In this document: one piece after another, positions 1 to 64,000 of the stretch | Layout of the letters: every line of letters starts with the position of its first letter | Numbering within the stretch: position 1 is the stretch's first letter | Source of the DNA: Bacteroidota bacterium | Lineage (GTDB): Bacteria > Bacteroidota > Bacteroidia > Chitinophagales > Saprospiraceae | Length of the DNA: 64,000 nt | Direction of reading: 5' to 3' | Assembly: GCA_018222965.1 (NCBI GenBank) | Contig: JAAEZH010000022.1 | Coordinates: 1-64,000 of the forward strand | Translations under genes and position numbers: made by a program | The notes under the pieces: model-generated | What the model was told of the DNA's origin: nothing | Database searches by the model: none | What the model saw: the letters and a program-made list of their open reading frames with translations, nothing else

Positions 1-240
1 AAAAAGACAATCGTATTTTGATCAACTCCTCAATGGTCCTTAGTTAAGTTGACGCCTATGCGATAGCTATCGGGAGGGCTCCCTTCGGCTTGCCCGGGGA
101 GTTTTTCGCCCCTGGCGAAAGGGGAGCGTTGCAGCCTCCGAAGTCGGCCTGACTGGGGAGAAACTGGAATTTCGCTCTGGCGAAATTCCCAATGCGAATT
201 CTCCCCCCTCCCCAGTCACTGAAGGTGAGTAACTCCCCGA
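1..240. other. Gene-free left edge with nested hairpins
   Basis: I see no convincing coding frame here. The stretch holds several inverted repeats: CGATAGCTATCG at 61-72 (core of a palindrome found complete at 18131-18148), GGGAG/CTCCC at 72-83, and GGAATTTCG/CGAAATTCC at 166-189 with a 6-nt loop. It lies downstream of the kinase gene that ends at 241 and could hold its terminator, but no hairpin has a clear T tract on the minus strand. Its GC-rich ctcccc-type words recall the gene-free stretches near 7150 and 54000. Confidence 0.5.
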
Positions 241-3200
241 TTAATAGTTCAGCATCAAAGGCAATCGTACCAACACCTTCGTACCGGCAATCTTTCCTTT
301 TTCATCCAGCACATCGCTGACCTCCAGGGCTTTTACACCCTTATCGGCCAGCAAAGCTTCCAGGCGCTCGCGTGTCACCTGCATGGCAACCGACTGATGC
401 CCGGGTGCTTTGGATTTTCGAAGGGCATCGGCACGCTCGCGGCCTACTCCGTTATCGGTGATTGTACAATGAAGCAAATCGCCCTTCGCTGCAAAGCGAA
501 TATCGAGTTTTCCGGGATGATTCAGGTGAGAAATACCATGTATGACGGCATTCTCCACAAATGGCTGTAATAACATCGGCGGAATTTCCACCTCTTCCGG
601 ATCCAGATTTTCGGGCAGATGGATGGCATACTCAAAAGGCGTTGTCTGGCAAAACTGCTCCATTTTGAGGTAGCGATCCAGGGTTTCTTTTTCCTCGGCC
701 AAACTTATTTTTTGCTTCCGCGAATTGGATAAAATGGCGCGCATCAGGGAAGCAAAATGATTGATTTCCCGACGGGCGGTTGTATAATCCTGGGTAGCCA
801 CCAGCGATTGAATGCTGTTGAGCGCATTGAAAATGAAGTGCGGATTCATTTGCAACTGCAGCGCCTTTTGCTCCAGATGCAGCATTTTGTTCTCCATTTC
901 CAGTTGGGCTCTTTTTTGTTTTTCTTTCCGCTTAAAGCGAATGAAACGCCAGCGAATCAGCAGAAAAAGTATAGCTGCCAGCACGCTTGCCGCTAGAATT
1001 TGTACCCACCTTAACTGCCAGAAAGGCTCCTTGATCGTAAAGGATGAAGAGATCACTTCCGAGAGTAATCCGGTTCCGGAAACGGCCTGTGCTTTAAAGG
1101 TATAATTCCCCGGGGGCAAATTGGTATAGTTGACCGATTGCTGCTCGTTGAATGGAGACCATTCGGTTTCTGATCCTTCCAGCATCCAGCGGTATTTCAG
1201 AGATGTTGGATCATTTAGATCAATCGCTCTTATCGAAAAACGAAGATGGTTTTGCTTCCAGGGCAAATCCAGCCCGGGTTGTATGCCTCCGTCCCTGGCT
1301 GCCCATTCGGCGAAAGCCGTTTCATCCAATGGTTTGTAAAAGAGCGATACTTCCTGAAAATGGATAAGTGGCGGCACTTTTCGGTCCACTCGTTCTGCTG
1401 GCAGATGGCGGGTTAGTCCGTTGAGGGTGCCAAACCAAAGGTTCCCATCCGGATCACAAAGAGCGGCATTGAGACAGGTTTCGATGCCCAGGAAACCTTC
1501 ATTGCGGCCATAGGATTGCACTTCGGTGACTACCCCCGCCTCGTTGAGCAGGATTTTGTCCACTCCCCTTTCGTTACCAACCCAGAGGTTTCCTTCTTTG
1601 TCAAAAACGGTCAGGTACAGATTGGAGGAGGTTAGCTCGGCATTCGCCTGAAAAGGCAAAAAACGCAAGGAATCGGGATCAAGGTTTTTCACAAACAAGC
1701 CCGCTCCGGCGGTACCCAACCAGATTTGATTCAGGTCATCGAATGCTATGGATCGAATTTGTCCGGCTGGCAAGCCGGACGCTGCATCAAAAAGTTGTTT
1801 TACACGCCCTCCATCCACATACCCGACTTCTCCATAGCGGGTGCAAAACCATAATCGTCCCCTTGGATCCAATGCCAGATCCATGATCCGGAGATCATTA
1901 AAGCCTGACTCCCGTCCATATTTTCGAATACCAAATCCCAGGGTATCGAGGTCAGTGACATTTGCTAATCCGCTGCCATAAGTGGCGATCCATAGGGAAC
2001 CTGATGCATCCTCTTCAATGTCCCGGATCCAATTGCTTGGAAGGCCGTCCTCCGTATCGAGAATCTCAAAGCCGGAGGTATCAAAGACCAGCAAACCGCC
2101 ACCTTCGGTGCCGGTCCAAAGCCGCCCTTTGCGATCAAAGTGGAGGGCTTTGGATTTCATATTCAGGTAAGCACTGTCTCCCTCAAAAGGCTTAAACCCA
2201 ATGCTATCCAGTCGGGCCAAACCGCTATTTCCGACGGATGCCCATACACTGCCGGAGCTGTCTATATCCAATGCATATACCCGCTCATCGGGCAGTCCGT
2301 TGCTGCGATCATAATGCAGGAAAAACTGCCCCAGGTATTTACAGGCACCTCCACCTGAAGTGGCGATCCAGATGTTGCCCCAGTGGTCTTCGGTGATCTG
2401 TCTAACATTATTATTTGGCAGTCCTTTTTGTTCGGTCAGGTGGGTCCAACTACTGTCTGCCGGATGATAGATCCATGCCCCATTATTTTGGGTGCCCAGC
2501 CAAATTCGTTGATCGCTGCTGACAAAAACGGAAGTAGCCTGGCTGATTCGTTGATCGTTCCATCTATTTTGGGCCTGATTTCCATTCGCTGGCCATTTCT
2601 CCAGTCCGCGGCCAAAAATAGCTACCCAGATATGCCCGGAGGAATCAATTGCCATCTGTTGAACAGCGCGGGTGTTTCCGGGAGCTGGAGGAATCACTCC
2701 TCTATCCTCCGTAATTCGAAAAAGTCCCTGATCTGTGCCTACCCACAGGCTTTGCTGGTGCTTTAAAAAGCAGGTAATAAAGGCATCATCGATCCCCGAA
2801 TGGAGGTTAAGCTTTTCAGGGGCAGTTGTTTTTTCTGAATGGATGGAGTGAGTGATTTCCCAGATGCCCTTGTTGGTTCCCACCCAAAAGAGGCTGTCAT
2901 TTTGTTGCAATACGCCACTCACCCGTCCGACATCTTCCGGAAAGGGAATCGTTTTAATTTCTTTGCCCGTGATGAGGTTTAGTCCGCGGCTGGTACCTGC
3001 CCAAACGCGATGAAAACTATCCTCAAGGAGTGTATAGACGTAATTTGCCGAAAGCCCTTCCCGTGCACTGAAATAAGTAAAATCGGCTCCATCGAAACGG
3101 CTCAGTCCGCCGCCTTGTGTTCCAAACCACATATACCCTTTGCTATCAGAGAGCAGGGCAAAAACCTGTGACTGTGGGAGGCCTTCTTCCAGAGAATATG

Positions 3201-3252
3201 TCAGGAAATTATGCTGCTGTGCTTTCAGTCCGAAGCCAGACAAGAGCAGCAA
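241..3252 (-). CDS. Propeller-sensor histidine kinase (reg_prop, Y_Y_Y, LytS-type)
   Basis: Membrane sensor kinase of a two-component pathway. The N-terminal two thirds (about residues 15-640) is a periplasmic beta-propeller built of reg_prop repeats (WxGTxxGGL, 'IWLGT', 'LWFGT'). A Y_Y_Y domain follows, then one membrane helix near 740-765 and a LytS/YehU-type kinase: phospho-acceptor region NPHFIFNALNSIQ from about 803, N box FVENAVIHG near 898, G box TDNGVG near 930. It has no receiver domain, and no LytTR regulator gene lies in the window, so its partner is elsewhere. The start is uncertain. The open frame reaches a TAG at 3295-3297 but contains no ATG. The TTG at 3252 leaves a signal peptide without basic residues, while an ATA at 3288 or ATT at 3276 would give a normal one containing R-F-I-A-H and a Leu run ending in LKA. 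The family assignment is firm; the start is not. Confidence 0.9.
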   Translation of the reverse strand: MLLLSGFGLKAQQHNFLTYSLEEGLPQSQVFALLSDSKGYMWFGTQGGGLSRFDGADFTYFSAREGLSANYVYTLLEDSFHRVWAGTSRGLNLITGKEIKTIPFPEDVGRVSGVLQQNDSLFWVGTNKGIWEITHSIHSEKTTAPEKLNLHSGIDDAFITCFLKHQQSLWVGTDQGLFRITEDRGVIPPAPGNTRAVQQMAIDSSGHIWVAIFGRGLEKWPANGNQAQNRWNDQRISQATSVFVSSDQRIWLGTQNNGAWIYHPADSSWTHLTEQKGLPNNNVRQITEDHWGNIWIATSGGGACKYLGQFFLHYDRSNGLPDERVYALDIDSSGSVWASVGNSGLARLDSIGFKPFEGDSAYLNMKSKALHFDRKGRLWTGTEGGGLLVFDTSGFEILDTEDGLPSNWIRDIEEDASGSLWIATYGSGLANVTDLDTLGFGIRKYGRESGFNDLRIMDLALDPRGRLWFCTRYGEVGYVDGGRVKQLFDAASGLPAGQIRSIAFDDLNQIWLGTAGAGLFVKNLDPDSLRFLPFQANAELTSSNLYLTVFDKEGNLWVGNERGVDKILLNEAGVVTEVQSYGRNEGFLGIETCLNAALCDPDGNLWFGTLNGLTRHLPAERVDRKVPPLIHFQEVSLFYKPLDETAFAEWAARDGGIQPGLDLPWKQNHLRFSIRAIDLNDPTSLKYRWMLEGSETEWSPFNEQQSVNYTNLPPGNYTFKAQAVSGTGLLSEVISSSFTIKEPFWQLRWVQILAASVLAAILFLLIRWRFIRFKRKEKQKRAQLEMENKMLHLEQKALQLQMNPHFIFNALNSIQSLVATQDYTTARREINHFASLMRAILSNSRKQKISLAEEKETLDRYLKMEQFCQTTPFEYAIHLPENLDPEEVEIPPMLLQPFVENAVIHGISHLNHPGKLDIRFAAKGDLLHCTITDNGVGRERADALRKSKAPGHQSVAMQVTRERLEALLADKGVKALEVSDVLDEKGKIAGTKVLVRLPLMLNY

Positions 3253-3330
3253 AAACAGTGGGATGCTATGTGCAATAAAACGGTATATAGCGTACTATTT
3301 TTTTATTAAAAGTAATTGAAAAAAAATGCC

Positions 3331-3385
3331 AACCTGACGGGTCGGCAACCTGACGGGTCGGCAACCTGACGGGTCGGCAACCTGA
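3331..3385. repeat. Tandem 16-bp repeat AACCTGACGGGTCGGC
   Basis: Three exact head-to-tail copies of a 16-bp unit (3331-3346, 3347-3362, 3363-3378) plus a partial fourth. It lies upstream of the histidine kinase and downstream of the 378-residue gene. The core ACCTG-N-CRGGT is an odd palindrome. Variants occur at 43766-43828 and, inside a coding region, near 44447-44460. Confidence 0.9.
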
Positions 3386-3477
3386 GCAAATAATTGAAAA
3401 ATTTCGGACCTAAATCGCTGATTTCCAAACTTTTGACTGATTATTTTCAATTTTCTAAACGTTTATTTCACCCCGCT

Positions 3478-4614
3478 TCAGCCCCCAACTACCGCATAAA
3501 ACCGCTCATCTGTCAAATCTACAGCCATCGGTACCTTTTCTTCGGGTTCCGTGATAGCTCGCAACACACAAAGAATAGATGATTTTCCTTCGATCAAAAT
3601 AGCAGGTACTTCCTGTCCATTCGATAAGGTATAAGTCGATTCTTCAAACTTCCAACTGAATCGCTCCAACGGAATGCCAATCTTCCGGAGTTTTTCCATT
3701 AACTCAGACTGGCTTTGCAGGAAAGCAGCTCTTTCTGTCTCCGTTTCCAATACCGGAAGTTGATCAGCTGCTCCAAAAGCCACCACCCACCTGACAGGCA
3801 CCGAAAACCGGTAGTGATACACATCTCCGGGCCAGCGGGGTTTCTGTCGACTTAATGCCCCCATCCAATCCATATTTGCATCGGGATTATCGGCTTTTAA
3901 TTGCTCCGCAAGTATCGGATCAATGGGCCTGCGCCCGGTCTGATAAGTGGTAAACCAGTACTCGGACAAGTATTGATTCGCAGACCAGGGCATGCCCGAT
4001 TGAGAATCGTAGGAAACAAAGTATTTGGCCGACCTTACAACTACCTGACCGCCAAATACCCCCGAGATGCTTTGCATTAATGCTTCATCCCGACCAGTAC
4101 CACATGCGTGGAAAATCAGTTCCGATTGGGCGTCCAAAACACCTTCCGGAAAAGAGGGAAACAAACCTGCTTCAATGGCTCTTTTTATGTTGCTTGAAGT
4201 GGTACGCTCACCATCCGGATAAACAGGTAAACTCAATCCATTCCATTGATTTCCGTGCACCACTAAATGCACCTGCCCCCATGGATTCTCCGTGTTCTTT
4301 TCCTGAACCAGATAATCCCGAACTTCCTTCAGCGACCGGCAATGCACCACCAGGTTTTCGGCTTTCACGCTTTCGCGGAAGCGGAAATATTTGGTGGCCT
4401 GCGCGTAATACGGATTGCCTTCTAATTCGTCTTCTCCGAGAATGAAAACGATCTGCTCGCGCGGATTAAATTGGGAGTCCGCCGAATCGGTAGACTCCTC
4501 CCTTTTTGGGGTTAGGTCCCGTTTCCAACACATGCCTTGAAACAAGCCGGCAAGCAGCAAGAGACTAAGACCGGTAAGCGAAGCAAAAACGATAGAAACA
4601 AATTGCTTTTTCAT
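3478..4614 (-). CDS. Membrane-anchored protein with clan CD-like His/Cys pair
   Basis: I do not recognise a named family. Residues 7-28 form a membrane helix with a basic N-terminus and no proper lipobox, so the rest should sit in the periplasm. Two motifs recall clan CD cysteine peptidases (caspase, gingipain, CHAT): a hydrophobic strand ending in VVHG (His120-Gly121) and, about 50 residues on, LIFHACGTG (Cys171). This strand-HG...strand-AC order is the catalytic arrangement of the clan; similar motifs occur in DUF4347. The C-terminal half has no recognisable domain. The start MKKQFV fits a signal anchor. The gene lies 18 nt behind the VIT-vWA gene and is almost surely co-transcribed with it. 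The peptidase fold is an inference from two motifs; an inactive relative is possible. Confidence 0.55.
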   Translation of the reverse strand: MKKQFVSIVFASLTGLSLLLLAGLFQGMCWKRDLTPKREESTDSADSQFNPREQIVFILGEDELEGNPYYAQATKYFRFRESVKAENLVVHCRSLKEVRDYLVQEKNTENPWGQVHLVVHGNQWNGLSLPVYPDGERTTSSNIKRAIEAGLFPSFPEGVLDAQSELIFHACGTGRDEALMQSISGVFGGQVVVRSAKYFVSYDSQSGMPWSANQYLSEYWFTTYQTGRRPIDPILAEQLKADNPDANMDWMGALSRQKPRWPGDVYHYRFSVPVRWVVAFGAADQLPVLETETERAAFLQSQSELMEKLRKIGIPLERFSWKFEESTYTLSNGQEVPAILIEGKSSILCVLRAITEPEEKVPMAVDLTDERFYAVVGG

Positions 4615-4632
4615 GATCTTTGACTGATTTCT

Positions 4633-6876
4633 TTAGAAGCTTATTTCCAGTTGGAGCACACATTCGCCGGAAGGCAAAACACCATCATACTTCCAGTCCT
4701 CGAATAATTCTCCCAGACATTTTTTCTGTGCCTGAGTCAAATTACCCTCCCGGCTCTTCCATTCCATAATATTTCCACTTGCATCCAGCTTTAACTGCAG
4801 GGTCATTTCGACGGAAGTCAAAGCCTCGCAAATTTCTGCGTCTTCAAATTGCGCCACTAGCCACGCCTTAATCAGCGCTTTTTGCAACATAGCCAGATCA
4901 GCATGTATGGCACCCAACACCACCTCCGATTTCAAGCTATCGGGAGCAGGTCCGGCAAAACTCACACCTTCCAAACCGAGGTCAAAACCTACCGCCATGT
5001 TGCTTACACCCTGTGGCAAGGGTACCGGTTGTTTTACCTGCTCCGCATCTTCACCGGCGGCAACGGGTTCGTGGTCGATGGCTACAAAAGAAGTATAAGC
5101 GGTCATCAAATTGTACTTCAAACCCAGCTCTGTAACTTCCTGTTGAATGGCCTCATCGTTGTAACTCACCTGACTGTAATCGTCGAGCAAACGAATGCGC
5201 TCCCGGGCCCAGAGGTAGCGGATGGCAGCATTGCTTTCACTAGCCTGGTAGTCGGCCACATTCAGTTTGACTTTATACTTTCCATTGCCCGTATGGCCGG
5301 TCAGCTTAATTTCTCCCTGGGGGTTCCCGCGATATTTTCCGTAGATGATTACCGGTCTTTCTGCCAATACATCCGGCACGGCCATCGGCTCTTTGTGGTA
5401 AGCTTCAAATTTTCCGTAATCCACTTTGATGCGGGTCAAAACCGGAGACTGCAGGTACTGGCGGAATTTATCGGCTTTCGCCGAAGCTTCATTCGGGTCG
5501 GTGATGATGAGGGGTTCCGACTGGCCAATATGTGCCATGCCTTCGATGAGGTGCCGATTTACCCCGGTTCCGATACCGAAGGAAAACAGATTGGCCTCAT
5601 CCAGGTTTTCGCGGATCAAGTCGAACGTTGCCTGCTCTACGCTGACATATCCATCTGTAATCACCACAAAAGAGCGGGCTACATCTTCCCGGCAACGTGG
5701 CAATGCCAGTGCGTTGCGAAGGGCAGATTTAAGGTTGGTTCCGCCCCCACCGCGTACGTTTTGCACGAAGTCCAGGCCACGCTCCATATTTTCGGCATTG
5801 ACCGGCAGCGATTCTTCAGATAACACCTCGGAATCGCCGGAAAAAAGCATCACATTAAATTGATCCGTCGGACGGAGATTGGTCAGCAAATTGCGCATCA
5901 GCTTTTTGGAAATGTCCAGCGGAAAGCCGTTCATGGAACCGGAAACATCCACTACAAAAACATATTCCCGCGGGGGAATTTCATCGACTTCTACCCGCTT
6001 TGGCGGTTGTACCATCATCAGGAAGTAGTTTTCGTCTTCATGCTCGTAAAGGAGCATGCCGGATTCAATCTGTCCGCCGGCCAGACGATAATCCAAAATA
6101 TAATCGCGATTACCTCCGCTGATTTTTTCATTCGCCGAAAGGCTTATCACCGCCTGATCTGCTGTTGGAAAATCAACCAGTACATCGTGCGTCAAAGAAC
6201 TCACCTCCTGAATCGCCATGCCGGCATTGAGCTGCACATTCAGATCAAAAGCATAGGTCTGCGCTTCGCCTTCCTGCTGATATGGAGTGGCCGTAAAGGA
6301 AGGATCTGTGGAAGCAGTCGTCTGTTCCATTTCACCGGTATATCGCGGTCCGACAACCGTAGGGTACACAAAGCTGTAGATCCCTTCTTCCGGCACCAGC
6401 AACTCGGTATATTTCAGGCGCACGATGATCTCATCACCCGGCAGGATATTGGCCACATTCATCTGGAAAACATTGGGGCGTTCCTGCTCGAGCAAAGAAG
6501 CCCGTTTGCCCTCTTCCTTTGCGGCTTCGTATTCAGCGCGGGCTTGTTGCCGCTCCCGGATTTCTGCTACGATGGTACGTTGACCGATCTGCATTTCCAT
6601 CCCGTACACGGCCGCACGGGTCGAGCCCGGAAAAACATAAATCGCTTCGATCGGCCGGCTGCCCGTATTGCTATATACCTGGGTGATGGTCACATCGGCG
6701 ATCACCCCGGCGATTTGCACATCGGCAGAAGTGGACTTTAGGGGCAATTGATCCAGGCCAGGATCATTGCTTTCGATGAGGAAATAAGGAGAGAGGGACT
6801 GGTCTTTTTCCGCTTGCGCGAATGAGGTACTGCTGAGTAAGAGACATCCGATAATGGTTAAAAGGAACTTGTTCAT
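4633..6876 (-). CDS. VIT and vWA domain secreted protein
   Basis: An inter-alpha-trypsin-inhibitor heavy chain-like protein. A signal peptide ends at SFAQA, a VIT domain spans about residues 40-170, and a von Willebrand A domain begins near 305 with an intact MIDAS (DVSGS, then GGGGTN, then VITDG), so it should bind a divalent metal and a protein ligand outside the cytoplasm. The last 60 residues (LQLKLDASGNI...) look like the small TonB/AgmX-type C-terminal domain that often ends such proteins. I chose the ATG at 6876, the ninth codon of the longest frame, because a clean signal peptide MNKFLLTIIG starts there. First gene of an operon with the clan CD-like protein 18 nt downstream. Function in bacteria is largely unknown; adhesion or scaffolding is the usual inference. 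Confidence 0.88.
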   Translation of the reverse strand: MNKFLLTIIGCLLLSSTSFAQAEKDQSLSPYFLIESNDPGLDQLPLKSTSADVQIAGVIADVTITQVYSNTGSRPIEAIYVFPGSTRAAVYGMEMQIGQRTIVAEIRERQQARAEYEAAKEEGKRASLLEQERPNVFQMNVANILPGDEIIVRLKYTELLVPEEGIYSFVYPTVVGPRYTGEMEQTTASTDPSFTATPYQQEGEAQTYAFDLNVQLNAGMAIQEVSSLTHDVLVDFPTADQAVISLSANEKISGGNRDYILDYRLAGGQIESGMLLYEHEDENYFLMMVQPPKRVEVDEIPPREYVFVVDVSGSMNGFPLDISKKLMRNLLTNLRPTDQFNVMLFSGDSEVLSEESLPVNAENMERGLDFVQNVRGGGGTNLKSALRNALALPRCREDVARSFVVITDGYVSVEQATFDLIRENLDEANLFSFGIGTGVNRHLIEGMAHIGQSEPLIITDPNEASAKADKFRQYLQSPVLTRIKVDYGKFEAYHKEPMAVPDVLAERPVIIYGKYRGNPQGEIKLTGHTGNGKYKVKLNVADYQASESNAAIRYLWARERIRLLDDYSQVSYNDEAIQQEVTELGLKYNLMTAYTSFVAIDHEPVAAGEDAEQVKQPVPLPQGVSNMAVGFDLGLEGVSFAGPAPDSLKSEVVLGAIHADLAMLQKALIKAWLVAQFEDAEICEALTSVEMTLQLKLDASGNIMEWKSREGNLTQAQKKCLGELFEDWKYDGVLPSGECVLQLEISF

Positions 6877-6935
6877 TGCATTGATCTTTTGATAATTCAT
6901 TTGGGGTCATACTATGTTTGCCCTGTTCACAACAC

Positions 6936-6943
6936 CAAAATTA
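6936..6943 (-). promoter_or_regulatory. Bacteroidota -7 box for the VIT-vWA operon
   Basis: On the minus strand this reads TAATTTTG, an exact TAnnTTTG match to the Bacteroidota sigma factor -7 element, about 60 nt before the ATG at 6876. No TTTG is seen at the usual -33 spacing. Confidence 0.4.
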
Positions 6944-7155
6944 TCGGAGAAACAGCCCTAAGTCCAGTCCATTTAAGCAGCTGTAGGGATTGAGCTAGAA
7001 TTCGTTGGGAAAGATGTTTTATTCGTTTTTGGATAATTTCCGGGATGGAGTAAACGGGGGAGATTTCCTCTGCTGACAATGTCAGCTTTCGGACGGGGAG
7101 ATGCTTGCCGTTGGCAATCATGGGGAGAACGCGCTTTGCCTTTGGCGAATCTTGT

Positions 7156-7216
7156 GGGGGAGAGTCTCTCCCCCTCAGTCAGCTTGCCGCTGACAGCTCC
7201 CCCTCCATTGGTGGAG
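7156..7216. repeat. Cluster of three consecutive hairpins
   Basis: Three perfect inverted repeats follow each other: GGGGGAGA/TCTCCCCC (7156-7174, loop 3), GTCAGC/GCTGAC (7178-7194, loop 5) and CTCCA/TGGAG (7203-7216, loop 4). There is no T tract, so this is unlikely to be a simple terminator. Confidence 0.7.
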
Positions 7217-7580
7217 CGGTTTATCGCGTCCAGATTGTCTCACTACTCTTTCCTCCATCCTCCTACCTCTAAAAAACCCCTGGGAACTATTGCAAAAAAG
7301 AAGTGGTTATTTTATTGAACACCGAGAAGAGAACTCACCTCAATTTCCCGATCCGGGAGAAACAAGAAATCGGGCCTATCTGGCCCAATGTCCATTTTTT
7401 CACTAAGAAGTTGTTATAAAACAGCTCACTGGCTTCTGATAAAGCCTTTTCATCCCATTTATCACTTTTTTCTCGCCCCGTAGCGCTGCTATGCGGCTCT
7501 AAAAAAGCTTCAACTGGAATGAAAATTCAATTACCAGAACCTCAGCAGCTATTTTTCAACAACTTCAAAACAATTTCAAT

Positions 7581-7688
7581 ATGAATTGTTCAAAAGAGCG
7601 GCGAGAGCCGCATGTGAATGGGCAGCCCGTTCCGGCCGGTATTTATCGGCATGAGTACAACGGACAAAATATTATGGTGAAGCAGTAA
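7581..7688 (+). pseudogene. Possible remnant of a T9SS-type C-terminus
   Basis: A 35-residue frame from an ATG at 7581 to a TAA. Its second half, PVPAGIYRHEYNGQNIMVKQ, has the spacing and residues of a T9SS type A tail (GIY, aromatic residue, NGQ, basic last strand). Nothing upstream in the frame continues a beta-sandwich, so if real it is the last piece of a deleted gene. It could also be chance. Confidence 0.3.
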
Positions 7689-7834
7689 CATTAAAAATGA
7701 TCGGGAGTTGCCCCGAGGCCATGCGTCCCAAAAACCTGTATCTCGCCTTTATCCTGCCGGACGTGGCTGTTCCTCAAAAAAAGCCTGCCGGGGTCTCCGA
7801 CAGGCTCGTCAATATTCGCTTAAAAAGAATAAAC

Positions 7835-10800
7835 TTATTTCTGTACAGACAACTTGCGTACGATCCGACCATTCGCGGAAGCGATCTCCAGCATGTACAT
7901 GCCGGAAGCCAGCTCGGAAAGATCCATTTCAACTTGTTGGCTGTCGCCGAATACTTCAACTTCACGCTGTAGCATTTGCTGACCGGTGATACTCCTCAGA
8001 TTTAGCTGATAAGTGCCTGCCGAGAAAGCCTCCAACCGGACAAATACTACTCCATTTGTTGGGTTCGGATATACATTGAGGTTTCCTGCCAGGCTCTGCT
8101 CTTCTGTGCCGGTACAAATCTCAACGACTACAAGTGCACCGTCTGTGCCCTCACAACCATTATCGTCTACAACCGCTACTTCGTAAAATCCTGTTTCAGA
8201 AACTTCAATGGTTTGAGTTACATCACCGGTATTCCAGAAATAATCCGTTCCGGTGCCGGCATCCAATACATATGGTGCCTCCTCTTCACAGATAATGGTA
8301 TCTGTACCAAGGTCAACCACCGGCAGTGGGTTTACACTTACGGTCACTTCGTCTTCGCTGGTACAACCCTCGAAAGTAGTGAGTACCACACCATAGGTTC
8401 CAGCTTCATCTACACTGATGCTCTGATTCACCTCATCATTGCTCCATGTATAAGTGGAAGCACCCGCTGTTGCTATCAGGGTAGCAGATTCGCCTTCACA
8501 AATTGCAAAATCGGCCCCCAGGTCAATTTCGATGGTATCCCGGAAAGTAACGGAAATGGTATCTGAAGCAAAACAGCCATCGATAGTAGCTACATCTACA
8601 AAATAGACTCCCGTACCTGAAACATCGATCGATTGAGTCTCTTCGGTTGTACTCCATACGTACTGGTCAAAGTCTTCAGGAGCAGTGAGGGTAACCGGCT
8701 GCTCATCGGCACAAACGACCACATCATCACCCAGTTCAAAGTCACAAACCTGGTTGATTTCAAAAACAGAAATCGTACCGGATACTTCGTTGGCAACAAC
8801 CAGCAACGGCTGAATAGTCGGACTGTTCTGCGCCGTGATAAACTTGATATCCTCCGGTGCCAAATCACCTCCCGGCTCTTCGTCCTCGCCAGGAGTACGT
8901 GTATTTATGTACTGAATAAATACAGGTGCCATCGGATCGGTTACATCATACATCATGATTCCGCCGATTCGCTCCAGTGCAACAAAGGCATAGAATTTAT
9001 CCCCTAATTGGCCGATGGTTACAGCCTCCGGCTCCGGTCCTTTATCGTCGGAGCGGTTCTGGAAGTTGTTTTCATCATCAGTAGCATTGAATATCTCGCT
9101 GTAAACCGGGTCAGCCGCAATGATTCGCTCCAGCTGATCGCCGGAGTCCCAAACCAGTTCCTGAGTAGTTGCATTCCAGATGGAGAAGGAACGTCCGCCG
9201 TAGGCATACAACTCATCGTAGTCTCCGTCGCCATCGGTATCTCCGTTGGCAAGTGTCATATTCAGACGTCCTAAAAGCACGTCGTTTTGCAGGTATTCGG
9301 CATCCGGGAAAACGGTTGGATCAAGATCTACATCTCCCATACGCTCTTCTTCAGAATAGCCGTCGTAATCGCGGGAGTCTCCTTCATTAGCCGTTACGAT
9401 ATAAGTTTCTCCACCCACTTCATAGGTAGCAATCGCATCCGGCATGCGGAAGGATTTCACCGGCCAGTTGGAGAAGAAAATACCAGGTGCCCGGTTGGAA
9501 GCATCAAAAGCATTTGGTGCTACGGTCCAGTCTTTAGTATCCAATCCGCCAATGCCCAGGATAGACTGTGTGGCCATGTCAATACCAATAATCGCATTGT
9601 TTTCCTGGCAGCTAACCAATGCCACTGTTCCGCCGAAAGCGAAGGCAATGTATTCCGGCTCCAGGTCCTGTGCTACAGTAGCATTGGGACCAAAGATCCG
9701 TACACCGTCATTGATCAGGTCATCAATCATCGGATTGAATGCTTCAAAGGTTATATTATTCACACTGGCAGCCATCACGCCACCGGAAATGTCAACAATA
9801 CTAACCGATCCTTCCGGATCAACATCGTACTCATCGTTTGGCTCGCCTTCATTCGCCGAAAGGACAAAATTGCCGTCGGGAGAGAAGGTGATCATATCGG
9901 GAAGTACTCCTGCCACTACGGCATTGAGGTAGTTGCCGTCGGTATCGAAGAAAACAATGGTTCCTGGGTTTGTTTTAACCGCTGCTTCAATGGCCACAGC
10001 TACGATCTCATTGGAAACCGCTACGGAGTTTACGCCACCGCCATAAATGGACAGGTCGATGGAAGCAATGGAAGCGATGTTTGAAGGATCGCTGAAGTCC
10101 AGGATATCCAATGCATTCTCTTCCGAATTGGTGGAGAACAAACGCTGGCTTACCGGATCGTGTGCTACAATCTCAGCGGTAGCATTGTTGTCCGGATCAA
10201 TGGCGTAACTTCCGAGGTGACTCAATTGAGCATCCGCATCCGTAATAGGAGTTGGTGCCTCTACGTCATCATCCGCGATAAGCAAATAGTGCAGTTCCTC
10301 TTCGCCCAATTCCAACTGGTCGAGGGCTTCGAGTTCGAGGATCAGGTAACTGGCGTCGTAGGTATCACTGTTGTCAAACAGTTCCACTTCAATATTAAAC
10401 GGATCGGAATTTCCAGCAGGCACTTCAAAAGAAGTAGTCCCTACTATGCTGTAATCCACTCCGTCTTCTGCGGTAGAAGCGCTGATCACATTGACCTGGA
10501 AGGTACCCGGGATATTGCCCATGCGTTCTACTACAATTTCCACATTTGCGGTACCGGCACTTTCATCTTCAATGCTGGAGTCATCGGCAAAGCTAACTAC
10601 CGGACGACGATCCAGGCTGAAGAGTGATACGGTACCACTCACCTCATTACCGGTAACGAGCATTGGCTTGCCGTTCGGGCTTTCGTTTGCTGAGATGAAG
10701 TATATACACTCAATACCCAGATCACCGGCAGCGGGATCTTCCGCGTCTACTTCAAAATTTCGGTTATTCAGGTACTCAAGGAATTCAGGTTCTGCCGGAT

Positions 10801-13477
10801 CGGTAATATCGTATACCATAATACCCCCTACACGCTCCAGGCCAATGAAAGCATATTGGCGGTCATAGATCGTCGCTACCTCGATGGCTTCCGGCTCCGG
10901 CCCTTTATCGTCTGAGCGATTATCGAAAGAATCGTTGTCGTCATTGGTGCTGTTGAAGTATTCCGGGATGCGGTCTGCCAGGATTTGCTCAAAGTCGTCG
11001 CCGCTATCGAATATCAGGTTGCCATTGGCATCCCAGATCGAGAACGAACGGCTGCCGTAAGAGAATACATACTCATGTACCCCATCGCCGTCGATGTCTC
11101 CATTGGCAAGGGTTGTATTCAAGCGGCCGAGCTCCTGATCGGTTTGAATGGTATCCAGATCAGACCAGTAAGCCGGGTCCAGCACGAGGTCTTTCACCCG
11201 ATCTTCTTCCGAGTAACCATCGTAATCGCGTGCATCGCCTTCATTGGCGGTGATCAGGTATTGAGCGCCATTCACCGTAAAGGCAATAATTGCGTCCGGC
11301 ATATAAAAACCATAAGTCTGACGCGGCTCAATGCGAATGGCCTCATCTTCATTACTCGCATCAAAGCCGTAGTTATCATCAAAGGAAATCAAGCCCACGG
11401 TACTGTTGTCGGTTACACCGGCACCCGCCAAGCCGAAGTCGTTATCGTTGAGTACAACCATCATACCGTTTGGCAACATAGTCAGTCCTTCCGGCTTGTC
11501 GCTCGGCAGATAACCAACAGATGGCAGGTTAAGCACTTTGCGTTTGAACACGATTTTTACACCTACCGCCACCAACTCATCGGTGGTCATCATCTCGAGT
11601 GTTTTATCGTTTGGCCCAGCAGAAGTCATTTTTTCAGAAAGTGCCGTACCCAGAATGTTGGTAGCGCCTTTCAGGTCGATTTCGAAGACGTATTTGCGAC
11701 CGGTTTTTCCGTCATCCGGACCACTTGAGTCGCGTTCCAGAATCATAAAACGACCATTGCCCATATAAACCGCATCACCAATTTTATCCGTACGGCTCAG
11801 CCCAACACCGGCATCGCGGTTGCGCTCCAGGATGTATACATACTCCTCGACCGGTTGGCCATTGGAAGCATCCACACCCAGAATCCGAATCACATCCGAA
11901 TTGTTCTGAACCTGATTGTCCGGGTTATTCATTGGGGACTGGATGAAGGCATAGATCACATTATTGTCCGGATTGTAAGCAATCGCTTCAAATCCGCGGT
12001 TTGCCCGGCGCTTGCTGTACACTGCCGGCAAAGTTTCCATACCATAAGTACCTACCGGTTGTGGTGCATCACCCAGCATGGAAGTGCCATCGGGTACATA
12101 ACGCTGTACTAAAACACCGGTTTGGTCGAAGTGGTAAATGGCTGGGCGATATTCATCACACATCCAAAAATCACCATTGTTGTCCTGGATAATTCCTTCA
12201 AAATCGGCACCAAATGAATCGTAAGGGAGGGCGTGGTAGTCCACACCATCAACCGTATAATCGGCATTGGTATATACTTCGTCATCGGTGTAAGTAACCG
12301 GCACTTCGTCAAAGCCCGGCACATTTCCTTTGCCACTGATTGGCGTGGTTCCGTCCTGGCGGGTTAGAAAGATTTGTTGACTTTCGTCGAATGTCATCTC
12401 CCCACTATTCACATCATACGTAAAGCGAACAATACGCGATTGGTAATCCGGCAATTTAAACGGGCGCAGATTCTGAGAAGTACCTGCTTGCGAGCCACTT
12501 ACCGTGCCATCATTTGGTCCGCGGTCGGGAACCGTGTAAAACACCCAGGTATCATCATCAGAATTTACCGGATCGTAGCAAAGTCCGGAAAAACCGCCCA
12601 ATAAAACCGGATCGGCATCCGGATAGACAGGTGTTCCCAGTTCGATCCAGCTGTCGAGTTCATTTAGGTTGTGTTCTTCCAGAATAGGTGTGCCGGACAT
12701 ATGGTCTTTTACGCCAAGTGCCAGAATGTCCAGAACAGTAGCGCTGATGATATCCACCACGACCATGGCGTTGTTTTCCTGACAGGAAACGTAAGCGATG
12801 GAACCGTCTTCAGAGATGGCGATGTACTCCGGTTCCAGGTCCTGTGCAACAGTGGCATTCGGACCAAAGATCCGTACGCCTTTATTGGTCAGGCTTTCTT
12901 TTTTGTCGTTGTAGGCTTCGAAAGTTACCTGGGTAGCCGTAGCGCCACCGATTGGGTTGCTCAGATCAACGATGGTAACCGAACCTTCCGGATCGATGTC
13001 GTAGTCGTCGTTGGGCTCACCTTCATTCGCGACAAGCACTTTGGTACCGTCTGGCGAAAACACCACCATATCAGGCAATACACCGGCTTCCACATCAGCC
13101 AGGTAATTTCCGTCTCTGTCAAAGAATACGACATGTCCCGCATCGGTAGAAATCGGATTCTCCACAGCTACCGCCAAAACGCCGTCTTTTACGGCAATGC
13201 TGTTGGCACCATCTCCCCAAAGGGTCACATCGATGGAAAAACTGAGTATGGGGTTGAGGGGATCACTGATGCTGATCACATCCACCGTGGATGCATCTGC
13301 ATTTACAGAATAAACCTGTTGGGAAGCCGCATCGTAGGAAACGATTTCGGAGGCTCCCTCATCAAATATTCCGGTTGAATAAGTTGAAAGGTGTTCGAGT
13401 TTTATCTCCTGAGCCTGGAGGGAAATCCCCAGACACATAAACAGAAGACAGCAAAAACCAATGTTGATTTTCTTCAT
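7835..13477 (-). CDS. Two-copy choice-of-anchor I protein with inserted phytase-like domain, T9SS
   Basis: A secreted protein of about 1880 residues. After the signal peptide (MKKINIG...LQAQE) comes a choice-of-anchor I propeller (VFSPDGTKVLVANEGEPND, then SCQENNAMVVVDI). It is interrupted by an esterase-like phytase domain (roughly residues 250-650, PDRGPNDG, EGIIQDNNGDFWM) and then resumes (ITANEGDARDYDGYSEE, DDKGPEPEAIEV). A Calx-beta domain follows (about 990-1090), then a second choice-of-anchor I copy without the insert. Next are three similar modules of about 80 residues (CxxxLGxDxxxC...YxWSTxE/D), and finally a T9SS type A sorting domain (VYPNPTNGVVFVRLE to the end). The start at 13477 was preferred over an upstream ATG because the signal peptide begins there. 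It may act on phosphate esters at the surface, but the active site was not checked. Confidence 0.88.
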   Translation of the reverse strand: MKKINIGFCCLLFMCLGISLQAQEIKLEHLSTYSTGIFDEGASEIVSYDAASQQVYSVNADASTVDVISISDPLNPILSFSIDVTLWGDGANSIAVKDGVLAVAVENPISTDAGHVVFFDRDGNYLADVEAGVLPDMVVFSPDGTKVLVANEGEPNDDYDIDPEGSVTIVDLSNPIGGATATQVTFEAYNDKKESLTNKGVRIFGPNATVAQDLEPEYIAISEDGSIAYVSCQENNAMVVVDIISATVLDILALGVKDHMSGTPILEEHNLNELDSWIELGTPVYPDADPVLLGGFSGLCYDPVNSDDDTWVFYTVPDRGPNDGTVSGSQAGTSQNLRPFKLPDYQSRIVRFTYDVNSGEMTFDESQQIFLTRQDGTTPISGKGNVPGFDEVPVTYTDDEVYTNADYTVDGVDYHALPYDSFGADFEGIIQDNNGDFWMCDEYRPAIYHFDQTGVLVQRYVPDGTSMLGDAPQPVGTYGMETLPAVYSKRRANRGFEAIAYNPDNNVIYAFIQSPMNNPDNQVQNNSDVIRILGVDASNGQPVEEYVYILERNRDAGVGLSRTDKIGDAVYMGNGRFMILERDSSGPDDGKTGRKYVFEIDLKGATNILGTALSEKMTSAGPNDKTLEMMTTDELVAVGVKIVFKRKVLNLPSVGYLPSDKPEGLTMLPNGMMVVLNDNDFGLAGAGVTDNSTVGLISFDDNYGFDASNEDEAIRIEPRQTYGFYMPDAIIAFTVNGAQYLITANEGDARDYDGYSEEDRVKDLVLDPAYWSDLDTIQTDQELGRLNTTLANGDIDGDGVHEYVFSYGSRSFSIWDANGNLIFDSGDDFEQILADRIPEYFNSTNDDNDSFDNRSDDKGPEPEAIEVATIYDRQYAFIGLERVGGIMVYDITDPAEPEFLEYLNNRNFEVDAEDPAAGDLGIECIYFISANESPNGKPMLVTGNEVSGTVSLFSLDRRPVVSFADDSSIEDESAGTANVEIVVERMGNIPGTFQVNVISASTAEDGVDYSIVGTTSFEVPAGNSDPFNIEVELFDNSDTYDASYLILELEALDQLELGEEELHYLLIADDDVEAPTPITDADAQLSHLGSYAIDPDNNATAEIVAHDPVSQRLFSTNSEENALDILDFSDPSNIASIASIDLSIYGGGVNSVAVSNEIVAVAIEAAVKTNPGTIVFFDTDGNYLNAVVAGVLPDMITFSPDGNFVLSANEGEPNDEYDVDPEGSVSIVDISGGVMAASVNNITFEAFNPMIDDLINDGVRIFGPNATVAQDLEPEYIAFAFGGTVALVSCQENNAIIGIDMATQSILGIGGLDTKDWTVAPNAFDASNRAPGIFFSNWPVKSFRMPDAIATYEVGGETYIVTANEGDSRDYDGYSEEERMGDVDLDPTVFPDAEYLQNDVLLGRLNMTLANGDTDGDGDYDELYAYGGRSFSIWNATTQELVWDSGDQLERIIAADPVYSEIFNATDDENNFQNRSDDKGPEPEAVTIGQLGDKFYAFVALERIGGIMMYDVTDPMAPVFIQYINTRTPGEDEEPGGDLAPEDIKFITAQNSPTIQPLLVVANEVSGTISVFEINQVCDFELGDDVVVCADEQPVTLTAPEDFDQYVWSTTEETQSIDVSGTGVYFVDVATIDGCFASDTISVTFRDTIEIDLGADFAICEGESATLIATAGASTYTWSNDEVNQSISVDEAGTYGVVLTTFEGCTSEDEVTVSVNPLPVVDLGTDTIICEEEAPYVLDAGTGTDYFWNTGDVTQTIEVSETGFYEVAVVDDNGCEGTDGALVVVEICTGTEEQSLAGNLNVYPNPTNGVVFVRLEAFSAGTYQLNLRSITGQQMLQREVEVFGDSQQVEMDLSELASGMYMLEIASANGRIVRKLSVQK

Positions 13478-13636
13478 AAGTAATTGGGTTTGAAAATGTG
13501 TAATTACAGAGATTTGCTGTCTATGGTCGCTCACGAAATTCCTATTCCAACTGGATTTCCGTTAATAAGGTCGGAAGATATAGGCAAGGTATTACCTCAG
13601 GGTTAAGGCATTGTTATGGGGGTATTAAAATCAAAA

Positions 13637-13660
13637 CAGGGACTGGTTGCCCAGTCCCTG
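13637..13660 (-). terminator. Terminator of the YaiO-glycosyltransferase operon
   Basis: Perfect 10-bp stem CAGGGACTGG/CCAGTCCCTG with loop TTGC. On the minus strand it is followed by TTTTGATTTT, about 95 nt after the glycosyltransferase stop. Confidence 0.75.
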
Positions 13661-13755
13661 CTACCCGGTTTTCAGAGTCGGTTTCCCCTTGATAACCCCC
13701 GGAAAAATAACCGCTCTATCTAAAAAACCGGCAATGTCTTTTTGTTGCTTAAGCT

Positions 13756-15636
13756 CTAAAAGTGAAAGCCATAACCAAAGAATACAGCCTGCATGCCCAC
13801 CATACTCAGTCCGGCGAGGAAGATGCCCAGCAGGATCAATAAAAAGGGCAAATAGACCAATCCGCGTACAAGTTTATTATCCCAGCCCAGGTGATGCATA
13901 ATTGGCAAAAGCAAAAACGCAAGGCACAACCCAAAGAAGGAAATTTGAAACATCAGTACACACACCAGAGCAAATCCGAGGCCGGTAAGGATTTCTATAC
14001 CCTGGATCAGGGAAGAATCCGGATGGCTTTTTTGCAGAAATTGTTTCCAGCTGTCCTTCCAACGATCCAGTTGTCCGCCAAAACCGGCACTATGGACCTG
14101 ATGCTCTTTTTGGCTGTTGTCGCCAGTTACCAGAAATACTGCTTTTCGAGACACCATATAGGTAAGAACACCGATGGAAGAAAGGGGTCCCAGTGCTGCA
14201 TACAGAGCAGTACTGTGCGACAGAAAGCGAAACAGTTTTCCGGGTTTGTGCAGCAGCGCCAAAATGAAACAAAGTACCGGTGCAAAAAAGGTCATCATGG
14301 TGATGATGAAAAAGTCTGGAGAGTAGATGACGTTAAAACGCGGATCCATACTCAGGATAGATAATTGTTGCTCTGCGCCGCCTATTTCGAAAGTCAGGAT
14401 CTGTTCATGCCCAAAGAAATACGGCAACAACAAATTGGCGTTTAGCATAAACAGGAAGTACAATAAGGTAAGCGGCAGGTTTAAAGTCGGAAAAAGAATG
14501 TCCAGTTTTTCTGTCCAACTGATGTTCTTTGCTCGCAGCAGCCAACCCATTTTTTGAGACAGGAATTCACAGGTTCCCCGGGTCCATTTCATGTGGCGAA
14601 TTCGGAAAGCCCGAACGGTATCCGGAAAATCTTCGTAGCAAACGACTTCTTCCACGAATCGACCGCGGTAGCCTTTCTCCCGGGCATGAATGGCAAAGCC
14701 AAGATCTTCGCTTACAATGTGCGGAAAACCACCAATTTCTTCCCAGCACTTTCGACGTAAAATGGCACCATGTCCCAGGAACATGACAAAGCCATAATCA
14801 TTGCGTAAAGGCTGATACCATTTCCAGTGGATATCGATTCCCACTCCCAGGTTTTTGGCCAGGCGGCTGTTGCTATCGGGATTTGCCCGGTGATTGGCCT
14901 GTACAAATCCGACTTTTGGATCGGCTTCCAGAACCGGCACCAGTCCTTTCAGGAAGTTATCGGGCAAGATCTCATCGGCATCCGCTATCGCAAAATAGGG
15001 TTCGGTGGTAGCTATATTTTCCAATCCGTGATTCATGTTGCCTGCTTTAAAGCCTTCCCGGTTTGGGCGGCGAACTACCTCTACCTGGTCCGGATACCGG
15101 GCGGCATAAGCATCCACCCGAGCTTTGTAATCGGGATCGGAGCTGTCATCAAGGATGTACACTTTGTAATTGGGATAATCCTGTGCCACACAGGAATCCA
15201 GGCTTTTTTCCACCAGGTCGTTGCAGGTTGTATAAAGCAGGGCCACCGCCGGATAATTTACCAGGTCGGCCTGAACCAGTGCGGACTCCGGACGGGTGGC
15301 CCATCTGCGATGAATAAGGGAGAAAACAACAACAAATATGTTATACAGCCCGTACAACCAGGCGAAATCGATAAACAAGATGAAAGAGAACAAAGCCAGC
15401 CAGGACATTCGGCTATCAGCCATTTCGAGCAACAACCACAAGCGAGGCTGGAACCACCAGATGCAAAGTAACCAACCCACAAAAACGGACACATACATCC
15501 AGGGTTTGGGAGCCTTGGAAAGGGGCGAAACCTGCTCTTTCTTTTGGCTCTCGATTCTTTGTTCTGCAACGGATAGAGGAAATTCCAATTCGGCGGAAGC
15601 CTGATACGGCATCCTATTATTTGTATCTTTAAGCAT
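13756..15636 (-). CDS. Family 2 glycosyltransferase, cellulose synthase-like
   Basis: Processive inner-membrane polysaccharide synthase. Two membrane helices (about 46-66 and 78-105) precede a GT-2 domain with DDSSD (163-167), DAD (219-221) and the general base in SED (309-311). The usual Q(Q/R)xRW signature appears as RHMKW (347-351), keeping the Trp but changing other positions. At least five further helices follow. At 626 residues it lacks a PilZ domain, so cyclic-di-GMP control in the BcsA manner is not indicated. It lies downstream of a TPR-YaiO outer-membrane gene on the same strand, which suggests synthesis and export of an exopolysaccharide. The sugar cannot be told from sequence. The start at 15636 is the first ATG; a second Met at codon 9 is possible. 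Confidence 0.88.
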   Translation of the reverse strand: MLKDTNNRMPYQASAELEFPLSVAEQRIESQKKEQVSPLSKAPKPWMYVSVFVGWLLCIWWFQPRLWLLLEMADSRMSWLALFSFILFIDFAWLYGLYNIFVVVFSLIHRRWATRPESALVQADLVNYPAVALLYTTCNDLVEKSLDSCVAQDYPNYKVYILDDSSDPDYKARVDAYAARYPDQVEVVRRPNREGFKAGNMNHGLENIATTEPYFAIADADEILPDNFLKGLVPVLEADPKVGFVQANHRANPDSNSRLAKNLGVGIDIHWKWYQPLRNDYGFVMFLGHGAILRRKCWEEIGGFPHIVSEDLGFAIHAREKGYRGRFVEEVVCYEDFPDTVRAFRIRHMKWTRGTCEFLSQKMGWLLRAKNISWTEKLDILFPTLNLPLTLLYFLFMLNANLLLPYFFGHEQILTFEIGGAEQQLSILSMDPRFNVIYSPDFFIITMMTFFAPVLCFILALLHKPGKLFRFLSHSTALYAALGPLSSIGVLTYMVSRKAVFLVTGDNSQKEHQVHSAGFGGQLDRWKDSWKQFLQKSHPDSSLIQGIEILTGLGFALVCVLMFQISFFGLCLAFLLLPIMHHLGWDNKLVRGLVYLPFLLILLGIFLAGLSMVGMQAVFFGYGFHF

Positions 15637-15662
15637 GACTAATTTATTTGGTCTGATTCTTT

Positions 15663-15694
15663 ATTGCCGGTGTTGCCGCACCGGCAATTTTTTT
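15663..15694 (+). terminator. Intercistronic hairpin with plus-strand T tract
   Basis: Ten-bp stem ATTGCCGGTG/CACCGGCAAT with a 6-nt loop, followed by seven T on the plus strand. Both flanking genes are on the minus strand, where the hairpin is preceded by A's, so it cannot terminate them. It may stop antisense transcription or mark an mRNA processing site between the yaiO-like and glycosyltransferase genes. Confidence 0.55.
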
Positions 15695-15730
15695 GAAGTA
15701 GTTGTTATCTGATTCCGTTCTTTTAGCTTC

Positions 15731-17050
15731 TTAGATCTTTACTTTCAGTCCTGCAGCCAGGACCAATCCATTATTGAATACTCCGTTTTCGTACTGGGCC
15801 GTAATCTGCGGCCAGAACATGTCATTGATGGGGGTCAAAACATGCAGGTATCCGCCATAGAGCCGGGAATCTTCGGTTAAACCTTCAATATTTTGTCGGC
15901 CGTAAAAACCACCCAGCCCGATCTCCAGTCCGCCGTCTGCTGCCCATTTGCCGCTGAGCAATACCCGTTGCTGGGGCGCGGCCAGCCTGTGATCGCGGGA
16001 ATAGAAATAAGCGGGCTCCAGTGAAAACCCATCTCGGAGAGGAATATATAATCCAGACCATAACAGTCTTTCCGTTGAAACTCCAAATTCCAAACCGACA
16101 TATCCACCCAGTTTCCACTGTAAGCCCGCTGGTAGAGAAAACACCTGTTCGACTTTAATCAGACTTTGATCTTTATCTCTTGTCGGATTAAAGCGCTCAC
16201 CCAATTCGATGCGGGTGGCCAGTTTCTCATTCCAGCTGTGGAAATATCCCAGCCAGACGGAAATGGCCTGTTTGTTTATATTTAAAAAGTCTAGATTATC
16301 CAGCGAAAGCGAATTATCGATCCGGGCATAAGCTGCTCTTCCCGGACGAAACTGATAACTAATTTGAAACTGACGAAAACCCAATCTCCTGCTTGTATCT
16401 ATTTGTGAATAGCTGCACCATATATCTGCAGACAAAAAAGAATAGGATTTGCGGATTTCCTGCATATAGGCTTTTGCCTGCGAGTGGTCGGGATCCTGGT
16501 CGAGAACTTCCTGTAGCAAATGGCGGGCGTGTTTTATGTCACCCATCAAATATTCTGCCCGTGCCAGTCCGGTTTTATAGTCCGGGTTTTTGGGATGTTG
16601 TCGGCACAGTTCCTGAAATTCGTATTTGGCGGCTACGTAATTACCTCTCAGCAAGTATCCATAGGCCAGGCCTTTTCTCGCATCGGTATTTTCCGGAGCT
16701 ACCTGGATGGCATCTCGAAAAGCATAGAGGGCGTTGGGAAAGTCATTCGACCAGGACAATACGTATCCCAGTCCCGTCAATGCTTCCAAATGATCGGGAT
16801 GCTCTTCCAATATTCGCCGAAAGGCAGAAGCTGAAGCATCGCTTGCTCCCGACCAGGCCAATACATGCGCTTTGTATAATTGCACTTCCAGATTATCCGG
16901 ATAATGCCCCGACAGCTGATCCATATATTCGGCTGCCATTTTCAAATTGCCTTCTTCTACCATCTGCCGGGCAAGTGCCAGTTCGGCTTCCTGGGCACTC
17001 AATATGCTGCTGCTTAGCAGGATTAAAAAGAGTAGGTTGAAAGTCTTCAT
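15731..17050 (-). CDS. TPR and YaiO-type outer-membrane barrel protein
   Basis: Predicted exopolysaccharide export or secretion protein. A signal peptide (MKTFNLLFLI...LSAQ) is followed by five or so tetratricopeptide repeats (about 25-200: 'YPDNLEVQLYKAHVLAWSG', 'HPDHLEALTGLGYVLSWS') and a C-terminal YaiO-family beta-barrel (about 215-440). This is the half-size equivalent of BcsC/PgaA, where the TPR part binds the nascent polymer and the barrel passes it out. The ATG at 17050 was chosen over 17077 because the signal peptide begins there. First gene of an operon with the GT-2 synthase, separated by 94 nt that contain a hairpin. Confidence 0.85.
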   Translation of the reverse strand: MKTFNLLFLILLSSSILSAQEAELALARQMVEEGNLKMAAEYMDQLSGHYPDNLEVQLYKAHVLAWSGASDASASAFRRILEEHPDHLEALTGLGYVLSWSNDFPNALYAFRDAIQVAPENTDARKGLAYGYLLRGNYVAAKYEFQELCRQHPKNPDYKTGLARAEYLMGDIKHARHLLQEVLDQDPDHSQAKAYMQEIRKSYSFLSADIWCSYSQIDTSRRLGFRQFQISYQFRPGRAAYARIDNSLSLDNLDFLNINKQAISVWLGYFHSWNEKLATRIELGERFNPTRDKDQSLIKVEQVFSLPAGLQWKLGGYVGLEFGVSTERLLWSGLYIPLRDGFSLEPAYFYSRDHRLAAPQQRVLLSGKWAADGGLEIGLGGFYGRQNIEGLTEDSRLYGGYLHVLTPINDMFWPQITAQYENGVFNNGLVLAAGLKVKI

Positions 17051-17328
17051 ACATGTTGCCATTCTGATCTTGTTCATTGTAATTTCGATCCAATAGTTTT
17101 GAATGCTAATCGCAGTATGAATTTATGTATGTACATCAGTTGAAATCCATTATTACTTACCGAAACGGTAAAAAAGACATCTGAAACCAGCTGTATTTTC
17201 AGGCGTTTCCGACGAACGGGAATAATTGATTGCCGAACAGGAAGGCTTTTTCACCTCCGGACAGAAGTCTGTAGCAACACCAAATAATAGTCTGTGTAAT
17301 TTGGGCTGCAACAAACCTGAAAAATTGG

Positions 17329-17336
17329 TAAATTTG
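17329..17336 (+). promoter_or_regulatory. -7 promoter box of yebC
   Basis: TAAATTTG, an exact TAnnTTTG element 40 nt before the yebC ATG. A TTTG lies at 17300-17303, 25 nt upstream, somewhat further than usual. Confidence 0.5.
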
Positions 17337-17376
17337 TGGCCGTTTTAAGAAAGAAAATGTAAAATCAAATAATACA

Positions 17377-18093
17377 ATGGGACGTGCCTTTGAATACCGG
17401 AAAGCCCGGAAGATGAAGCGCTGGTCTAGCATGGCTAAGGCCTTTACGCGGATTGGAAGAGAAATTGCAATTGCTGTAAAAGAGGGAGGCCCTGACCCAA
17501 ATTACAATCCGCGACTGCGACTGGCGATCCAAAACGCCAAAACGGCAAACATGCCCAAGGCCAATGTGGAGAGTGCCATCAAGAAGGCCTCTTCCAAAGA
17601 TGCCGAAGACTACGATGAGGTCGTTTTCGAAGGTTATGCGCCTCATGGAATAGCCATCCTGGTCGAGACAGCCACCAATAACAACAACCGCACCGTAGCC
17701 AATGTGCGTCACGTATTCTCCAAGTATGGCGGCAGCCTGGGCACCTCCGGATCGGTAGATTATATGTTTTCCCGCAAAGGACAGTTTAAGATCAATGCAG
17801 AAGGTGTTGATCGGGAAGAACTGGAACTCGAGCTCATCGACCACGGGCTGGAAGAAGTGAGCGAAGAAGATGGCCAACTAATCCTTCAGTGCGATTTTAC
17901 CGATTACGGTGCGCTCCAAAATGCCCTGGAAGAACAAAAAATTGAAGTGCAGGAATCAGAACTGGTTCGCCTGCCCGCTCATACCACCAGCCTTTCCGAC
18001 GAACAAGCGGAAGAGGTGATCACACTCATCGACAAAATGGAAGACGATGATGATGTGGTCAATGTTTTTCATAATATGGATATGGAGGAGTGA
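17377..18093 (+). CDS. yebC: YebC/TACO1 family protein
   Basis: Cytoplasmic YebC/PmpR family protein of 238 residues, the usual length. The N-terminal helical domain carries the family signature (MGRAFEYRKARKMKRW, then IAVKEGGPDPNYNPRLR and NAKTANMPKANVESAI). The middle region GYAPHGIAILVETATNNNNR and the acidic C-terminus are also typical. Members were first described as transcriptional regulators; work on relatives points to help in translating proline-rich stretches on the ribosome. It is monocistronic here: its own promoter box lies upstream and a strong bidirectional terminator lies downstream. Confidence 0.96.
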   Translation: MGRAFEYRKARKMKRWSSMAKAFTRIGREIAIAVKEGGPDPNYNPRLRLAIQNAKTANMPKANVESAIKKASSKDAEDYDEVVFEGYAPHGIAILVETATNNNNRTVANVRHVFSKYGGSLGTSGSVDYMFSRKGQFKINAEGVDREELELELIDHGLEEVSEEDGQLILQCDFTDYGALQNALEEQKIEVQESELVRLPAHTTSLSDEQAEEVITLIDKMEDDDDVVNVFHNMDMEE

Positions 18094-18097
18094 TAGT

Positions 18098-18148
18098 TTG
18101 AGTTTGAGTTTGGGTGTGAGTTTGGGTGTGTCCCGATAGCTATCGGGA
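18098..18148. repeat. Short tandem repeat plus 18-bp perfect palindrome
   Basis: Directly after the yebC stop come iterations of TTTGAG/TTTGGGTGTGAG, then the perfect palindrome TCCCGATAGCTATCGGGA (18131-18148). The palindrome core recurs at 61-72, and half-sites (GCTATCGGGA-like) occur near 4935 and 14872 inside genes. Confidence 0.8.
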
Positions 18149-18170
18149 TGGGTATGAGTGTGAGAAAAAA

Positions 18171-18200
18171 GGCCACTTCAATTTGAAGCGGCCTTTTTTA
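18171..18200. terminator. Bidirectional terminator between yebC and cotH-like gene
   Basis: GGCC-A-CTTCA paired with TGAAG-C-GGCC around a 3-nt loop, flanked by six A on the left and six T on the right. It serves the convergent genes on both sides. Confidence 0.85.
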
Positions 18201-18201
18201 T

Positions 18202-20496
18202 TTAGCGTTGAATCACCAGCTTGGCAGTGTACCTTTTTGCCTTTGCCCCCTGGAGGAAGACCTGGTAGATGCCGGGAGGCAGATCCAGCTGAAGTTCTAC
18301 TTTTTCTTGTGGGTTATCCGTCCAATCCTGATGGAATAGCAATTGGCCCATTGTATTAAATATTTTAAGATCGCTGAGTTGATCCTGATAAGATTCCATG
18401 TCGATCAGTACGGCAGCATCTGTTGGATTGGGATAGAGGTTGATACTTTGAAGTACCTCCTTTTCCAGCGTACTCGAAAGCGCGACATTGGATGCCCCCG
18501 GGGTAGGCACGACAAAATCGAAAGGGCCTGTACCATTTGGAATACGGCCAAATGCTTCGTCGCCGCCCAGATTTGGGAAGCTTACTTCATCAACCAAATT
18601 GAGGCCGGCATCATAAAGGCCAACCGTTTCTCCATCGGCTGAAAGTTTGAAGGAAGCATGGTGATCGCCCTGGGTACCGTCATCATCGTCGATCCAGAGG
18701 ATTAAAAATTCGCCGGGCTCCATGAAGACATCCGGCAGGCTCCATTTATTGGGTTCTGTCGGATCATCGGTCAGGAAGTACCCGCCAATAAACAGGAGCT
18801 CATCGCCATCGTGGTAGAGCTCCAGCCAATCATCATACTCCCCAAATTCATCCTGAATGGTCAGATCATTGCTGGCCATCAATTCATTGATGTATAGCGG
18901 AGCAATCGGCTCGGTTACGGTCATCAGATAAGAACCGCAATACGGACGCACTCCTTCCTGGCCTTCCATGTCAGTAGCCTGCACTTTGTATTCGATTTCG
19001 GCCGATTCTTCGAGTGCCGGAATGATGATGCCATAAATCCCATCGCCTGACTCCAAATCCCCATGTGCCCCATCGTCAAACATCTCCTCACAAACCTCTC
19101 CGCCCCCATTGACAGAATAACAACATTCGACGAAAGTCAGATCAGAATCACTAAGTGCTTTAGCACGGATTCGCACATCCTGGCTGGCATCGGGGAAGTT
19201 ATTGCTCACCTCAAATACAATCGGTGTAAGATCAATATTCTCCAACTGATTCAGCGCTGAATTGGCTCTTGTCTCGATGTAGGGCTTGATGCCATATGGT
19301 GTTTGAAAATAGGGCAATTCCTCCTCAAAAGAATCCTGGAACTGCTGAAAATCAAATCCGTAGTCTAAGGGATAATAGGGATCATCTTCCACATAAGGGC
19401 CAATTAGATCACGGGTTTCATCCAGATTGTCTTCCAACTTGGGCAGGTTAAATTCGTCATCGATCAGGCGCTCCATGTAAAAGCTAAACTGAGAACGGAA
19501 GGTCTCATTTTCCATGAATCGATCGTAGAGCGGACGCGCCTCATTGGGTGTCCAGTCGTAAATATCGTAAGTGCCCCAGTCTTCATCCAGCCAATCGATG
19601 CCAAGTGTATTATCCAAATCGTAGGGGATGTATTCAAACTTGTCGGTGGCTGTATTGTGGTAGAGGTAAAAGTTGTTTTTATTAAACAGGGGCCCGTCCC
19701 AGTTGCCGGTCAGGATATCAAATACCATAAACTGCAGGTAGGCATCGACATTGAAAATCTTTTCGATCTCACAGGCAAAATCGGCATCCGAAGTGTTGTT
19801 TAGCACATCGATAAAGTTGGCCAAATCAGAATAATCATCTTCAGACTCATTGGTCTTAAGCTCGTACACGCGCACGCCATTGGCTTCCAATTTATACAGA
19901 TCCGGATCGCTGCCCAGATAATTTAGGTCTGCCGGATAGCTACATTTGTACAAATTGCCTTCTTTGTTGCCAAAACGGAGGTCCACAAATTCTTCGTCGA
20001 TGTGCTCGGTATTCGCATACAAACCGAAGTAGTCTCCGTTGATGTACAATTCTACGTGATTGGCCCGGCTTCCGGCAAGTTCCATATCCCGCAGCAGATC
20101 CCAACAGATTTTGGAGCGGGTCACCGAAGGATCATTGTGCTCCCCATTTAAGTTGAGCTTTTCGAGATCCTTGTAATCCTGATCAAAAATGAACGTATTG
20201 AAGGATACTTTGAAGGACTTTTTATCGGCAAACAGCGAGGTATTTCCACGTAAGCGAAAACCCACATTAAACAAGGTGTCCGGCTCGTTGTAGCGGGTAA
20301 AAACGAAAGTTGCCGGATATTCAATCGTATTATTTGGATCCAGCACCTCATTGAGATCGGCCGGATCGATAAATACATCTACGCGGGAAACGACTTCGTC
20401 GTCAAAAACTTTGCCCCGGGAGGGTGTGATGTCCTGCGCAGGCAGGATCAGGGGCAAAACGGTCAAAAGCAAAAAGGGTATAAACTTGATCTTCAT
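18202..20496 (-). CDS. CotH kinase-like and lamin-tail protein, T9SS
   Basis: Secreted protein of about 764 residues. The signal peptide MKIKFIPFLLLTVLPLILPAQ is followed by a CotH domain (about 40-420) with the family landmarks FRLRGNTS, KLNLNGEHNDPS, the VELYINGDYFGLY strand and DLDNTLG. CotH proteins of spore coats are protein kinases; secreted bacterial members are common next to hydrolases and untested. A short Ig-like region (about 430-530), a lamin-tail domain (about 540-660, INELMASND...DWLELYH) and a T9SS type A sorting domain (LYPNPTDAAVLIDM to the end) follow. The ATG at 20496 starts the signal peptide. A TATCTT box precedes it at 20521-20526 on the minus strand. Confidence 0.9.
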   Translation of the reverse strand: MKIKFIPFLLLTVLPLILPAQDITPSRGKVFDDEVVSRVDVFIDPADLNEVLDPNNTIEYPATFVFTRYNEPDTLFNVGFRLRGNTSLFADKKSFKVSFNTFIFDQDYKDLEKLNLNGEHNDPSVTRSKICWDLLRDMELAGSRANHVELYINGDYFGLYANTEHIDEEFVDLRFGNKEGNLYKCSYPADLNYLGSDPDLYKLEANGVRVYELKTNESEDDYSDLANFIDVLNNTSDADFACEIEKIFNVDAYLQFMVFDILTGNWDGPLFNKNNFYLYHNTATDKFEYIPYDLDNTLGIDWLDEDWGTYDIYDWTPNEARPLYDRFMENETFRSQFSFYMERLIDDEFNLPKLEDNLDETRDLIGPYVEDDPYYPLDYGFDFQQFQDSFEEELPYFQTPYGIKPYIETRANSALNQLENIDLTPIVFEVSNNFPDASQDVRIRAKALSDSDLTFVECCYSVNGGGEVCEEMFDDGAHGDLESGDGIYGIIIPALEESAEIEYKVQATDMEGQEGVRPYCGSYLMTVTEPIAPLYINELMASNDLTIQDEFGEYDDWLELYHDGDELLFIGGYFLTDDPTEPNKWSLPDVFMEPGEFLILWIDDDDGTQGDHHASFKLSADGETVGLYDAGLNLVDEVSFPNLGGDEAFGRIPNGTGPFDFVVPTPGASNVALSSTLEKEVLQSINLYPNPTDAAVLIDMESYQDQLSDLKIFNTMGQLLFHQDWTDNPQEKVELQLDLPPGIYQVFLQGAKAKRYTAKLVIQR

Positions 20497-20544
20497 TGTC
20501 TGCATTAATTAGGCCATGAAGATACGAAAGGCAGGATGCCCGTC

Positions 20545-21447
20545 TTAGCTGTTAGTTGACAAAGTTTGTAAAATGGCTTCAGCCAGCAGATCTGCTGCCG
20601 GGGGATACTCCCGAAACCACAATTCCGGTTCGATCAATTCCAGTTCTCCCAGAGCGAGGCTGCCGTCATTCGCGTAAAGCACATCTACCCGGGCGTATAG
20701 GGGCATGGGGTTACAGGCTTTTACGGCCGCTTCCGCGAATGCCATCTCTTCGCGGCTGGGTTGGTAGGGATGTACGGTACCGCCAAAATCATCCTGCACC
20801 CGAAAATCTCCTTTCCGGGCAACTTTTAATACGGAATGGGTGTACTGTCCGCCGATCACCATCAGCGAAACCTCTCCCCTTTTCACAATATCTTCCTGAA
20901 AGGGTTGTAACAACATAGCTTCATTTTCCAGCAATGTCTGGAAGATATGCTCATGCTTATCGCGATTTTCAGCCGTAAGCAGATACGTATGTCGGGCTGC
21001 TCCGGAGACCGCTGGTTTTAATATAGTCTTCTCCCATCCCAGTTTTTCATGTAGGCTTTTCAGCGAATGTTTTTCGCCGGCTTTCATAAAATGGGTGGGA
21101 ACAACATTTACCCCCGCCCTTTCCAGATCAGCCAGGTAATACTTGTCCATATTCCAGCGAATCTGCTCCAGCGGATTGATAAAGATCGTTTGACTCCCTG
21201 CCTTGTCCAGCCAGCTTTGAAATTCCTCAAAGCGATGGAAGTAATCCCAGGTGGTACGAAATACGGCCGCTTCTACTCCGGACCAATCAAAACCCGGCCT
21301 TGCCCAATCTACCCGAACGGCCTCTACCCCTCTGGCCAAAAGGGCATTTACCAGCAATCCGTCCTCTTTCAGGATATTCGCTACATACCAATCGGGATTG
21401 GAGGGGTTTTCGTAGCGCGATTCGGTCAGGACAGCGATGGGCTTCAT
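20545..21447 (-). CDS. ATP-grasp domain protein
   Basis: A 300-residue ATP-grasp enzyme of the glutathione synthetase/RimK-like group, which joins a carboxylate to an amine through an acyl phosphate. Seen are a pre-ATP-grasp N-terminal lobe with FRTTWDYF, the ATP-binding strands TILKPAVSGAARHT and MLLQPFQEDI, and the metal-binding end LGELELIEPELWFR, where E-x-E-x-x-E replaces the classic ExN. It resembles uncharacterised relatives of the cycloserine synthetase DcsG, but no pathway partner is adjacent, so the substrate is unknown. It follows the DUF3817 gene on the same strand across about 120 nt of short repeats. Confidence 0.8.
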   Translation of the reverse strand: MKPIAVLTESRYENPSNPDWYVANILKEDGLLVNALLARGVEAVRVDWARPGFDWSGVEAAVFRTTWDYFHRFEEFQSWLDKAGSQTIFINPLEQIRWNMDKYYLADLERAGVNVVPTHFMKAGEKHSLKSLHEKLGWEKTILKPAVSGAARHTYLLTAENRDKHEHIFQTLLENEAMLLQPFQEDIVKRGEVSLMVIGGQYTHSVLKVARKGDFRVQDDFGGTVHPYQPSREEMAFAEAAVKACNPMPLYARVDVLYANDGSLALGELELIEPELWFREYPPAADLLAEAILQTLSTNS

Positions 21448-21510
21448 GGCTTAAAGGAGAGTTGAGAGTTGAGAGTTGAGAGAATGTAGAATGTAGAACT
21501 AATAAGTACG

Positions 21511-21555
21511 CATTAAACGTGTTAAACGCATTAAACGAATCAAACGTGTTAAACG
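21511..21555 (-). repeat. Five in-phase 9-nt units CGTTTnAnn
   Basis: Read on the minus strand, five contiguous 9-nt units of the form CGTTTRAYN begin 11 nt after the stop of the DUF3817 gene. A matching array of three units lies at 53152-53178 directly after another stop codon. Between here and the next gene are GAGAGTT and GTAGAAT repeats (about 21459-21500). Confidence 0.8.
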
Positions 21556-21566
21556 AGTAAAACACA

Positions 21567-21875
21567 TCATTCATGAATCGGCTTCAAAATTTTGTGATCC
21601 ACATAAAAAGTACCGAAAGGTATAAAACTGGAGAGAAGAACCAGCCAGGTTGTTTTGAAAAATTTCCACTCCTGGTCCATGGCGGTACGCAGGGTAAAAT
21701 AGATGAACAATAAAAATAACCCGCCGTGAATGGGACCGATTACTTCTACCCATAGTGGGTTATCGGCCATATATTTTAGTGGCATGCCTACAAAAACGAG
21801 GAGAATGAGGCTTATCCCTTCTAAGAAAGCAATCAAGCGGAAGCGGCCAATGGCAGAGGTGAGGTATTTATTCAT
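21567..21875 (-). CDS. DUF3817 membrane protein
   Basis: A 102-residue inner-membrane protein with three helices. The family pattern is plain: RLIAFLEGISLILL, then MPLKYMADNP and GPIHGGLFLLFIY, with a C-terminal HKILKP. DUF3817 proteins are widespread and without known function. I start it at the ATG at 21875 (MNKYLTSAIG), since the 18 upstream codons of the longer frame do not look like protein. Confidence 0.88.
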   Translation of the reverse strand: MNKYLTSAIGRFRLIAFLEGISLILLVFVGMPLKYMADNPLWVEVIGPIHGGLFLLFIYFTLRTAMDQEWKFFKTTWLVLLSSFIPFGTFYVDHKILKPIHE

Positions 21876-22024
21876 TGCTGGTATATTTAGTAAGAGTGCA
21901 AAGGAACGAAACCCCGGATTAGCGGACAAAAAGATTCGGTCAGATATGGATCATTTTTTCCAACATTTATCCAGCTTTCGTCACACCATATAAGGCTGCT
22001 TTCGCTTTCTCCATAGCAAAAAAG

Positions 22025-22032
22025 TATCTTTC
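22025..22032 (+). promoter_or_regulatory. -7-like box TATCTTTC before the FG-GAP gene
   Basis: One mismatch to TAnnTTTG, 21 nt before the ATG at 22046. Similar TATCTT boxes precede several genes in this window (24538, 42327, 58380). Confidence 0.35.
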
Positions 22033-22045
22033 AAAAAAAAAACAA

Positions 22046-23176
22046 ATGAACGCATCACGGCTGCTATTCTTTCTTGCTCTAAGCATATCACTAAATCTTC
22101 CGGCTCAGGAAGTCATTTTTTACAATCCGGGAGGCGAACGTTTCTCCTTCGGAACGGATGAAAAAAGGACCGCCTCTATTTGCGCAGGAGACATCGACCT
22201 GGATGGAGACCTGGATGTGATCGTTGCGAATGGCCGACACTGGCCCGACCAGAACGAAGTATACCTGAACACCGGAAACGGAAGCTTCACGGTTTCTTTC
22301 CCCCTTGGATTTTACAGTTCTACCAGCTACGCCGCAGAGGTAAAAGACCTGGATGGAGACGGTGATCCCGATATAGCCGTGGGAAATGACAATGCTCCAA
22401 ACCGACTGTTCTTTAATGAAAATGGAAAATTTGTAGAACGAGGCACTTTCGGAGATTTGTACAGTCCGACACGCAATGTTTTGATATACGACATCAATAA
22501 TGATAATTATGCCGATATCCTCGTCGTAAACCGGGGTGCGCCAAATGAAATCTGCCTAAATGATAAAAAGGGTGGATTTGATGAGATCATTCATTTTGGT
22601 ACTTCCGATGACTCGACCATTGATGTAGCCGTAGCTGACATGGATAAAGACGGCGATTTGGATCTCGTTCTGGCTAATCGCGATGGCCAACAGAATTTCA
22701 TCTGCTTGAATCAGGATCTCAATTTTGACCAGAAAATCCCTTTTGGCAATGGCAGCGATGAGACCCGTAAAGTGGCGGTAGCCGACTTTAACAAGGATAG
22801 CTATCCCGACATCTTATGTGGCAATATTCGCGAAAGCAATCAGATCTGGTTTAGTCAAAAAGGGGTAGCTTATGCTGACCACATTGATCTGGACACGCTG
22901 TCTGATGCCACCTACTCTCTGGATGTTGCTGATGTAGATCTGGATGGGGACCTGGATATTGTGACGGGAAATTCGGAAGAGCCCAACCGCTTATACCTCA
23001 ATTCTGGAGACGGCAGGACCTATAACCGTACTGATTTAAGCGATAAAGAATGGGGAACCTATGATATCCAGTTTGGTTATCTCAATGACGATGACTATCC
23101 GGATCTGATCGAGGCCAATTCAGGTTCGCTGAATTTGTACTACATAAATGTGATTCCGTATTTGGAGAAGGATTAG
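22046..23176 (+). CDS. Secreted FG-GAP/VCBS repeat protein
   Basis: A 376-residue exported protein. The signal peptide MNASRLLFFLALSISLNLPAQ precedes an integrin-like propeller of seven FG-GAP/VCBS blades. Calcium-type loops of the form DxDxDGDxD recur about every 45-50 residues (DIDLDGDLDV, DLDGDGDPDI, DMDKDGDLDL, DVDLDGDLDI). There is no sorting domain or lipobox, so it is likely periplasmic or released by another route. Such propellers bind ligands or surface partners; no catalytic domain is visible. Confidence 0.88.
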   Translation: MNASRLLFFLALSISLNLPAQEVIFYNPGGERFSFGTDEKRTASICAGDIDLDGDLDVIVANGRHWPDQNEVYLNTGNGSFTVSFPLGFYSSTSYAAEVKDLDGDGDPDIAVGNDNAPNRLFFNENGKFVERGTFGDLYSPTRNVLIYDINNDNYADILVVNRGAPNEICLNDKKGGFDEIIHFGTSDDSTIDVAVADMDKDGDLDLVLANRDGQQNFICLNQDLNFDQKIPFGNGSDETRKVAVADFNKDSYPDILCGNIRESNQIWFSQKGVAYADHIDLDTLSDATYSLDVADVDLDGDLDIVTGNSEEPNRLYLNSGDGRTYNRTDLSDKEWGTYDIQFGYLNDDDYPDLIEANSGSLNLYYINVIPYLEKD

Positions 23177-23210
23177 GCACGAACTTAACTTTATTCCACC
23201 CTAGAATTTC

Positions 23211-23304
23211 TGTACAGGACAAATCCATATTGTGGAACAAATCATTATGGTGCGACCCGCCTACGCGGGTCGCACCCCATAGTATCTGTGTTTAGTCCTG
23301 TACA
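23211..23304. repeat. Nested inverted repeats
   Basis: An outer inverted repeat TGTACAGGAC (23211-23220) / GTCCTGTACA (23295-23304) encloses a perfect 12-bp hairpin GGTGCGACCCGC/GCGGGTCGCACC with loop CTAC (23249-23276). It lies between the FG-GAP and bestrophin genes, both on the plus strand. There is no T tract. The inner hairpin is related to two hairpins at 25551-25621. Confidence 0.8.
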
Positions 23305-23430
23305 CAGCCTGAGAAGTTTAAAACAGCTCTCTGACTCCTGAAAAAAACTGCTACTTTTAATAATAGCACGTATTTAGATTTACTCTCTTAAGTAAGTGCC
23401 CGGATACTTACTTTTCCTAAAATTAAGCAT

Positions 23431-24453
23431 ATGCAAGCAGGCAGAAGATACACCTTACCTCAACTTCTAAGCTGGACCAGCCGCTACATTCTGATTTTCC
23501 TTGTTCTGGACAGCATCCCGGTTATATTGTATTTATTTACCGGCTTTGAATGGCTGGTCCTACCCTGGCAACCCATCTCGCTGATCGGTATTGCGGTGGC
23601 CTTTTATCTGGGTTTTAAAAACAACAGTTCTTACGAGCGGCTTTGGGAAGCCCGAAAAATCTGGGGCGGCATTGTCAATACCTCCCGATCCTTTACCGTC
23701 ATGGTGGTAAACTTTATTAATAATGATGAAGCCACCGATAAACGAAGTGAAAAGGAATTGACACAGTATAAAAAAACAGTGGTGTACCGGCATGTTGCCT
23801 GGCTGCATGCGCTCACTTTCCAAATGCGGAAATTTAAACCCTGGGAGCATAGTGGCAGGCAGGATACCCGCTTCCGCGAATTGATGGGAACCAATCTGCC
23901 CGAGGAAAAATTTGATCAACTGAAGGAATACTTGTCAGAAAGAGAGTATCAGTATATCATGAGCAAGGGCAATCAGGCTTCCCACTTGCTCAATCGGCAG
24001 ACTGTCGAGTTGCTTGCACTTCGACAAAAGGGAAACATAGAGCATTTCCGACATCTGGAGATGCAAAACCTGATCACCGAATTGTACAGCCTGCAGGGAA
24101 AGTCGGAGCGGATCAAAAACTTTCCGTTTCCCCGGCAGTACGCAACGGTCAACTATTACTTTGTACTCCTGTTTATCCTTCTGCTTCCCTTTGGGATGCT
24201 AAGTGTATTTACCGGTATGGAAGCCGACTACTTTATTTGGTTGTCAATTCCCTTTTCTGTGATGGGTTCCTGGGTCTTCTGGACCATGGAAATGATCGGC
24301 GACTACAGCGAAAATCCTTTTGAAGGATTGTTTAATGATGTGCCAATTACCGCCATGGCTCGCGGCATCGAGATTGATATTCGGCAAATGCTGGATGAAA
24401 CCGATCTCCCCCAACCCATTACAGCGGTCGGAGACATGAAGATTCAGGTGTAA
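23431..24453 (+). CDS. Bestrophin family anion channel
   Basis: A 340-residue bacterial bestrophin (YneE/RFP-TM family). Features are the N-terminal helices (LLSWTSRYILIFLVLDSIPV, then LPWQPISLIGIAVAFYLGFK), the conserved NNSSYERLWEARKIWG, a cytoplasmic helical part, and C-terminal helices (YYFVLLFILLLPFGML) followed by ENPFEGLFNDVPIT, a family hallmark. Bacterial members form pentameric channels that may pass cations or anions. Apparently a single-gene unit. Confidence 0.94.
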   Translation: MQAGRRYTLPQLLSWTSRYILIFLVLDSIPVILYLFTGFEWLVLPWQPISLIGIAVAFYLGFKNNSSYERLWEARKIWGGIVNTSRSFTVMVVNFINNDEATDKRSEKELTQYKKTVVYRHVAWLHALTFQMRKFKPWEHSGRQDTRFRELMGTNLPEEKFDQLKEYLSEREYQYIMSKGNQASHLLNRQTVELLALRQKGNIEHFRHLEMQNLITELYSLQGKSERIKNFPFPRQYATVNYYFVLLFILLLPFGMLSVFTGMEADYFIWLSIPFSVMGSWVFWTMEMIGDYSENPFEGLFNDVPITAMARGIEIDIRQMLDETDLPQPITAVGDMKIQV

Positions 24454-24514
24454 AAGAATCTCCTTTACCAACTGTCATCCAAATAACCGGACAAGGAATT
24501 GCGAATCGCTCCAC

Positions 24515-24544
24515 TTGATTTTAAGTCCCTTTTCTACTATCTTG
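24515..24544 (+). promoter_or_regulatory. Candidate promoter of the pirin gene
   Basis: TTG at 24515-24517, 20 nt, then TATCTTG at 24538-24544, about 30 nt before the ATG at 24574. The -7 box lacks one T of the consensus. Confidence 0.4.
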
Positions 24545-24573
24545 TGCATACATTAATTGTAAAAGCAACTATC

Positions 24574-25536
24574 ATGAAGCGACGGGAGTTTATCAAAGGA
24601 TCTGCGATTTTGGGGATGAGTATTGCTACCTCCAATTTGCTGGTTGCCAATTCGGGCATGTATCATGAAAATAGCAAGCGCAAGATTTATCGCATCCTAA
24701 ATTCAAAGGGTGTGGATGTAGGCACCTTACCCGTTATGCGGGCTTTCGCCGGAAATCATGTTGATCACGTTTCTCCTTTTGTAATGCTTGATGAGTTTGG
24801 CCCCATTAACCTGGATGCAGGTAGTGATCCCTTACGCGTAGATGCGCATCCACATGCCGGGGTAACTCCCACCACTTATTTTCTGGAAGGAACGGGGCAC
24901 CACAAAGACAGCCTGAACTTCGACTTCCAGATCGGTAAAGGCGATTTCATGATGTTTAGCTCGGGAAAAGGAGCGATACATATGGAGGAGTCTGGTAAGA
25001 AACTGTATGACGAAGGCGGTGTGTATCACGGATTTCAGATCTGGCTAAACACGCCTGCCAAATACAAATTCGCCGATCCGACAACTACTGTTTTCCGTTA
25101 CAAGGACATGGACCTGATTGAAGAGCAGGCCTACACGGCCCGGGTCGTTTTGGGCGAACTGTTTGGTGCCAAATCAAATATCGAGACGCATACGCCTGCT
25201 TTTTACTACCACATCAATATGTTTGACGATTCCCGTCTGGACATCCCAACCGATCCTTTGCACAATGCCTTTATCTATCTGATAGATGGTAAGCTGGAAC
25301 TGGAAGGCGGACGAATGCTACAGAAAAACCAGTTGGCTCTTTACCAGCGTGGCGACAGCCAGATCAATCTCTACGCTCAATGCGGCGCAGAATTTCTGGT
25401 GTTGGGCGGACAGCCGCTCAACGAGCCTGTTTATTCTTATGGCCCTTTTGTCATGAATGACGAGGAGCAAATTCGCCAGTGTATCCGCAATTACAACGAT
25501 GGTTTGATGGGCAATCCGGATGTGGTGAATAGATAG
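24574..25536 (+). CDS. Pirin family protein with Tat signal
   Basis: A two-cupin pirin-like protein of 320 residues. The N-terminal cupin has the metal-binding HPHAG and the later histidines and glutamate of pirins (GAIHMEESG), so a metal site is expected; relatives include quercetin dioxygenases. Unlike most pirins, it starts with MKRREFIKGSAILGMS, a twin-arginine (RRxFIK) signal, so the folded metalloprotein should be exported. I chose the ATG at 24574 because the signal begins there; the open frame runs 25 codons further upstream without looking like protein. It lies downstream of the bestrophin gene with its own promoter box. The substrate is unknown. Confidence 0.88.
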   Translation: MKRREFIKGSAILGMSIATSNLLVANSGMYHENSKRKIYRILNSKGVDVGTLPVMRAFAGNHVDHVSPFVMLDEFGPINLDAGSDPLRVDAHPHAGVTPTTYFLEGTGHHKDSLNFDFQIGKGDFMMFSSGKGAIHMEESGKKLYDEGGVYHGFQIWLNTPAKYKFADPTTTVFRYKDMDLIEEQAYTARVVLGELFGAKSNIETHTPAFYYHINMFDDSRLDIPTDPLHNAFIYLIDGKLELEGGRMLQKNQLALYQRGDSQINLYAQCGAEFLVLGGQPLNEPVYSYGPFVMNDEEQIRQCIRNYNDGLMGNPDVVNR

Positions 25537-25550
25537 GGCAACTTTATGTG

Positions 25551-25621
25551 CGACCCGCTCCGCAGGTCGTTTTTCTTCGATCGCCACTTTGCCAGGGATG
25601 TTGGACCCGCTACGCAGGTCC
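25551..25621 (+). repeat. Two GACC-CGCnnCGC-GGTC hairpins, first terminator-like
   Basis: First hairpin: CGACC-cgctccgca-GGTCG (about 25551-25569), followed by TTTTTC, which could end the pirin transcript. Second: GGACC-cgctacgca-GGTCC (25603-25621), followed by TTT. The outer pairs differ between them in a compensating way (C-G versus G-C). The hairpin at 23249-23276 belongs to the same family. Confidence 0.7.
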
Positions 25622-25760
25622 TTTGGGTATTCATTCAATTGACCCTCTTTTGTACCGAAAAAATTCGACACGTACAGAAATTCAATAATCCGTACAATCG
25701 GTGAATTAAAACTCGGAAGATTACTGGCAAACCGGATCATGACGATGGATTTTCATCATT

Positions 25761-26132
25761 TTACCCTACAATCAGAAATACAGATACAAGTATTAGGAAA
25801 ACGCCAAAGAGCATAGATCTTAAACCAAATTGAGATCCACCCATTGATAAGAAACTGTTTGTCATAAATACTATTCCTATGACTATTGCAGCGACCCCAA
25901 AGCCAAGTATTACATAAGCCAACGTTTTTAACCATAAACCATCATTCGATTTCTGCTTCCATTTATGTATCCGCTTTTCCAAGCGTTTTAATTGTCGGGT
26001 TTGCTTTTTATCTTTTACAATATGTTCCCATTTCCCGGTTTTTTCCTTAGGAACGTGGATCGCTGATTTGGCGGTAGTAGGCAGAAACAAAAATAGCAGG
26101 CTTAGACTGAACAGGTAAAATGGTGTTTTCAT
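25761..26132 (-). CDS. Small membrane protein with signal peptide
   Basis: I recognise no family. It has 123 residues from the ATG at 26132: a signal peptide (MKTPFYLFSLSLLFLFLPTTAKS), a highly basic stretch at about 35-65 (KKQTRQLKRLEKRIHKWKQK), likely helical, and two membrane helices (about 70-92 and 100-122). The basic segment and short loops resemble small Bacteroidota inner-membrane proteins of unknown role. It stands alone between genes on the opposite strand. Confidence 0.6.
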   Translation of the reverse strand: MKTPFYLFSLSLLFLFLPTTAKSAIHVPKEKTGKWEHIVKDKKQTRQLKRLEKRIHKWKQKSNDGLWLKTLAYVILGFGVAAIVIGIVFMTNSFLSMGGSQFGLRSMLFGVFLILVSVFLIVG

Positions 26133-26159
26133 TGGTTTAATTTTATTAGGAGAACGCAT

Positions 26160-26539
26160 GGATGAAATGTATCTGGAGACAATTTATTTAAAGCATTCAT
26201 TGAGCGGGTAGTAAATATCCGTTCACTCATATAGGTGTTTCTCTACTATTAAGAAGGTTTTGGCTATTGCGACTGTGCAGGTCAGCACTGAAACAGTTCA
26301 TGCAATAACTAAACAATTTCTGTTCTCAGCCTTTCTCTTGTTAGTATACTGTATTGCGCACAATAGTATTTCTCCCCTCTATCCGGGTAGCATGGGAATG
26401 ATTGGCATTCAATGCCCAAATGATTTCCTGCCTTCGGTTTTTTTGTTATAATACTGACCGATACTTTGGCCTATGCAGTGTATCACACATTAAGCATTGA
26501 AAGCAGTGCTGTATTTATAAATGAAAAATCCAGAAAATA
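26160..26539 (+). promoter_or_regulatory. Upstream region of ATP-grasp gene with short leader frame
   Basis: Divergent intergenic stretch of 380 bases. TACTTTG at 26462-26468, with TTG at 26443-26445 (16-nt spacing), is a possible promoter. Just upstream, TATAAT lies at 26448-26453. A nine-codon frame from an ATG at 26521 (MKNPENSEE, stop 26548-26550) overlaps the GTG start of the next gene in another frame. No other gene is seen. Confidence 0.35.
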
Positions 26540-27760
26540 GTGAAGAGTAGTTTCGCCATCCTGGGCTGGAGTTTGCCCGTAATTGAAAGTCTAAAAAAAG
26601 CCGATGTTCCTTATGTCGTGGTTTCCTTCCCCGACTTTGAGCCTTATGCCAAAGAACACGACATTCCCTTTGTTTCTTACCAACTCGACGAATGGAGTGA
26701 CAGCTCCAACTCGCTCGACCTCGTCGAAAAACTCAAACCATATAATGCCGATGTAGCTGTACCTCTTTACGAAGAAACTGTTGAATGGGCTGGTGCCCTT
26801 AATTCCATTTTCCGGGATGATCCACGGGTACTCAACCGCGCCTTCCTGTTCCGAAACAAAGCGATGATGAAACGCAAAGCCCTGCTTGGCGGATTGCGCG
26901 TCGGATTGTTTGAGGAGGTTTACAACATGGACCAGGTCCATAGTTTTCTCGACCGGCTGAATGAAGCGGAGTTACAGCTTCCCGGCGAAGAAGATTCCTG
27001 GTTTCACCTCAAGCCATTCGCGGCAGCGGGAACAGTAGGCCACCGATTCATCAAATCCAGAGAGGACATAGATAAAAAAGTACAAGCAGGCGATTTCCCC
27101 TGCCTCGCTGAAAGTCACCTCACTGGTAAAGAGTTTTCCTGCGAAGCCTTTATCCACCGGGGTAAAGTGCGTTTCCTGAACATAACGGAATACGTACACC
27201 TGGGTTACTCCAACTTTATTCCGGCAGGTCCCGAGCTCGAAGCCAAAAGAGAATTGATCCTGAAAGAAATCCAAAAACTGGTCGATGTCTTTGGCATCGA
27301 ATACGGTATGATTCACCCGGAGTGGTTTATCACCGAAGATAATGTGCTAAACTTTGGAGAGGTTGCTTGTCGTATTCCCGGCGGGCATATCCTCGAGCTG
27401 GCCTCACAAGCCTGGGGATTCGATGCCCTGTTGGCCTTTGTGATGTGCCACAGTCCGCATTTGAGCGATGAGGAACTCGACAAATATTTCCCTGCTAAAG
27501 ATTTCGAACCGAAGAATTACTTTGGTAATGTGATGGTCTTCCCGCAAAAAGGACAGATCACCAAATTGCAGATTCCGGATGAATTACTGGAAGAACCTTA
27601 CTTCAGAGACCACAATCTCGTAGCGCCGATCGGCAATCAAAAGGTCGGAAATCGGGAAGGTTTTGGTAATCACTTTGGTACCGTTAATTTTACGGGTGAA
27701 AGTCCGGAGAAAATGCGTGAGTTGCTGAAGTATTACGAAGAAGTACCCTTCTACGTATAA
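26540..27760 (+). CDS. ATP-grasp domain protein (carboxylate-amine ligase type)
   Basis: A 406-residue ATP-grasp enzyme of the carbamoyl-phosphate synthase/biotin carboxylase-like group. It has a Rossmann-like N-terminus (FAILGWSLPVIESLKKADVP), the ATP-binding region FHLKPFAAAGTVGHRF, the strand CLAESHLTGKEFSCEAFI and the metal site EYGMIHPEWF...NFGEVACRIPGGHI, which matches the usual ExN...RxGG end with E-V-A-C-R. The C-terminal domain is the extended kind seen in amino-acid and peptide ligases. The start is GTG: a TGA lies six codons upstream in frame with no ATG between. A tiny upstream frame overlaps the start. It ends in a 12-bp terminator-like hairpin. The substrate is unknown; a dipeptide or cell-wall precursor is a guess from the alanine racemase operon downstream. 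Confidence 0.8.
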   Translation: MKSSFAILGWSLPVIESLKKADVPYVVVSFPDFEPYAKEHDIPFVSYQLDEWSDSSNSLDLVEKLKPYNADVAVPLYEETVEWAGALNSIFRDDPRVLNRAFLFRNKAMMKRKALLGGLRVGLFEEVYNMDQVHSFLDRLNEAELQLPGEEDSWFHLKPFAAAGTVGHRFIKSREDIDKKVQAGDFPCLAESHLTGKEFSCEAFIHRGKVRFLNITEYVHLGYSNFIPAGPELEAKRELILKEIQKLVDVFGIEYGMIHPEWFITEDNVLNFGEVACRIPGGHILELASQAWGFDALLAFVMCHSPHLSDEELDKYFPAKDFEPKNYFGNVMVFPQKGQITKLQIPDELLEEPYFRDHNLVAPIGNQKVGNREGFGNHFGTVNFTGESPEKMRELLKYYEEVPFYV

Positions 27761-27781
27761 ATAATACAGACATTTGAGCAG

Positions 27782-27824
27782 AAGCCGGCAAAGTCTCTAT
27801 CTCGATGGAGTGCTTTGCCGGCTT
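27782..27824 (+). terminator. 12-bp hairpin after the ATP-grasp gene
   Basis: Perfect stem AAGCCGGCAAAG/CTTTGCCGGCTT with a 19-nt loop, 22 nt after the stop. The T run is short (TTT then CG) because the hairpin merges into a TTCGCCGAA motif, and a second copy of that motif follows at 27853-27861. Confidence 0.55.
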
Positions 27825-27946
27825 TCGCCGAATGAAGGAGTCTGTAATGGCTTTCGCCGAAAGGCAAAAAAAAGCGACGATAGCTTTAGCTAATCAAAAG
27901 ATCTAAACAAGCATTTGCCCAAACAGGTAAATCGCCAAGACAATAA

Positions 27947-29920
27947 ATGAACGAAATCAAAGAAGATAAACAACAACGATTTAATACGCTTCTGGAGGAA
28001 GTGCGGGAAGCAAGCCTAAACCGTGCACAAAAACTTCAGCAGCTGATCAGTTCCATTGATCAACTTACTCGTTCGATGGAAGGGATAACCTTCATCTATG
28101 GTAAAATGGAGGATCTGGATGGTATTGGATTGTTTAAACACAGTACCTGGGAGGATCCCAAAGCCCTTATACCGTATTTGGTGCGCGGCACGCTTTTAGC
28201 ACCGCCCCCATCCAATGTACTGGAAATCGTCAGCGAATTAAAAATGCTGAAGATTGCCTGCGGCGACTATCAAACAGATCAAATTGATCCCGAACAGGCC
28301 GGAAATTTCATGGAAGACATGTTGGTTGCGACCTTCGATCTTGCCTTTCGATCTCCGACCGAAAATGTTCGAATAAAATCCACAAAGGGGGACTTAAAGC
28401 GGATTCGGCTCCTTTTCGATTTTATCATAGATCACTACCATTTTCCACAGCTTAAATCAAAGCTTGCGCTGGAGGTAGAGACCATTGCTGCACAAAGGCC
28501 CATCATTACTCATCGTCTGGAGGATCTGCTTCAATTGATTAAAGACAAAGTAGATCTGGTTCCGGGAGAAAAGGAGGACGAACGCCTTCGGTATTATGTG
28601 GATGCGCTCTATCACCCTACCCGGCTGGTACGGGAGTTGCCCGATATCGACACCTATATTTCCCAGATTGAAAAAGGCACAGAAACTCAACGCCGAGCAG
28701 AGTGCCAGAAGATGGGAGAAATGCTGCACAGCACCGGTCTGGTTTCAGATCATTTGTGGGCTATGCTTCGGTTTTTGTCAGAAAAGGATTCAGATCTCAT
28801 TCCCGAGTTACTTCAGCTTAATGATCACGGTACCGTGGATTTTGAACGCCACAAAGCCTTCATCATCCAATTGATTCAGGATTGTATTCTCGACACCAAC
28901 AAACAAGCCATTTATGGACTAAAACGCATGTTGGAGCGGAACCTTCTTTCGCGGAGGCCAGTTTGGAATGCGCTCAATAAGTTGATCCGGATAAACATCC
29001 ACCCGACCTTAAAAAAGCAAATCCGCAAATCCGTTCGCGAGCATACGGAAACCGAACCGATCAAATTGCTTGTCGGTGCAGCCATTAGCGTACTGGGACT
29101 CCCACTTGGCCTGGGACAGGGCAATAATCCGACCTGCCAATCTGCGCGAGGCATAAGCATGTGGAGCATCCAGGCCCCTGGTAAATTGCTGAATATGATC
29201 ATCAATACAGCAATCAGTAATCATTTAGAATTGCGCTATGAAGGGGAACTGGTGGAATCTTCCAATCTGGAAGAAAAGCCCGACGCCTTTTATGCAGAAC
29301 TTGATCCGGTATCTATTGTGCTGGTTCCGCATCTAGACAACATCTACGGTCAAATGATGCAAAAAGCCATGACCAAGCACATTGGTTATGATCCGCACAT
29401 TTCGGTTAATCCGGCTTTTTACGGGCATTGGATACAAACCGGCTTTGCCAGCTGCTACAACAGCCTGACCGGAGCCATCGATCAGTACGAACAATTTGCG
29501 CGAACATTCTATGCTTCCTTTCACCCGGCTTATAATGGCGGATATTCACTGGTTTACTCCGTGCCCATCGGCATTTTCATTACCAGTTCGAAGGGGGATT
29601 TACTGGGTTTCCATGCCATTTCACTTCTGCGTATAGCCAAAGATGAAAAAGAAGAGTGGCGGGCCTATTTCTACAATCCAAACAACGAAGGCAGACAGGA
29701 TTGGGGACAGGGGATAAAGCCAACAGTGTCCGGAAATGGAGAAAGGCCGGGAGAATCTTCTCTGCCCTTTTACCAGTTTTTATCGAGGGTTTACGCCTTT
29801 CATTACAATACCAAAGGCATTGAAGATCGTATGGACAAGGTTCCTGAAAAAGAGCTTAAAACTATTCAATCACTGGCCCGAAACAGTTGGGGCAAAAAAT
29901 ACATCTGGTTACCGGCATGA
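27947..29920 (+). CDS. Unknown protein with papain-like C/H/N motif
   Basis: I do not recognise the family. There is no signal peptide. The first 380 residues are helical and rich in charged residues (MNEIKEDKQQRFNTLLEEVR...). The last 270 carry motifs in the order of a papain-fold peptidase: QGNNPTCQSARGISMW (Gln391, Cys397), LLGFHAISLLRI (His556) and YFYNPNNEG (Asn577). A Gln six residues before Cys, a His at the start of a strand and an Asn/Asp about 20 residues later fit the Q-C-H-N set of papain/C39/transglutaminase-like enzymes. Its TGA overlaps the ATG of the alanine racemase gene (ATGA), so the two are translationally coupled. Inference: a cytosolic amide-bond hydrolase or transferase linked to D-alanine metabolism; an inactive relative is possible. 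Confidence 0.6.
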   Translation: MNEIKEDKQQRFNTLLEEVREASLNRAQKLQQLISSIDQLTRSMEGITFIYGKMEDLDGIGLFKHSTWEDPKALIPYLVRGTLLAPPPSNVLEIVSELKMLKIACGDYQTDQIDPEQAGNFMEDMLVATFDLAFRSPTENVRIKSTKGDLKRIRLLFDFIIDHYHFPQLKSKLALEVETIAAQRPIITHRLEDLLQLIKDKVDLVPGEKEDERLRYYVDALYHPTRLVRELPDIDTYISQIEKGTETQRRAECQKMGEMLHSTGLVSDHLWAMLRFLSEKDSDLIPELLQLNDHGTVDFERHKAFIIQLIQDCILDTNKQAIYGLKRMLERNLLSRRPVWNALNKLIRINIHPTLKKQIRKSVREHTETEPIKLLVGAAISVLGLPLGLGQGNNPTCQSARGISMWSIQAPGKLLNMIINTAISNHLELRYEGELVESSNLEEKPDAFYAELDPVSIVLVPHLDNIYGQMMQKAMTKHIGYDPHISVNPAFYGHWIQTGFASCYNSLTGAIDQYEQFARTFYASFHPAYNGGYSLVYSVPIGIFITSSKGDLLGFHAISLLRIAKDEKEEWRAYFYNPNNEGRQDWGQGIKPTVSGNGERPGESSLPFYQFLSRVYAFHYNTKGIEDRMDKVPEKELKTIQSLARNSWGKKYIWLPA

Positions 29921-31077
29921 AGGTTAAACACTCTTCCAGAATCTACCTGAGTCAGAAAGCACTCAAAACCAACATCAATTTTATTCGTAAAAAAGTAGGG
30001 CAGCATCCGGTCATTTCGGCGGTAGTAAAAGCCAATGCTTATGGGCATGGCATTCCGCAGATGGTAAAAATGCTGGAGAAGGCCGGCGTCAATCATTTTT
30101 CGGTTGCTTCCGCCTTTGAGGCAGAAGAGGTATTGGAAAGTTGCGCGCCCGGTTCCCGGATTATGATCATGGGTATTCTATACAATGAGGATATTGCCTG
30201 GGCGATCGAACACGATATCGAGTTTTATGTCTTTGATTACAACCGCCTGCCCCTGGTTCTGGAAAAAGCCAAAGCCCTGAATAAACAGGCTGTCATTCAT
30301 CTCGAAGTAGAGACCGGCACCAATCGAACCGGCATGGACCGGAAAGATATTTCCAAAGCCATAACTTTCCTGAAGAAGCATAAAAAACACATTCGCTTTG
30401 AAGGTGTCTGTACCCACCTGGGCGGGGTAGAGAGCATTGGCAATCAGTTTAAGATCCAGCCTCAAATTGTAAAGTTTAAAGAAACGCTGCGGGAGCTGAA
30501 AAAGAAAAACTTTATGCCGCCTTTCCGGCACATCGCCTGCTCCGGAGCAGCACTGGCTTTTCCGGACACGCATTACGACATGGTACGTGTGGGAGTAGCT
30601 ATTTATGGTTTCTGGCCCAGTCCCGATATCTACCACCTCCATCTGCAGGATGCCGGGAAGATGAAAGACGCGCCACTCAAACGGGTATTGACCTGGAAGA
30701 CGGACGTTATGGACATCAAACACATTAAAGAGGGAGAATTTGTCGGGTATGGCACGGCTTTTCAGGCAACCCGCAATATGGATATCGCGGTAATTCCATT
30801 GGGTTATTCCAACGGTTATCCACGTGGACAATCCAACAAAGGTTTCGTCCTGATCAAAGGCAAGAAAGCACCGGTAGTCGGTCTGATCAATATGAACCTG
30901 TTTATGGTAGACATTTCCCACATTACGGATGTGGAAATTGACGACGAAGTGGTATTATTGGGTAAGCAGAAAAATGCAGTTATCCGCGTAAGCTCTTTCA
31001 CCAATTTCACCAATCTGCTCAACAATGAGATGCTTAGCCGATTGCCTTCTGCTATTCCCAGGAAAATAATCAGTTAG
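29917..31077 (+). CDS. alr: Alanine racemase
   Basis: PLP enzyme that interconverts L- and D-alanine in the cytoplasm, 386 residues from the ATG at 29917. The PLP lysine is in VVKANAYGHG (Lys38), the barrel motifs ETGTNRTGM and HIACSGAAL follow, then DMVRVGVAIYG and the catalytic tyrosine in FVGYGTAFQ, and the C-terminal strand PVVGLINMNLFMVDIS. Many Bacteroidota carry alanine racemase fused to MurF, so this free-standing copy may be an accessory enzyme. The start is fixed by the ATGA overlap with the upstream papain-like gene. The downstream membrane-protein gene begins 2 nt after its stop, so all three form one operon. Confidence 0.93.
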   Translation: MKVKHSSRIYLSQKALKTNINFIRKKVGQHPVISAVVKANAYGHGIPQMVKMLEKAGVNHFSVASAFEAEEVLESCAPGSRIMIMGILYNEDIAWAIEHDIEFYVFDYNRLPLVLEKAKALNKQAVIHLEVETGTNRTGMDRKDISKAITFLKKHKKHIRFEGVCTHLGGVESIGNQFKIQPQIVKFKETLRELKKKNFMPPFRHIACSGAALAFPDTHYDMVRVGVAIYGFWPSPDIYHLHLQDAGKMKDAPLKRVLTWKTDVMDIKHIKEGEFVGYGTAFQATRNMDIAVIPLGYSNGYPRGQSNKGFVLIKGKKAPVVGLINMNLFMVDISHITDVEIDDEVVLLGKQKNAVIRVSSFTNFTNLLNNEMLSRLPSAIPRKIIS

Positions 31078-31079
31078 CT

Positions 31080-31337
31080 ATGAATCCGGTTACCCGAAGA
31101 ATCCTCCGCAGTATAGGCATTGCCATCATCGCGCTGATACTGGTCAATGTATTTGCCTTTGTATTTGAAATCCTGGTACATGGCATAGGAGACTCCTGGG
31201 CCTTCCGGTTTAAACACGGCGTATTTTACCACAACGAAAATCCCACAGGCCTGGAATTCGGACACTCCAAGACCTGGGGATTTGTAGCTTTGGTGGCTAT
31301 CGTTGCGTTTTTGCAGGTCGGAAACAAAAAAACCTAA
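31080..31337 (+). CDS. Small two-helix membrane protein of the alr operon
   Basis: An 85-residue protein with membrane helices at about 10-33 and 62-80 and a short extramembrane loop rich in Phe, His and Asn (FKHGVFYHNENPTGLEFGH). I recognise no family. The ATG lies 2 nt behind the alr stop, so it is translated from the same message. It could anchor or export the product of the upstream enzymes, but nothing in its sequence shows this. Confidence 0.65.
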   Translation: MNPVTRRILRSIGIAIIALILVNVFAFVFEILVHGIGDSWAFRFKHGVFYHNENPTGLEFGHSKTWGFVALVAIVAFLQVGNKKT

Positions 31338-31374
31338 ATCCTATTCCCAACCCCATTCCTATTCCTATTCCTAA
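31338..31374 (+). repeat. ATTCCT-type short tandem repeat after a stop codon
   Basis: Immediately after the stop of the 85-residue gene come repeats of CCTATTCC/CATTCCTATTCCTATTCCT. They reach the 3' end of the convergent M28 peptidase gene. There is no terminator-like hairpin. Confidence 0.7.
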
Positions 31375-33119
31375 TAAGCATATATCATCTGCTTACTCTC
31401 CACCAGCTGTCCGTCAATGATCAGACTGTAAGCATAGGTACCTGGCACATATTGGTGGTTTTGAAAGTCGTATTCCACCTCATTGCGTCCAATTTCTAAA
31501 CTTATTGGCATTCTGGCCAGTTCGCGGCCTTGCAGATCGTGCACGCTGATCCAGGCTTGTTTGTGCTCGATCGGTCGTTCTACCTGTACGCCAATAACGG
31601 TTGCTTCATCGAATGGATTGGGGTGATTCTGCAAGAGCGTTAAGCCCCTTTCAGACCAGGGCAATTCGTAAGTCCCTGTGGTGAATGCGGAGAACCTTTC
31701 ATTAGAGAACAAACTTTCAATACCAATGTCATCTACGGTCGCTGCCGAAAGATCGTACACCTGATCAGCCATCAATCCGTAAATCGTATCCAAACTATTG
31801 TAGATGGTATAAACCGTATCCCAGTCATTGGTAGATGGTGTCCGGATTCCTATGCGGTAGACCCCGTAATCGTTTGGATCATCAAAGGATACTTCAAATC
31901 CATTGTTGACCGGAACGACTTCAAAATTGGTTGGCGCAATCGGCCCGGCCGCAGCCATCGCAATCGCATTGCCATTGATAATGGTATTTCTGGCCAGGTA
32001 GTTGAAATCCACAAAGAAACTATCCAGGATCATATCCCCGTCTGTATCCACTCCCAACACATCTTCCATCGAATGTTGCCGGTCGTGGTAATCGGGTTGC
32101 GACGGATTGCCATCGCCATGCTCATTAGCAGAGGTAAACCGAATCGAGGGATAGCCTCTTTCACGGAAAGGAATGTGATCTCCTCCCCTGCCGGTGCGAT
32201 CCTCCGGCGTCATGATATTGATCACCGGCTTTACGGCCATAAATTGATCGGCCATTTCCTGAAATTCCAGCTTGGTGAAACGCGCCAGTTGTTTGTTGGG
32301 TGAGTTGTATGAGCCCTGCGAATAAATCCGCACATTGATGCTATCCACATCGTTTAAGCCCGGACAACCAGGCGGAGAAGCCGTTTCCCCACAGATGACG
32401 CCGCCAATTACATCATTATTAAATACGGCCAGTAAAGGCAGGTCATTGTCTTTGATCCACTTCGAAAAAGCTTCCGCGCCCCAAAGTCCCTGTTCTTCGC
32501 CGGTAGTCAATACAAACACAATGGTTCTGTTGTAACTATACTGACTCATGACCCTGGCCAGTTCCAACACCAGAGCTGAACCACTTCCATTGTCTTCCAT
32601 CCCCTCCGCCATACAATCCACATCGCAATTATCTTCGCAGCGGCTGTCCAGATGTCCTTCTACCAGAACAAATTCCTCGGCTTGTGGCCCCTGACCGGGA
32701 AGTACCGCGAAAACATTTCGGTGCTGGCCCATGCCGCAAATGGGTTCATCAAATTGCAGGTAGGATACCAGCAAGCGGTCTTCGGCCTGTGCATCGAAGG
32801 TTTTAAACTTCTCATACGCCCAGCGGCGGGCGGCGCCCATTCCAAAGGTAGTACTGGTGGTGTCAGAGCCTGTATTTCGGTTGCCGAAAGTGCTCATTTG
32901 TTCCAGATAGCTTTTCAGCGAATCGGCATTTATTTCGCTGACAAGCATCTCCGAAATCAGGTACGGATCAAACATCGGATCGGTCTGGGCATAATCGGCC
33001 GGATCAAAATCTCCCATCAAAACGGCCTCGGCCTCCGGATTGGTGACTGTAATATTGGTCTGGGCAGATACCGCAAGACTCATTAACAGCAATAACAGTA
33101 TTGGTAAAGTTCGAATCAT
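31371..33119 (-). CDS. M28 family zinc peptidase, T9SS
   Basis: Secreted aminopeptidase-type metallopeptidase of about 582 residues. A signal peptide (MIRTLPILLLLLMSLAVSAQ) and about 100 residues of prodomain precede an M28 domain with the two-zinc ligands in order: VEGHLDSRC (His, Asp), MEDNGSGSA (Asp), TTGEEQGLWG (Glu-Glu catalytic pair), NNDVIGG (Asp) and a final His in GGDHIPFRE. A fibronectin-like domain follows (about 400-480), then a T9SS sorting domain (LLQNHPNPFDEATVIG to the end). Start at 33119, where the signal peptide begins. It should hydrolyse peptides at the cell surface. Confidence 0.93.
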   Translation of the reverse strand: MIRTLPILLLLLMSLAVSAQTNITVTNPEAEAVLMGDFDPADYAQTDPMFDPYLISEMLVSEINADSLKSYLEQMSTFGNRNTGSDTTSTTFGMGAARRWAYEKFKTFDAQAEDRLLVSYLQFDEPICGMGQHRNVFAVLPGQGPQAEEFVLVEGHLDSRCEDNCDVDCMAEGMEDNGSGSALVLELARVMSQYSYNRTIVFVLTTGEEQGLWGAEAFSKWIKDNDLPLLAVFNNDVIGGVICGETASPPGCPGLNDVDSINVRIYSQGSYNSPNKQLARFTKLEFQEMADQFMAVKPVINIMTPEDRTGRGGDHIPFRERGYPSIRFTSANEHGDGNPSQPDYHDRQHSMEDVLGVDTDGDMILDSFFVDFNYLARNTIINGNAIAMAAAGPIAPTNFEVVPVNNGFEVSFDDPNDYGVYRIGIRTPSTNDWDTVYTIYNSLDTIYGLMADQVYDLSAATVDDIGIESLFSNERFSAFTTGTYELPWSERGLTLLQNHPNPFDEATVIGVQVERPIEHKQAWISVHDLQGRELARMPISLEIGRNEVEYDFQNHQYVPGTYAYSLIIDGQLVESKQMIYAY

Positions 33120-33189
33120 GGCAGGCAACATTTAAGGTGAAGGGCTTGATGGGGTGGTTTCTAAGATAAGAAAAGCCGAGAGAAAGGAA

Positions 33190-33228
33190 AAACCCGGATT
33201 CCCTACAGCAAGTAATGAATCCGGGTTT
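33190..33228 (-). terminator. Terminator of the SprB-repeat gene
   Basis: Perfect 12-bp stem AAACCCGGATTC/GAATCCGGGTTT with a 15-nt loop, 10 nt after the stop on the minus strand, followed there by TTCCTTT. Confidence 0.8.
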
Positions 33229-33238
33229 AAAAGGTTTA

Positions 33239-36200
33239 TCAATGTTGGATAATAATTCGTCGGGTTGTAAATCGGTCTTCCTGAACGATTTGCAGCAGAT
33301 ATAGTCCGTTTGCTAAATTATCTACAGGCAGCACAAAGCGATCTTCGGCCAACTGGCGCTCAGCAACACGATACTTCCTGCCGGTCGCATCATATAATAC
33401 AAAAGTCAAATCGCGGAGCACTTCGCCCTCAATCCGAACCTCCAGTACCTGATCAGCTGGATTGGGATATACCCGGATATTCTGATCCAGTTTTGGATCC
33501 ATCGTTCCGGTAATATTTTCGATTAAAATTGGGTCCGACAAATAAGAACAACCGTGTACGTCTGTCACAATCAATTCGTAAGTCCCGGCCGACAGATCCA
33601 CAAGCATTTCCTGGTCGGAGAACAGGTCGCCGTCCATATACCACTCCAGATCGAAAGGCCCGTCTCCCGCATCAATGGAAATACTGATCGCTCCATTTCC
33701 GGCACCATTGGTTTCGTTGACGACATCCGTGACCGATACTTCAATCTCCGGATAGGCTGTAACCTCAGCTGTTGCCATGGCTTCACAGCCGTTTGAATCT
33801 GTGATTAGTACTTCATAAGTGCCGGGTTCCAGATCCGTTGCCGTTTCGGTGGTTTGACTCATATTGTCTGACCACTGGAACGCATAAGGCGGCTGACCAC
33901 CACTTACCAGCGCTTGTGCAGAACCATTGGCTTCACCCGGGCAGGTGGGAGTTACAATTGGATCAAGCGCCACTACCGGATTTTCTACGGTTACCGTAAA
34001 GCTCCCGGTTGTAGTATTTCCGGCCGGGCTGTCTGTTGCCTGCCAGCTTACGGTGGTCGTTCCGATGGGGAAGTTTGATCCACTGGGCAAGCCTTCGATC
34101 AAGACCAACTCATCGATTCCACAGTTATCGGTAGCGGATACTTCATACTCGTAGAAGCCGTCGCAATTTAGCAGTATGATATCTGCGGGTAAATCAAGTT
34201 CCGGGGAAATGGTATCCAGCACGTTTATTAAGGTTGTGGCTTGCGCCGAATTGCCGGATATGTCCAATGCGGTCAGCTCTACGGTTATAGGAGATTGATC
34301 CAGCATACTGCAATCAAAGGTATTGATGTCCAGAGACAAGCTTGCAATGCCGCAATTATCATCCGTTCCGGCATCTACATCCTCCGGATTAAGCGTTGCG
34401 ATACCGGATTCATCCAGAAACAAATCAACTTCCTGTACTGCCATTGTCGGCGGTTCCATATCCAACACCGGAATTTCTATAGTAATTGTGCCCTCACAGC
34501 CATTCGCATCCATTACCAATACGTCGTAAATACCTTCTGTCAAATCGCTTTGAACAGGTCCCATCAGGCCGCCAGGCCAGAAAAAATCATAAGGAGGCGT
34601 GCCGCCGGAGGCCAACAATTCTGCCATGCCGGTCATATCTCCCGGACAATCTACGCCGGTAATTTGCCCGGCTGCCAAGCTTAAATTTGAAGGTTGTCCG
34701 ATTGAAAAGTCAACAGCGCTGACACAGCCATTGGCATCCGTCAGTTCAGCTGTATAATCTCCGGCGACCAGTCCGGCAAAACCGGCATTCTGGCCCATCC
34801 CGAATACAACTTCCTGTCCTTCCAGCATATAGGTGTACGGAGGTGTACCGCCATTCGCCGAAAGAATCACGGAGCCGTCATCGGCACCAAAGCAAAACGC
34901 ATCGTTGGTATCTTCCAGGAGGGCAGAAAGCACAGGAGGCTGGGAAATAACCACCGATTCTACCACCGAACAACCACTTAAATTCACGACAGTGACCGAA
35001 TAATTTCCCGGAGGCAGATTATTGATAGAGGTAACTCCTTCTGCTCCATTGGACCAGTCAATCGATTCTACTCCCGGCGGATCATTTTCATCTGAAATAG
35101 CAGCCGAGATACTGCCGTCTGCAGCCCCATTGCAACTAATTTGTTGCGCGGATAGATTCACCGAAAGGGAACATCCAAAAGGATTGATGCTACTCACATC
35201 TTCTGCCATACACCCGTTGGCATCCGTGATAGTAGCGGAATAAGTGCCGGGCGGCAGGTTCTCGATGGTTTGAGTATCTCCGCCATTGCTCCAGGCATAA
35301 GTATAAGGGCCCGTACCTCCGACCGGATTTGCCGTAGCGGTTCCATCGTTTGCATTATTGGAAGTTTCATCGGTGGTGGTGATGCTCACCTCCAGTAAAT
35401 CAGGTTGCTCCAGATTAAGGATCAATTCTGCTACACAACCATTGGCATCTGTTGCCGTAATTTCATAGGTTCCGGCAGCAAGCATGTCCTGTAGCGGCCC
35501 TGAAAAAGTATTGTTCTGCTCATCGGTCCAGGCAAAACTTACCGGTGGCGTGCCTCCGGAAGCAGCAACCTCAATTTGACCATCTGTATCGCCATTGCAA
35601 GTGGGCTCCATCATATTTACCAATTCAATCACCAGCAATTCGGGTTCTTCCAATATGATGCTGTCGACGGCCGGGCAACCATTCGCATCGGTAATAGTGA
35701 CCACATAAGTTCCGCCAGGCAGTTCGCAGATATTCTGAGTATTCATCCCATTTGACCATTCAAAGGTAAAAGGGGCATCACCATCAATCGCCGTTGCCGT
35801 AGCGGTACCATCTGCAGCCCCGTTACAAGCTGGCGAGAGTCCGGAAACATCCGCCGAAAGGCTACAGGGAAAAGCAAAAATCTCTATCGAATCTACCAAT
35901 TGGCAGTTTGCCGCATCGGTAATGGTAAGGGAGTAAACACCCGGCTCCAGATCTGAAATCATATCGCCCGTTGCTCCTGTACTCCAGACATAGGAATAAG
36001 GCGAAGTGCCGCCAGTCGGGCCAGCCGTTGCGGTACCATCAGCACTTTCGTAGGCTGATTCATCGGTCGAGGTGAAATTAGCGGCGATTGGCGCGGGTTC
36101 GCTTATTGTTATACTGATTGTTTGCGTACAGCCATTGGCGTCCGTCACTTCAGGCATATAGGTACCTGCGGACAGATCCGTGCGGAAAAAGTCAGTACTA

Positions 36201-38701
36201 CCATCCTGCCACAAAATGCTGTAATCGGGTGTGCCACCAGCCGGGATCACCTCCACCTGACCGCTTGAAGCTCCCGGGCAATCTGCATCTGCCAAACCAT
36301 TAAGACTAAGCGTAAGCAGGGCCGGATCGTTTATCTGGAAATTGAGAATCACCGTACAAGCCGTTGCATCGCCAACCGTAACAGAATAGCTTCCGGCAGC
36401 CAAACCGGTTTCGGTAGCCATATCTCCACCGCTGGACCAGGCGAAAGTAACCGGATCAGAAGCATCCGTTACACTTACTGTAGCGGAGCCATCTGTAGCA
36501 TTTGCACAGCTTGCATCGCTTGTTTCAATAGTAGCTCCTAAAACACAAGCGAAAGGATTTACGGTAACCGATTCAATGCTGCTGCAGTTGTTGCCATCTG
36601 TGACAGTAACGGTATAGGTGCCGGGCTGGAGGTCTTCAATCATAGCTGTATCATCGCCTGTACTCCAGCTATAATTATAAGGGGTAGTACCACCGGAAGG
36701 AGAGGCGGAGGCAGTACCATCGTTTGCCCCGGCCGAAGTCTCGGCAGTTGCGGAGGCATTGGCTAAAAGCACCACTGGTTCTGTAATGGTTACCATTAGA
36801 AAATCGGTGCACATATTAGCATCTGTAACGGTCACGCCATAGGTTCCCGCCTCCAGATTTTCAATAGAGGCTCCAGTATCTCCGGTAGACCAGGAGTAGT
36901 TGTATGGAGAAGTGCCTCCGGTAGCTTCTACGCTGATGGCTCCGGTAGCATTTCCATTGCAATCGACATTTGTCTGGTTGGTCACTGCCAAATCCAAAGT
37001 AGCTAAGCCACCTACCATAAAGCTTTGTACAGCCGTACAGGAAGAAGCATCTGTAACGGTCACCGTATAATCTCCCACGCACAAGTTTGTGATATCTTCT
37101 ATGTTCATCCCGTTTGACCAGGAGTAAGTGTATGGGGTATTTCCTCCGGACACACTCAGGTCGATTGCTCCATCGCAGGCTCCGCCGCAACTTACGTCTG
37201 TAACGACTCCGCTTAGTTGCATACCAGGTGGATCGGTTAAGGTTATGTTTAAAGACGTTTCGCAATCATTGTCATCTGTAATGGTTACCGTGTAGGAACC
37301 GGCTGGCAGGTTTCCTTGGGAGGAGCCCGTTCCACCGTTTGACCATTCATAAGTATATGGAGAGGTGCCTCCATTTCCTTCAACGGTGGCACTACCCGTT
37401 GCGGCTCCATTACAATCCGGATCCTGTGCAGAAACCAGGCTTAAAGTGAGTAAAGGAGGCTGGGTAATTGTTACACTGAGTTGAGCGGTACAACTGTTGC
37501 CATCGGTGACAGTTAAAATGTATGTTCCTGCTATAAGGTTTTGAATACCGGGACCTGTTCCCCCGTTGGACCAGTTGAAGGAATAAGGAGGGGTTCCTCC
37601 TGTGGGGTTGGCAGTTATTGCTCCGGTATTATTTCCAAAGCAATCGACATTGGTTTGAGAGATCAGGGAGACTATGAGCGGAGTGGGCTGGGTAATATTT
37701 ACACTTGTGGTGGTTTCGCAATCATTGGCGTCTGTTGCTGTTACCGTGTACATACCTGCAGCCAGGTTGTTTACAAAAGGTCCGGTAGCGCCGTTTGACC
37801 ATTCATAAGTGTATGGTGAAGTACCGCCTGATGCACTGGCGATTGCTTGTCCGGTAGATTCTCCAAAACAACTAACATTGGTTTGGGAAGCGATTTGCAC
37901 GGAATAAAAGGGCGGCTGACCGATCACCACATTCGCAGTAGCGGTTTGCCCGACTGCATCGCTGGCTGTAACGGAGTAGAATCCGGCAGCCAGATTTATA
38001 GCCGTTGGATTGGTCTGGCCATTCGACCAGAGATAGTTTATGGGAGGTGTTCCTCCGGTAGCTGTTGCCGTGGCACTGCCGTCGATTCCACCAAAGCAAC
38101 TCACATCGGTAGAGCTGGTAATAGAAACTGCGACAGGCGGCCCACCGGATGTAAGGTTTGTATTAAAAGTATTCAGGATTGTCCGGTCGCCGCTGCTGGA
38201 GCCGTTATTGTTGGCCAGAAGGGAGGAGGCATACATGGTGATGTCGCCGTTTCCAGGCGCAGCGGCCGGGGAAGTCCATTCGAAGGTCCAGGAAACCATA
38301 TTTGCGGCAATGGCTTTATCGCCTCTGTGTTCTACATATTCCCTTCCGCTACCAGCGGTATTTGTGCCAACGTCTGCTGAAATATCCTGCATATCGCCGG
38401 CATTTTGGTTATTGGTATTCAGCGATACCATTTGAAAACCGGAAGTATTGGCTGAGCCTGCAGTGACCGAAGAAGTAAGCGTCAGGGTATAGGTCGTATT
38501 TGGCATGACCGTTGCCGGCAGGCCGCTGAGTGAAATTTCACCATCCAGGCTTGGTGGTGGCGAGGAATGACAACCGGCACAGGTACCTTCACCGGGCGCT
38601 CCGGTATTTCCGTTGTTTGGATTGGAAGAGTTGGCAAGCATAATGAGGGCCAGTGCAAAAATGCCAAAGACCCTGAATACGATGGGTATTCGTTTTTTCA
38701 T
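33239..38701 (-). CDS. SprB-repeat adhesin with choice-of-anchor V domain, T9SS
   Basis: A surface protein of 1820 residues related to the gliding adhesin SprB. A signal peptide (MKKRIPIVFRVFGIFALALIM) leads to a choice-of-anchor V domain (about 28-190) with GAPGEGTCAGCHS, a CxxCH that could in principle bind haem. Then come about 18 SprB-type modules of about 75 residues (pattern C-x-G...GGTxPYxYxWSNG...AGxYTVTVTDxNxC), with a HYR-like region (about 1415-1580, DNCGIASLSL) between modules 16 and 17. A T9SS type A domain (VYPNPADQVLEVRIE to the end) closes it. Modules 7-15 form three copies of a higher-order three-module unit. Likely job: adhesion or gliding on surfaces. It is apparently monocistronic. 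Confidence 0.92.
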   Translation of the reverse strand: MKKRIPIVFRVFGIFALALIMLANSSNPNNGNTGAPGEGTCAGCHSSPPPSLDGEISLSGLPATVMPNTTYTLTLTSSVTAGSANTSGFQMVSLNTNNQNAGDMQDISADVGTNTAGSGREYVEHRGDKAIAANMVSWTFEWTSPAAAPGNGDITMYASSLLANNNGSSSGDRTILNTFNTNLTSGGPPVAVSITSSTDVSCFGGIDGSATATATGGTPPINYLWSNGQTNPTAINLAAGFYSVTASDAVGQTATANVVIGQPPFYSVQIASQTNVSCFGESTGQAIASASGGTSPYTYEWSNGATGPFVNNLAAGMYTVTATDANDCETTTSVNITQPTPLIVSLISQTNVDCFGNNTGAITANPTGGTPPYSFNWSNGGTGPGIQNLIAGTYILTVTDGNSCTAQLSVTITQPPLLTLSLVSAQDPDCNGAATGSATVEGNGGTSPYTYEWSNGGTGSSQGNLPAGSYTVTITDDNDCETSLNITLTDPPGMQLSGVVTDVSCGGACDGAIDLSVSGGNTPYTYSWSNGMNIEDITNLCVGDYTVTVTDASSCTAVQSFMVGGLATLDLAVTNQTNVDCNGNATGAISVEATGGTSPYNYSWSTGDTGASIENLEAGTYGVTVTDANMCTDFLMVTITEPVVLLANASATAETSAGANDGTASASPSGGTTPYNYSWSTGDDTAMIEDLQPGTYTVTVTDGNNCSSIESVTVNPFACVLGATIETSDASCANATDGSATVSVTDASDPVTFAWSSGGDMATETGLAAGSYSVTVGDATACTVILNFQINDPALLTLSLNGLADADCPGASSGQVEVIPAGGTPDYSILWQDGSTDFFRTDLSAGTYMPEVTDANGCTQTISITISEPAPIAANFTSTDESAYESADGTATAGPTGGTSPYSYVWSTGATGDMISDLEPGVYSLTITDAANCQLVDSIEIFAFPCSLSADVSGLSPACNGAADGTATATAIDGDAPFTFEWSNGMNTQNICELPGGTYVVTITDANGCPAVDSIILEEPELLVIELVNMMEPTCNGDTDGQIEVAASGGTPPVSFAWTDEQNNTFSGPLQDMLAAGTYEITATDANGCVAELILNLEQPDLLEVSITTTDETSNNANDGTATANPVGGTGPYTYAWSNGGDTQTIENLPPGTYSATITDANGCMAEDVSSINPFGCSLSVNLSAQQISCNGAADGSISAAISDENDPPGVESIDWSNGAEGVTSINNLPPGNYSVTVVNLSGCSVVESVVISQPPVLSALLEDTNDAFCFGADDGSVILSANGGTPPYTYMLEGQEVVFGMGQNAGFAGLVAGDYTAELTDANGCVSAVDFSIGQPSNLSLAAGQITGVDCPGDMTGMAELLASGGTPPYDFFWPGGLMGPVQSDLTEGIYDVLVMDANGCEGTITIEIPVLDMEPPTMAVQEVDLFLDESGIATLNPEDVDAGTDDNCGIASLSLDINTFDCSMLDQSPITVELTALDISGNSAQATTLINVLDTISPELDLPADIILLNCDGFYEYEVSATDNCGIDELVLIEGLPSGSNFPIGTTTVSWQATDSPAGNTTTGSFTVTVENPVVALDPIVTPTCPGEANGSAQALVSGGQPPYAFQWSDNMSQTTETATDLEPGTYEVLITDSNGCEAMATAEVTAYPEIEVSVTDVVNETNGAGNGAISISIDAGDGPFDLEWYMDGDLFSDQEMLVDLSAGTYELIVTDVHGCSYLSDPILIENITGTMDPKLDQNIRVYPNPADQVLEVRIEGEVLRDLTFVLYDATGRKYRVAERQLAEDRFVLPVDNLANGLYLLQIVQEDRFTTRRIIIQH

Positions 38702-38940
38702 AGATGGATTGTGTGTAAGTACTTATTGAAAAAGATTTCCTGGGTCCTGACACTTAATGTAACAACATTATTAAATACCATAACCAATTTTCATTGCTTT
38801 ACATCATATACGACCGAATAGGGGCCTTTTGGATTTACGACACGTCCTCCTTCAACAACATAATTACATTGAATTCAGACTTGCACAACTCAAACCAAAT
38901 AAGATTTGGAAGCACCAATAGACGGGGACAAAAATTAATG
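38702..38940. other. Divergent intergenic region, left part
   Basis: AT-rich spacer between the adhesin start and the helicase promoter. A small hairpin AATGT-AACA-ACATT lies at about 38756-38769. I see no gene and no exact TAnnTTTG on the minus strand for the adhesin. Confidence 0.5.
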
Positions 38941-38948
38941 TACCTTTG
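38941..38948 (+). promoter_or_regulatory. -7 promoter box of the DEAD-box helicase
   Basis: TACCTTTG is an exact TAnnTTTG match. It predicts a leader of about 140 nt before the ATG at 39094. The leader holds a hairpin CCGGTG-AAAATG-CACCGG at 38967-38984 and a 49-codon open frame. Confidence 0.55.
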
Positions 38949-38960
38949 TGCCGATTTTAA

Positions 38961-39110
38961 ATGTATCCGGTGAAAATGCACCGGTATTGGTTATTCGAAA
39001 GGGTTCGGATAGCCCCAACGGCGAAGCTCTTGGTCGAATCTTCATTTTTGAGGGAAGAACAAGCAAAAGGGAGATTCGCACCAAACATAACAGATGAGTA
39101 CTTTTTCTGA
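38961..39110 (+). CDS. Possible 49-residue leader frame overlapping helicase start
   Basis: An uninterrupted frame from an ATG at 38961 (MYPVKMHRYWLFERVRIAPT...) to a TGA at 39108-39110. It lies entirely in the predicted helicase leader and overlaps the helicase ATG (39094) by 17 nt in a different frame. It resembles no protein I know and could be chance. If translated, it would make helicase translation depend on ribosomes reading this frame. Confidence 0.25.
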   Translation: MYPVKMHRYWLFERVRIAPTAKLLVESSFLREEQAKGRFAPNITDEYFF

Positions 39111-40758
39111 GCTGGGCCTTTCCCAGCCATTGGTGGACATTCTTAACAGTATGGAATTCCACACCCCCACTCCTATTCAAGCACACACCATTCCTGCGTT
39201 GTTAAGTAAGCCTACTGACCTGGTCGGCCTGGCTAATACAGGTACCGGCAAAACAGCTGCTTTTGGCCTTCCGCTTGTTGAACTGATCAACGAACAGGAA
39301 AACTACCCGCAAGGGCTGGTGCTTGCTCCAACCCGGGAGCTCTGCTTGCAGATCTGCCGGGAAATGAAAAACTTCTCCAAACACCTCAAGGCACTTAAAG
39401 TGCAGGCTGTTTATGGAGGTGCCGACATTATCAGCCAGATCAAAGGGCTGAAACGCGGTGCTCAGCTTGTCGTAGCGACACCGGGCCGTTTGCGGGATCT
39501 CATTCGCCGAAAGGCCATAAAACTGGATGGCATTCGCTATGTGGTTCTGGACGAAGCGGATGAAATGCTCAACATGGGCTTTAAAGAAGAACTTGACGAT
39601 ATCCTTCAGCATTTGCCGGCCCAAAGAAATATCTGGCTTTTTTCGGCGACCATGCCCAAAGAGGTGCAGCGGATTTCCAGAGAGTACATGAGTAATCCGG
39701 AAGAGGTAAAGCTTCAGGAAGAGCAGAAGATCAATGTAAATATCAGTCACCAGTATGTGGTCACCAAGCCCCGGGAACGCTATGACGTTTTGCGTCGCTT
39801 TCTGGATCTTTCGCCGGGTTTGTATGGCATTGTATTTACACGCACGCGGCAGGATGCCCGCACAGTGGCCGACCACATGATACGCGACGGATATAAAGCC
39901 GATGCTATTCATGGAGACCTCAGCCAGTCGCAACGGGATCGGGTGATGGATAAATTTCGAAACAAGCAGGTAAACATGCTGGTTGCTACCGATGTGGCTG
40001 CCCGCGGACTGGATGTTCCGGGGATCACCCATGTGTTTCATTTCAACATTCCGGATGATCGCTCCTTTTATACGCACCGTGCCGGACGTACGGGACGGGC
40101 TGGCGAGAAAGGACTTTCCCTGATCCTGGCGCACCCAAAAGACCGACACATCCTGAAGCAGTTGGAACGCAACCTCGAATTAAAATTTGAAGTAGCTCAT
40201 ATTCCTACCGGTGAGGAAATTCTGGAAGAGCGATTGGTTCGTCAATTCCAGAAATTGGGAGAAGCAAAGGTTAATCCGGCTGTTGAGCCTTATCTGCCCG
40301 AGTTGGAACTAGCCCTGGAGGGACTTAGCCGGGAAGAACTCATTGCCAAACTGGCCAGTATTTCCATGAAGCAGTTGTTTCATAATTACGGCCAAAGCGC
40401 CACTGATTTCAATCAAAAAGAAAACCCGGGCAGACGTCGCGACGATAGTAAAACGATGGACCGTCTTTTCATCAATATCGGTCGTCTGGAAGTGGCCGAC
40501 AAAGGCGAGTTTCTTGCTTTTATCTGTGACCAGACCGGTATTACCGGAGCTTCGGTGGGACGCATTGACCTGCAGGATAAGTTTACGCACTTCGATGTCG
40601 ATAAGAAAGTCACCAGTCAGGTTACTTCCAAGTTGAATCGCCGCAAATTTAAGGGACGTGAAATGCGCGTAAATGATGCAGACTCAGGTGGTGGAAAACC
40701 CAGGGGAAAGAAACCCAAAAAATTCAAGAAGAACTTCAATAAGCGGAGACGCAATTAA
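39094..40758 (+). CDS. DEAD-box RNA helicase with DbpA C-terminal domain
   Basis: ATP-dependent RNA helicase, 554 residues. Core motifs are all present: Q motif (FHTPTPIQAHTIP, about 22-34), motif I ANTGTGKT (47-54), PTREL, TPGR, DEAD (153-156), SAT, and motif VI HRAGRTGRAG. After a linker, a DbpA/CsdA-type RNA-binding domain starts at DRLFINIGRLEVADKGEFL (about 460-535), followed by a basic Lys/Arg-rich tail. This layout matches the DeaD/CsdA/DbpA group, which acts in ribosome assembly and cold adaptation. The long structured leader would fit cold or autogenous control. A clear terminator follows. Confidence 0.96.
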   Translation: MSTFSELGLSQPLVDILNSMEFHTPTPIQAHTIPALLSKPTDLVGLANTGTGKTAAFGLPLVELINEQENYPQGLVLAPTRELCLQICREMKNFSKHLKALKVQAVYGGADIISQIKGLKRGAQLVVATPGRLRDLIRRKAIKLDGIRYVVLDEADEMLNMGFKEELDDILQHLPAQRNIWLFSATMPKEVQRISREYMSNPEEVKLQEEQKINVNISHQYVVTKPRERYDVLRRFLDLSPGLYGIVFTRTRQDARTVADHMIRDGYKADAIHGDLSQSQRDRVMDKFRNKQVNMLVATDVAARGLDVPGITHVFHFNIPDDRSFYTHRAGRTGRAGEKGLSLILAHPKDRHILKQLERNLELKFEVAHIPTGEEILEERLVRQFQKLGEAKVNPAVEPYLPELELALEGLSREELIAKLASISMKQLFHNYGQSATDFNQKENPGRRRDDSKTMDRLFINIGRLEVADKGEFLAFICDQTGITGASVGRIDLQDKFTHFDVDKKVTSQVTSKLNRRKFKGREMRVNDADSGGGKPRGKKPKKFKKNFNKRRRN

Positions 40759-40778
40759 GAATTTGTTCGGTAAAAAAC

Positions 40779-40811
40779 AAAACAGGGTAACCAATACGGT
40801 ACCCTGTTTTT
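40779..40811 (+). terminator. Terminator of the helicase gene
   Basis: Perfect 11-bp stem AAAACAGGGTA/TACCCTGTTTT with a 10-nt loop and five T, 20 nt after the stop. Confidence 0.88.
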
Positions 40812-41083
40812 AGTTTGGGATTCTCATAACGGTTGGATTCGAAGAACGACTTCCAACAGAAAAATCGACTTGGGATGGCCCGCCATTCGATGTACAGACA
40901 TCGAAAATAGTCATAGGACTCATCTATTGAATCGATATTGTTCAGGGAAGACGGAAAGGAAGTTGACCGAGGGATGAAATAATAATCGGTAGTGGTCAGC
41001 TATAGACAACCCAAATTTCCTGGGTTGCCAGATACCGTCATTGTGTTGTCTCAAATATATCTATAATTTTCAATATCGGCAAA
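40812..41083. other. Gene-free spacer with weak hairpin
   Basis: Lies between the convergent helicase and MpaB-type genes. CAACCCA-aatttcc-TGGGTTG (41007-41027) is a 7-bp inverted repeat without a T tract. Nothing else is seen. Confidence 0.45.
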
Positions 41084-42211
41084 TTACATGTTCCAACGCC
41101 GGGTCATTTGACCAGAAACAGCAAAGGATCGCTTTTCAAATTTATCGAAATACCCGACCATGGCTTTAACGGTTTGTCGGCCCAATTCTTCGATCAGTAA
41201 ATCCATCGGACCCTCAAATTTATCCTCCAGCCGCTCTCCCAACTGCAACAAAGAACTCAAAAATGCCGGAAGCCAGATACCGAGGCATCCCGCAGGAGGC
41301 TGGATGTCCAGCATTTGTGCGCGCTCCTGACCGATAAGTTCGCTAATCAAGAATGGAGGTACGGGTTTAAGTCGGCCTTTGAGGGTATGATCGGCAAAAT
41401 TCAGCAGGGCTTTTGTGAGTAGTTTTCCCGGTTCCGAAGGAGCTGCCTGACGGTCCAGAATTTGCTCGAGCAGTTTCCGGCCGGAAGCCAAATCATCCGG
41501 GATCATTTCGGGCGAGCAACCCAACAACAATCCGATATTTTTCCAGCAGTGGTAAAAGGCTTCTTCCCGGTCAGGTGCAACAGCTACTCCAAATTGCCTC
41601 AAGGCATCGACCATGGAAACGCTGAAAGTCATCAGGGTAACAGCCAAATCCTCCTGGTTTACCGGCACACCCAGTGCCTCTCCATCCCAGTTTTGCCGCC
41701 CCGTAAATCGGCGAATCGACGCATGAATCAGCCGCACTTTCTGAATGGCCTGAATGCCTTGTCCGCCGGGCTGCAAACCTCCTTTCTGCATCACTTCCAT
41801 CAAAAACTGACCGGTTTCGGCGATTCGCCGGGCAAAAATTTCCATATCGTCCCCCTGGCGAGACAGCCGTCCTGTACGTGTGAGTACTTCCGCTCCGTTT
41901 GCACAGCAATAGAGTTGCGGAAGGGATTTGTAATAGAGGAAAACCAAAAACTTCGGACCATGATCCAGAAATAAATCCTGCGCCACCCGAATTTTCTGCC
42001 AATCAGCCTCTGCAGGCAATTGACGGGTAGTTTCAAAAAAGTCCTGCATGGAAGGTGGAAAAGAAGCCTCCGGCATTTCAATCTCTCCTATTAGCTGATT
42101 AAATAGGGCTTTCGCCGAATCGGCCCCTTCGGTTTCCAACAGGCGATCGATGGCTTCGTCGGCCAGGGGATCTCCTTGTTGCCGTTGAGCGTCGAGAAAT
42201 GCATCTGTCAT
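41084..42211 (-). CDS. MpaB/DUF2236-type oxygenase
   Basis: A 375-residue member of the ER-bound oxygenase MpaB/latex-clearing protein family (DUF2236), b-type haem enzymes that cleave alkenes or polyisoprenoids. Family features are FLVFLYYKSLPQLY, VRLIHASIRRF with the presumed haem-ligand His, GVPVNQEDLAVTLMTFS, and a C-terminal YHCWKNIGLLLGC. There is no signal peptide. I start at the ATG at 42211 (MTDAFLDAQRQQ) because the 38 upstream codons of the longer frame run into the divergent promoter. It is divergent from DUF1990-YndJ across 127 bp that contain a palindrome. The substrate is unknown. Confidence 0.85.
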   Translation of the reverse strand: MTDAFLDAQRQQGDPLADEAIDRLLETEGADSAKALFNQLIGEIEMPEASFPPSMQDFFETTRQLPAEADWQKIRVAQDLFLDHGPKFLVFLYYKSLPQLYCCANGAEVLTRTGRLSRQGDDMEIFARRIAETGQFLMEVMQKGGLQPGGQGIQAIQKVRLIHASIRRFTGRQNWDGEALGVPVNQEDLAVTLMTFSVSMVDALRQFGVAVAPDREEAFYHCWKNIGLLLGCSPEMIPDDLASGRKLLEQILDRQAAPSEPGKLLTKALLNFADHTLKGRLKPVPPFLISELIGQERAQMLDIQPPAGCLGIWLPAFLSSLLQLGERLEDKFEGPMDLLIEELGRQTVKAMVGYFDKFEKRSFAVSGQMTRRWNM

Positions 42212-42289
42212 TAGTATCCGGTTTGATGGATAAATTACTGAAGTTGTATCAAAACTCCCCACTCCACCAATAAAAGATTCCCAATTCAA

Positions 42290-42333
42290 ACTTTCATTAT
42301 TTATTGAAAGTATTGAAAAATACACCTATCTTT
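42290..42333 (+). promoter_or_regulatory. Promoter with overlapping operator-like palindrome
   Basis: TTG (42304-42306), 20 nt, then TATCTTT (42327-42333), ending 5 nt before the DUF1990 ATG. The inverted repeat ACTTTCA (42290-42296) / TGAAAGT (42305-42311) overlaps the -33 element, as a repressor site would. It lies between the divergent MpaB-type gene and DUF1990-YndJ. Confidence 0.5.
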
Positions 42334-42338
42334 ATTCC

Positions 42339-42896
42339 ATGAGTAACAGGGATTGTCCGGATAAATTATTTGCCTTTCGGCGAAAGCTAAAAGATCAGCC
42401 TCTATCCTATCGGGAGCGGGGGGCGAGTCTGGACGGGATTCCGGCCGGCTACGACTTTGACGACAACAGGGTATTGCTGGGGCAGGGAGAAGCTATTTTT
42501 GATCGTGCAAAAAACGCTCTGGATGCCTGGCAAATGTTTCCGGAATCCTGGTCGGAAGTTTGTTATCCGCACCCAAAACCGGAACCCGGGCGGGAGGTTG
42601 GAGTGCGTTTCCGGATACATGGCATTTGGATGTATTGCGGGGCTCGGATTATTTATACCATCCGCGAAGAAGAACGCTATGGGTTTGCCTACGGCACCTT
42701 GCAGACTCATCCGGAAAAGGGAGAAGAATTGTTTCTCCTGGAAACGACAACGGATAAAAAAGTCTATTTTAGAATTCGGGCATTTTCCCGTCCCAACTAT
42801 TGGTTTGTGCGGCTGGGGTATTGGTATGCGCGCTATCAGCAGCGCAGATTTGTAAAAACTGCCTTTCGGCAAATGCAGGCATTATGTCAATCATAG
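42339..42896 (+). CDS. DUF1990 family protein
   Basis: A 185-residue protein of the DUF1990 family. Typical pieces are the basic-aromatic start (LKDQPLSYRERGASLDGIPAGYDFDDNRVLLGQGE), the W-x-x-FP pattern (AWQMFPESW) and a C-terminal FRIRAFSRPNYWFVRLG. DUF1990 proteins are soluble, in plants and bacteria, of unknown biochemistry. The predicted transcript starts only a few nt before the ATG. The last 13 nt overlap the yndJ-like gene, so the two are coupled. Confidence 0.87.
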   Translation: MSNRDCPDKLFAFRRKLKDQPLSYRERGASLDGIPAGYDFDDNRVLLGQGEAIFDRAKNALDAWQMFPESWSEVCYPHPKPEPGREVGVRFRIHGIWMYCGARIIYTIREEERYGFAYGTLQTHPEKGEELFLLETTTDKKVYFRIRAFSRPNYWFVRLGYWYARYQQRRFVKTAFRQMQALCQS

Positions 42897-43744
42897 GAAC
42901 ACGCCCGGACAAGGGGCTCGTCATTTGGGGATTATTTGTTCCCCTGCGCCTCTTTTTGGGGCCGGCCTTTTTGTTGTGGCCCGGCCTCCTTTTGTCCTTT
43001 GCGCTGATTTTTCTGGTCCCCTATACGCTGCAAAAACAGCAACTTATACCCACAAAGTTGTATGGTATCGCCCTGGCACTGGGCGTTTTGGCCAGTTTTT
43101 CTTTACTACTTCCTCCTATCCCTTTGGCCGGCACCCTGACCTTGCCCTGGTTTCTTTTTTCGATCTGGCTGTTTTTCTTCCGCTTTCGCGAAAGTGGAAC
43201 CCTGCTCCGTTTGTCGCAACTGTCCTTATTGTATCTGATCGTCGGTACTTTCTGGTTGCTGTCAAATCGATTTGACCTGACCATTTTTGGTTTTGACTCA
43301 GTCATCTCTTTTCTCACGGCCGCCCATTTTCACTATGCCGGATTTCTGCTCACCATTCTGGCCAGTATGTTGTTGGCAGAAAATCGATCAGAAGGTGATC
43401 GTTTTTTAATTTTTGGATTGATTGCAGCAGCACCCCTTACCGCGGCGGGTATTACCCTGAGCAGATATGGATTATTGCCGGAAGTTGAAGCAGTGGCTGC
43501 CTGCCTAATGGCAGCTACCGGAAGCTGGGTGGCCATCCGGTATCTCCAGACCGATTGGCCATTGATTGGAAAGATGGGTGCCCTGCTGTTACTGGCAGGG
43601 ATGGTTCTGGCTCTCGGATACGGCATTCGCATCTGGTATCCCATAAAAATTCTGAACATCCCCTGGATGTATAAGGTGCATGGTAGCTTAAATACGGTGG
43701 GTTTGGGTTTGATGGTTTTACTTGCAAAAGGCAAAAGTAACTGA
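42884..43744 (+). CDS. YndJ-like multi-pass membrane protein
   Basis: A membrane protein of 286 residues with about nine helices, resembling the YndJ family (TAAHFHYAGFLLTILASML, and MYKVHGSLNTVGLGLMVL near the C-terminus). The HFHYAGF motif and the late H-G-x-x-N are family marks. The start ATG at 42884 overlaps the end of the DUF1990 gene. In other bacteria, too, YndJ and DUF1990 genes are found side by side, which points to a shared but unknown membrane function. Confidence 0.8.
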   Translation: MSIIGTRPDKGLVIWGLFVPLRLFLGPAFLLWPGLLLSFALIFLVPYTLQKQQLIPTKLYGIALALGVLASFSLLLPPIPLAGTLTLPWFLFSIWLFFFRFRESGTLLRLSQLSLLYLIVGTFWLLSNRFDLTIFGFDSVISFLTAAHFHYAGFLLTILASMLLAENRSEGDRFLIFGLIAAAPLTAAGITLSRYGLLPEVEAVAACLMAATGSWVAIRYLQTDWPLIGKMGALLLLAGMVLALGYGIRIWYPIKILNIPWMYKVHGSLNTVGLGLMVLLAKGKSN

Positions 43745-43765
43745 TAATCAGAGCTTTATCGTTTT

Positions 43766-43828
43766 GGACCTGTCAGGTCGGCAACCTGACGGGTCGGCGA
43801 CCTGTCAGGTTGCCGACCTGACAGGTTG
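43766..43828. repeat. ACCTGnCRGGT repeat array
   Basis: Five iterations of the odd palindrome ACCTG-N-C(A/G)GGT, spaced by GGC or TGCC-type spacers. Several units match the 16-bp tandem at 3331-3385. The units alternate orientation here, so the right half can pair with itself. Confidence 0.85.
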
Positions 43829-44006
43829 AAATCAGGACTCCCGTTCAAAACAACCGCAATTACTTAGTGTATTAGTTACATTAATTTTATGTTTTGTTGA
43901 ACTATTTTGCCCGCTCTGACCTTTCTTCTTATATATGTCGACCCTGAAAAAGGATAGTCCTGTTTTCAGGTTTGGCATTAACCCCTGAACTGTAAAATTG
44001 ATCCCA

Positions 44007-44258
44007 ATGGAACCTTACAAACCAGTGGCCTGCGATTTTGTAGATCAAATCGAAATCGCCGCACTCAAAAAGAAACACGGTCTCATTCGCTTTATGGAAG
44101 CGGGACACGAGCACGAAATTTCCGACCGCATTGTAAGCTGGAAAACGGAGAACAAAGAAGAGTTTCTCATTACCCGGCAGGGCAGGATCATCCGCCTGGA
44201 TCAAATTCTTTGGCTAATCGATCAACCAGGCCCTGCAAAAACAGGTAAAAGCTGCTAA
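44007..44258 (+). CDS. Rho-binding antiterminator (Rof)-like protein
   Basis: A small 83-residue protein with the Rof fold signature: MEPYKPVACDFVDQIEIAAL at the start, the strand ISDRIVSW and EFLITRQGRIIRLDQILWL at the end. E. coli Rof (YaeO) binds Rho and blocks its entry onto RNA, reducing termination. The ATG at 44007 is preferred over a TTG three codons upstream, as homologues begin at this YKP-x-ACDF. It stands alone, 260 nt after YndJ, behind the repeat array. Confidence 0.82.
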   Translation: MEPYKPVACDFVDQIEIAALKKKHGLIRFMEAGHEHEISDRIVSWKTENKEEFLITRQGRIIRLDQILWLIDQPGPAKTGKSC

Positions 44259-44263
44259 AAAAA

Positions 44264-44298
44264 CGCCCCGAATCCTTCGCATCGAAGAATCCGGGGCG
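44264..44298 (-). terminator. Terminator of the sulfotransferase operon
   Basis: Stem of 16 positions (two mismatches) around CAT: CGCCCCG...CTTCG / CGAAG...CGGGGCG. It is followed on the minus strand by TTTTTTTAGC. It may also slow the convergent Rof-like transcript. Confidence 0.8.
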
Positions 44299-44322
44299 CC
44301 TGCTTTTCAGCGGGAAATTCAA

Positions 44323-45996
44323 TTAGTGTGTCACAACCAAAGTGCGCATTCCTTTTCCATCCACACGGATAATGTACATGCCTGCCTCCCATTCGGAAAC
44401 ATTAATATACTTGCGTCCGCCGGAAGCTTCCATGGAGAGCATTCTTCGACCTGTCAGGTCAAAAACTTCAATCACAGAATTTGGCATACCTTCCCATTCC
44501 AAAGTGATCATATCAGATCCCGGATTAGGATACACCTCCATTTTGTAATCCTGAAAAGCTTCAGAGGTTGGCAAAATCGTCTGACAAAAATCTTCGTCTG
44601 GTTCCAATTCAAGCCATCCCTGAGGACTTAGATCTTTACCGTCAAAGGCTGCAAAGTCATTTGGATAACGTTTGACCCGGAAAGTAAGATTGTTATTAAT
44701 TTCCAGTGTATCACCCTGAGTGGCGGGTAGCCCTCCATTGAGTGGCGTTTTGTATTCCCAAACGATCTCATCATTCGGAGTAACCTCAAAGAGGTAACCA
44801 AAACGCCCTGTACAAATGAGGGTATTGCCATTGGGCAAATACTGAACGCTGGACAGCCCGGTGGAATACATCTTTGTCGGATCTTCCGGATGGTAGAGGA
44901 TATTGGAGAAATTCGCCGGACCGTATGTGTCGCCATCCAGCGTATACTCCCATTCATACATATCCCAGGGAGGATCAAACGCGTTTGCGCTCGAAAAGTC
45001 CTCTCCTACCCGATTGTTAAACACAGCCATTTTACCATACATCGGATGGCCGATTTCAAGAAACTCTAAAGCCCAGTGGGTATCGTGCTGGTAGAACAGC
45101 ACTTTATCATCTTCAGTCCCCCGATCGTATGTCTGCGGGTTTCCGTAGCGGTACATCAGGTCACCGCCACGTCCAGACTGACCACCGGTGCTTCCGGCCG
45201 CTTCCTGTGTGGTGGTTGTGTGGTCGATTATCCAAAGTTCGTCAAAGGTTGGAACGGAGATGACGATCTGTTGCAGATCCGGATGATAGGCAATGGCATT
45301 GGTATGCATCCAGTCATCAGCGCCATCGGGGGTGTAGTTAATATCAATTTTAAAGGGGTTGTCAGCTACTACTCCAAAATTGTCTTTGGTCGCATCAAAG
45401 TCCTGAATCAGGTGATCCCAGGTATGCCATTCCCAAACGATGTTGAATTCATCCGTTCCGACCGGCTCAATCTCGAGAATGTAGTCGGGCCACAATTCGC
45501 CGTCAGGCAAATTATCCGGATCGCGACCAGCCTGGATAGCTTCTGCATCCGTCTTCAATTCCCAGCAAATGGCCAGGATATTGCCGTTTGGCAAAATTTC
45601 GATATCGTGATGCAGGCGCTCGAATTCGTCATTGCGGGTAAATGACCATAAGAGTTCATTGTCCCAACTTCTAATCTCGATGATAGCTCCGCCTCCACCG
45701 GCCCAAATGGGGTTACCGGCAACTGCTGACGGGCGCTTGGTCTTAACCAAATTTCCGTTTTCCAGAAGGTATGCGGTATTTCCCGGACGAAAATCTGCGT
45801 CGTCTTCCCATACATGAACGATCTCTCCACAGTTGTCGAGCAGATAAACATTGGGTTGATTGTGGGGATAAATAAGGTTGTAGCCATCAAAGGCTTTGGA
45901 TGGCTTATAGGACAGCAAACCAACCGTATGGTCCTGTGCAGACAGGCCAAGGCTCAATCCGATAAAAGCCAGTAAAATTTGTAAACGTCTAATCAT
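44323..45996 (-). CDS. Aryl-sulfate sulfotransferase-like protein, T9SS (second copy)
   Basis: A secreted protein of 557 residues. The signal peptide MIRRLQILLAFIGLSLGLSAQ is followed by an arylsulfotransferase-type (ASST) propeller (about 25-465: VYLLDNCGEIVHVW, FERLHHDIEILPNGNIL, VWEWHTWDHLIQDFD) and a T9SS type A sorting domain (VYPNPGSDMITLEWE to the end). The HHD...LPNGN and WEWH motifs carry the histidines expected of this family. ASST moves sulfate between phenols; the physiological donor here is unknown. It overlaps the upstream paralogue by 8 nt, and the pair is clearly a tandem duplication (many identical segments such as EAIQAGRDPD and DRGT). Confidence 0.9.
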   Translation of the reverse strand: MIRRLQILLAFIGLSLGLSAQDHTVGLLSYKPSKAFDGYNLIYPHNQPNVYLLDNCGEIVHVWEDDADFRPGNTAYLLENGNLVKTKRPSAVAGNPIWAGGGGAIIEIRSWDNELLWSFTRNDEFERLHHDIEILPNGNILAICWELKTDAEAIQAGRDPDNLPDGELWPDYILEIEPVGTDEFNIVWEWHTWDHLIQDFDATKDNFGVVADNPFKIDINYTPDGADDWMHTNAIAYHPDLQQIVISVPTFDELWIIDHTTTTQEAAGSTGGQSGRGGDLMYRYGNPQTYDRGTEDDKVLFYQHDTHWALEFLEIGHPMYGKMAVFNNRVGEDFSSANAFDPPWDMYEWEYTLDGDTYGPANFSNILYHPEDPTKMYSTGLSSVQYLPNGNTLICTGRFGYLFEVTPNDEIVWEYKTPLNGGLPATQGDTLEINNNLTFRVKRYPNDFAAFDGKDLSPQGWLELEPDEDFCQTILPTSEAFQDYKMEVYPNPGSDMITLEWEGMPNSVIEVFDLTGRRMLSMEASGGRKYINVSEWEAGMYIIRVDGKGMRTLVVTH

Positions 45997-47659
45997 GCTT
46001 TATGAGTTTGAATATAGAATAGGCATTTCGTTGCTCCACATCATTTACTTTAAGAATATACATTCCATTGTGGAGCCTTGAAATGTCAATTTGTATTTGT
46101 TCATTGCTTTCTCTAGTCGAAAACACTTTTCGTCCAGCCAAATCAAAAACCTCTACATGCAAATTCCGAAGACCGGTGTTTTCCAGAGACAACCATTGAC
46201 TTACCGGGTTTTGCAACAATTGCAATCCTTCAACCGCAATGGGTCCGGATACTGACGCCAGGCCTGGTTCCGGATATAACACACAATCTGAAGGCAGTGG
46301 ATCTAATTCCAGGGGTCCCTGGGGTGTCAGGTCTTTGCCTTCAAATGCCGGAAAGTCTGCCGGGTAGCGATAGGTGCGGAATACAGCGTTTTGAGGCGGA
46401 TTGGTTCCTTGCGGATTTGGTCCATTCTGGGCTACCGGGTTTTTGTACTCCCAAACGACTTCTCCTGCCAGGGTTACTTCCAAAAACAATCCCTGGGAAC
46501 CCACACAAAATAGCACATTCCCATTAGGTAATTGAGTAGCACCGGAAACATTTGGAGAATAAAATTGATTTAATCCGTTTCCATAAACCCAGAAAAGGGT
46601 TTCTGGTCCAAAGGTTTCTCCTGGAGCTGGTTGTTCGTAAAAGCCATTTTCATCTACCGGTGGATCGAGTATTTCCACAGTTGAATAGGCTCCATCCGGT
46701 CTGCCGGCACCATTATTATACAAAATAATTTTGCCATTATAAGGCGCATCCCCTTTGATATAGTGTACGTGATGCTGGCCAAACAACTTTTGATCCGCCG
46801 GAGTCCCCCGATCATAGGCGGCTGGATTTCCCCAGCGATACAGGACATCTCCCCCTTTTCCAAAGTTACCTCCCGTATGTCCGGCAGCCTCTGCCGAGGT
46901 TGTACTGTGATCAATGATCCAGAACTCATTAAAATCTCTGGATCCGATAATGATCTGGTCAAACTCTTCCACATAGTCAATGGAGTTGCAGTGCATCCAA
47001 TCAGCACTGCCATTGCCCACACCATAATTTACATTGATCAATTCGGGATGATCAGCTACTACACCAAAATTGTCTTTATCCGGGTCGTAATCCTGTACCA
47101 GGTGATCCCAGGCATGCCATTCCCACACGATATTTCCCTGGTTGATGCCGAAAGGTTCGATTTCAACCACATGATCCGGCCATACGCCATTTAGGCCGAT
47201 CAGGTCCGGATCTCGGCCGGCTTGTATAGCTTCTGCTTCGGTTTTATCTTCCCAGGCCAGGAGCAGGATGTTTCCGTTGGGCAGCACTTCAAAATCGTGG
47301 TGTTGATGGACCAGTTCGTCGGCATAAATGTAGCCCCACTCCAGTTCTCCTTCCCAGTTGTAGATTTCGATGCGGCCTCCGACTCCTCCGGCATTAAAGC
47401 TGCCATTCCAGCGGGCAGCGCGAACCAATCTCCCGTCTGGCAATAACTCGACATCCATTCCGGGGGTATAATTTGTATCCCAGGAGCGAATCAATTCACC
47501 GCAATTATCTATGAGATAGGCTTTATCATTGGTCGTTGGGGCAAAAAGTGTATACCCGTCGAAAGCGGTTGAGTCATTTTCAAACAAACCAATCGTCTGC
47601 TGGCCCACTGCCAGGTTTAAGCTCAAGCCAAAGAGCGATAGAACAAGAAAAACACGCAT
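45989..47659 (-). CDS. Aryl-sulfate sulfotransferase-like protein, T9SS (first copy)
   Basis: Paralogue of the next gene, 556 residues from the ATG at 47659 (MRVFLVLSLFGLSLNLAVGQ signal). The ASST-type propeller has the same landmarks (LVHQHHDFEVLPNGNILLL, IVWEWHAWDHLVQDYD, EAAGHTGGNFGKGGD). The C-terminus is a T9SS-like domain whose VYPNP is replaced by LLQNPVSQW, ending in the usual basic strand. Its stop lies within the start of the second copy, which indicates translational coupling. It has a well-spaced promoter directly upstream. Confidence 0.9.
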   Translation of the reverse strand: MRVFLVLSLFGLSLNLAVGQQTIGLFENDSTAFDGYTLFAPTTNDKAYLIDNCGELIRSWDTNYTPGMDVELLPDGRLVRAARWNGSFNAGGVGGRIEIYNWEGELEWGYIYADELVHQHHDFEVLPNGNILLLAWEDKTEAEAIQAGRDPDLIGLNGVWPDHVVEIEPFGINQGNIVWEWHAWDHLVQDYDPDKDNFGVVADHPELINVNYGVGNGSADWMHCNSIDYVEEFDQIIIGSRDFNEFWIIDHSTTSAEAAGHTGGNFGKGGDVLYRWGNPAAYDRGTPADQKLFGQHHVHYIKGDAPYNGKIILYNNGAGRPDGAYSTVEILDPPVDENGFYEQPAPGETFGPETLFWVYGNGLNQFYSPNVSGATQLPNGNVLFCVGSQGLFLEVTLAGEVVWEYKNPVAQNGPNPQGTNPPQNAVFRTYRYPADFPAFEGKDLTPQGPLELDPLPSDCVLYPEPGLASVSGPIAVEGLQLLQNPVSQWLSLENTGLRNLHVEVFDLAGRKVFSTRESNEQIQIDISRLHNGMYILKVNDVEQRNAYSIFKLIKHD

Positions 47660-47686
47660 AAACAGCATTTAAATTTACATCCATGA

Positions 47687-47716
47687 CAAAAATAACACCT
47701 GCACCCTTCAATCAAA
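47687..47716 (-). promoter_or_regulatory. Promoter of the sulfotransferase operon
   Basis: On the minus strand: TTTG (47713-47716), 18 nt, then TATTTTTG (47687-47694). Both elements match the Bacteroidota consensus, about 28 nt before the ATG. It is the clearest promoter in the window. Confidence 0.65.
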
Positions 47717-47753
47717 GGACAAAGCAACCGATTGTCAGGCCAACGCAAAAGAA

Positions 47754-47786
47754 AAAGCCCGGAATGCCAAAGACAATCCGGGCTTT
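47754..47786 (-). terminator. Terminator of the FG-GAP/ASPIC gene
   Basis: Perfect 10-bp stem AAAGCCCGGA/TCCGGGCTTT with a 13-nt loop. On the minus strand TTCTTTTGCG follows. It lies just upstream of the sulfotransferase promoter and insulates it. Confidence 0.82.
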
Positions 47787-47819
47787 TTGCCATAAACCAT
47801 TCGGCGAAAGCCGCACAAA

Positions 47820-50800
47820 TTACATATTACGTCCTTTCAGTGCGTAGGATTGGATGAAGCTGTTGTTATTCGCGATAAGCAAAACAGGGTCCATTTCGCC
47901 TCGATTCAGCAACTGAACAGAGCGCACATCTCCAATAGCGATCACCCCGGTTTCGGTTGGGTGGAGTGCCTCAAAATTGCCTTTGCCGTCGTGGATCAAA
48001 ATTTGTCCGACACCGGCATCAGAGCGGCAGGTTTCCACCTCTCTTTCGTAATAATTTCCGGCAAGGAATACGTCCTTAATTCCATCGTTGTTGAAGTCTT
48101 CGATCACGATACCGTAAGTTGGCGAGATCTGCGCTTCATTTGGCAGGGTGCGCACTTCAAATTCACCACCTCCCAGGTTTTCGATATAACAAGTGGCAAA
48201 TTGCTGTACCTCCAGTTGGGTCGCTCCTTCCATTCTGGGACCGAGCACGTCATTTACCGTAGCGGTGGCAAATTCGTGGTAAGACTTAAACTCCGACTTG
48301 ATGTAAGGCATTTGTTGCGAAGAACACTGGCGTCCACGAACCGGATAACAAACGCCATCCTGGTCGTAATAAGCCAAATACACATCATGGGTACCGTTTC
48401 CGTCAAAGTCTTTGGTAAACAGACGAAACGGTTCTTCCTCGGAAGCTTTAAACTTGATGTTGTATCCCAGGTTGCCGGCAATGATGTCCAGATCGCCATC
48501 GCCATCCATATCAGCAACTTCGGCCCGGTTCCACCAGCCACCGGTATTTTGCATATTAATCTCTGACGTTACATTGCGAAGTTTATCTCCTTCATTTTGG
48601 TAAAAACCCAAAGGCATCCATTCTCCGATAACCAGCAAATCCAGGTCGCCGTCGCCTTCAAAGTCAAACCAATCAGCATCTGTTACCATACCAGGCTCGT
48701 AGAGGTCGGGTGCAAATTCGGTGGTTACATCCGTAAAGGTGCCTCCCTCGTTTCTCAACACATAGGAACGGGGCGTAAATCCATATTCTCCCGGCATCTG
48801 ACGGCCACCTACAAAGAGGTCCAGATCGCCGTCGCCATCCATATCGCCTGCGGCAACAACTCCACCGGAGGTAGGCATATCAGGCAAAACATTAGATTTG
48901 GAAAAGCTACCCTGTCCGTTGTTAATATACAGTCTGTCCTGGTAGCGAGCATCGCCACCGGAGAATTCGTTTCCTCCGCTTACTACATACAAATCCTGAT
49001 CGCCGTCGCCATCTGCGTCAAAGAAGAGAGCATTCACATCTTCGCAGTTTATGTCATTGCCTTCGGTCCAGGGACCTCCGACACCCCGCACAAAGTTTCC
49101 GTCTTCCAGCTGCATAAAGATGTTAGCACTTTTACCGGCAGCTCCGCCTACAAAAAATTCTTCGCGGCCATCACCGTTGATATCGCCTTTGGCCATGCAG
49201 GGGCCGAGGGTAGACATTCTGTGTGGAAGCAAAACCTCGCGGGCGTAATCATCAAATTCATTTTCGGTATAGGTGAGATCGATGCCCAACTCGCGGCGGT
49301 CCAATTCGGCAAAAACAGGATCGGGAGCGGTTTCTTCCTCTACAGCACCGGGAGCAGCCTCGCTTTGCTTCAGCAATAATTGTTGGTTTACGGCTACATC
49401 TCTGACAACCATGCTGCGGCCATCCAGCCATTCTACTTCAACTCTGTCTACTGATTTATTAGCACCTACGCCAAAGTGGAGTAAAGCCTCGCAAGAAGAC
49501 AGATAACCACGCGTTGGCGACATTTCCTGTACCTGCATATCCTCTCCGGTATATACTTTCACCTTAGCTCCGTAGGATTTGCGGTTGTTGCCCTTGTCTC
49601 CTTCCAAACGAATTTGGAGGTAATTATTCAGCTTCATATCCGAAGCTTTGTTTTCGTATACATCGGCAATATCATTCATATTGCTGATCACCAGGTCGAG
49701 GTCACCATCATTATCCAAATCGGAATAAACGGCTCCATTTGACCAGGTTTCTTTTTCGAAGCCCCAATCGACCACCTGATCGCGGAAAGTCAGATCTCCC
49801 TGATTGGAATAGATGTAATTGTGCAATTTAACCGAAGGAGCCATATTGGCAATATCAATAGCCGGAATCCGCGGATCAATAACACCTCGTGCTTTGGCAT
49901 CGGCATACAGCGAATCCATAATCTCTGCCCGGCGGATGATGTAGTCCTTGTTTTTCACCTCTTTTACCAGTCCGTTGGTAACCATGAGGTCTTTGTCGCC
50001 ATCGTTGTCGTAATCGGCAAACAAAGTGGCCCAGCTCCAATCGGTATTTGAAACACCGGAGAGGTGTCCAATTTCACTATAGAAGCCATTGCCATTATTC
50101 ATCTGCAGCATATTAAACATATACTGATAGTGGAAACCACTGTTGGCCAAATCCCAGAATTTTTGGGGATTCATCCCACTCATATTGGCTTTCAGGCGGT
50201 AATTGTCTGCGGCAACCATATCGGCCACGTAAAAGTCCATAAAGCCATCGTTGTTGAAGTCGGCAATATCCACGCCCATGCTAAAATTACTCATGTGGCG
50301 CAGGGCAACATTCGCAACATTGGTAAAAGTGCCGTCTCCATTATTTTGGTACATATAATCCGGCTCCTCATAATCGCTGGCCACATATACATCCAACCAA
50401 CCATCGTTGTTCATATCGCTCACCGTAGCACTGAGTGTGTAGTTGTAATTGGTAATGCCTGCAGCGTGGGTAACATCCTCAAAGGTTCCATTGCCCGTAT
50501 TGTGGTACAGACGGTCAGTATATTTTGTGCGATCTACATTGGCTTCCATGCCACTGTATTTGATTTCGCGTTCTACGAAAGGCTGATTGCCCACATACAC
50601 ATCAAGCAGGCCGTCTTTGTCGTAATCGAAGAAGTTTACCGCTGTGCAGTGGCCAGCATCGTTCAGGCCGTATTCGGCTGCCTTTTCTGTGAAGGTATTG
50701 TCGCCATTGTTGATATATAGTTCATTTTCCCGCTCTGTTTCGGAGAGGCGCATGTACTTACCTACATAGATATCGTCAAATCCATCGTTGTTGACATCGG

Positions 50801-51188
50801 CGATAGCCACTGCATTCGACCAGGTTTTATTGGAGATCCCGGCTGATTCCGTGATATCCCGAAATTTCATATTGCCTTCATTGAGATAAAGTTGGTCACT
50901 TACCTGGTTGCCGGCGAAGTAAAGATCCTGCAAGCCGTCGTTGTTGATGTCAATAACAGCGATTCCTCCTCCATTAAAAATAACATCCTGCAAAACGTGA
51001 TTGTACCTTTCATTCTCCACAATTTCATTATTGAAACTGATCCCCGTTTGGGAAGGATCCAGATGTTCAAACAGCTTTACATTTTCTGCTTTCTTTCCTC
51101 CTTCAAACACCTCATTCTCCCCGCTGGCACAAGAAGCCAACGCAAAGACAAGCAGTACAAAAAAAGCAGTGTTTAATTTGTTGTTCAT
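47820..51188 (-). CDS. Large FG-GAP/ASPIC (UnbV) lipoprotein
   Basis: A surface or periplasmic lipoprotein of about 1120 residues. From the ATG at 51188 the signal peptide MNNKLNTAFFVLLVFALASC ends in a lipobox (Leu-Ala-Ser-Cys). A first FG-GAP/VCBS propeller (about 60-500, DxNNDGxxD loops such as DINNDGLQD and DVNNDGFDD) is followed by an ASPIC/UnbV domain (about 540-620, KVYTGEDMQVQEMSPTRGY) and a second propeller (about 670-1115). This CRTAC1-like layout is abundant near polysaccharide loci in Bacteroidota; a binding role is presumed. The lipobox residues after Cys (ASGENEV) include acidic residues, as in surface-exposed Bacteroidota lipoproteins. Confidence 0.9.
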   Translation of the reverse strand: MNNKLNTAFFVLLVFALASCASGENEVFEGGKKAENVKLFEHLDPSQTGISFNNEIVENERYNHVLQDVIFNGGGIAVIDINNDGLQDLYFAGNQVSDQLYLNEGNMKFRDITESAGISNKTWSNAVAIADVNNDGFDDIYVGKYMRLSETERENELYINNGDNTFTEKAAEYGLNDAGHCTAVNFFDYDKDGLLDVYVGNQPFVEREIKYSGMEANVDRTKYTDRLYHNTGNGTFEDVTHAAGITNYNYTLSATVSDMNNDGWLDVYVASDYEEPDYMYQNNGDGTFTNVANVALRHMSNFSMGVDIADFNNDGFMDFYVADMVAADNYRLKANMSGMNPQKFWDLANSGFHYQYMFNMLQMNNGNGFYSEIGHLSGVSNTDWSWATLFADYDNDGDKDLMVTNGLVKEVKNKDYIIRRAEIMDSLYADAKARGVIDPRIPAIDIANMAPSVKLHNYIYSNQGDLTFRDQVVDWGFEKETWSNGAVYSDLDNDGDLDLVISNMNDIADVYENKASDMKLNNYLQIRLEGDKGNNRKSYGAKVKVYTGEDMQVQEMSPTRGYLSSCEALLHFGVGANKSVDRVEVEWLDGRSMVVRDVAVNQQLLLKQSEAAPGAVEEETAPDPVFAELDRRELGIDLTYTENEFDDYAREVLLPHRMSTLGPCMAKGDINGDGREEFFVGGAAGKSANIFMQLEDGNFVRGVGGPWTEGNDINCEDVNALFFDADGDGDQDLYVVSGGNEFSGGDARYQDRLYINNGQGSFSKSNVLPDMPTSGGVVAAGDMDGDGDLDLFVGGRQMPGEYGFTPRSYVLRNEGGTFTDVTTEFAPDLYEPGMVTDADWFDFEGDGDLDLLVIGEWMPLGFYQNEGDKLRNVTSEINMQNTGGWWNRAEVADMDGDGDLDIIAGNLGYNIKFKASEEEPFRLFTKDFDGNGTHDVYLAYYDQDGVCYPVRGRQCSSQQMPYIKSEFKSYHEFATATVNDVLGPRMEGATQLEVQQFATCYIENLGGGEFEVRTLPNEAQISPTYGIVIEDFNNDGIKDVFLAGNYYEREVETCRSDAGVGQILIHDGKGNFEALHPTETGVIAIGDVRSVQLLNRGEMDPVLLIANNNSFIQSYALKGRNM

Positions 51189-51290
51189 GGCATGCATAAT
51201 TATGTTCATCTTCCACTCTAAACAACGAGCGGTTGCAGCTGTGGAAGACCATTCTGATTCAAAAAAATGGAACTTTTTAAAATTGCTAGA

Positions 51291-51298
51291 CAAAATTA
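51291..51298 (-). promoter_or_regulatory. -7 box of the FG-GAP/ASPIC gene
   Basis: TAATTTTG on the minus strand, an exact TAnnTTTG, about 100 nt before the ATG. This long leader supports the internal ATG at 51188 rather than the upstream start at 51293. Confidence 0.4.
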
Positions 51299-51382
51299 AG
51301 AAACTTTATCGGTTTCCCTTAGTACCCGACCATTTGTAAAAGCTTGGAAAACTGCGGGCAATTGCAGACCTTCACCAACAGA

Positions 51383-52834
51383 ATGCGCAGCCAAAACACA
51401 TCCTTTTTGATCTGTGGTGTTTTACTTTGCATACTTGCCTGGTTTCCGGTCTTTCACCACATGGATTTTTTGCCAGTCTGGAATTTTGACGAAGCCCGTC
51501 GGGCAGTCAATGCTCTGGAAATGGCCGATGACGGCTATTCTCTGGTACCTACTTTCCGGGGAGAGCCTGATAATTGGGGAACCAAGCCCCCCCTCCTGAT
51601 TTGGGTCCAGACTACCTTTTTTAAGGTTCTTGGCCCGGGGGTAATTCCACTGCGCCTGCCTTCTGCACTAGCCGGCTTTGCCACTATTTTACTGCTCTAT
51701 TTTTTTGTACACAAACGATCGGGCAGTGTCGCCTGGGCTTTTTTCAGTGCTCTGGCCCTGATCAGCTTCAAAGGTTATTGCGATTATCATGTGATTCGAA
51801 CCGGAGATTACGATGCCCTGCTCACTTTTTTCACTACGGCCTTTTTGTTGCTGCTGTATCGATCCTTTGAATCACAGCGATCAACGCGCTGGATTGTCTT
51901 TTCGAGTCTGGCACTCTTTCTGGCGGCCATGACTAAAGGCATTGTGGTTTTTCTATTTGCACCGGGTATCGTTGCCTATTTGCTTACGCGAAAGAAATTT
52001 GTCAACGTGGTGAGCGATTATCGCTACTATATTGGCATCGGACTGGCAATCGTTCTTTGGGTTTCCTACTACTTCCTTCGCAATTCGGTTTCTCCGGGTT
52101 ATCTGGAAGCTGTTTGGAGCAATGAACTGGGCGGCCGCTTTGGCAGCTCGCTCGAAAGCCACAAAAATGTCTTTTGGTTCTACATCTATGTCCTGCTGGA
52201 TGCCCCGCTGTTTTTATTTGGGCCTCTGGCCTTTTTCCTGTTCCCCAAAGTAGCCGACAAAAAGGTTACCTCCTTTCTGTTCTACCTCGGCTTTTGCGCC
52301 TTCAGTTTCTGGCTCTTCCTGTCGCTGGCCCAAACGAAGATCGAATGGTATAAAGCTCCCATTATTCCGCTATTATCCATTATGATTGGGTACAGCATCC
52401 ATCGGATCATCGAGTTGGTGCAGGTGATAAAATTCGAGGAGCGGAAAAGTGCATTACTCAGCATTTTGATGTGCGTGGTCTTTTTCTTTCCGCCATACCG
52501 TCTCGTTATTGACGAAGTTTTTCGAAAAAAGGAACTGCGTCACGGCTGGCAGTGGGCAAATTATGGATGGATGATGGAGCGCCTTTCGGCGAAATACGAT
52601 GCATTCTCTGTTGTGCGCAACGACTACAATGCCACCATCGATTTTTACTCGGAAGTCCTTCCGCGGAAGCATGATGTACGAATCAATGATCGCTACGAAG
52701 GCGATTACGGCTATGCAGAACGTATCCTTTTCTGCGATGAAGACCAGTTTAAACGCATGGCTGATCGCTATCAATACCAGTTTCTGGAAGGCATTGACAG
52801 TTGCTGGTTTGTCAAGATACTGGACAAACGCTAG
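51383..52834 (+). CDS. GT39/ArnT-like membrane glycosyltransferase
   Basis: A 483-residue inner-membrane transferase of the GT-C fold that uses a polyprenyl-phosphate sugar. The first periplasmic loop has VWNFDEARRAVNALEM with the catalytic acidic pair (DE), followed by NWGTKPPLLIW, the PMT/ArnT signature. Eleven or so helices follow, and the C-terminal 130 residues are soluble. ArnT-type relatives decorate lipid A or glycoproteins; the acceptor here is unknown. The ATG at 51383 is used; a TTG 13 codons upstream is less likely. Confidence 0.87.
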   Translation: MRSQNTSFLICGVLLCILAWFPVFHHMDFLPVWNFDEARRAVNALEMADDGYSLVPTFRGEPDNWGTKPPLLIWVQTTFFKVLGPGVIPLRLPSALAGFATILLLYFFVHKRSGSVAWAFFSALALISFKGYCDYHVIRTGDYDALLTFFTTAFLLLLYRSFESQRSTRWIVFSSLALFLAAMTKGIVVFLFAPGIVAYLLTRKKFVNVVSDYRYYIGIGLAIVLWVSYYFLRNSVSPGYLEAVWSNELGGRFGSSLESHKNVFWFYIYVLLDAPLFLFGPLAFFLFPKVADKKVTSFLFYLGFCAFSFWLFLSLAQTKIEWYKAPIIPLLSIMIGYSIHRIIELVQVIKFEERKSALLSILMCVVFFFPPYRLVIDEVFRKKELRHGWQWANYGWMMERLSAKYDAFSVVRNDYNATIDFYSEVLPRKHDVRINDRYEGDYGYAERILFCDEDQFKRMADRYQYQFLEGIDSCWFVKILDKR

Positions 52835-52877
52835 GCGATCAAACAACTCTTCATCATTTGTAATTGTTAAATCGTCT

Positions 52878-53150
52878 ATGAAACTCGAGGGCAAATTTGT
52901 CAAGGTCGTCAACAACAAAGATCAAAGTCGTTTTGAAGTGCGCATCGGGCTGCAACTTGCTCGCATAGACTACCGGCTCCGGGAAGGCAAGATCTACTTT
53001 CTGCATACCGAGGTTCCGGAAAACCTCAAAGGACAGGGCATTGCCAGCAAAATGGCCAAACGCGCTCTGGAATACGCTAAGGAAGAAGCGCTTGAAGTCG
53101 TTGCCTGGTGTCCTTTTGTGAAGGGATATATTGAGCGGAAGGGGTTGTAA
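52878..53150 (+). CDS. GNAT-type N-acetyltransferase, YjdJ-like
   Basis: A 90-residue single-domain acetyltransferase of the small YjdJ group. FVKVVNNKDQSRFEVR...ARIDYRL and FLHTEVPENLKGQGIASKMAK include the acetyl-CoA loop (Q/R-x-x-G-x-A: GQGIAS). The C-terminus is CPFVKGYIERK. The ATG at 52878 starts a normal family member; the open frame further upstream overlaps the previous gene and is not protein. The substrate is unknown. Confidence 0.88.
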   Translation: MKLEGKFVKVVNNKDQSRFEVRIGLQLARIDYRLREGKIYFLHTEVPENLKGQGIASKMAKRALEYAKEEALEVVAWCPFVKGYIERKGL

Positions 53151-53151
53151 A

Positions 53152-53178
53152 CGTTTTATTCGTTTGACTCGTTTTATA
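53152..53178 (+). repeat. Three 9-nt units CGTTTnAnn after a stop codon
   Basis: CGTTTTATT, CGTTTGACT and CGTTTTATA begin 1 nt after the GNAT stop. They are the same unit and orientation relative to the gene as the array at 21511-21555. Downstream (53219-53244) lies an ACGT-rich stretch related to one at 54168-54192. Confidence 0.75.
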
Positions 53179-53331
53179 CGTCTTTATGTGGATCCACCAT
53201 TCCACCACTACACCATTACACGTACCACGTTCTACGTCCGACGTAAATGCGGAATCAAGGGGATAAGCAGATGAAGCTCTATTACCATTCACGTTCAACG
53301 CTAACCGATACACGATTAACAATTCACGATA

Positions 53332-53925
53332 ATGAAAGACGGAATCATTACAGGAACCGACAAGCTCCCTCGTTGCTGGTGGGCTGGTAATCACAAGGAT
53401 TATATTCAGTATCACGATGAAGAATGGGGAAAGCCGGTAACCGATGATATTCGCTTATTCGAGAAGATTGTACTGGAAGGTTTTCAATCGGGTTTGAGTT
53501 GGCTCACCATCCTGCGCAAGCGGGAAAATTTTCGGGAGGCTTTCGCCGGATTTGATTTTGAAAAGGTTGCTTCCTTTGGAGACGCCGAAGTAGAAAAGCT
53601 GGTTCAGAATGCCGGCATTATCAGACACCGCAAAAAGATCGAATCGGCTATTAACAACGCCCGGCAGGCAATCATACTCGCCGAAGAATTCGGATCTCTG
53701 TCTGATTATTTCTGGTCTTTTGTACCTCCCGAATCAGAACGGCCCGAAAAAATGGATTACGAAAGCTTGAGCAAACTGGCTAAAACGCCTACTTCTACAC
53801 GCCTGAGCAAAGATCTCAAAAAGCGGGGCTGGAGCTTTGTTGGGCCGACAACTGCGTACGCTTTCATGCAGGCAATGGGATTGGTAAATGATCATTTAGA
53901 GGGATGTTATTGTCGGGGAAAATGA
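53332..53925 (+). CDS. tag: DNA-3-methyladenine glycosylase I
   Basis: Base-excision repair enzyme that removes 3-methyladenine, 197 residues, the usual size. The family signatures are RCWWAG (Cys15, zinc ligand), YIQYHDEEWGKP, LFEKIVLEGFQSGLSWLTIL and FVGPTTAYAFMQAMGLVNDH. The C-terminal HLEGCYCRG supplies the remaining zinc ligands. It stands alone between repeat-rich spacers. Confidence 0.97.
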   Translation: MKDGIITGTDKLPRCWWAGNHKDYIQYHDEEWGKPVTDDIRLFEKIVLEGFQSGLSWLTILRKRENFREAFAGFDFEKVASFGDAEVEKLVQNAGIIRHRKKIESAINNARQAIILAEEFGSLSDYFWSFVPPESERPEKMDYESLSKLAKTPTSTRLSKDLKKRGWSFVGPTTAYAFMQAMGLVNDHLEGCYCRGK

Positions 53926-54216
53926 ACAATGAATTTTTAATTTATAGCACAAAAGGGAGAGGTCGTCGTTTCGCTTTGCTCCACTCCTCCGGGGGTGGTT
54001 AGTCAGGAATCACAGATTCCTTTCTTCCGGGAGAGGCGCCTGCGCTTTCGCTTGCGGTGGGGAGAGGTTGGGAGGTATAAGGTAAAATTAGGAGTGTAAA
54101 ATACTTTCTGCAATACGAGAATATTGAAATGCTCCGCATGAATTATTTCTTTAAATAGTGCACTTTTACGTACTACGTTCGACGTTTTACGAAATAACGG
54201 GATCAACGGAAATAAC
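53926..54216. repeat. Gene-free spacer with hairpins and ACGT-rich repeat
   Basis: Contains the inverted repeat AGGAATC-ACA-GATTCCT (54005-54021) in a GGGAGAGG-rich context like those at 60-190 and 7150-7216, and ACGTACTACGTTC-GACGT at 54168-54185, which matches ACGTACCACGTTC near 53220. No gene is seen. Confidence 0.6.
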
Positions 54217-54224
54217 TATTTTTG
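54217..54224 (+). promoter_or_regulatory. -7 box of the ferredoxin-reductase gene
   Basis: TATTTTTG, an exact TAnnTTTG, ending 7 nt before the ATG at 54232. This predicts a leaderless or near-leaderless message. Confidence 0.5.
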
Positions 54225-54231
54225 GACATCT

Positions 54232-55296
54232 ATGGATTTCATCCGCTTTCGCATACATAAAAAGATCCGGGAAACGCATCGGGCAGTTACGCTTCAGTTG
54301 GAGCCGTTGGACGGACCAATATCCTATCAGGCAGGACAGTTTCTCACCTTTCTGTTTCAGTCGCCAGAGCAAAAATCTTATCGGCGCAGCTACTCTCTAA
54401 GTTCGGCACCGGGAATCGACCACCGGCCTGCCATAACCGTAAAACGAACAGTCAACGGACAGGCTTCCCGATTTCTGACAGAGCAATCGCGAGAAGGAGA
54501 TATCCTGCAAGCTCTACCACCGGCCGGGAAGTTTGTTTTGCCTCCGGCAAACGGAGCACGGGATATTTTTCTCATCGGTGGTGGCAGCGGCATCACCCCG
54601 CTTTTCGGCATAATAAAATGGGCCTTAAAAAATGAGCCGCAAAGCAGGATTACCCTGATCCAATCAGATAGTGGTACAGATAGTATCATTTTCAGGAAGG
54701 AGTTGAATGAACTGGCCCAGGAGCATCCAAAGCGATTAAAGAACATTCATATTCTCAGTCAGGACGACGAGGATATCTTCGAACACATTTTCCCGCCGGC
54801 GATTTGGGTACCCGGACGACTCAGCAATGCCATGGTCGAAGACCTGGTAACCAAAAACCTGCAACACAATCCCAAAGAAGCTCAATTCTTTCTCTGTGGT
54901 CCGGAAGGCCTTATGCTAAAAAGCAGGCAGACACTCCGGTTTATGGGTTATGAGGACGAGCAGATCCACCGGGAAATTTTTGTTGTAAAAAACAGGTACA
55001 TCCCACCTGCCGATCTTTTTCCGGACAGCCAGGTAGATATCGATTTTAAAGGCCAAAGTATACAACTGGAAGTAAAGGCCGGACAAACGATCTTAGAAGC
55101 CGCGCTGAGTCAGGACATCGACCTGCCGTACAGTTGCCGCACAGGTGTCTGCACCATTTGCAGCGGCCAGTGCCTCGAAGGGGAAGTCCAAATGCACACA
55201 CAAATTGGTTTGATGAATTCCAAAACCTCCAAAGGTTTGATCCTGACCTGTACCGGTTATCCCATTACGGAAAAAGTAAAGATGGTCATAGATTAA
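54232..55296 (+). CDS. Ferredoxin-NAD(P) reductase with C-terminal 2Fe-2S domain
   Basis: A 354-residue flavin reductase in the PaaE/HCR layout. An FAD-binding domain has RRSYSLSSAPG (about 51-61). An NAD(P) domain starts at IFLIGGGSGITPLFG and ends at FFLCGPEGLM. The C-terminal plant-type ferredoxin has the cluster cysteines SCRTGVCTICSG and a fourth Cys in LTCTGYP. It passes electrons from NAD(P)H to an oxygenase, desaturase or similar partner; no such partner is adjacent. The gene overlaps the convergent lipoprotein gene by 4 nt at its stop. Confidence 0.93.
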   Translation: MDFIRFRIHKKIRETHRAVTLQLEPLDGPISYQAGQFLTFLFQSPEQKSYRRSYSLSSAPGIDHRPAITVKRTVNGQASRFLTEQSREGDILQALPPAGKFVLPPANGARDIFLIGGGSGITPLFGIIKWALKNEPQSRITLIQSDSGTDSIIFRKELNELAQEHPKRLKNIHILSQDDEDIFEHIFPPAIWVPGRLSNAMVEDLVTKNLQHNPKEAQFFLCGPEGLMLKSRQTLRFMGYEDEQIHREIFVVKNRYIPPADLFPDSQVDIDFKGQSIQLEVKAGQTILEAALSQDIDLPYSCRTGVCTICSGQCLEGEVQMHTQIGLMNSKTSKGLILTCTGYPITEKVKMVID

Positions 55297-55760
55297 TCCC
55301 TCCTTTCCAATACCCAGGTCGTTTTTCGGTGTGCCGTACCGGAGCCGGAGGTGGCACCGGTTTTTCTATAAAAGCTCCATTGCTGGGTGTTGCGTTTATC
55401 AGATTCTATGGTGGCAATCATATCGCATCCGAATAGATCATTGCAATAGAAATAATAGAAAAACACCCGCTTAGCTTCTTCATCTGCTTTGAAAGGCTGC
55501 AGGGACCAGGAGAAAGAACCGTCATTCAGCGTAAGCGTATAATCCAAAAACACCCCATCATCAAAAACAGGTTCAGTCAAAGTCAGGACCCCAACATCTG
55601 TTTTCTCACTCAGGGTTTCTGTGGTCCCATCCGGATTGATCAGAATGATGGATTCTTCCACAATATCCCAGGTGCCTTCCATTCCCCGTTTGAATTTACG
55701 CTGTGGATCGGAACAGGATGACAAAATCAGAGGCAATAACAATAGACATAAAAAGCGCAT
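55293..55760 (-). CDS. Lipocalin-like lipoprotein
   Basis: A 155-residue lipoprotein: MRFLCLLLLPLILSSCS has a lipobox (LSSC), and the rest is beta-rich, starting GMEGTWDIVEESIIL and ending TTWVLERRD, like the lipocalin-type small lipoproteins of Bacteroidota. Function is unknown. It lies 21 nt behind the outer-membrane barrel gene on the same strand, so the two probably form an operon. Confidence 0.72.
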   Translation of the reverse strand: MRFLCLLLLPLILSSCSDPQRKFKRGMEGTWDIVEESIILINPDGTTETLSEKTDVGVLTLTEPVFDDGVFLDYTLTLNDGSFSWSLQPFKADEEAKRVFFYYFYCNDLFGCDMIATIESDKRNTQQWSFYRKTGATSGSGTAHRKTTWVLERRD

Positions 55761-55781
55761 GCTTATTTCCTTTTGGGGTTA

Positions 55782-56588
55782 TCAGAACCAGTATTCAACC
55801 GCAATATTGATGCGAAATGATTGCAGACTGTTCATCCGCACAAAGTCATTAAATGGATCCATATTGACCGGATCATCGACCCATTGGCCGTAATCACGAG
55901 GTAAATCTGTCCATCGAATCTGACGCACATCATAATCAATCAATGTAAGCAAGCCATCATCGGAAGCGAATTGGGTAGGAAAACTCACACTGACAGGAAT
56001 ATAAACCGGGCCCAATTTTAGCCCGACAGAACCTCCAAGGTCTACCGTGGTTGTAAGACCTGAATACACACCCAGAATGTCATACTCATCCCCAAGCGAA
56101 TACGATCCATCCTGATAATAATAGCCCAGATCTGCCACGGTTTTACGAAAACGCCCGGTAATATGGCCGTGGATAAATACCCTCTGGAAAAAGTACATGC
56201 CGACTTCAAATTGAATATTGAGGTCTCGCACCCGCATGGCCAACTCAGTTTCTATATCATTTTGGAAAACCGCATTGCGTGTCCTTTTGGCATATCCGTA
56301 GGTACCCAACAGGCCGGAAGAAAACCCAATATTTCCTTCGCCCATAAGGAAGCGGAGGCCGGCGCCAAAAGCCGGATGGCTAAATTCGTGGGGAGAAAGT
56401 GTATCAAATTCCTGCGGAATCACTCCTGCATAATAGGCGTTGTATGAATTAAAAAAGTCATTCAAATCACTGCCCGTCATTTTTGATCGCTCGTAATCCG
56501 CACGGAGGCAGAAATGTACACCCGTTTCCTGAGCGAGCATGGGAAAACTGCTTAACAGAACAAGAAAGTAAAGAAGAGGCTTTTTCAT
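55782..56588 (-). CDS. Predicted outer-membrane beta-barrel protein
   Basis: A 268-residue protein with a signal peptide (MKKPLLYFLVLLSSFPMLAQ) and alternating strands (FGAGLRFLMGEGNIGFSSGLLGTYGYAKRT broken at turns, DLNIQFEVGMYFF). It ends in INIAVEYWF, a C-terminal aromatic strand typical of outer-membrane barrels. I recognise no family. The ATG at 56588 begins the signal peptide. It precedes the lipoprotein gene; a barrel-lipoprotein partnership is possible but not shown. Confidence 0.7.
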   Translation of the reverse strand: MKKPLLYFLVLLSSFPMLAQETGVHFCLRADYERSKMTGSDLNDFFNSYNAYYAGVIPQEFDTLSPHEFSHPAFGAGLRFLMGEGNIGFSSGLLGTYGYAKRTRNAVFQNDIETELAMRVRDLNIQFEVGMYFFQRVFIHGHITGRFRKTVADLGYYYQDGSYSLGDEYDILGVYSGLTTTVDLGGSVGLKLGPVYIPVSVSFPTQFASDDGLLTLIDYDVRQIRWTDLPRDYGQWVDDPVNMDPFNDFVRMNSLQSFRINIAVEYWF

Positions 56589-56665
56589 AGATCTTATTTG
56601 TGGTTCTGGCAGATGCGGATTATTCAATTTGCCTCTAAATATCAGAAAATTAGTACATTCAGACA

Positions 56666-57913
56666 ATGGACTATAGTCAACTTATCACCTTCGGTATTTC
56701 TGCCGGACTGGGTTTGCTGGTAGGTTTACAAAGAGAATTTGTGGACAAAAAAGTCGCGGGTATCCGCACGTTTGCCTTGTCTGCATTGCTGGGAACCACC
56801 AGTGCGGTTTTAGCACAGGAATTGGACAGTGGCTGGATCATTGCTTCCGGCTTTCTGGCTATTGCCATTTTAATGGCGGTTGCAAATTACCACTCCAATA
56901 ATGAGCCCGGAGAAGACAATCTGGGGCAAACGACAGAAGTGGCAGCCCTGCTGATGTTTGGAATCGGTGCCTATCTCGTATTCGGCAACAAGCTTATAGC
57001 TGTATCACTGGGTGGAACACTGGCTATTTTGTTGCACCTCAAGGATTCTTTATCAGGCTGGGTGGATCGGCTTTCGCCGAAAGACCTGAAAGCAATCATG
57101 CAGTTTGCAGCTATTTCACTCATTATCCTTCCCATTTTACCCAATAAGAACTTTGGTCCCTACGAGGTCTTCAACCCCAGGGAAATCTGGTGGATGGTCG
57201 TTTTGATCACCGGACTAAGCCTTGTGGGTTACTTTGCCTATAAATGGTTCGGCACCAAAAAAGGAACCATCACCAGCGGTATCCTGGGCGGATTAATCTC
57301 CAGTACGGCCACTACCTTTACCTACTCCGGATTGGCGAAAAACACCCCCAACCTGAGCCGTATGGTGGCCTTTGTCATCGTTTGTGCATCCGGTGTATCC
57401 CTGATTCGGATATTGGTGGAAGTGGCCATTGTCAGTCCGCAACATCTACAGACCATTCTACTGCCCTTCAGTCTGGAGGTAGCACTTATGGCTGCCTTAT
57501 GTGTCGCTTTATATTTCTTCAACAGTAACGAGCAAGCAGAAGAAATCCCCGAACCCTCCAATCCCGCGCAACTCAAAAACGCATTGATTTTTGGTGGCTT
57601 GTATGCCATTATTCTGTTGGCTGTCGCTGCTGCCAGAGATTACTTTGGAGAGGGCGGCTTACTCCTGGTCAGCATCATCAGCGGTTTTACTGATGTAGAC
57701 GCCATCACGCTTTCGTTGGCCAACACGCTAAACCGGGGAAATCTGGAAGTGGATCAAGCCTGGCACTATATGCTGATCGCCTTTATGAGCAATCTGGTTT
57801 TCAAAGGGGGCATTGTCTTTTTTACGGGCGGCAAACGCATGCGGAAATTTGTCCTGGCAGCATTCGGCATTGCCATTGCCGGAGGAATCCTGCTTATTTT
57901 ACTTTGGCCCTAA
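56666..57913 (+). CDS. MgtC/SapB family protein with DUF4010
   Basis: An inner-membrane protein of 415 residues. The N-terminal MgtC/SapB part has the family hallmark GLGLLVGLQREFVDKKVAGIRT cut across two lines of helices, and the C-terminal half is DUF4010 (GTITSGILGGLISSTATTFTYS, then SIISGFTDVDAITLSLA). About twelve helices are predicted. MgtC relatives affect magnesium and ATP homeostasis, but this two-domain type is uncharacterised. Divergent from the barrel gene by 77 bp. Confidence 0.9.
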   Translation: MDYSQLITFGISAGLGLLVGLQREFVDKKVAGIRTFALSALLGTTSAVLAQELDSGWIIASGFLAIAILMAVANYHSNNEPGEDNLGQTTEVAALLMFGIGAYLVFGNKLIAVSLGGTLAILLHLKDSLSGWVDRLSPKDLKAIMQFAAISLIILPILPNKNFGPYEVFNPREIWWMVVLITGLSLVGYFAYKWFGTKKGTITSGILGGLISSTATTFTYSGLAKNTPNLSRMVAFVIVCASGVSLIRILVEVAIVSPQHLQTILLPFSLEVALMAALCVALYFFNSNEQAEEIPEPSNPAQLKNALIFGGLYAIILLAVAAARDYFGEGGLLLVSIISGFTDVDAITLSLANTLNRGNLEVDQAWHYMLIAFMSNLVFKGGIVFFTGGKRMRKFVLAAFGIAIAGGILLILLWP

Positions 57914-58059
57914 ACCGGACTTGCGCAAACCGAAACCCGAAAATTTTACTCGGAAGCAATCAAAGCCAACTGGTACGAATCCCGGCAAAAGACACACACT
58001 TTACAGCAGTCTGCTTTGAGACAGCGCCCGGCACCCGGGTGCCACCGGAACAATGAAAT

Positions 58060-58368
58060 GTATCCTTATTCTTCAGATTGGGAGAAATTCAAGCCCAATT
58101 GCATTCCGAAGCCCTGCAATATCATCCTCCCACTGATTTAAATTCTCCTAAATGGGATGAGATACCTGAATTCGCTAATTCCGGGTTCCTGCCCGACGAC
58201 GAAAGGAATCTAAAAGAAGTTCACGATCAACTCGTTGCCGGTTTTCGCAAACTACCAACGACCAGGGAAAGCTTCGGACTGATCCACTACGACATTCACC
58301 ACGGCAACTACCTCGCCCGATTCGACCGCGCCATTCAGCGAAAGCTGGATAAACGACCTCCGGAATAG
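58060..58368 (+). pseudogene. Remnant of an aminoglycoside phosphotransferase-like gene
   Basis: A fragment of about 100 residues. It keeps the region LFFRLGEIQAQLHS and the catalytic motif FGLIHYDIHHGNYL (Brenner's HxDxxxxN) of APH/choline-kinase-type enzymes, then diverges and stops. The N-lobe is missing (a TGA lies just before it), and the DFD metal motif expected about 15 residues after NYL is absent. The surrounding 57914-58418 has no other gene; a GGCACCCGGGTGCC palindrome lies at 58029-58042. Confidence 0.7.
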
Positions 58369-58379
58369 CAGAGGTTTAG

Positions 58380-58386
58380 TATCTTG
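58380..58386 (+). promoter_or_regulatory. TATCTTG box before the DUF3298 gene
   Basis: A near match to the -7 element, 33 nt before the ATG at 58419. No -33 element is evident. Confidence 0.3.
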
Positions 58387-58418
58387 CTGATTGATTTCAA
58401 CGCCCTAAAAACGGATTC

Positions 58419-59240
58419 ATGCATCGCCTCACTTACTTCCTTTTTCTGACGTTTTTAACTCTGGGAGCCTGCAATAACGGCCCTGAAAGCCCGATTACGA
58501 CACCGGGAGAAGCCGCTGTTCAGGAACCTGATACGCCTTATTTCCTGTTTACCTTCACCGATGCCTCACCTACCTGCGAAACGGCTGACTCCATGCGTTG
58601 TGCCAGGGTTGAGGTCAATTTGCACATGATGAAGGGCCAGCAGGATCCGGCCTCTCAGAAAATCAATACGCGCCTCAAGGAAGTAACTACTGAAGATATT
58701 TACGAGTTTACTGAAAGCGAAGCCACCTCTGCTGAGATCGGTTCGGCGGCACAGGCTTTTATCGAAGGTTATGAGTCCTTTGCCAATGATTCGCCGGGTT
58801 ATCTGACCCCATGGGCGATAGAGGTCAATTCGGAGGTCCTGAAAATGAATGATAAGATTTTATCTGTGAGCGTTGACCACTACAGCTATACTGGTGGCGC
58901 ACATCCCAATTACTATACCTCCATGCATTTGTTTGATCGAAGTTCGGGAGAAGAAATTGAGGTTGCTTCTCTTATCCGGAATCAGGAAGCATTGCTCGAT
59001 CTGGCCGAAAATAAATTCAGAACGCACCATGATCTGGAAAGCGGGCAGGAATTGGCAGATGTGGGTTTCTTTTTTGATCAGGGTTTCAGCCTTCCGGCGA
59101 ATATGGGATTCAACGAAGCCGGTTTGCTATTGATTTACAACCCTTATGAAGTAGCGCCTTATGCCCTGGGCATGACGCAGTTATTATTGTCCTTTGAGGA
59201 AATCAAGGGTATGATAGATTTGAGTATGGTCAGTATGTAA
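58419..59240 (+). CDS. DUF3298/DUF4163 lipoprotein
   Basis: A 273-residue lipoprotein: MHRLTYFLFLTFLTLGACN has a lipobox (LGAC). DUF4163 spans about 50-150 and DUF3298 about 170-260. The family hallmark YTGGAHPNYY is present, followed by LPANMGFNEAGLLLIYNPYEVAPYA, both as in PdaC and the RsiV extracellular domain. RsiV uses this fold to bind lysozyme; no sigma factor is adjacent here. Its stop abuts, back to back, the stop of convergent cysM. Confidence 0.88.
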   Translation: MHRLTYFLFLTFLTLGACNNGPESPITTPGEAAVQEPDTPYFLFTFTDASPTCETADSMRCARVEVNLHMMKGQQDPASQKINTRLKEVTTEDIYEFTESEATSAEIGSAAQAFIEGYESFANDSPGYLTPWAIEVNSEVLKMNDKILSVSVDHYSYTGGAHPNYYTSMHLFDRSSGEEIEVASLIRNQEALLDLAENKFRTHHDLESGQELADVGFFFDQGFSLPANMGFNEAGLLLIYNPYEVAPYALGMTQLLLSFEEIKGMIDLSMVSM

Positions 59241-60131
59241 TTAACCGGCCGGTACAAACAAATCGGAAGACAAATAGCGATCCCCGCGATCGCAAATGAT
59301 ACATACGATCAGGCCTTCCTCGATGGTAGCGGCTACTTTTGAAGCGGCTGCTACCGAACCGCCACTGCTCATGCCTCCAAAGATGCCTTCTTCCAGCGCC
59401 AGACGTCGAGCCATCGTCGTTGCCTCTTCGCGGCTTACTTCGATTTTTTGATCGACTCTTTCCTCTTCAAATATCTTTGGCAAAAATTCCGGGGACCAAC
59501 GTCTAATGCCCGGAATACGATCCCCCTCTGCCGGTTGCGCTCCCATGATCTGTACATCCTGATTTTTTTCTTTCAGATATCTGGATACGCCCATTATCGT
59601 TCCGGTGGTTCCCATGGCAGAGACAAAATGCGTTATCTGTCCGCGGGTATCGCGCCAGATTTCCGGACCGGTGGTGTGGTAATGCATATTGGGATTATCG
59701 GGATTGGCAAATTGATTGAGGATCACATAGCCCTTTTCGGCCGCTTCTTTTTCGGCAAATTTGCGGGAGTACTCGATGGTACCTGCTTCGGGAGTAAGCA
59801 CCACATCTGCCCCAAATGCTTTCATGGTATCTACCCGCTCTTTGGTGGCGCTTTCAGGCATAACCAGGGTAATATTGATCCCAAATTGAGCGGCGATCAT
59901 TGCCAGGGCGATGCCCGTATTACCGCTGGTCGCTTCGATCAGCCGCATCCCGGCTTTGAGTTCGCCGCGGTCCATGGCCCCTTTGATCATTCCATAGGCC
60001 GCCCGGTCCTTTACAGAACCTCCGGGATTGTGTCCTTCCAGTTTGGCCAAAACCTTTACCCCCTCCTTTTGAATGACGCTTTTAATCTCAACTAAAGGTG
60101 TGTTTCCTATCAGATCCAGAATGCCGGCCAT
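59241..60131 (-). CDS. cysM: Cysteine synthase B
   Basis: PLP enzyme making L-cysteine from O-acetylserine and sulfide (or thiosulfate), 296 residues. LEGHNPGGSVKDRAAYG carries the PLP lysine (Lys41), TSGNTG binds the substrate carboxylate, and GTTGTIMG is the phosphate-binding loop. The short length and IPGIRRWSPEFLPKIF mark the CysM type rather than CysK. It lies 6 nt behind cysE, forming a two-gene cysteine operon. Confidence 0.95.
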   Translation of the reverse strand: MAGILDLIGNTPLVEIKSVIQKEGVKVLAKLEGHNPGGSVKDRAAYGMIKGAMDRGELKAGMRLIEATSGNTGIALAMIAAQFGINITLVMPESATKERVDTMKAFGADVVLTPEAGTIEYSRKFAEKEAAEKGYVILNQFANPDNPNMHYHTTGPEIWRDTRGQITHFVSAMGTTGTIMGVSRYLKEKNQDVQIMGAQPAEGDRIPGIRRWSPEFLPKIFEEERVDQKIEVSREEATTMARRLALEEGIFGGMSSGGSVAAASKVAATIEEGLIVCIICDRGDRYLSSDLFVPAG

Positions 60132-60137
60132 GTGTCT

Positions 60138-60944
60138 TTATCTTTTTTGCAATGAATATTGATTATCGGGCTGATAATATACGTTCGAGTTGGGAGGTAT
60201 ACTTTCGGTGATCCAAACATTACCGCCGATTACGCTGTCGGAGCCGATCACTGTTTCTCCTCCCAGAATGGTTGCGCCCGAATAGAGAATCACCCGATCA
60301 CATATTGTTGGATGCCTTTTGGTAGATGCCAGATCTTTTCTGACAGACAGCGCTCCCAGGGTTACGCCCTGGTAGATTTTCACATCCTCCCCCATTTCAA
60401 CCGTCTCTCCGATTACGACTCCGGTGCCATGATCGATGCAGCAGCGTTTTCCAATCCTGGCGCCCGGGTGGATGTCGATACCTGTAAGACTGTGTGCATG
60501 CTCAGTGAGTATCCTCGGAATAAGCGGAACTCTTAAGGTATGTAAAACATGCGCTATCCGGTAGATGGCAATGGCAAAAAAGCCCGGATAAGAGCGAATT
60601 ACTTCTGTAATACCTGTCGCTGCCGGGTCCCCTTCGGAAATAGCCCGCGCATCTTCCAGCAACCACTCGTGTATGACCGGCAATTGTTCCATAAAATGTT
60701 TCTCCATACTTTCCGGAGCATCTGGAAGCATATCAGCGATGTGGTTGAGTAACTCGTAAAATTCAAACTCTACCTCTTTAACTTGTTGTTGGAAAGAGCG
60801 AAGGGAAGGATACTTCTGATCGGCCAGTTCCGGAAAAAGCAATTCCAGTATGCCATCAACCACCCGGCACACATGTTCCGGACTCGGGCTCTTACGCGGC
60901 AGGCTGTGCGCCTCGTAAAGTTTTCGTACAAAAGAATCTTTCAT
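60138..60944 (-). CDS. cysE: Serine O-acetyltransferase
   Basis: Makes O-acetylserine from serine and acetyl-CoA, 268 residues. An N-terminal helical domain (about 1-150) is followed by a left-handed beta-helix of hexapeptide repeats with GIDIHPGARIGKRCCIDHG and TGVVIGETVEMG, then TLGG-like turns (ATILGGETVIG) and a C-terminal tail NSNVYYQPDNQYSLQKR. The tail lacks the usual CysE terminal Ile that docks in cysteine synthase, so a stable complex is less likely. First gene of the operon with cysM. Confidence 0.94.
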   Translation of the reverse strand: MKDSFVRKLYEAHSLPRKSPSPEHVCRVVDGILELLFPELADQKYPSLRSFQQQVKEVEFEFYELLNHIADMLPDAPESMEKHFMEQLPVIHEWLLEDARAISEGDPAATGITEVIRSYPGFFAIAIYRIAHVLHTLRVPLIPRILTEHAHSLTGIDIHPGARIGKRCCIDHGTGVVIGETVEMGEDVKIYQGVTLGALSVRKDLASTKRHPTICDRVILYSGATILGGETVIGSDSVIGGNVWITESIPPNSNVYYQPDNQYSLQKR

Positions 60945-61058
60945 AGATACGTAACACGCTTTTTGGGGAGTATGTTGGACAAAAACACCAACATATTAAC
61001 ATTTATTTGATTGTGCAATATATACCGAAAACCCATTCCCCGTAAGGGGGCAAATAAA

Positions 61059-61090
61059 AAACCCCTGCTTCCGGAAAGAAGCAGAGGTTT
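61059..61090 (-). terminator. Terminator of the HYR/cohesin-like T9SS gene
   Basis: Thirteen-position stem AAACCCCTGCTTC/GAAGCAGAGGTTT (one mismatch) with a 6-nt loop. On the minus strand TTTATTTG follows. It is 35 nt after the stop at 61125. A smaller CCCC-GTAA-GGGG hairpin lies at 61039-61050. Confidence 0.8.
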
Positions 61091-61124
61091 GAACGGTTGT
61101 TTATTTCCGTATGTTCAGGCCTTA

Positions 61125-64000
61125 TTACTCAATGCGTACCATCTTGCGAACGGCGCGGTGAGTAGGCGTAATCAATTCGTAATACATGATGCCGCTCTGA
61201 ATTTTCAGATCTCCTTCCCGGATGTACAACTCGTTGTATCCGGCTTTGAAGTCTCCGTCAAAACGATATACTTCGCGGCCTCCGGCATCCATGATTCGCA
61301 TGGTTGCATGGCAGGATTCCGGCAACTCAAAACCAATGCGGGTTTCCTGACGGAATGGATTCGGGTGGCTTTGGTACAGCGCAAATGGGCGACTGCTTTC
61401 CGCCTGATCTCCAAATCGCAATCCGAGGCTCAGTAGGTCTCCGTTGGCATCGTATGCTTCCGGCCAGGTGTAGGCGTAACTGATATTGAAGACTTCGCTG
61501 GTTTTCACGCTTTCGCGAATGCGGAAACGCAAACTGTGCAGCAAGGTGCCTTCTTCCAGTGATACGGCTTCATCGTGGGCATTCCAGCTAAAGGTCAGAT
61601 AACCTTCATCTGCTTTGGTGGTACCCAGGTTTTCGCTGGCCGACAGTCCGTCTTTCATTTCGACAAACTCCATCGCATCCGGATTAAAGGCGAGGGTATA
61701 CTGAACACCCCAGATCATATCCGGACCAACATAGAATGGAATTTCATGAACCGTACCGGCTTCCAGCACCAGATCATCGGTCTCCAGCCAGAAGTCGCGA
61801 ATTGGATCGCGATCATCGACTTCGGCCATGTCATTTGGTACTACACTGCCATTCAGATCACCAATCTTGATACCGACAAAGTCTGTTTCCAGTTCGTCAA
61901 GAATCAGGTTGTTGAAGCTGATTGCCTCCGGGAATACTTCTTCCCATGGATTCATTGGATTCGGGAATACATAATCTGCATCCACAAATCGCCAGCTGGT
62001 ATTGTTCGGGAAGTCGGTCTCTATCAGGAGAATCAGCTTCCGAATTTCTACCATATCCAGGGTCGTAACCGTACCTGAGTTGTTGGCATCAGCCGCAATC
62101 ATCTGGTATGGTGAATCCAGCGGATCCAATCCAAGGATGTGGAGGCTCATGATCACGAGGTCATAAGTAGTTACTCCATTCAGTGGATTGTCGTCGCGCA
62201 TTGGAGTTACGGTATAGTCTCCGCCGGTCATCACATTGAAGAGGAAGAGTCCGTCTTCTTCTGTTACTTCCGACAAGGTCGTTGTGCCGTTAACTTCAAC
62301 TTCAACATACTCAACCGGCTCCAGCTCTTCGGTTGCAATCAGTCCGGCGATGTCAACTGTTACCGGATTCGGATCACAATTATTCATGTTATCCTGAACG
62401 TTGATGAAAGTCTCGCAGAAGTCCTGGTTACCAGCTGCATCTGTAACCCATATTTCAACAGCCTGCTGGCCGAGATCATCACAGGTGTAGGTTACAGCCA
62501 AATCAGTAATATCTGGCGAGAAGGTGTAGATCAGATCACCCGGACAATTGTCAAAGGATCCAAGGTTCAGGTCAGATGCCCAAACTTCGATCATACCGGT
62601 TTGCATGATCTCTACTACCAGTCCATTCAGACAGTATGGTGTTGGCAGTTTACAATCTTCGACCACAACAGTAGTTGTTTCGAAGGAAGTATTGCCACAA
62701 TTATCAGTCACAGTATAAGTGATATCATAGGTACCTGGTACTACATCCGGCACTACAACACTTGCCTGGATGTCATCGAAGTCGCCGAAGTCGCCACTGA
62801 TATTCACCTCAAACTCAACAGAACATTCGTCAAGAATATCCGGATAAGGAATTGTGAGGTCTTTATCACAGTCTTCTTCTACGATACAGCCGTCGATTGT
62901 CGGTATGACAAATTCAGGAGCTTCTGAATCGTTGACTTTGATAACCTGTTCGTAAGAGATGTAGCCGTCTGGCGTACCTGGTGCTCCGGAGTCATTCCAA
63001 CCATCGCGGAAAGTGCGGTCATCCTGATCGCCATCACCATCCCAGTCTGAAAAGTATACAGACTCGAAGTGATCTTCTTCGCTGAAGGCATCATAACCGA
63101 AGTCGTTGTAGACGCACCAGTTGATTGCCGACCAGGTACGAACGATTTTATAACAAGCATCCGGTACCACGTAGAAGTATTCGTCTTCGAAGCTAATACC
63201 GATCAACTCACATTCATCGAAGTAAATTTCCGGTTCGCCAAATTCAGGCAACTGACCATCGGTACATTCAACCAGAATATCAGCCGGGAATTCAACTACC
63301 CAGTCAGAGTTATGCTCTACCGTAATGGTTTGCGTACAAACTGCCGGCGGATTGAAACCACTGTTGTCGTTGGCTGTCCAGGTTCGTACTACGGTACCGG
63401 CCTGACACTCATCGATATTGAGGGTCACCTCGTAAGTAATTTCAAGCTCACAGTTGTCGTAGAAGCTTGCATCGCCATACGGATCCAGAACGGAGTAGTC
63501 GCCGAGGTTAAGTGGTACGGACAGTTCTTCGACGTAAGTCTCACAACTGATGGTCTGTGGAGCCGGACAAGTAACCACAAATGGTGGCAATTTATCCTGA
63601 ACTTCTACCTGAACCATACAGTCGTTGAAGTTGCCATAGATGTCGTATGCGCGGAACACCACCATGATTGGGTTATTTGGCACATCGTTACAGCAGAAGG
63701 TTACAGACGGACCGAAGTCATCCGGATCGCCATTGCAATCTCCATCCATACGGCTTACTTCGAAGTAGGCCAATTCACAATTGTCATAAGAACCATCATC
63801 GAAGGTTTCGGCGAAAGCCACACCCTGTCCATCGCTCGTGAGAGACACTTCGGTGATTTCGTCGCAAATGGCAACCGGAGCCGTTTGATCCTCAACCGTT
63901 AGGATAAAGGAACAGCTGGATGTATTGCCACAATCATCTACGGTGAAGTAGGTAATAGTGTGTTCTCCGATTTCCACATCAGTCAACAGACCTCCGTTGG
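61125..64000 (-). CDS. HYR/dockerin-like/cohesin-like T9SS protein (C-terminal part)
   Basis: Partial: the frame is open through the right edge, so the N-terminus is outside. The visible 958 residues begin within a row of HYR/Ig-like modules (DNCELAYFEVSRMD, ADDxxP and VTDNCGNTS patterns, cysteine-rich). Next comes a carboxypeptidase-regulatory-like segment (about 550-600), then a dockerin-like pair (ADANNSGTVTTLDMVEIRKL and IKIGDLNGS), and a cohesin-like beta-sandwich (about 735-850, GVQYTLAFNPDAMEFVEM). A T9SS sorting domain (LYQSHPNPFRQETRIGFEL to the end) closes it. It is probably a very large surface protein or adhesin. Confidence 0.88.
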   Translation of the reverse strand, partial: NGGLLTDVEIGEHTITYFTVDDCGNTSSCSFILTVEDQTAPVAICDEITEVSLTSDGQGVAFAETFDDGSYDNCELAYFEVSRMDGDCNGDPDDFGPSVTFCCNDVPNNPIMVVFRAYDIYGNFNDCMVQVEVQDKLPPFVVTCPAPQTISCETYVEELSVPLNLGDYSVLDPYGDASFYDNCELEITYEVTLNIDECQAGTVVRTWTANDNSGFNPPAVCTQTITVEHNSDWVVEFPADILVECTDGQLPEFGEPEIYFDECELIGISFEDEYFYVVPDACYKIVRTWSAINWCVYNDFGYDAFSEEDHFESVYFSDWDGDGDQDDRTFRDGWNDSGAPGTPDGYISYEQVIKVNDSEAPEFVIPTIDGCIVEEDCDKDLTIPYPDILDECSVEFEVNISGDFGDFDDIQASVVVPDVVPGTYDITYTVTDNCGNTSFETTTVVVEDCKLPTPYCLNGLVVEIMQTGMIEVWASDLNLGSFDNCPGDLIYTFSPDITDLAVTYTCDDLGQQAVEIWVTDAAGNQDFCETFINVQDNMNNCDPNPVTVDIAGLIATEELEPVEYVEVEVNGTTTLSEVTEEDGLFLFNVMTGGDYTVTPMRDDNPLNGVTTYDLVIMSLHILGLDPLDSPYQMIAADANNSGTVTTLDMVEIRKLILLIETDFPNNTSWRFVDADYVFPNPMNPWEEVFPEAISFNNLILDELETDFVGIKIGDLNGSVVPNDMAEVDDRDPIRDFWLETDDLVLEAGTVHEIPFYVGPDMIWGVQYTLAFNPDAMEFVEMKDGLSASENLGTTKADEGYLTFSWNAHDEAVSLEEGTLLHSLRFRIRESVKTSEVFNISYAYTWPEAYDANGDLLSLGLRFGDQAESSRPFALYQSHPNPFRQETRIGFELPESCHATMRIMDAGGREVYRFDGDFKAGYNELYIREGDLKIQSGIMYYELITPTHRAVRKMVRIE

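Follow-up and report, generated by a model that had tools for sequence, protein, structure and literature searches.

The window, the whole stretch of 64,000 nucleotides analysed here, carries a conserved gene unit in which an ATP-grasp ligase precedes a 657-residue papain-like protein (P657) and, here, an alanine-racemase-type enzyme (Table 1). We put at about even the chances that this unit makes a small-molecule amide derived from ornithine, most likely a compatible solute (osmoprotectant). This reading is supported by the genes and their conservation, by the papain-like fold and active site of P657 in a structural model, and by a genomic link to ornithine genes.

The most constant partner of P657 was the ATP-grasp gene, which lay upstream of it in 83 of 88 loci and always on the same strand (83/83); these are not counts of independent genomes, since one contig of 13,642 bases seems to underlie both L019 and L030, L105 and L207 seem to mark a single site on a contig of 197,465 bases, and further loci may be duplicates. 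Four of the five loci without the ligase gene sat at contig edges. The ATP-grasp enzyme that the sequence-only reading had placed just upstream of P657 is therefore a regular member of the unit. The protein scored 20.5 bits against PF13535, under the cut-off of 27, and its NCBIfam rows fell far under the respective cut-offs, while its profile matched structures of L-amino acid ligases (4wd3, E 1.6e-9; 3vot, E 5e-4). It probably forms an amide. Neighbouring genes were clustered from ORFs of at least 100 aa and the clusters named partly by eye; beyond those named, the rest of the 45 largest clusters were genus-limited or broad families, among them an ABC-ATPase cluster present in 9 loci.

Table 1 Features of the locus in the window
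Feature	Position	Strand	Description
ATP-grasp ligase	26540..27760	+	406 aa, GTG start
P657	27947..29920	+	657 aa; helical N-terminal region (about 1-350) and papain-like cysteine domain (about 352-657)
Q391 codon	29117..29119	+	Predicted oxyanion-hole glutamine position; invariant in 88/88 P657 and 6/6 paralogues
C397 codon	29135..29137	+	Predicted nucleophile; helix 46-58 of the domain model begins at residue 46, which is C397
H556 codon	29612..29614	+	Predicted catalytic histidine; residue 205, within long strand 201-214 of the domain model
N577 codon	29675..29677	+	Predicted catalytic asparagine; residue 226, directly after strand 220-225 of the domain model
Alanine-racemase-type PLP enzyme	29917..31077	+	386 aa from ATG; ATGA overlap with the P657 stop
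85-aa predicted membrane protein	31080..31337	+	Adjacent to the racemase; judged outside the conserved unit

All four open reading frames (ATP-grasp, P657, racemase, 85 aa) and the ATGA overlap of P657 and racemase were found as the sequence-only reading had described them. That reading had also counted the 85-aa membrane protein as an operon member; as part of the conserved unit it was not confirmed: tblastn gave no convincing relative in 87 related loci (best E 3.1), and the protein was rejected as a component of the unit. No Rfam family was found in positions 25500-31800. Promoter-like sites were rarer than in shuffled sequences (5 against a mean of 8.1) and terminator-like sites commoner (12 against a mean of 5.8), and we draw no meaning from either.

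Among P657 proteins longer than 580 aa, Q391, C397, H556 and N577 were invariant in 94 of 94 aligned sequences, comprising all 88 P657 proteins, the one in the window included, and six of six tandem paralogues; the same four residues were invariant in a 9-row alignment. This invariance indicates that the Gln, Cys, His, Asn order, that of papain-like cysteine enzymes (clan CA), did not arise by chance. The papain-type site proposed from the letters was thus confirmed at the proposed positions, including C397, whose loss in homologues would have spoken against it. AlphaFold gave models of high pLDDT for P657 (91.2) and for its C-terminal domain (89.9), and this domain was predicted to be papain-like, with the cysteine at the start of the central helix. 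The best structural matches of residues 357-620 in the PDB were calpain cores (Z 8.0-8.3, 206-221 residues aligned, rmsd 4.5-4.7, 12-16% identity), the top value of 8.3 among 50 VIA-align rows being modest, as is any Z near 8. We recognised 48 of the 50 rows as papain-like enzymes; the titles of the other two (8ssk and 9jdd), both toxin domains, give no such indication. Phytochelatin synthase was also among the matches (2bu3, Z 6.9, 141 aligned, rmsd 3.7). The comparison covers the structural families present in the fold tables, and the Halomonas row was left out of the structure work.

By sequence, P657 fitted no family in Pfam, PHROG or PADLOC and gave no NCBIfam row below E 0.09; none of 52 P657 domain members had a calpain Pfam row at E 0.05, and a search of PDB chains found no relation, its single row (E 2.2) being one of chance. 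No signal peptide was apparent by eye. For alignment A4, proteins shorter than 600 aa and those at least 80% identical to a kept one were removed, which retained 68 of 92, and six more were taken out by hand (L045, L066, L075, L085, L093 and L094), so that 62 remained beside the window protein; alignment A5 holds 51 domains plus that of the window. A first scan of the genome collection's contigs with the single P657 protein returned no relative, and a second, with alignment A1, found at least 568. Taken together, P657 is almost certainly an active papain-like enzyme, as predicted from model and conservation, and we lean slightly towards a transferase rather than a hydrolase.

The third enzyme scored 293 bits against TIGR00492 (cut-off 168), and its K38 and Y278, presumably the catalytic Lys and Tyr of alanine racemase, were invariant in 9 rows, as expected of that family; at the gate and carbamylated-lysine positions it differs from the MurF-Alr copy. 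The genome of the window indeed carries a complete MurF-Alr fusion (NCBIfam PRK11930, 1040 bits, cut-off 804), for which the sequence-only reading had suggested a search, together with a third Alr-type gene, so the view of the racemase as a dedicated copy was upheld. A relative of it in the same genome, 45% identical, adjoins an Orr-like gene. The racemase gene was near P657 in 47 of the 88 loci, and the motif HSSRI of its N-terminus was found downstream of P657 in 43 loci (94 proteins scanned). In 27 of them the motif begins 3 nt beyond the P657 stop, which means that the racemase start falls within the end of P657. None of the 47 loci was titled Bacillota, Gemmatimonadetes or Halomonas, and the gene was found in none of 41 loci of Bacillota, Gemmatimonadetes, Halomonas or Oligoflexia type, two of which (L064 and L093) have less than 600 nt downstream. 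The neighbourhood counts thus bear out both the linkage of P657 to the racemase and the grouping of a ligase, an amide-processing enzyme and a racemase in one conserved unit. The D-alanine supply for a wall component that had been proposed along with it fared differently: the separate MurF-Alr can supply D-alanine to the wall and ligase/P657 loci exist that are free of racemase, and for these reasons this was rejected as the main reading. The recurrent neighbours, argBDCJ, AblB and one ectoine synthase, point instead towards ornithine and osmolytes.

Genes for argB, argD, argC and argJ lay beside the unit in 8 loci (L018, L021, L022, L026, L027, L028, L031 and L034), all four scoring over their NCBIfam cut-offs in L022; in L040 the unit had argD, argC and argJ beside it. 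In the genome of the window the same argBDCJ set is on another contig, which holds its sole over-cut-off argC. Among 60 genomes, this one included, P657 was present in 6 and ArgJ in 8, with ArgJ in 6 of 6 P657 genomes and in 2 of the 54 others, namely G001 (the only genome of the same genus) and G030; the corresponding Fisher value of 5.6e-7 is optimistic, because the genomes are not phylogenetically independent. ArgJ was also over its cut-off in 22 of 25 further P657 genomes. Across the phylum it occurred in 152 of 395 genomes, and among the matches listed all but the window genome belonged to another class, so ArgJ was rejected as a phylum-wide marker; its link to P657 is informative only within the class of the window and means little for Balneolota-like families. 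ArgG, through which arginine biosynthesis would use the ornithine, gave no match above 21 bits in any of the 6 genomes with P657 among the 60 (one scrap of 20.8 bits in the window's own genome), an absence that is not significant alone (Fisher 0.17), one of the genomes (G009) being only 89% complete. From it we conclude that the ornithine is probably not destined for arginine by the usual route, although seven Cyclobacterium loci near an arginine operon with an apparent argG (cluster 10, identified by eye) count against this. The building block is probably ornithine or a close diamino acid.

A second group of neighbours concerns osmolytes. The gene for AblB, an osmolyte acetyltransferase, was near the ATP-grasp/P657 pair in 7 of 88 loci, in some Bacillota, and both neighbours tested were over the TIGR03827 cut-off (2/2); in the Halobacillus order, a further 27 loci included 5 with AblB-like genes adjoining the pair. 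Over the other P657 genomes (49 of 50, L033 being left out), AblB exceeded the cut-off in only 22 of 49, and in the genome of the window this marker of acetylated diamino-acid osmolyte pathways was not found. In a single locus of the Bacillota, L072, an ectoine synthase gene begins 51 nt after P657. Among the solutes of Halobacillus halophilus is N-delta-acetylornithine, for which neither the pathway nor the acetyltransferase had been identified by 2013 (PMC4187189). The unit is spread over Bacteroidota, Gemmatimonadota, Bacillota and Halomonas, and patchily so, with P657 in 6 of the 60 relatives (own genome included) and in 4 of 395 genomes of the phylum. Many locus titles among the matches listed name salt- or soda-lake genera or sites, the genera being ones to which we assign a salt-adapted ecology. 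Carriers of the ligase/P657 pair among the Bacillota matches listed include Neobacillus terrae and Peribacillus glennii, which we take to be soil organisms and which count against an osmotic role. On balance, we judge a compatible-solute role of the unit slightly likelier than not.

The route that we infer, with its substrates and product, the substrate of the racemase, the reaction of P657 and its direction, and its osmotic role, would begin with ArgB, ArgC, ArgD and ArgJ converting glutamate to ornithine. The ATP-grasp enzyme would then use ATP to activate a carboxylate and link it with an amine, so as to form an amide or a dipeptide that contains ornithine. P657 would hold this product as a thioester at C397 and hand it on to a second amine or, when the solute is to go, to water. 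In Bacteroidota and Balneolota the racemase, not being needed for wall D-alanine, may finally alter the stereochemistry of ornithine or the conjugate; in some Bacillota the side-chain amine may instead be modified by an acetyltransferase, AblB or a different GNAT.

That P657 only degrades again the amide built by the ATP-grasp enzyme is a possibility we hold less likely, though a serious one. Most papain-like folds are hydrolases, the nearest structures are calpain proteases, a hydrolase would be needed for solute turnover once salt falls, and in glutathionylspermidine synthetase/amidase the amidase half breaks the amide down. Set against this, the structural matches also include phytochelatin synthase (2bu3), a papain-like transpeptidase whose substrate is glutathione, and to keep an ATP-consuming ligase and its own hydrolase together in one operon throughout would be a waste in the absence of tight control. 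Solo copies of P657 (L207, L208, L209 and L211) are compatible with the transferase and hydrolase views alike.

Two roles outside solute metabolism appear improbable. The ligase might attach to peptidoglycan a D-amino acid supplied by the racemase, with P657 editing the bridge, and the racemase score over the alr cut-off, the enterococcal D-aspartate ligase (an ATP-grasp enzyme) and the ornithine-type wall of Halobacillus could be cited for it; but we consider this quite unlikely, given the 41 loci free of racemase, the MurF-Alr of the genome, the apparent lack of a signal peptide in P657, the ill-fitting argBDCJ, AblB and EctC neighbours, and the 45 largest neighbour clusters, none of which we recognised as a wall gene. 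Scarcely better are the prospects of a cluster for a secondary metabolite or ribosomal peptide modification, its ornithine-containing product acting against competitors or as part of a siderophore. Both enzyme types, ATP-grasp and papain-like protease, are known from such clusters and the spread of P657 is patchy; however, the other large neighbour clusters (ORFs of at least 100 aa) are those genus-limited or broad families, and hosts from Bacteroidota and Bacillota to Gemmatimonadota and Halomonas, many of them salt-adapted, better match a housekeeping solute. A defence or phage role was rejected, with no match in phage records, no PHROG and no meaningful PADLOC match, the lone PADLOC row (PrimPol, E 0.0026, 47 residues of the ATP-grasp protein) being taken as chance.

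The preferred reading, an ornithine-derived solute, has close counterparts in the AblA-AblB pathways for N-delta-acetylornithine and N-epsilon-acetyl-beta-lysine, with which the unit would share a diamino-acid building block and does share salt-adapted hosts and, in some Bacillota, AblB beside the pair; its constant core is instead the ATP-grasp ligase and the papain-like enzyme, AblB being optional. The N-acetylglutaminylglutamine amide system, which consists of an ATP-grasp/GNAT protein, an amidotransferase and an M42 peptidase, makes an amide osmolyte, as the unit would, through an ATP-grasp enzyme with a peptidase in the same cluster, but in the unit the second enzyme is papain-like, neither M42 nor amidotransferase, and the four window proteins drew no NCBIfam row named for that system, for which models presumably exist there. 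A small amide made by an ATP-grasp ligase goes to a papain-like enzyme in glutathione synthetase/phytochelatin synthase and glutathionylspermidine synthetase/amidase, and the phytochelatin synthase Alr0975 is among the structural matches of the P657 domain (Z 6.9); unlike these, P657 showed no sequence relation to any PDB chain, and it has a long helical N-terminal part and ornithine-linked genes. In butirosin biosynthesis, BtrJ is an ATP-grasp enzyme and BtrH a papain-like acyltransferase. The latter is mentioned in PMC10318531. That pair resembles the route proposed for the unit in joining a ligase to papain-like acyl transfer, whereas no carrier protein was recognised among the unit's neighbours (ORFs of at least 100 aa) and P657 has no Pfam match. 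The calpain core (family C2) is closest in structure, and P657 differs in having no Pfam match, being bacterial and lying in a small-molecule operon. As for the racemase, it resembles alanine racemase (TIGR00492) by score and departs from MurF-Alr at the gate and carbamylated-lysine positions, and ornithine racemase Orr enters through the Orr-like gene beside its relative.

Among the papers that a literature search listed, none was on the ATP-grasp/P657 unit, which is not proof that no such paper exists, and the 2009 amidoligase survey of Iyer et al. may mention it. More tentatively, the unit may make an undescribed class of compatible solute. This would be an amide or dipeptide that contains ornithine and, in Bacteroidota, a D-residue; neither ribosome nor NRPS would be involved, the makers being an ATP-grasp ligase and papain-like acyl transferases of a new family. 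The same ligase/P657 core would also be part of the missing acetylated-ornithine-type route of Halobacillus and Planococcus. Should the preferred solute reading hold, a widespread unnamed family would explain how a nitrogen-rich solute is made or tailored in many marine, salt-lake and soda-lake bacteria and in halophiles such as Halobacillus, gene targets would be at hand for a pathway not elucidated as of 2013, and a papain-like enzyme would have been recruited to small-molecule synthesis or turnover.

The 657-residue protein P657 had been read from sequence as carrying Q391, C397, H556 and N577 in papain-type order. Its predicted structure (pLDDT 91.2, pTM 0.88; the loop at 390-395, right before C397, is weak) bore this out: the C-terminal domain is modelled as papain-like with these residues at papain-type secondary-structure positions, the cysteine at a helix start, the histidine in a strand and the asparagine after the next strand. 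Top Foldseek matches were calpain cores (E 1.2e-2 with the whole model and 2.5e-4 when just the domain was used), and VIA-align returned calpain cores (Z 8.0 to 8.3), phytochelatin synthase (6.9) and staphopains (6.4 to 6.7), a Z near 8 alone being weak by the tool's own note; among the VIA-align matches listed for the domain, 48 of 50 are what we take to be papain-like enzymes. Since the VIA-align rows, the residue order and the modelled secondary-structure positions agree, the predicted papain-like assignment is considered firm. All four residues, including C397, the proposed nucleophile, were the same in every one of 88 proteins, the window's among them, and in all 6 tandem paralogues. With the whole model, VIA-align aligned helical-repeat proteins to residues near 60-170 (Z 5 to 5.6). 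Sequence searches with P657 gave no Pfam, PHROG or PADLOC rows, only a chance row in NCBIfam (E 0.09) and a single PDB row (E 2.2) taken as chance, as was the one unrelated Pfam row (E 0.02) found with 52 relatives of the domain. The racemase matched TIGR00492 (NCBIfam, 293 bits, cut-off 168); the ATP-grasp protein matched Pfam PF13535 weakly (20.5 bits, under the cut-off of 27), and its profile matched the L-amino acid ligase structures 4wd3 and 3vot in the PDB.

Features of the P657 unit and its surroundings in the window
Feature	Position	Strand	Remarks
ATP-grasp gene, RimK type	20545-21447	-	second ATP-grasp gene, PF08443 34.9 bits; outside the unit
ATP-grasp gene	26540-27760	+	GTG start
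Inverted repeat, GCCGGCAAAG arms	27780-27830		between ATP-grasp gene and P657; by eye without a T run; no Rfam match
Gap between ATP-grasp gene and P657			186 nt
P657	27947-29920	+	
Racemase gene	29917-31077	+	its ATG overlaps the P657 stop
85-aa ORF			directly after the racemase gene

In 83 of 88 loci an ATP-grasp gene accompanied P657, always in the same orientation; four absences fell at contig edges (L028, L038, L059, L085), and one locus, L105, lacked it truly. The linkage to the racemase gene suggested by the sequence-only reading was found in 47 of the 88 loci, and the gene overlap in the window was upheld; the proposal that the 85-residue ORF belongs to the conserved unit was abandoned, no convincing relative being found in 87 loci. 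Of the 43 loci in which the HSSRI motif of the racemase N-terminus was detected, 27 have it starting 3 nt past the stop of P657. By title, the 41 racemase-free loci were Bacillota, eight Gemmatimonadetes, Halomonas, one Oligoflexia MAG and L095, a count that includes two loci (L064, L093) with less than 600 nt downstream of P657. L095 bears Chryseobacterium in its title, yet has GNAT-like and second-P657 neighbours as in Bacillota loci. Identities of the three proteins co-varied pairwise (r 0.88 to 0.92, 44 loci), as expected if they travel together.

Other neighbours differed among loci. The ornithine synthesis genes argB, argD, argC and argJ lay beside the unit in 8 loci (argDCJ in L040), and near the ATP-grasp/P657 pair we found the osmolyte acetyltransferase AblB in 7 Bacillota loci, another GNAT-like gene in 8 Bacillota-type loci (L095 included), an acyltransferase-family gene in 3 Bacillota loci (PF03417, scanned in L076) and ectoine synthase in 1 Bacillota locus. 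Three GNAT-like genes scanned against Pfam were respectively over the cut-off, just under it and without a row. Among 27 further loci, AblB-like genes occurred in L187, L198, L203, L205 and L206, in the last two on the opposite strand.

Additional P657 copies were also observed. A second copy (606-629 aa), preceded by a divergent GNAT-like gene, follows the pair in tandem in L071, L080, L086, L091, L095, L101 and L210; the tandem copies of the first six loci retain the catalytic residues and have a shorter C-terminus. Unpaired copies, with no ATP-grasp gene beside them, occur in L105 (the same place as L207), L208, L209 and L211, with a paired copy elsewhere in those genomes. The acyltransferase-family gene (PF03417 by the scan in L076), a divergent one, lies upstream of the pair in L076, L081, L102, L186 and L202.

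As the sequence-only reading had anticipated, the window genome has a separate MurF-Alr fusion (PRK11930, 1040 bits), and it has a third gene of Alr type that shares 45% identity with the window racemase. In the window racemase, K38 and Y278, by the usual numbering the PLP lysine and the catalytic tyrosine, were invariant in 9 aligned rows. Compared with MurF-Alr, the window racemase has Glu at the carbamylated-lysine position, NMN for the CMD motif and a different inner-gate region. The third Alr-type gene lies in a row (L106:3097-8499, contig C36) with a gene judged GNAT-like by eye, a sodium:solute symporter, an M20 amidohydrolase and a gene resembling ornithine racemase, whose 318 bits fall short of the cut-off of 480. 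The amidohydrolase passes the general amidohydrolase cut-off; ectoine DoeB2 ranks next for it but stays under its own cut-off. This row looks suited to importing and degrading an acylated diamino acid, and it hints that the window racemase branch handles ornithine-like substrates.

P657 was present in 6 of 60 related genomes (own included; the copy in G014 is two pieces at contig ends), 4 of 395 in a phylum sample and 32 of 199 in the order of Halobacillus litoralis. A named-genome scan with the first alignment gave at least 568 relatives, of which the best 80 were kept. Among the relatives listed, titles include Phaeodactylibacter, Algoriphagus, Cyclobacterium, Fulvivirga, Fodinibius, Balneolaceae, Gemmatimonadetes, Halobacillus, Pontibacillus, Salipaludibacillus, Gracilibacillus, Oceanobacillus and Planococcus citreus; a few further Bacillota are soil organisms. 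Plasmid records gave one match, in Halomonas sp. PA16-9.

ArgJ occurred in 8 of the 60 genomes, namely all 6 with P657 and 2 of the 54 without (Fisher 5.6e-7, relatedness ignored); the sole same-genus genome (G001) has ArgJ but lacks P657. ArgG (E < 1e-50) was found in 17 of the 60 and in none of the 6, a contrast not significant alone (Fisher 0.17). The window genome's argBDCJ genes, with its only over-cut-off argC, lie on another contig. In another set of 25 genomes carrying P657, ArgJ passed its cut-off in 22 (five are Gemmatimonadetes); the three misses were G161, which is a fragment, a Marivirga MAG, and the Oligoflexia MAG that has no racemase. Because ArgJ is present in 152 of 395 genomes phylum-wide and, among the matches listed, all but the window genome belong to other classes, the P657-ArgJ link is strong inside the window's class but uninformative in Balneolota-like families.

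AblB, the one ectoine synthase and the hosts of the unit, many of which belong to genera from salt or soda lakes, lead us to an osmolyte reading. Homoectoine is the ring form of N-delta-acetylornithine. PMC4187189 lists the latter among the solutes of Halobacillus halophilus, with a pathway not yet worked out and an acetyltransferase not identified; PMC5924519 reports ectoine synthases that stand alone and have no resolved function, and that EctC can hydrolyse homoectoine, and osmolytes of amide and dipeptide kind are described in PMC1224877. In Oceanobacillus senegalensis (L072:5511-10412) the order is AblB-like, ATP-grasp, P657, ectoine synthase, a possible context for a solitary EctC. The folds of the unit's proteins are already known, and the literature searched gave no account of the P657 family, its fixed partnership or its probable pathway. 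We infer the product, substrates and reaction direction of such a pathway as follows: ornithine supply would be the first step, the ATP-grasp enzyme would form an amide, acyl transfer or hydrolysis would take place on C397 of P657, tailoring would vary by phylum, by racemase or acetyltransferase, and the end product would be a compatible solute.
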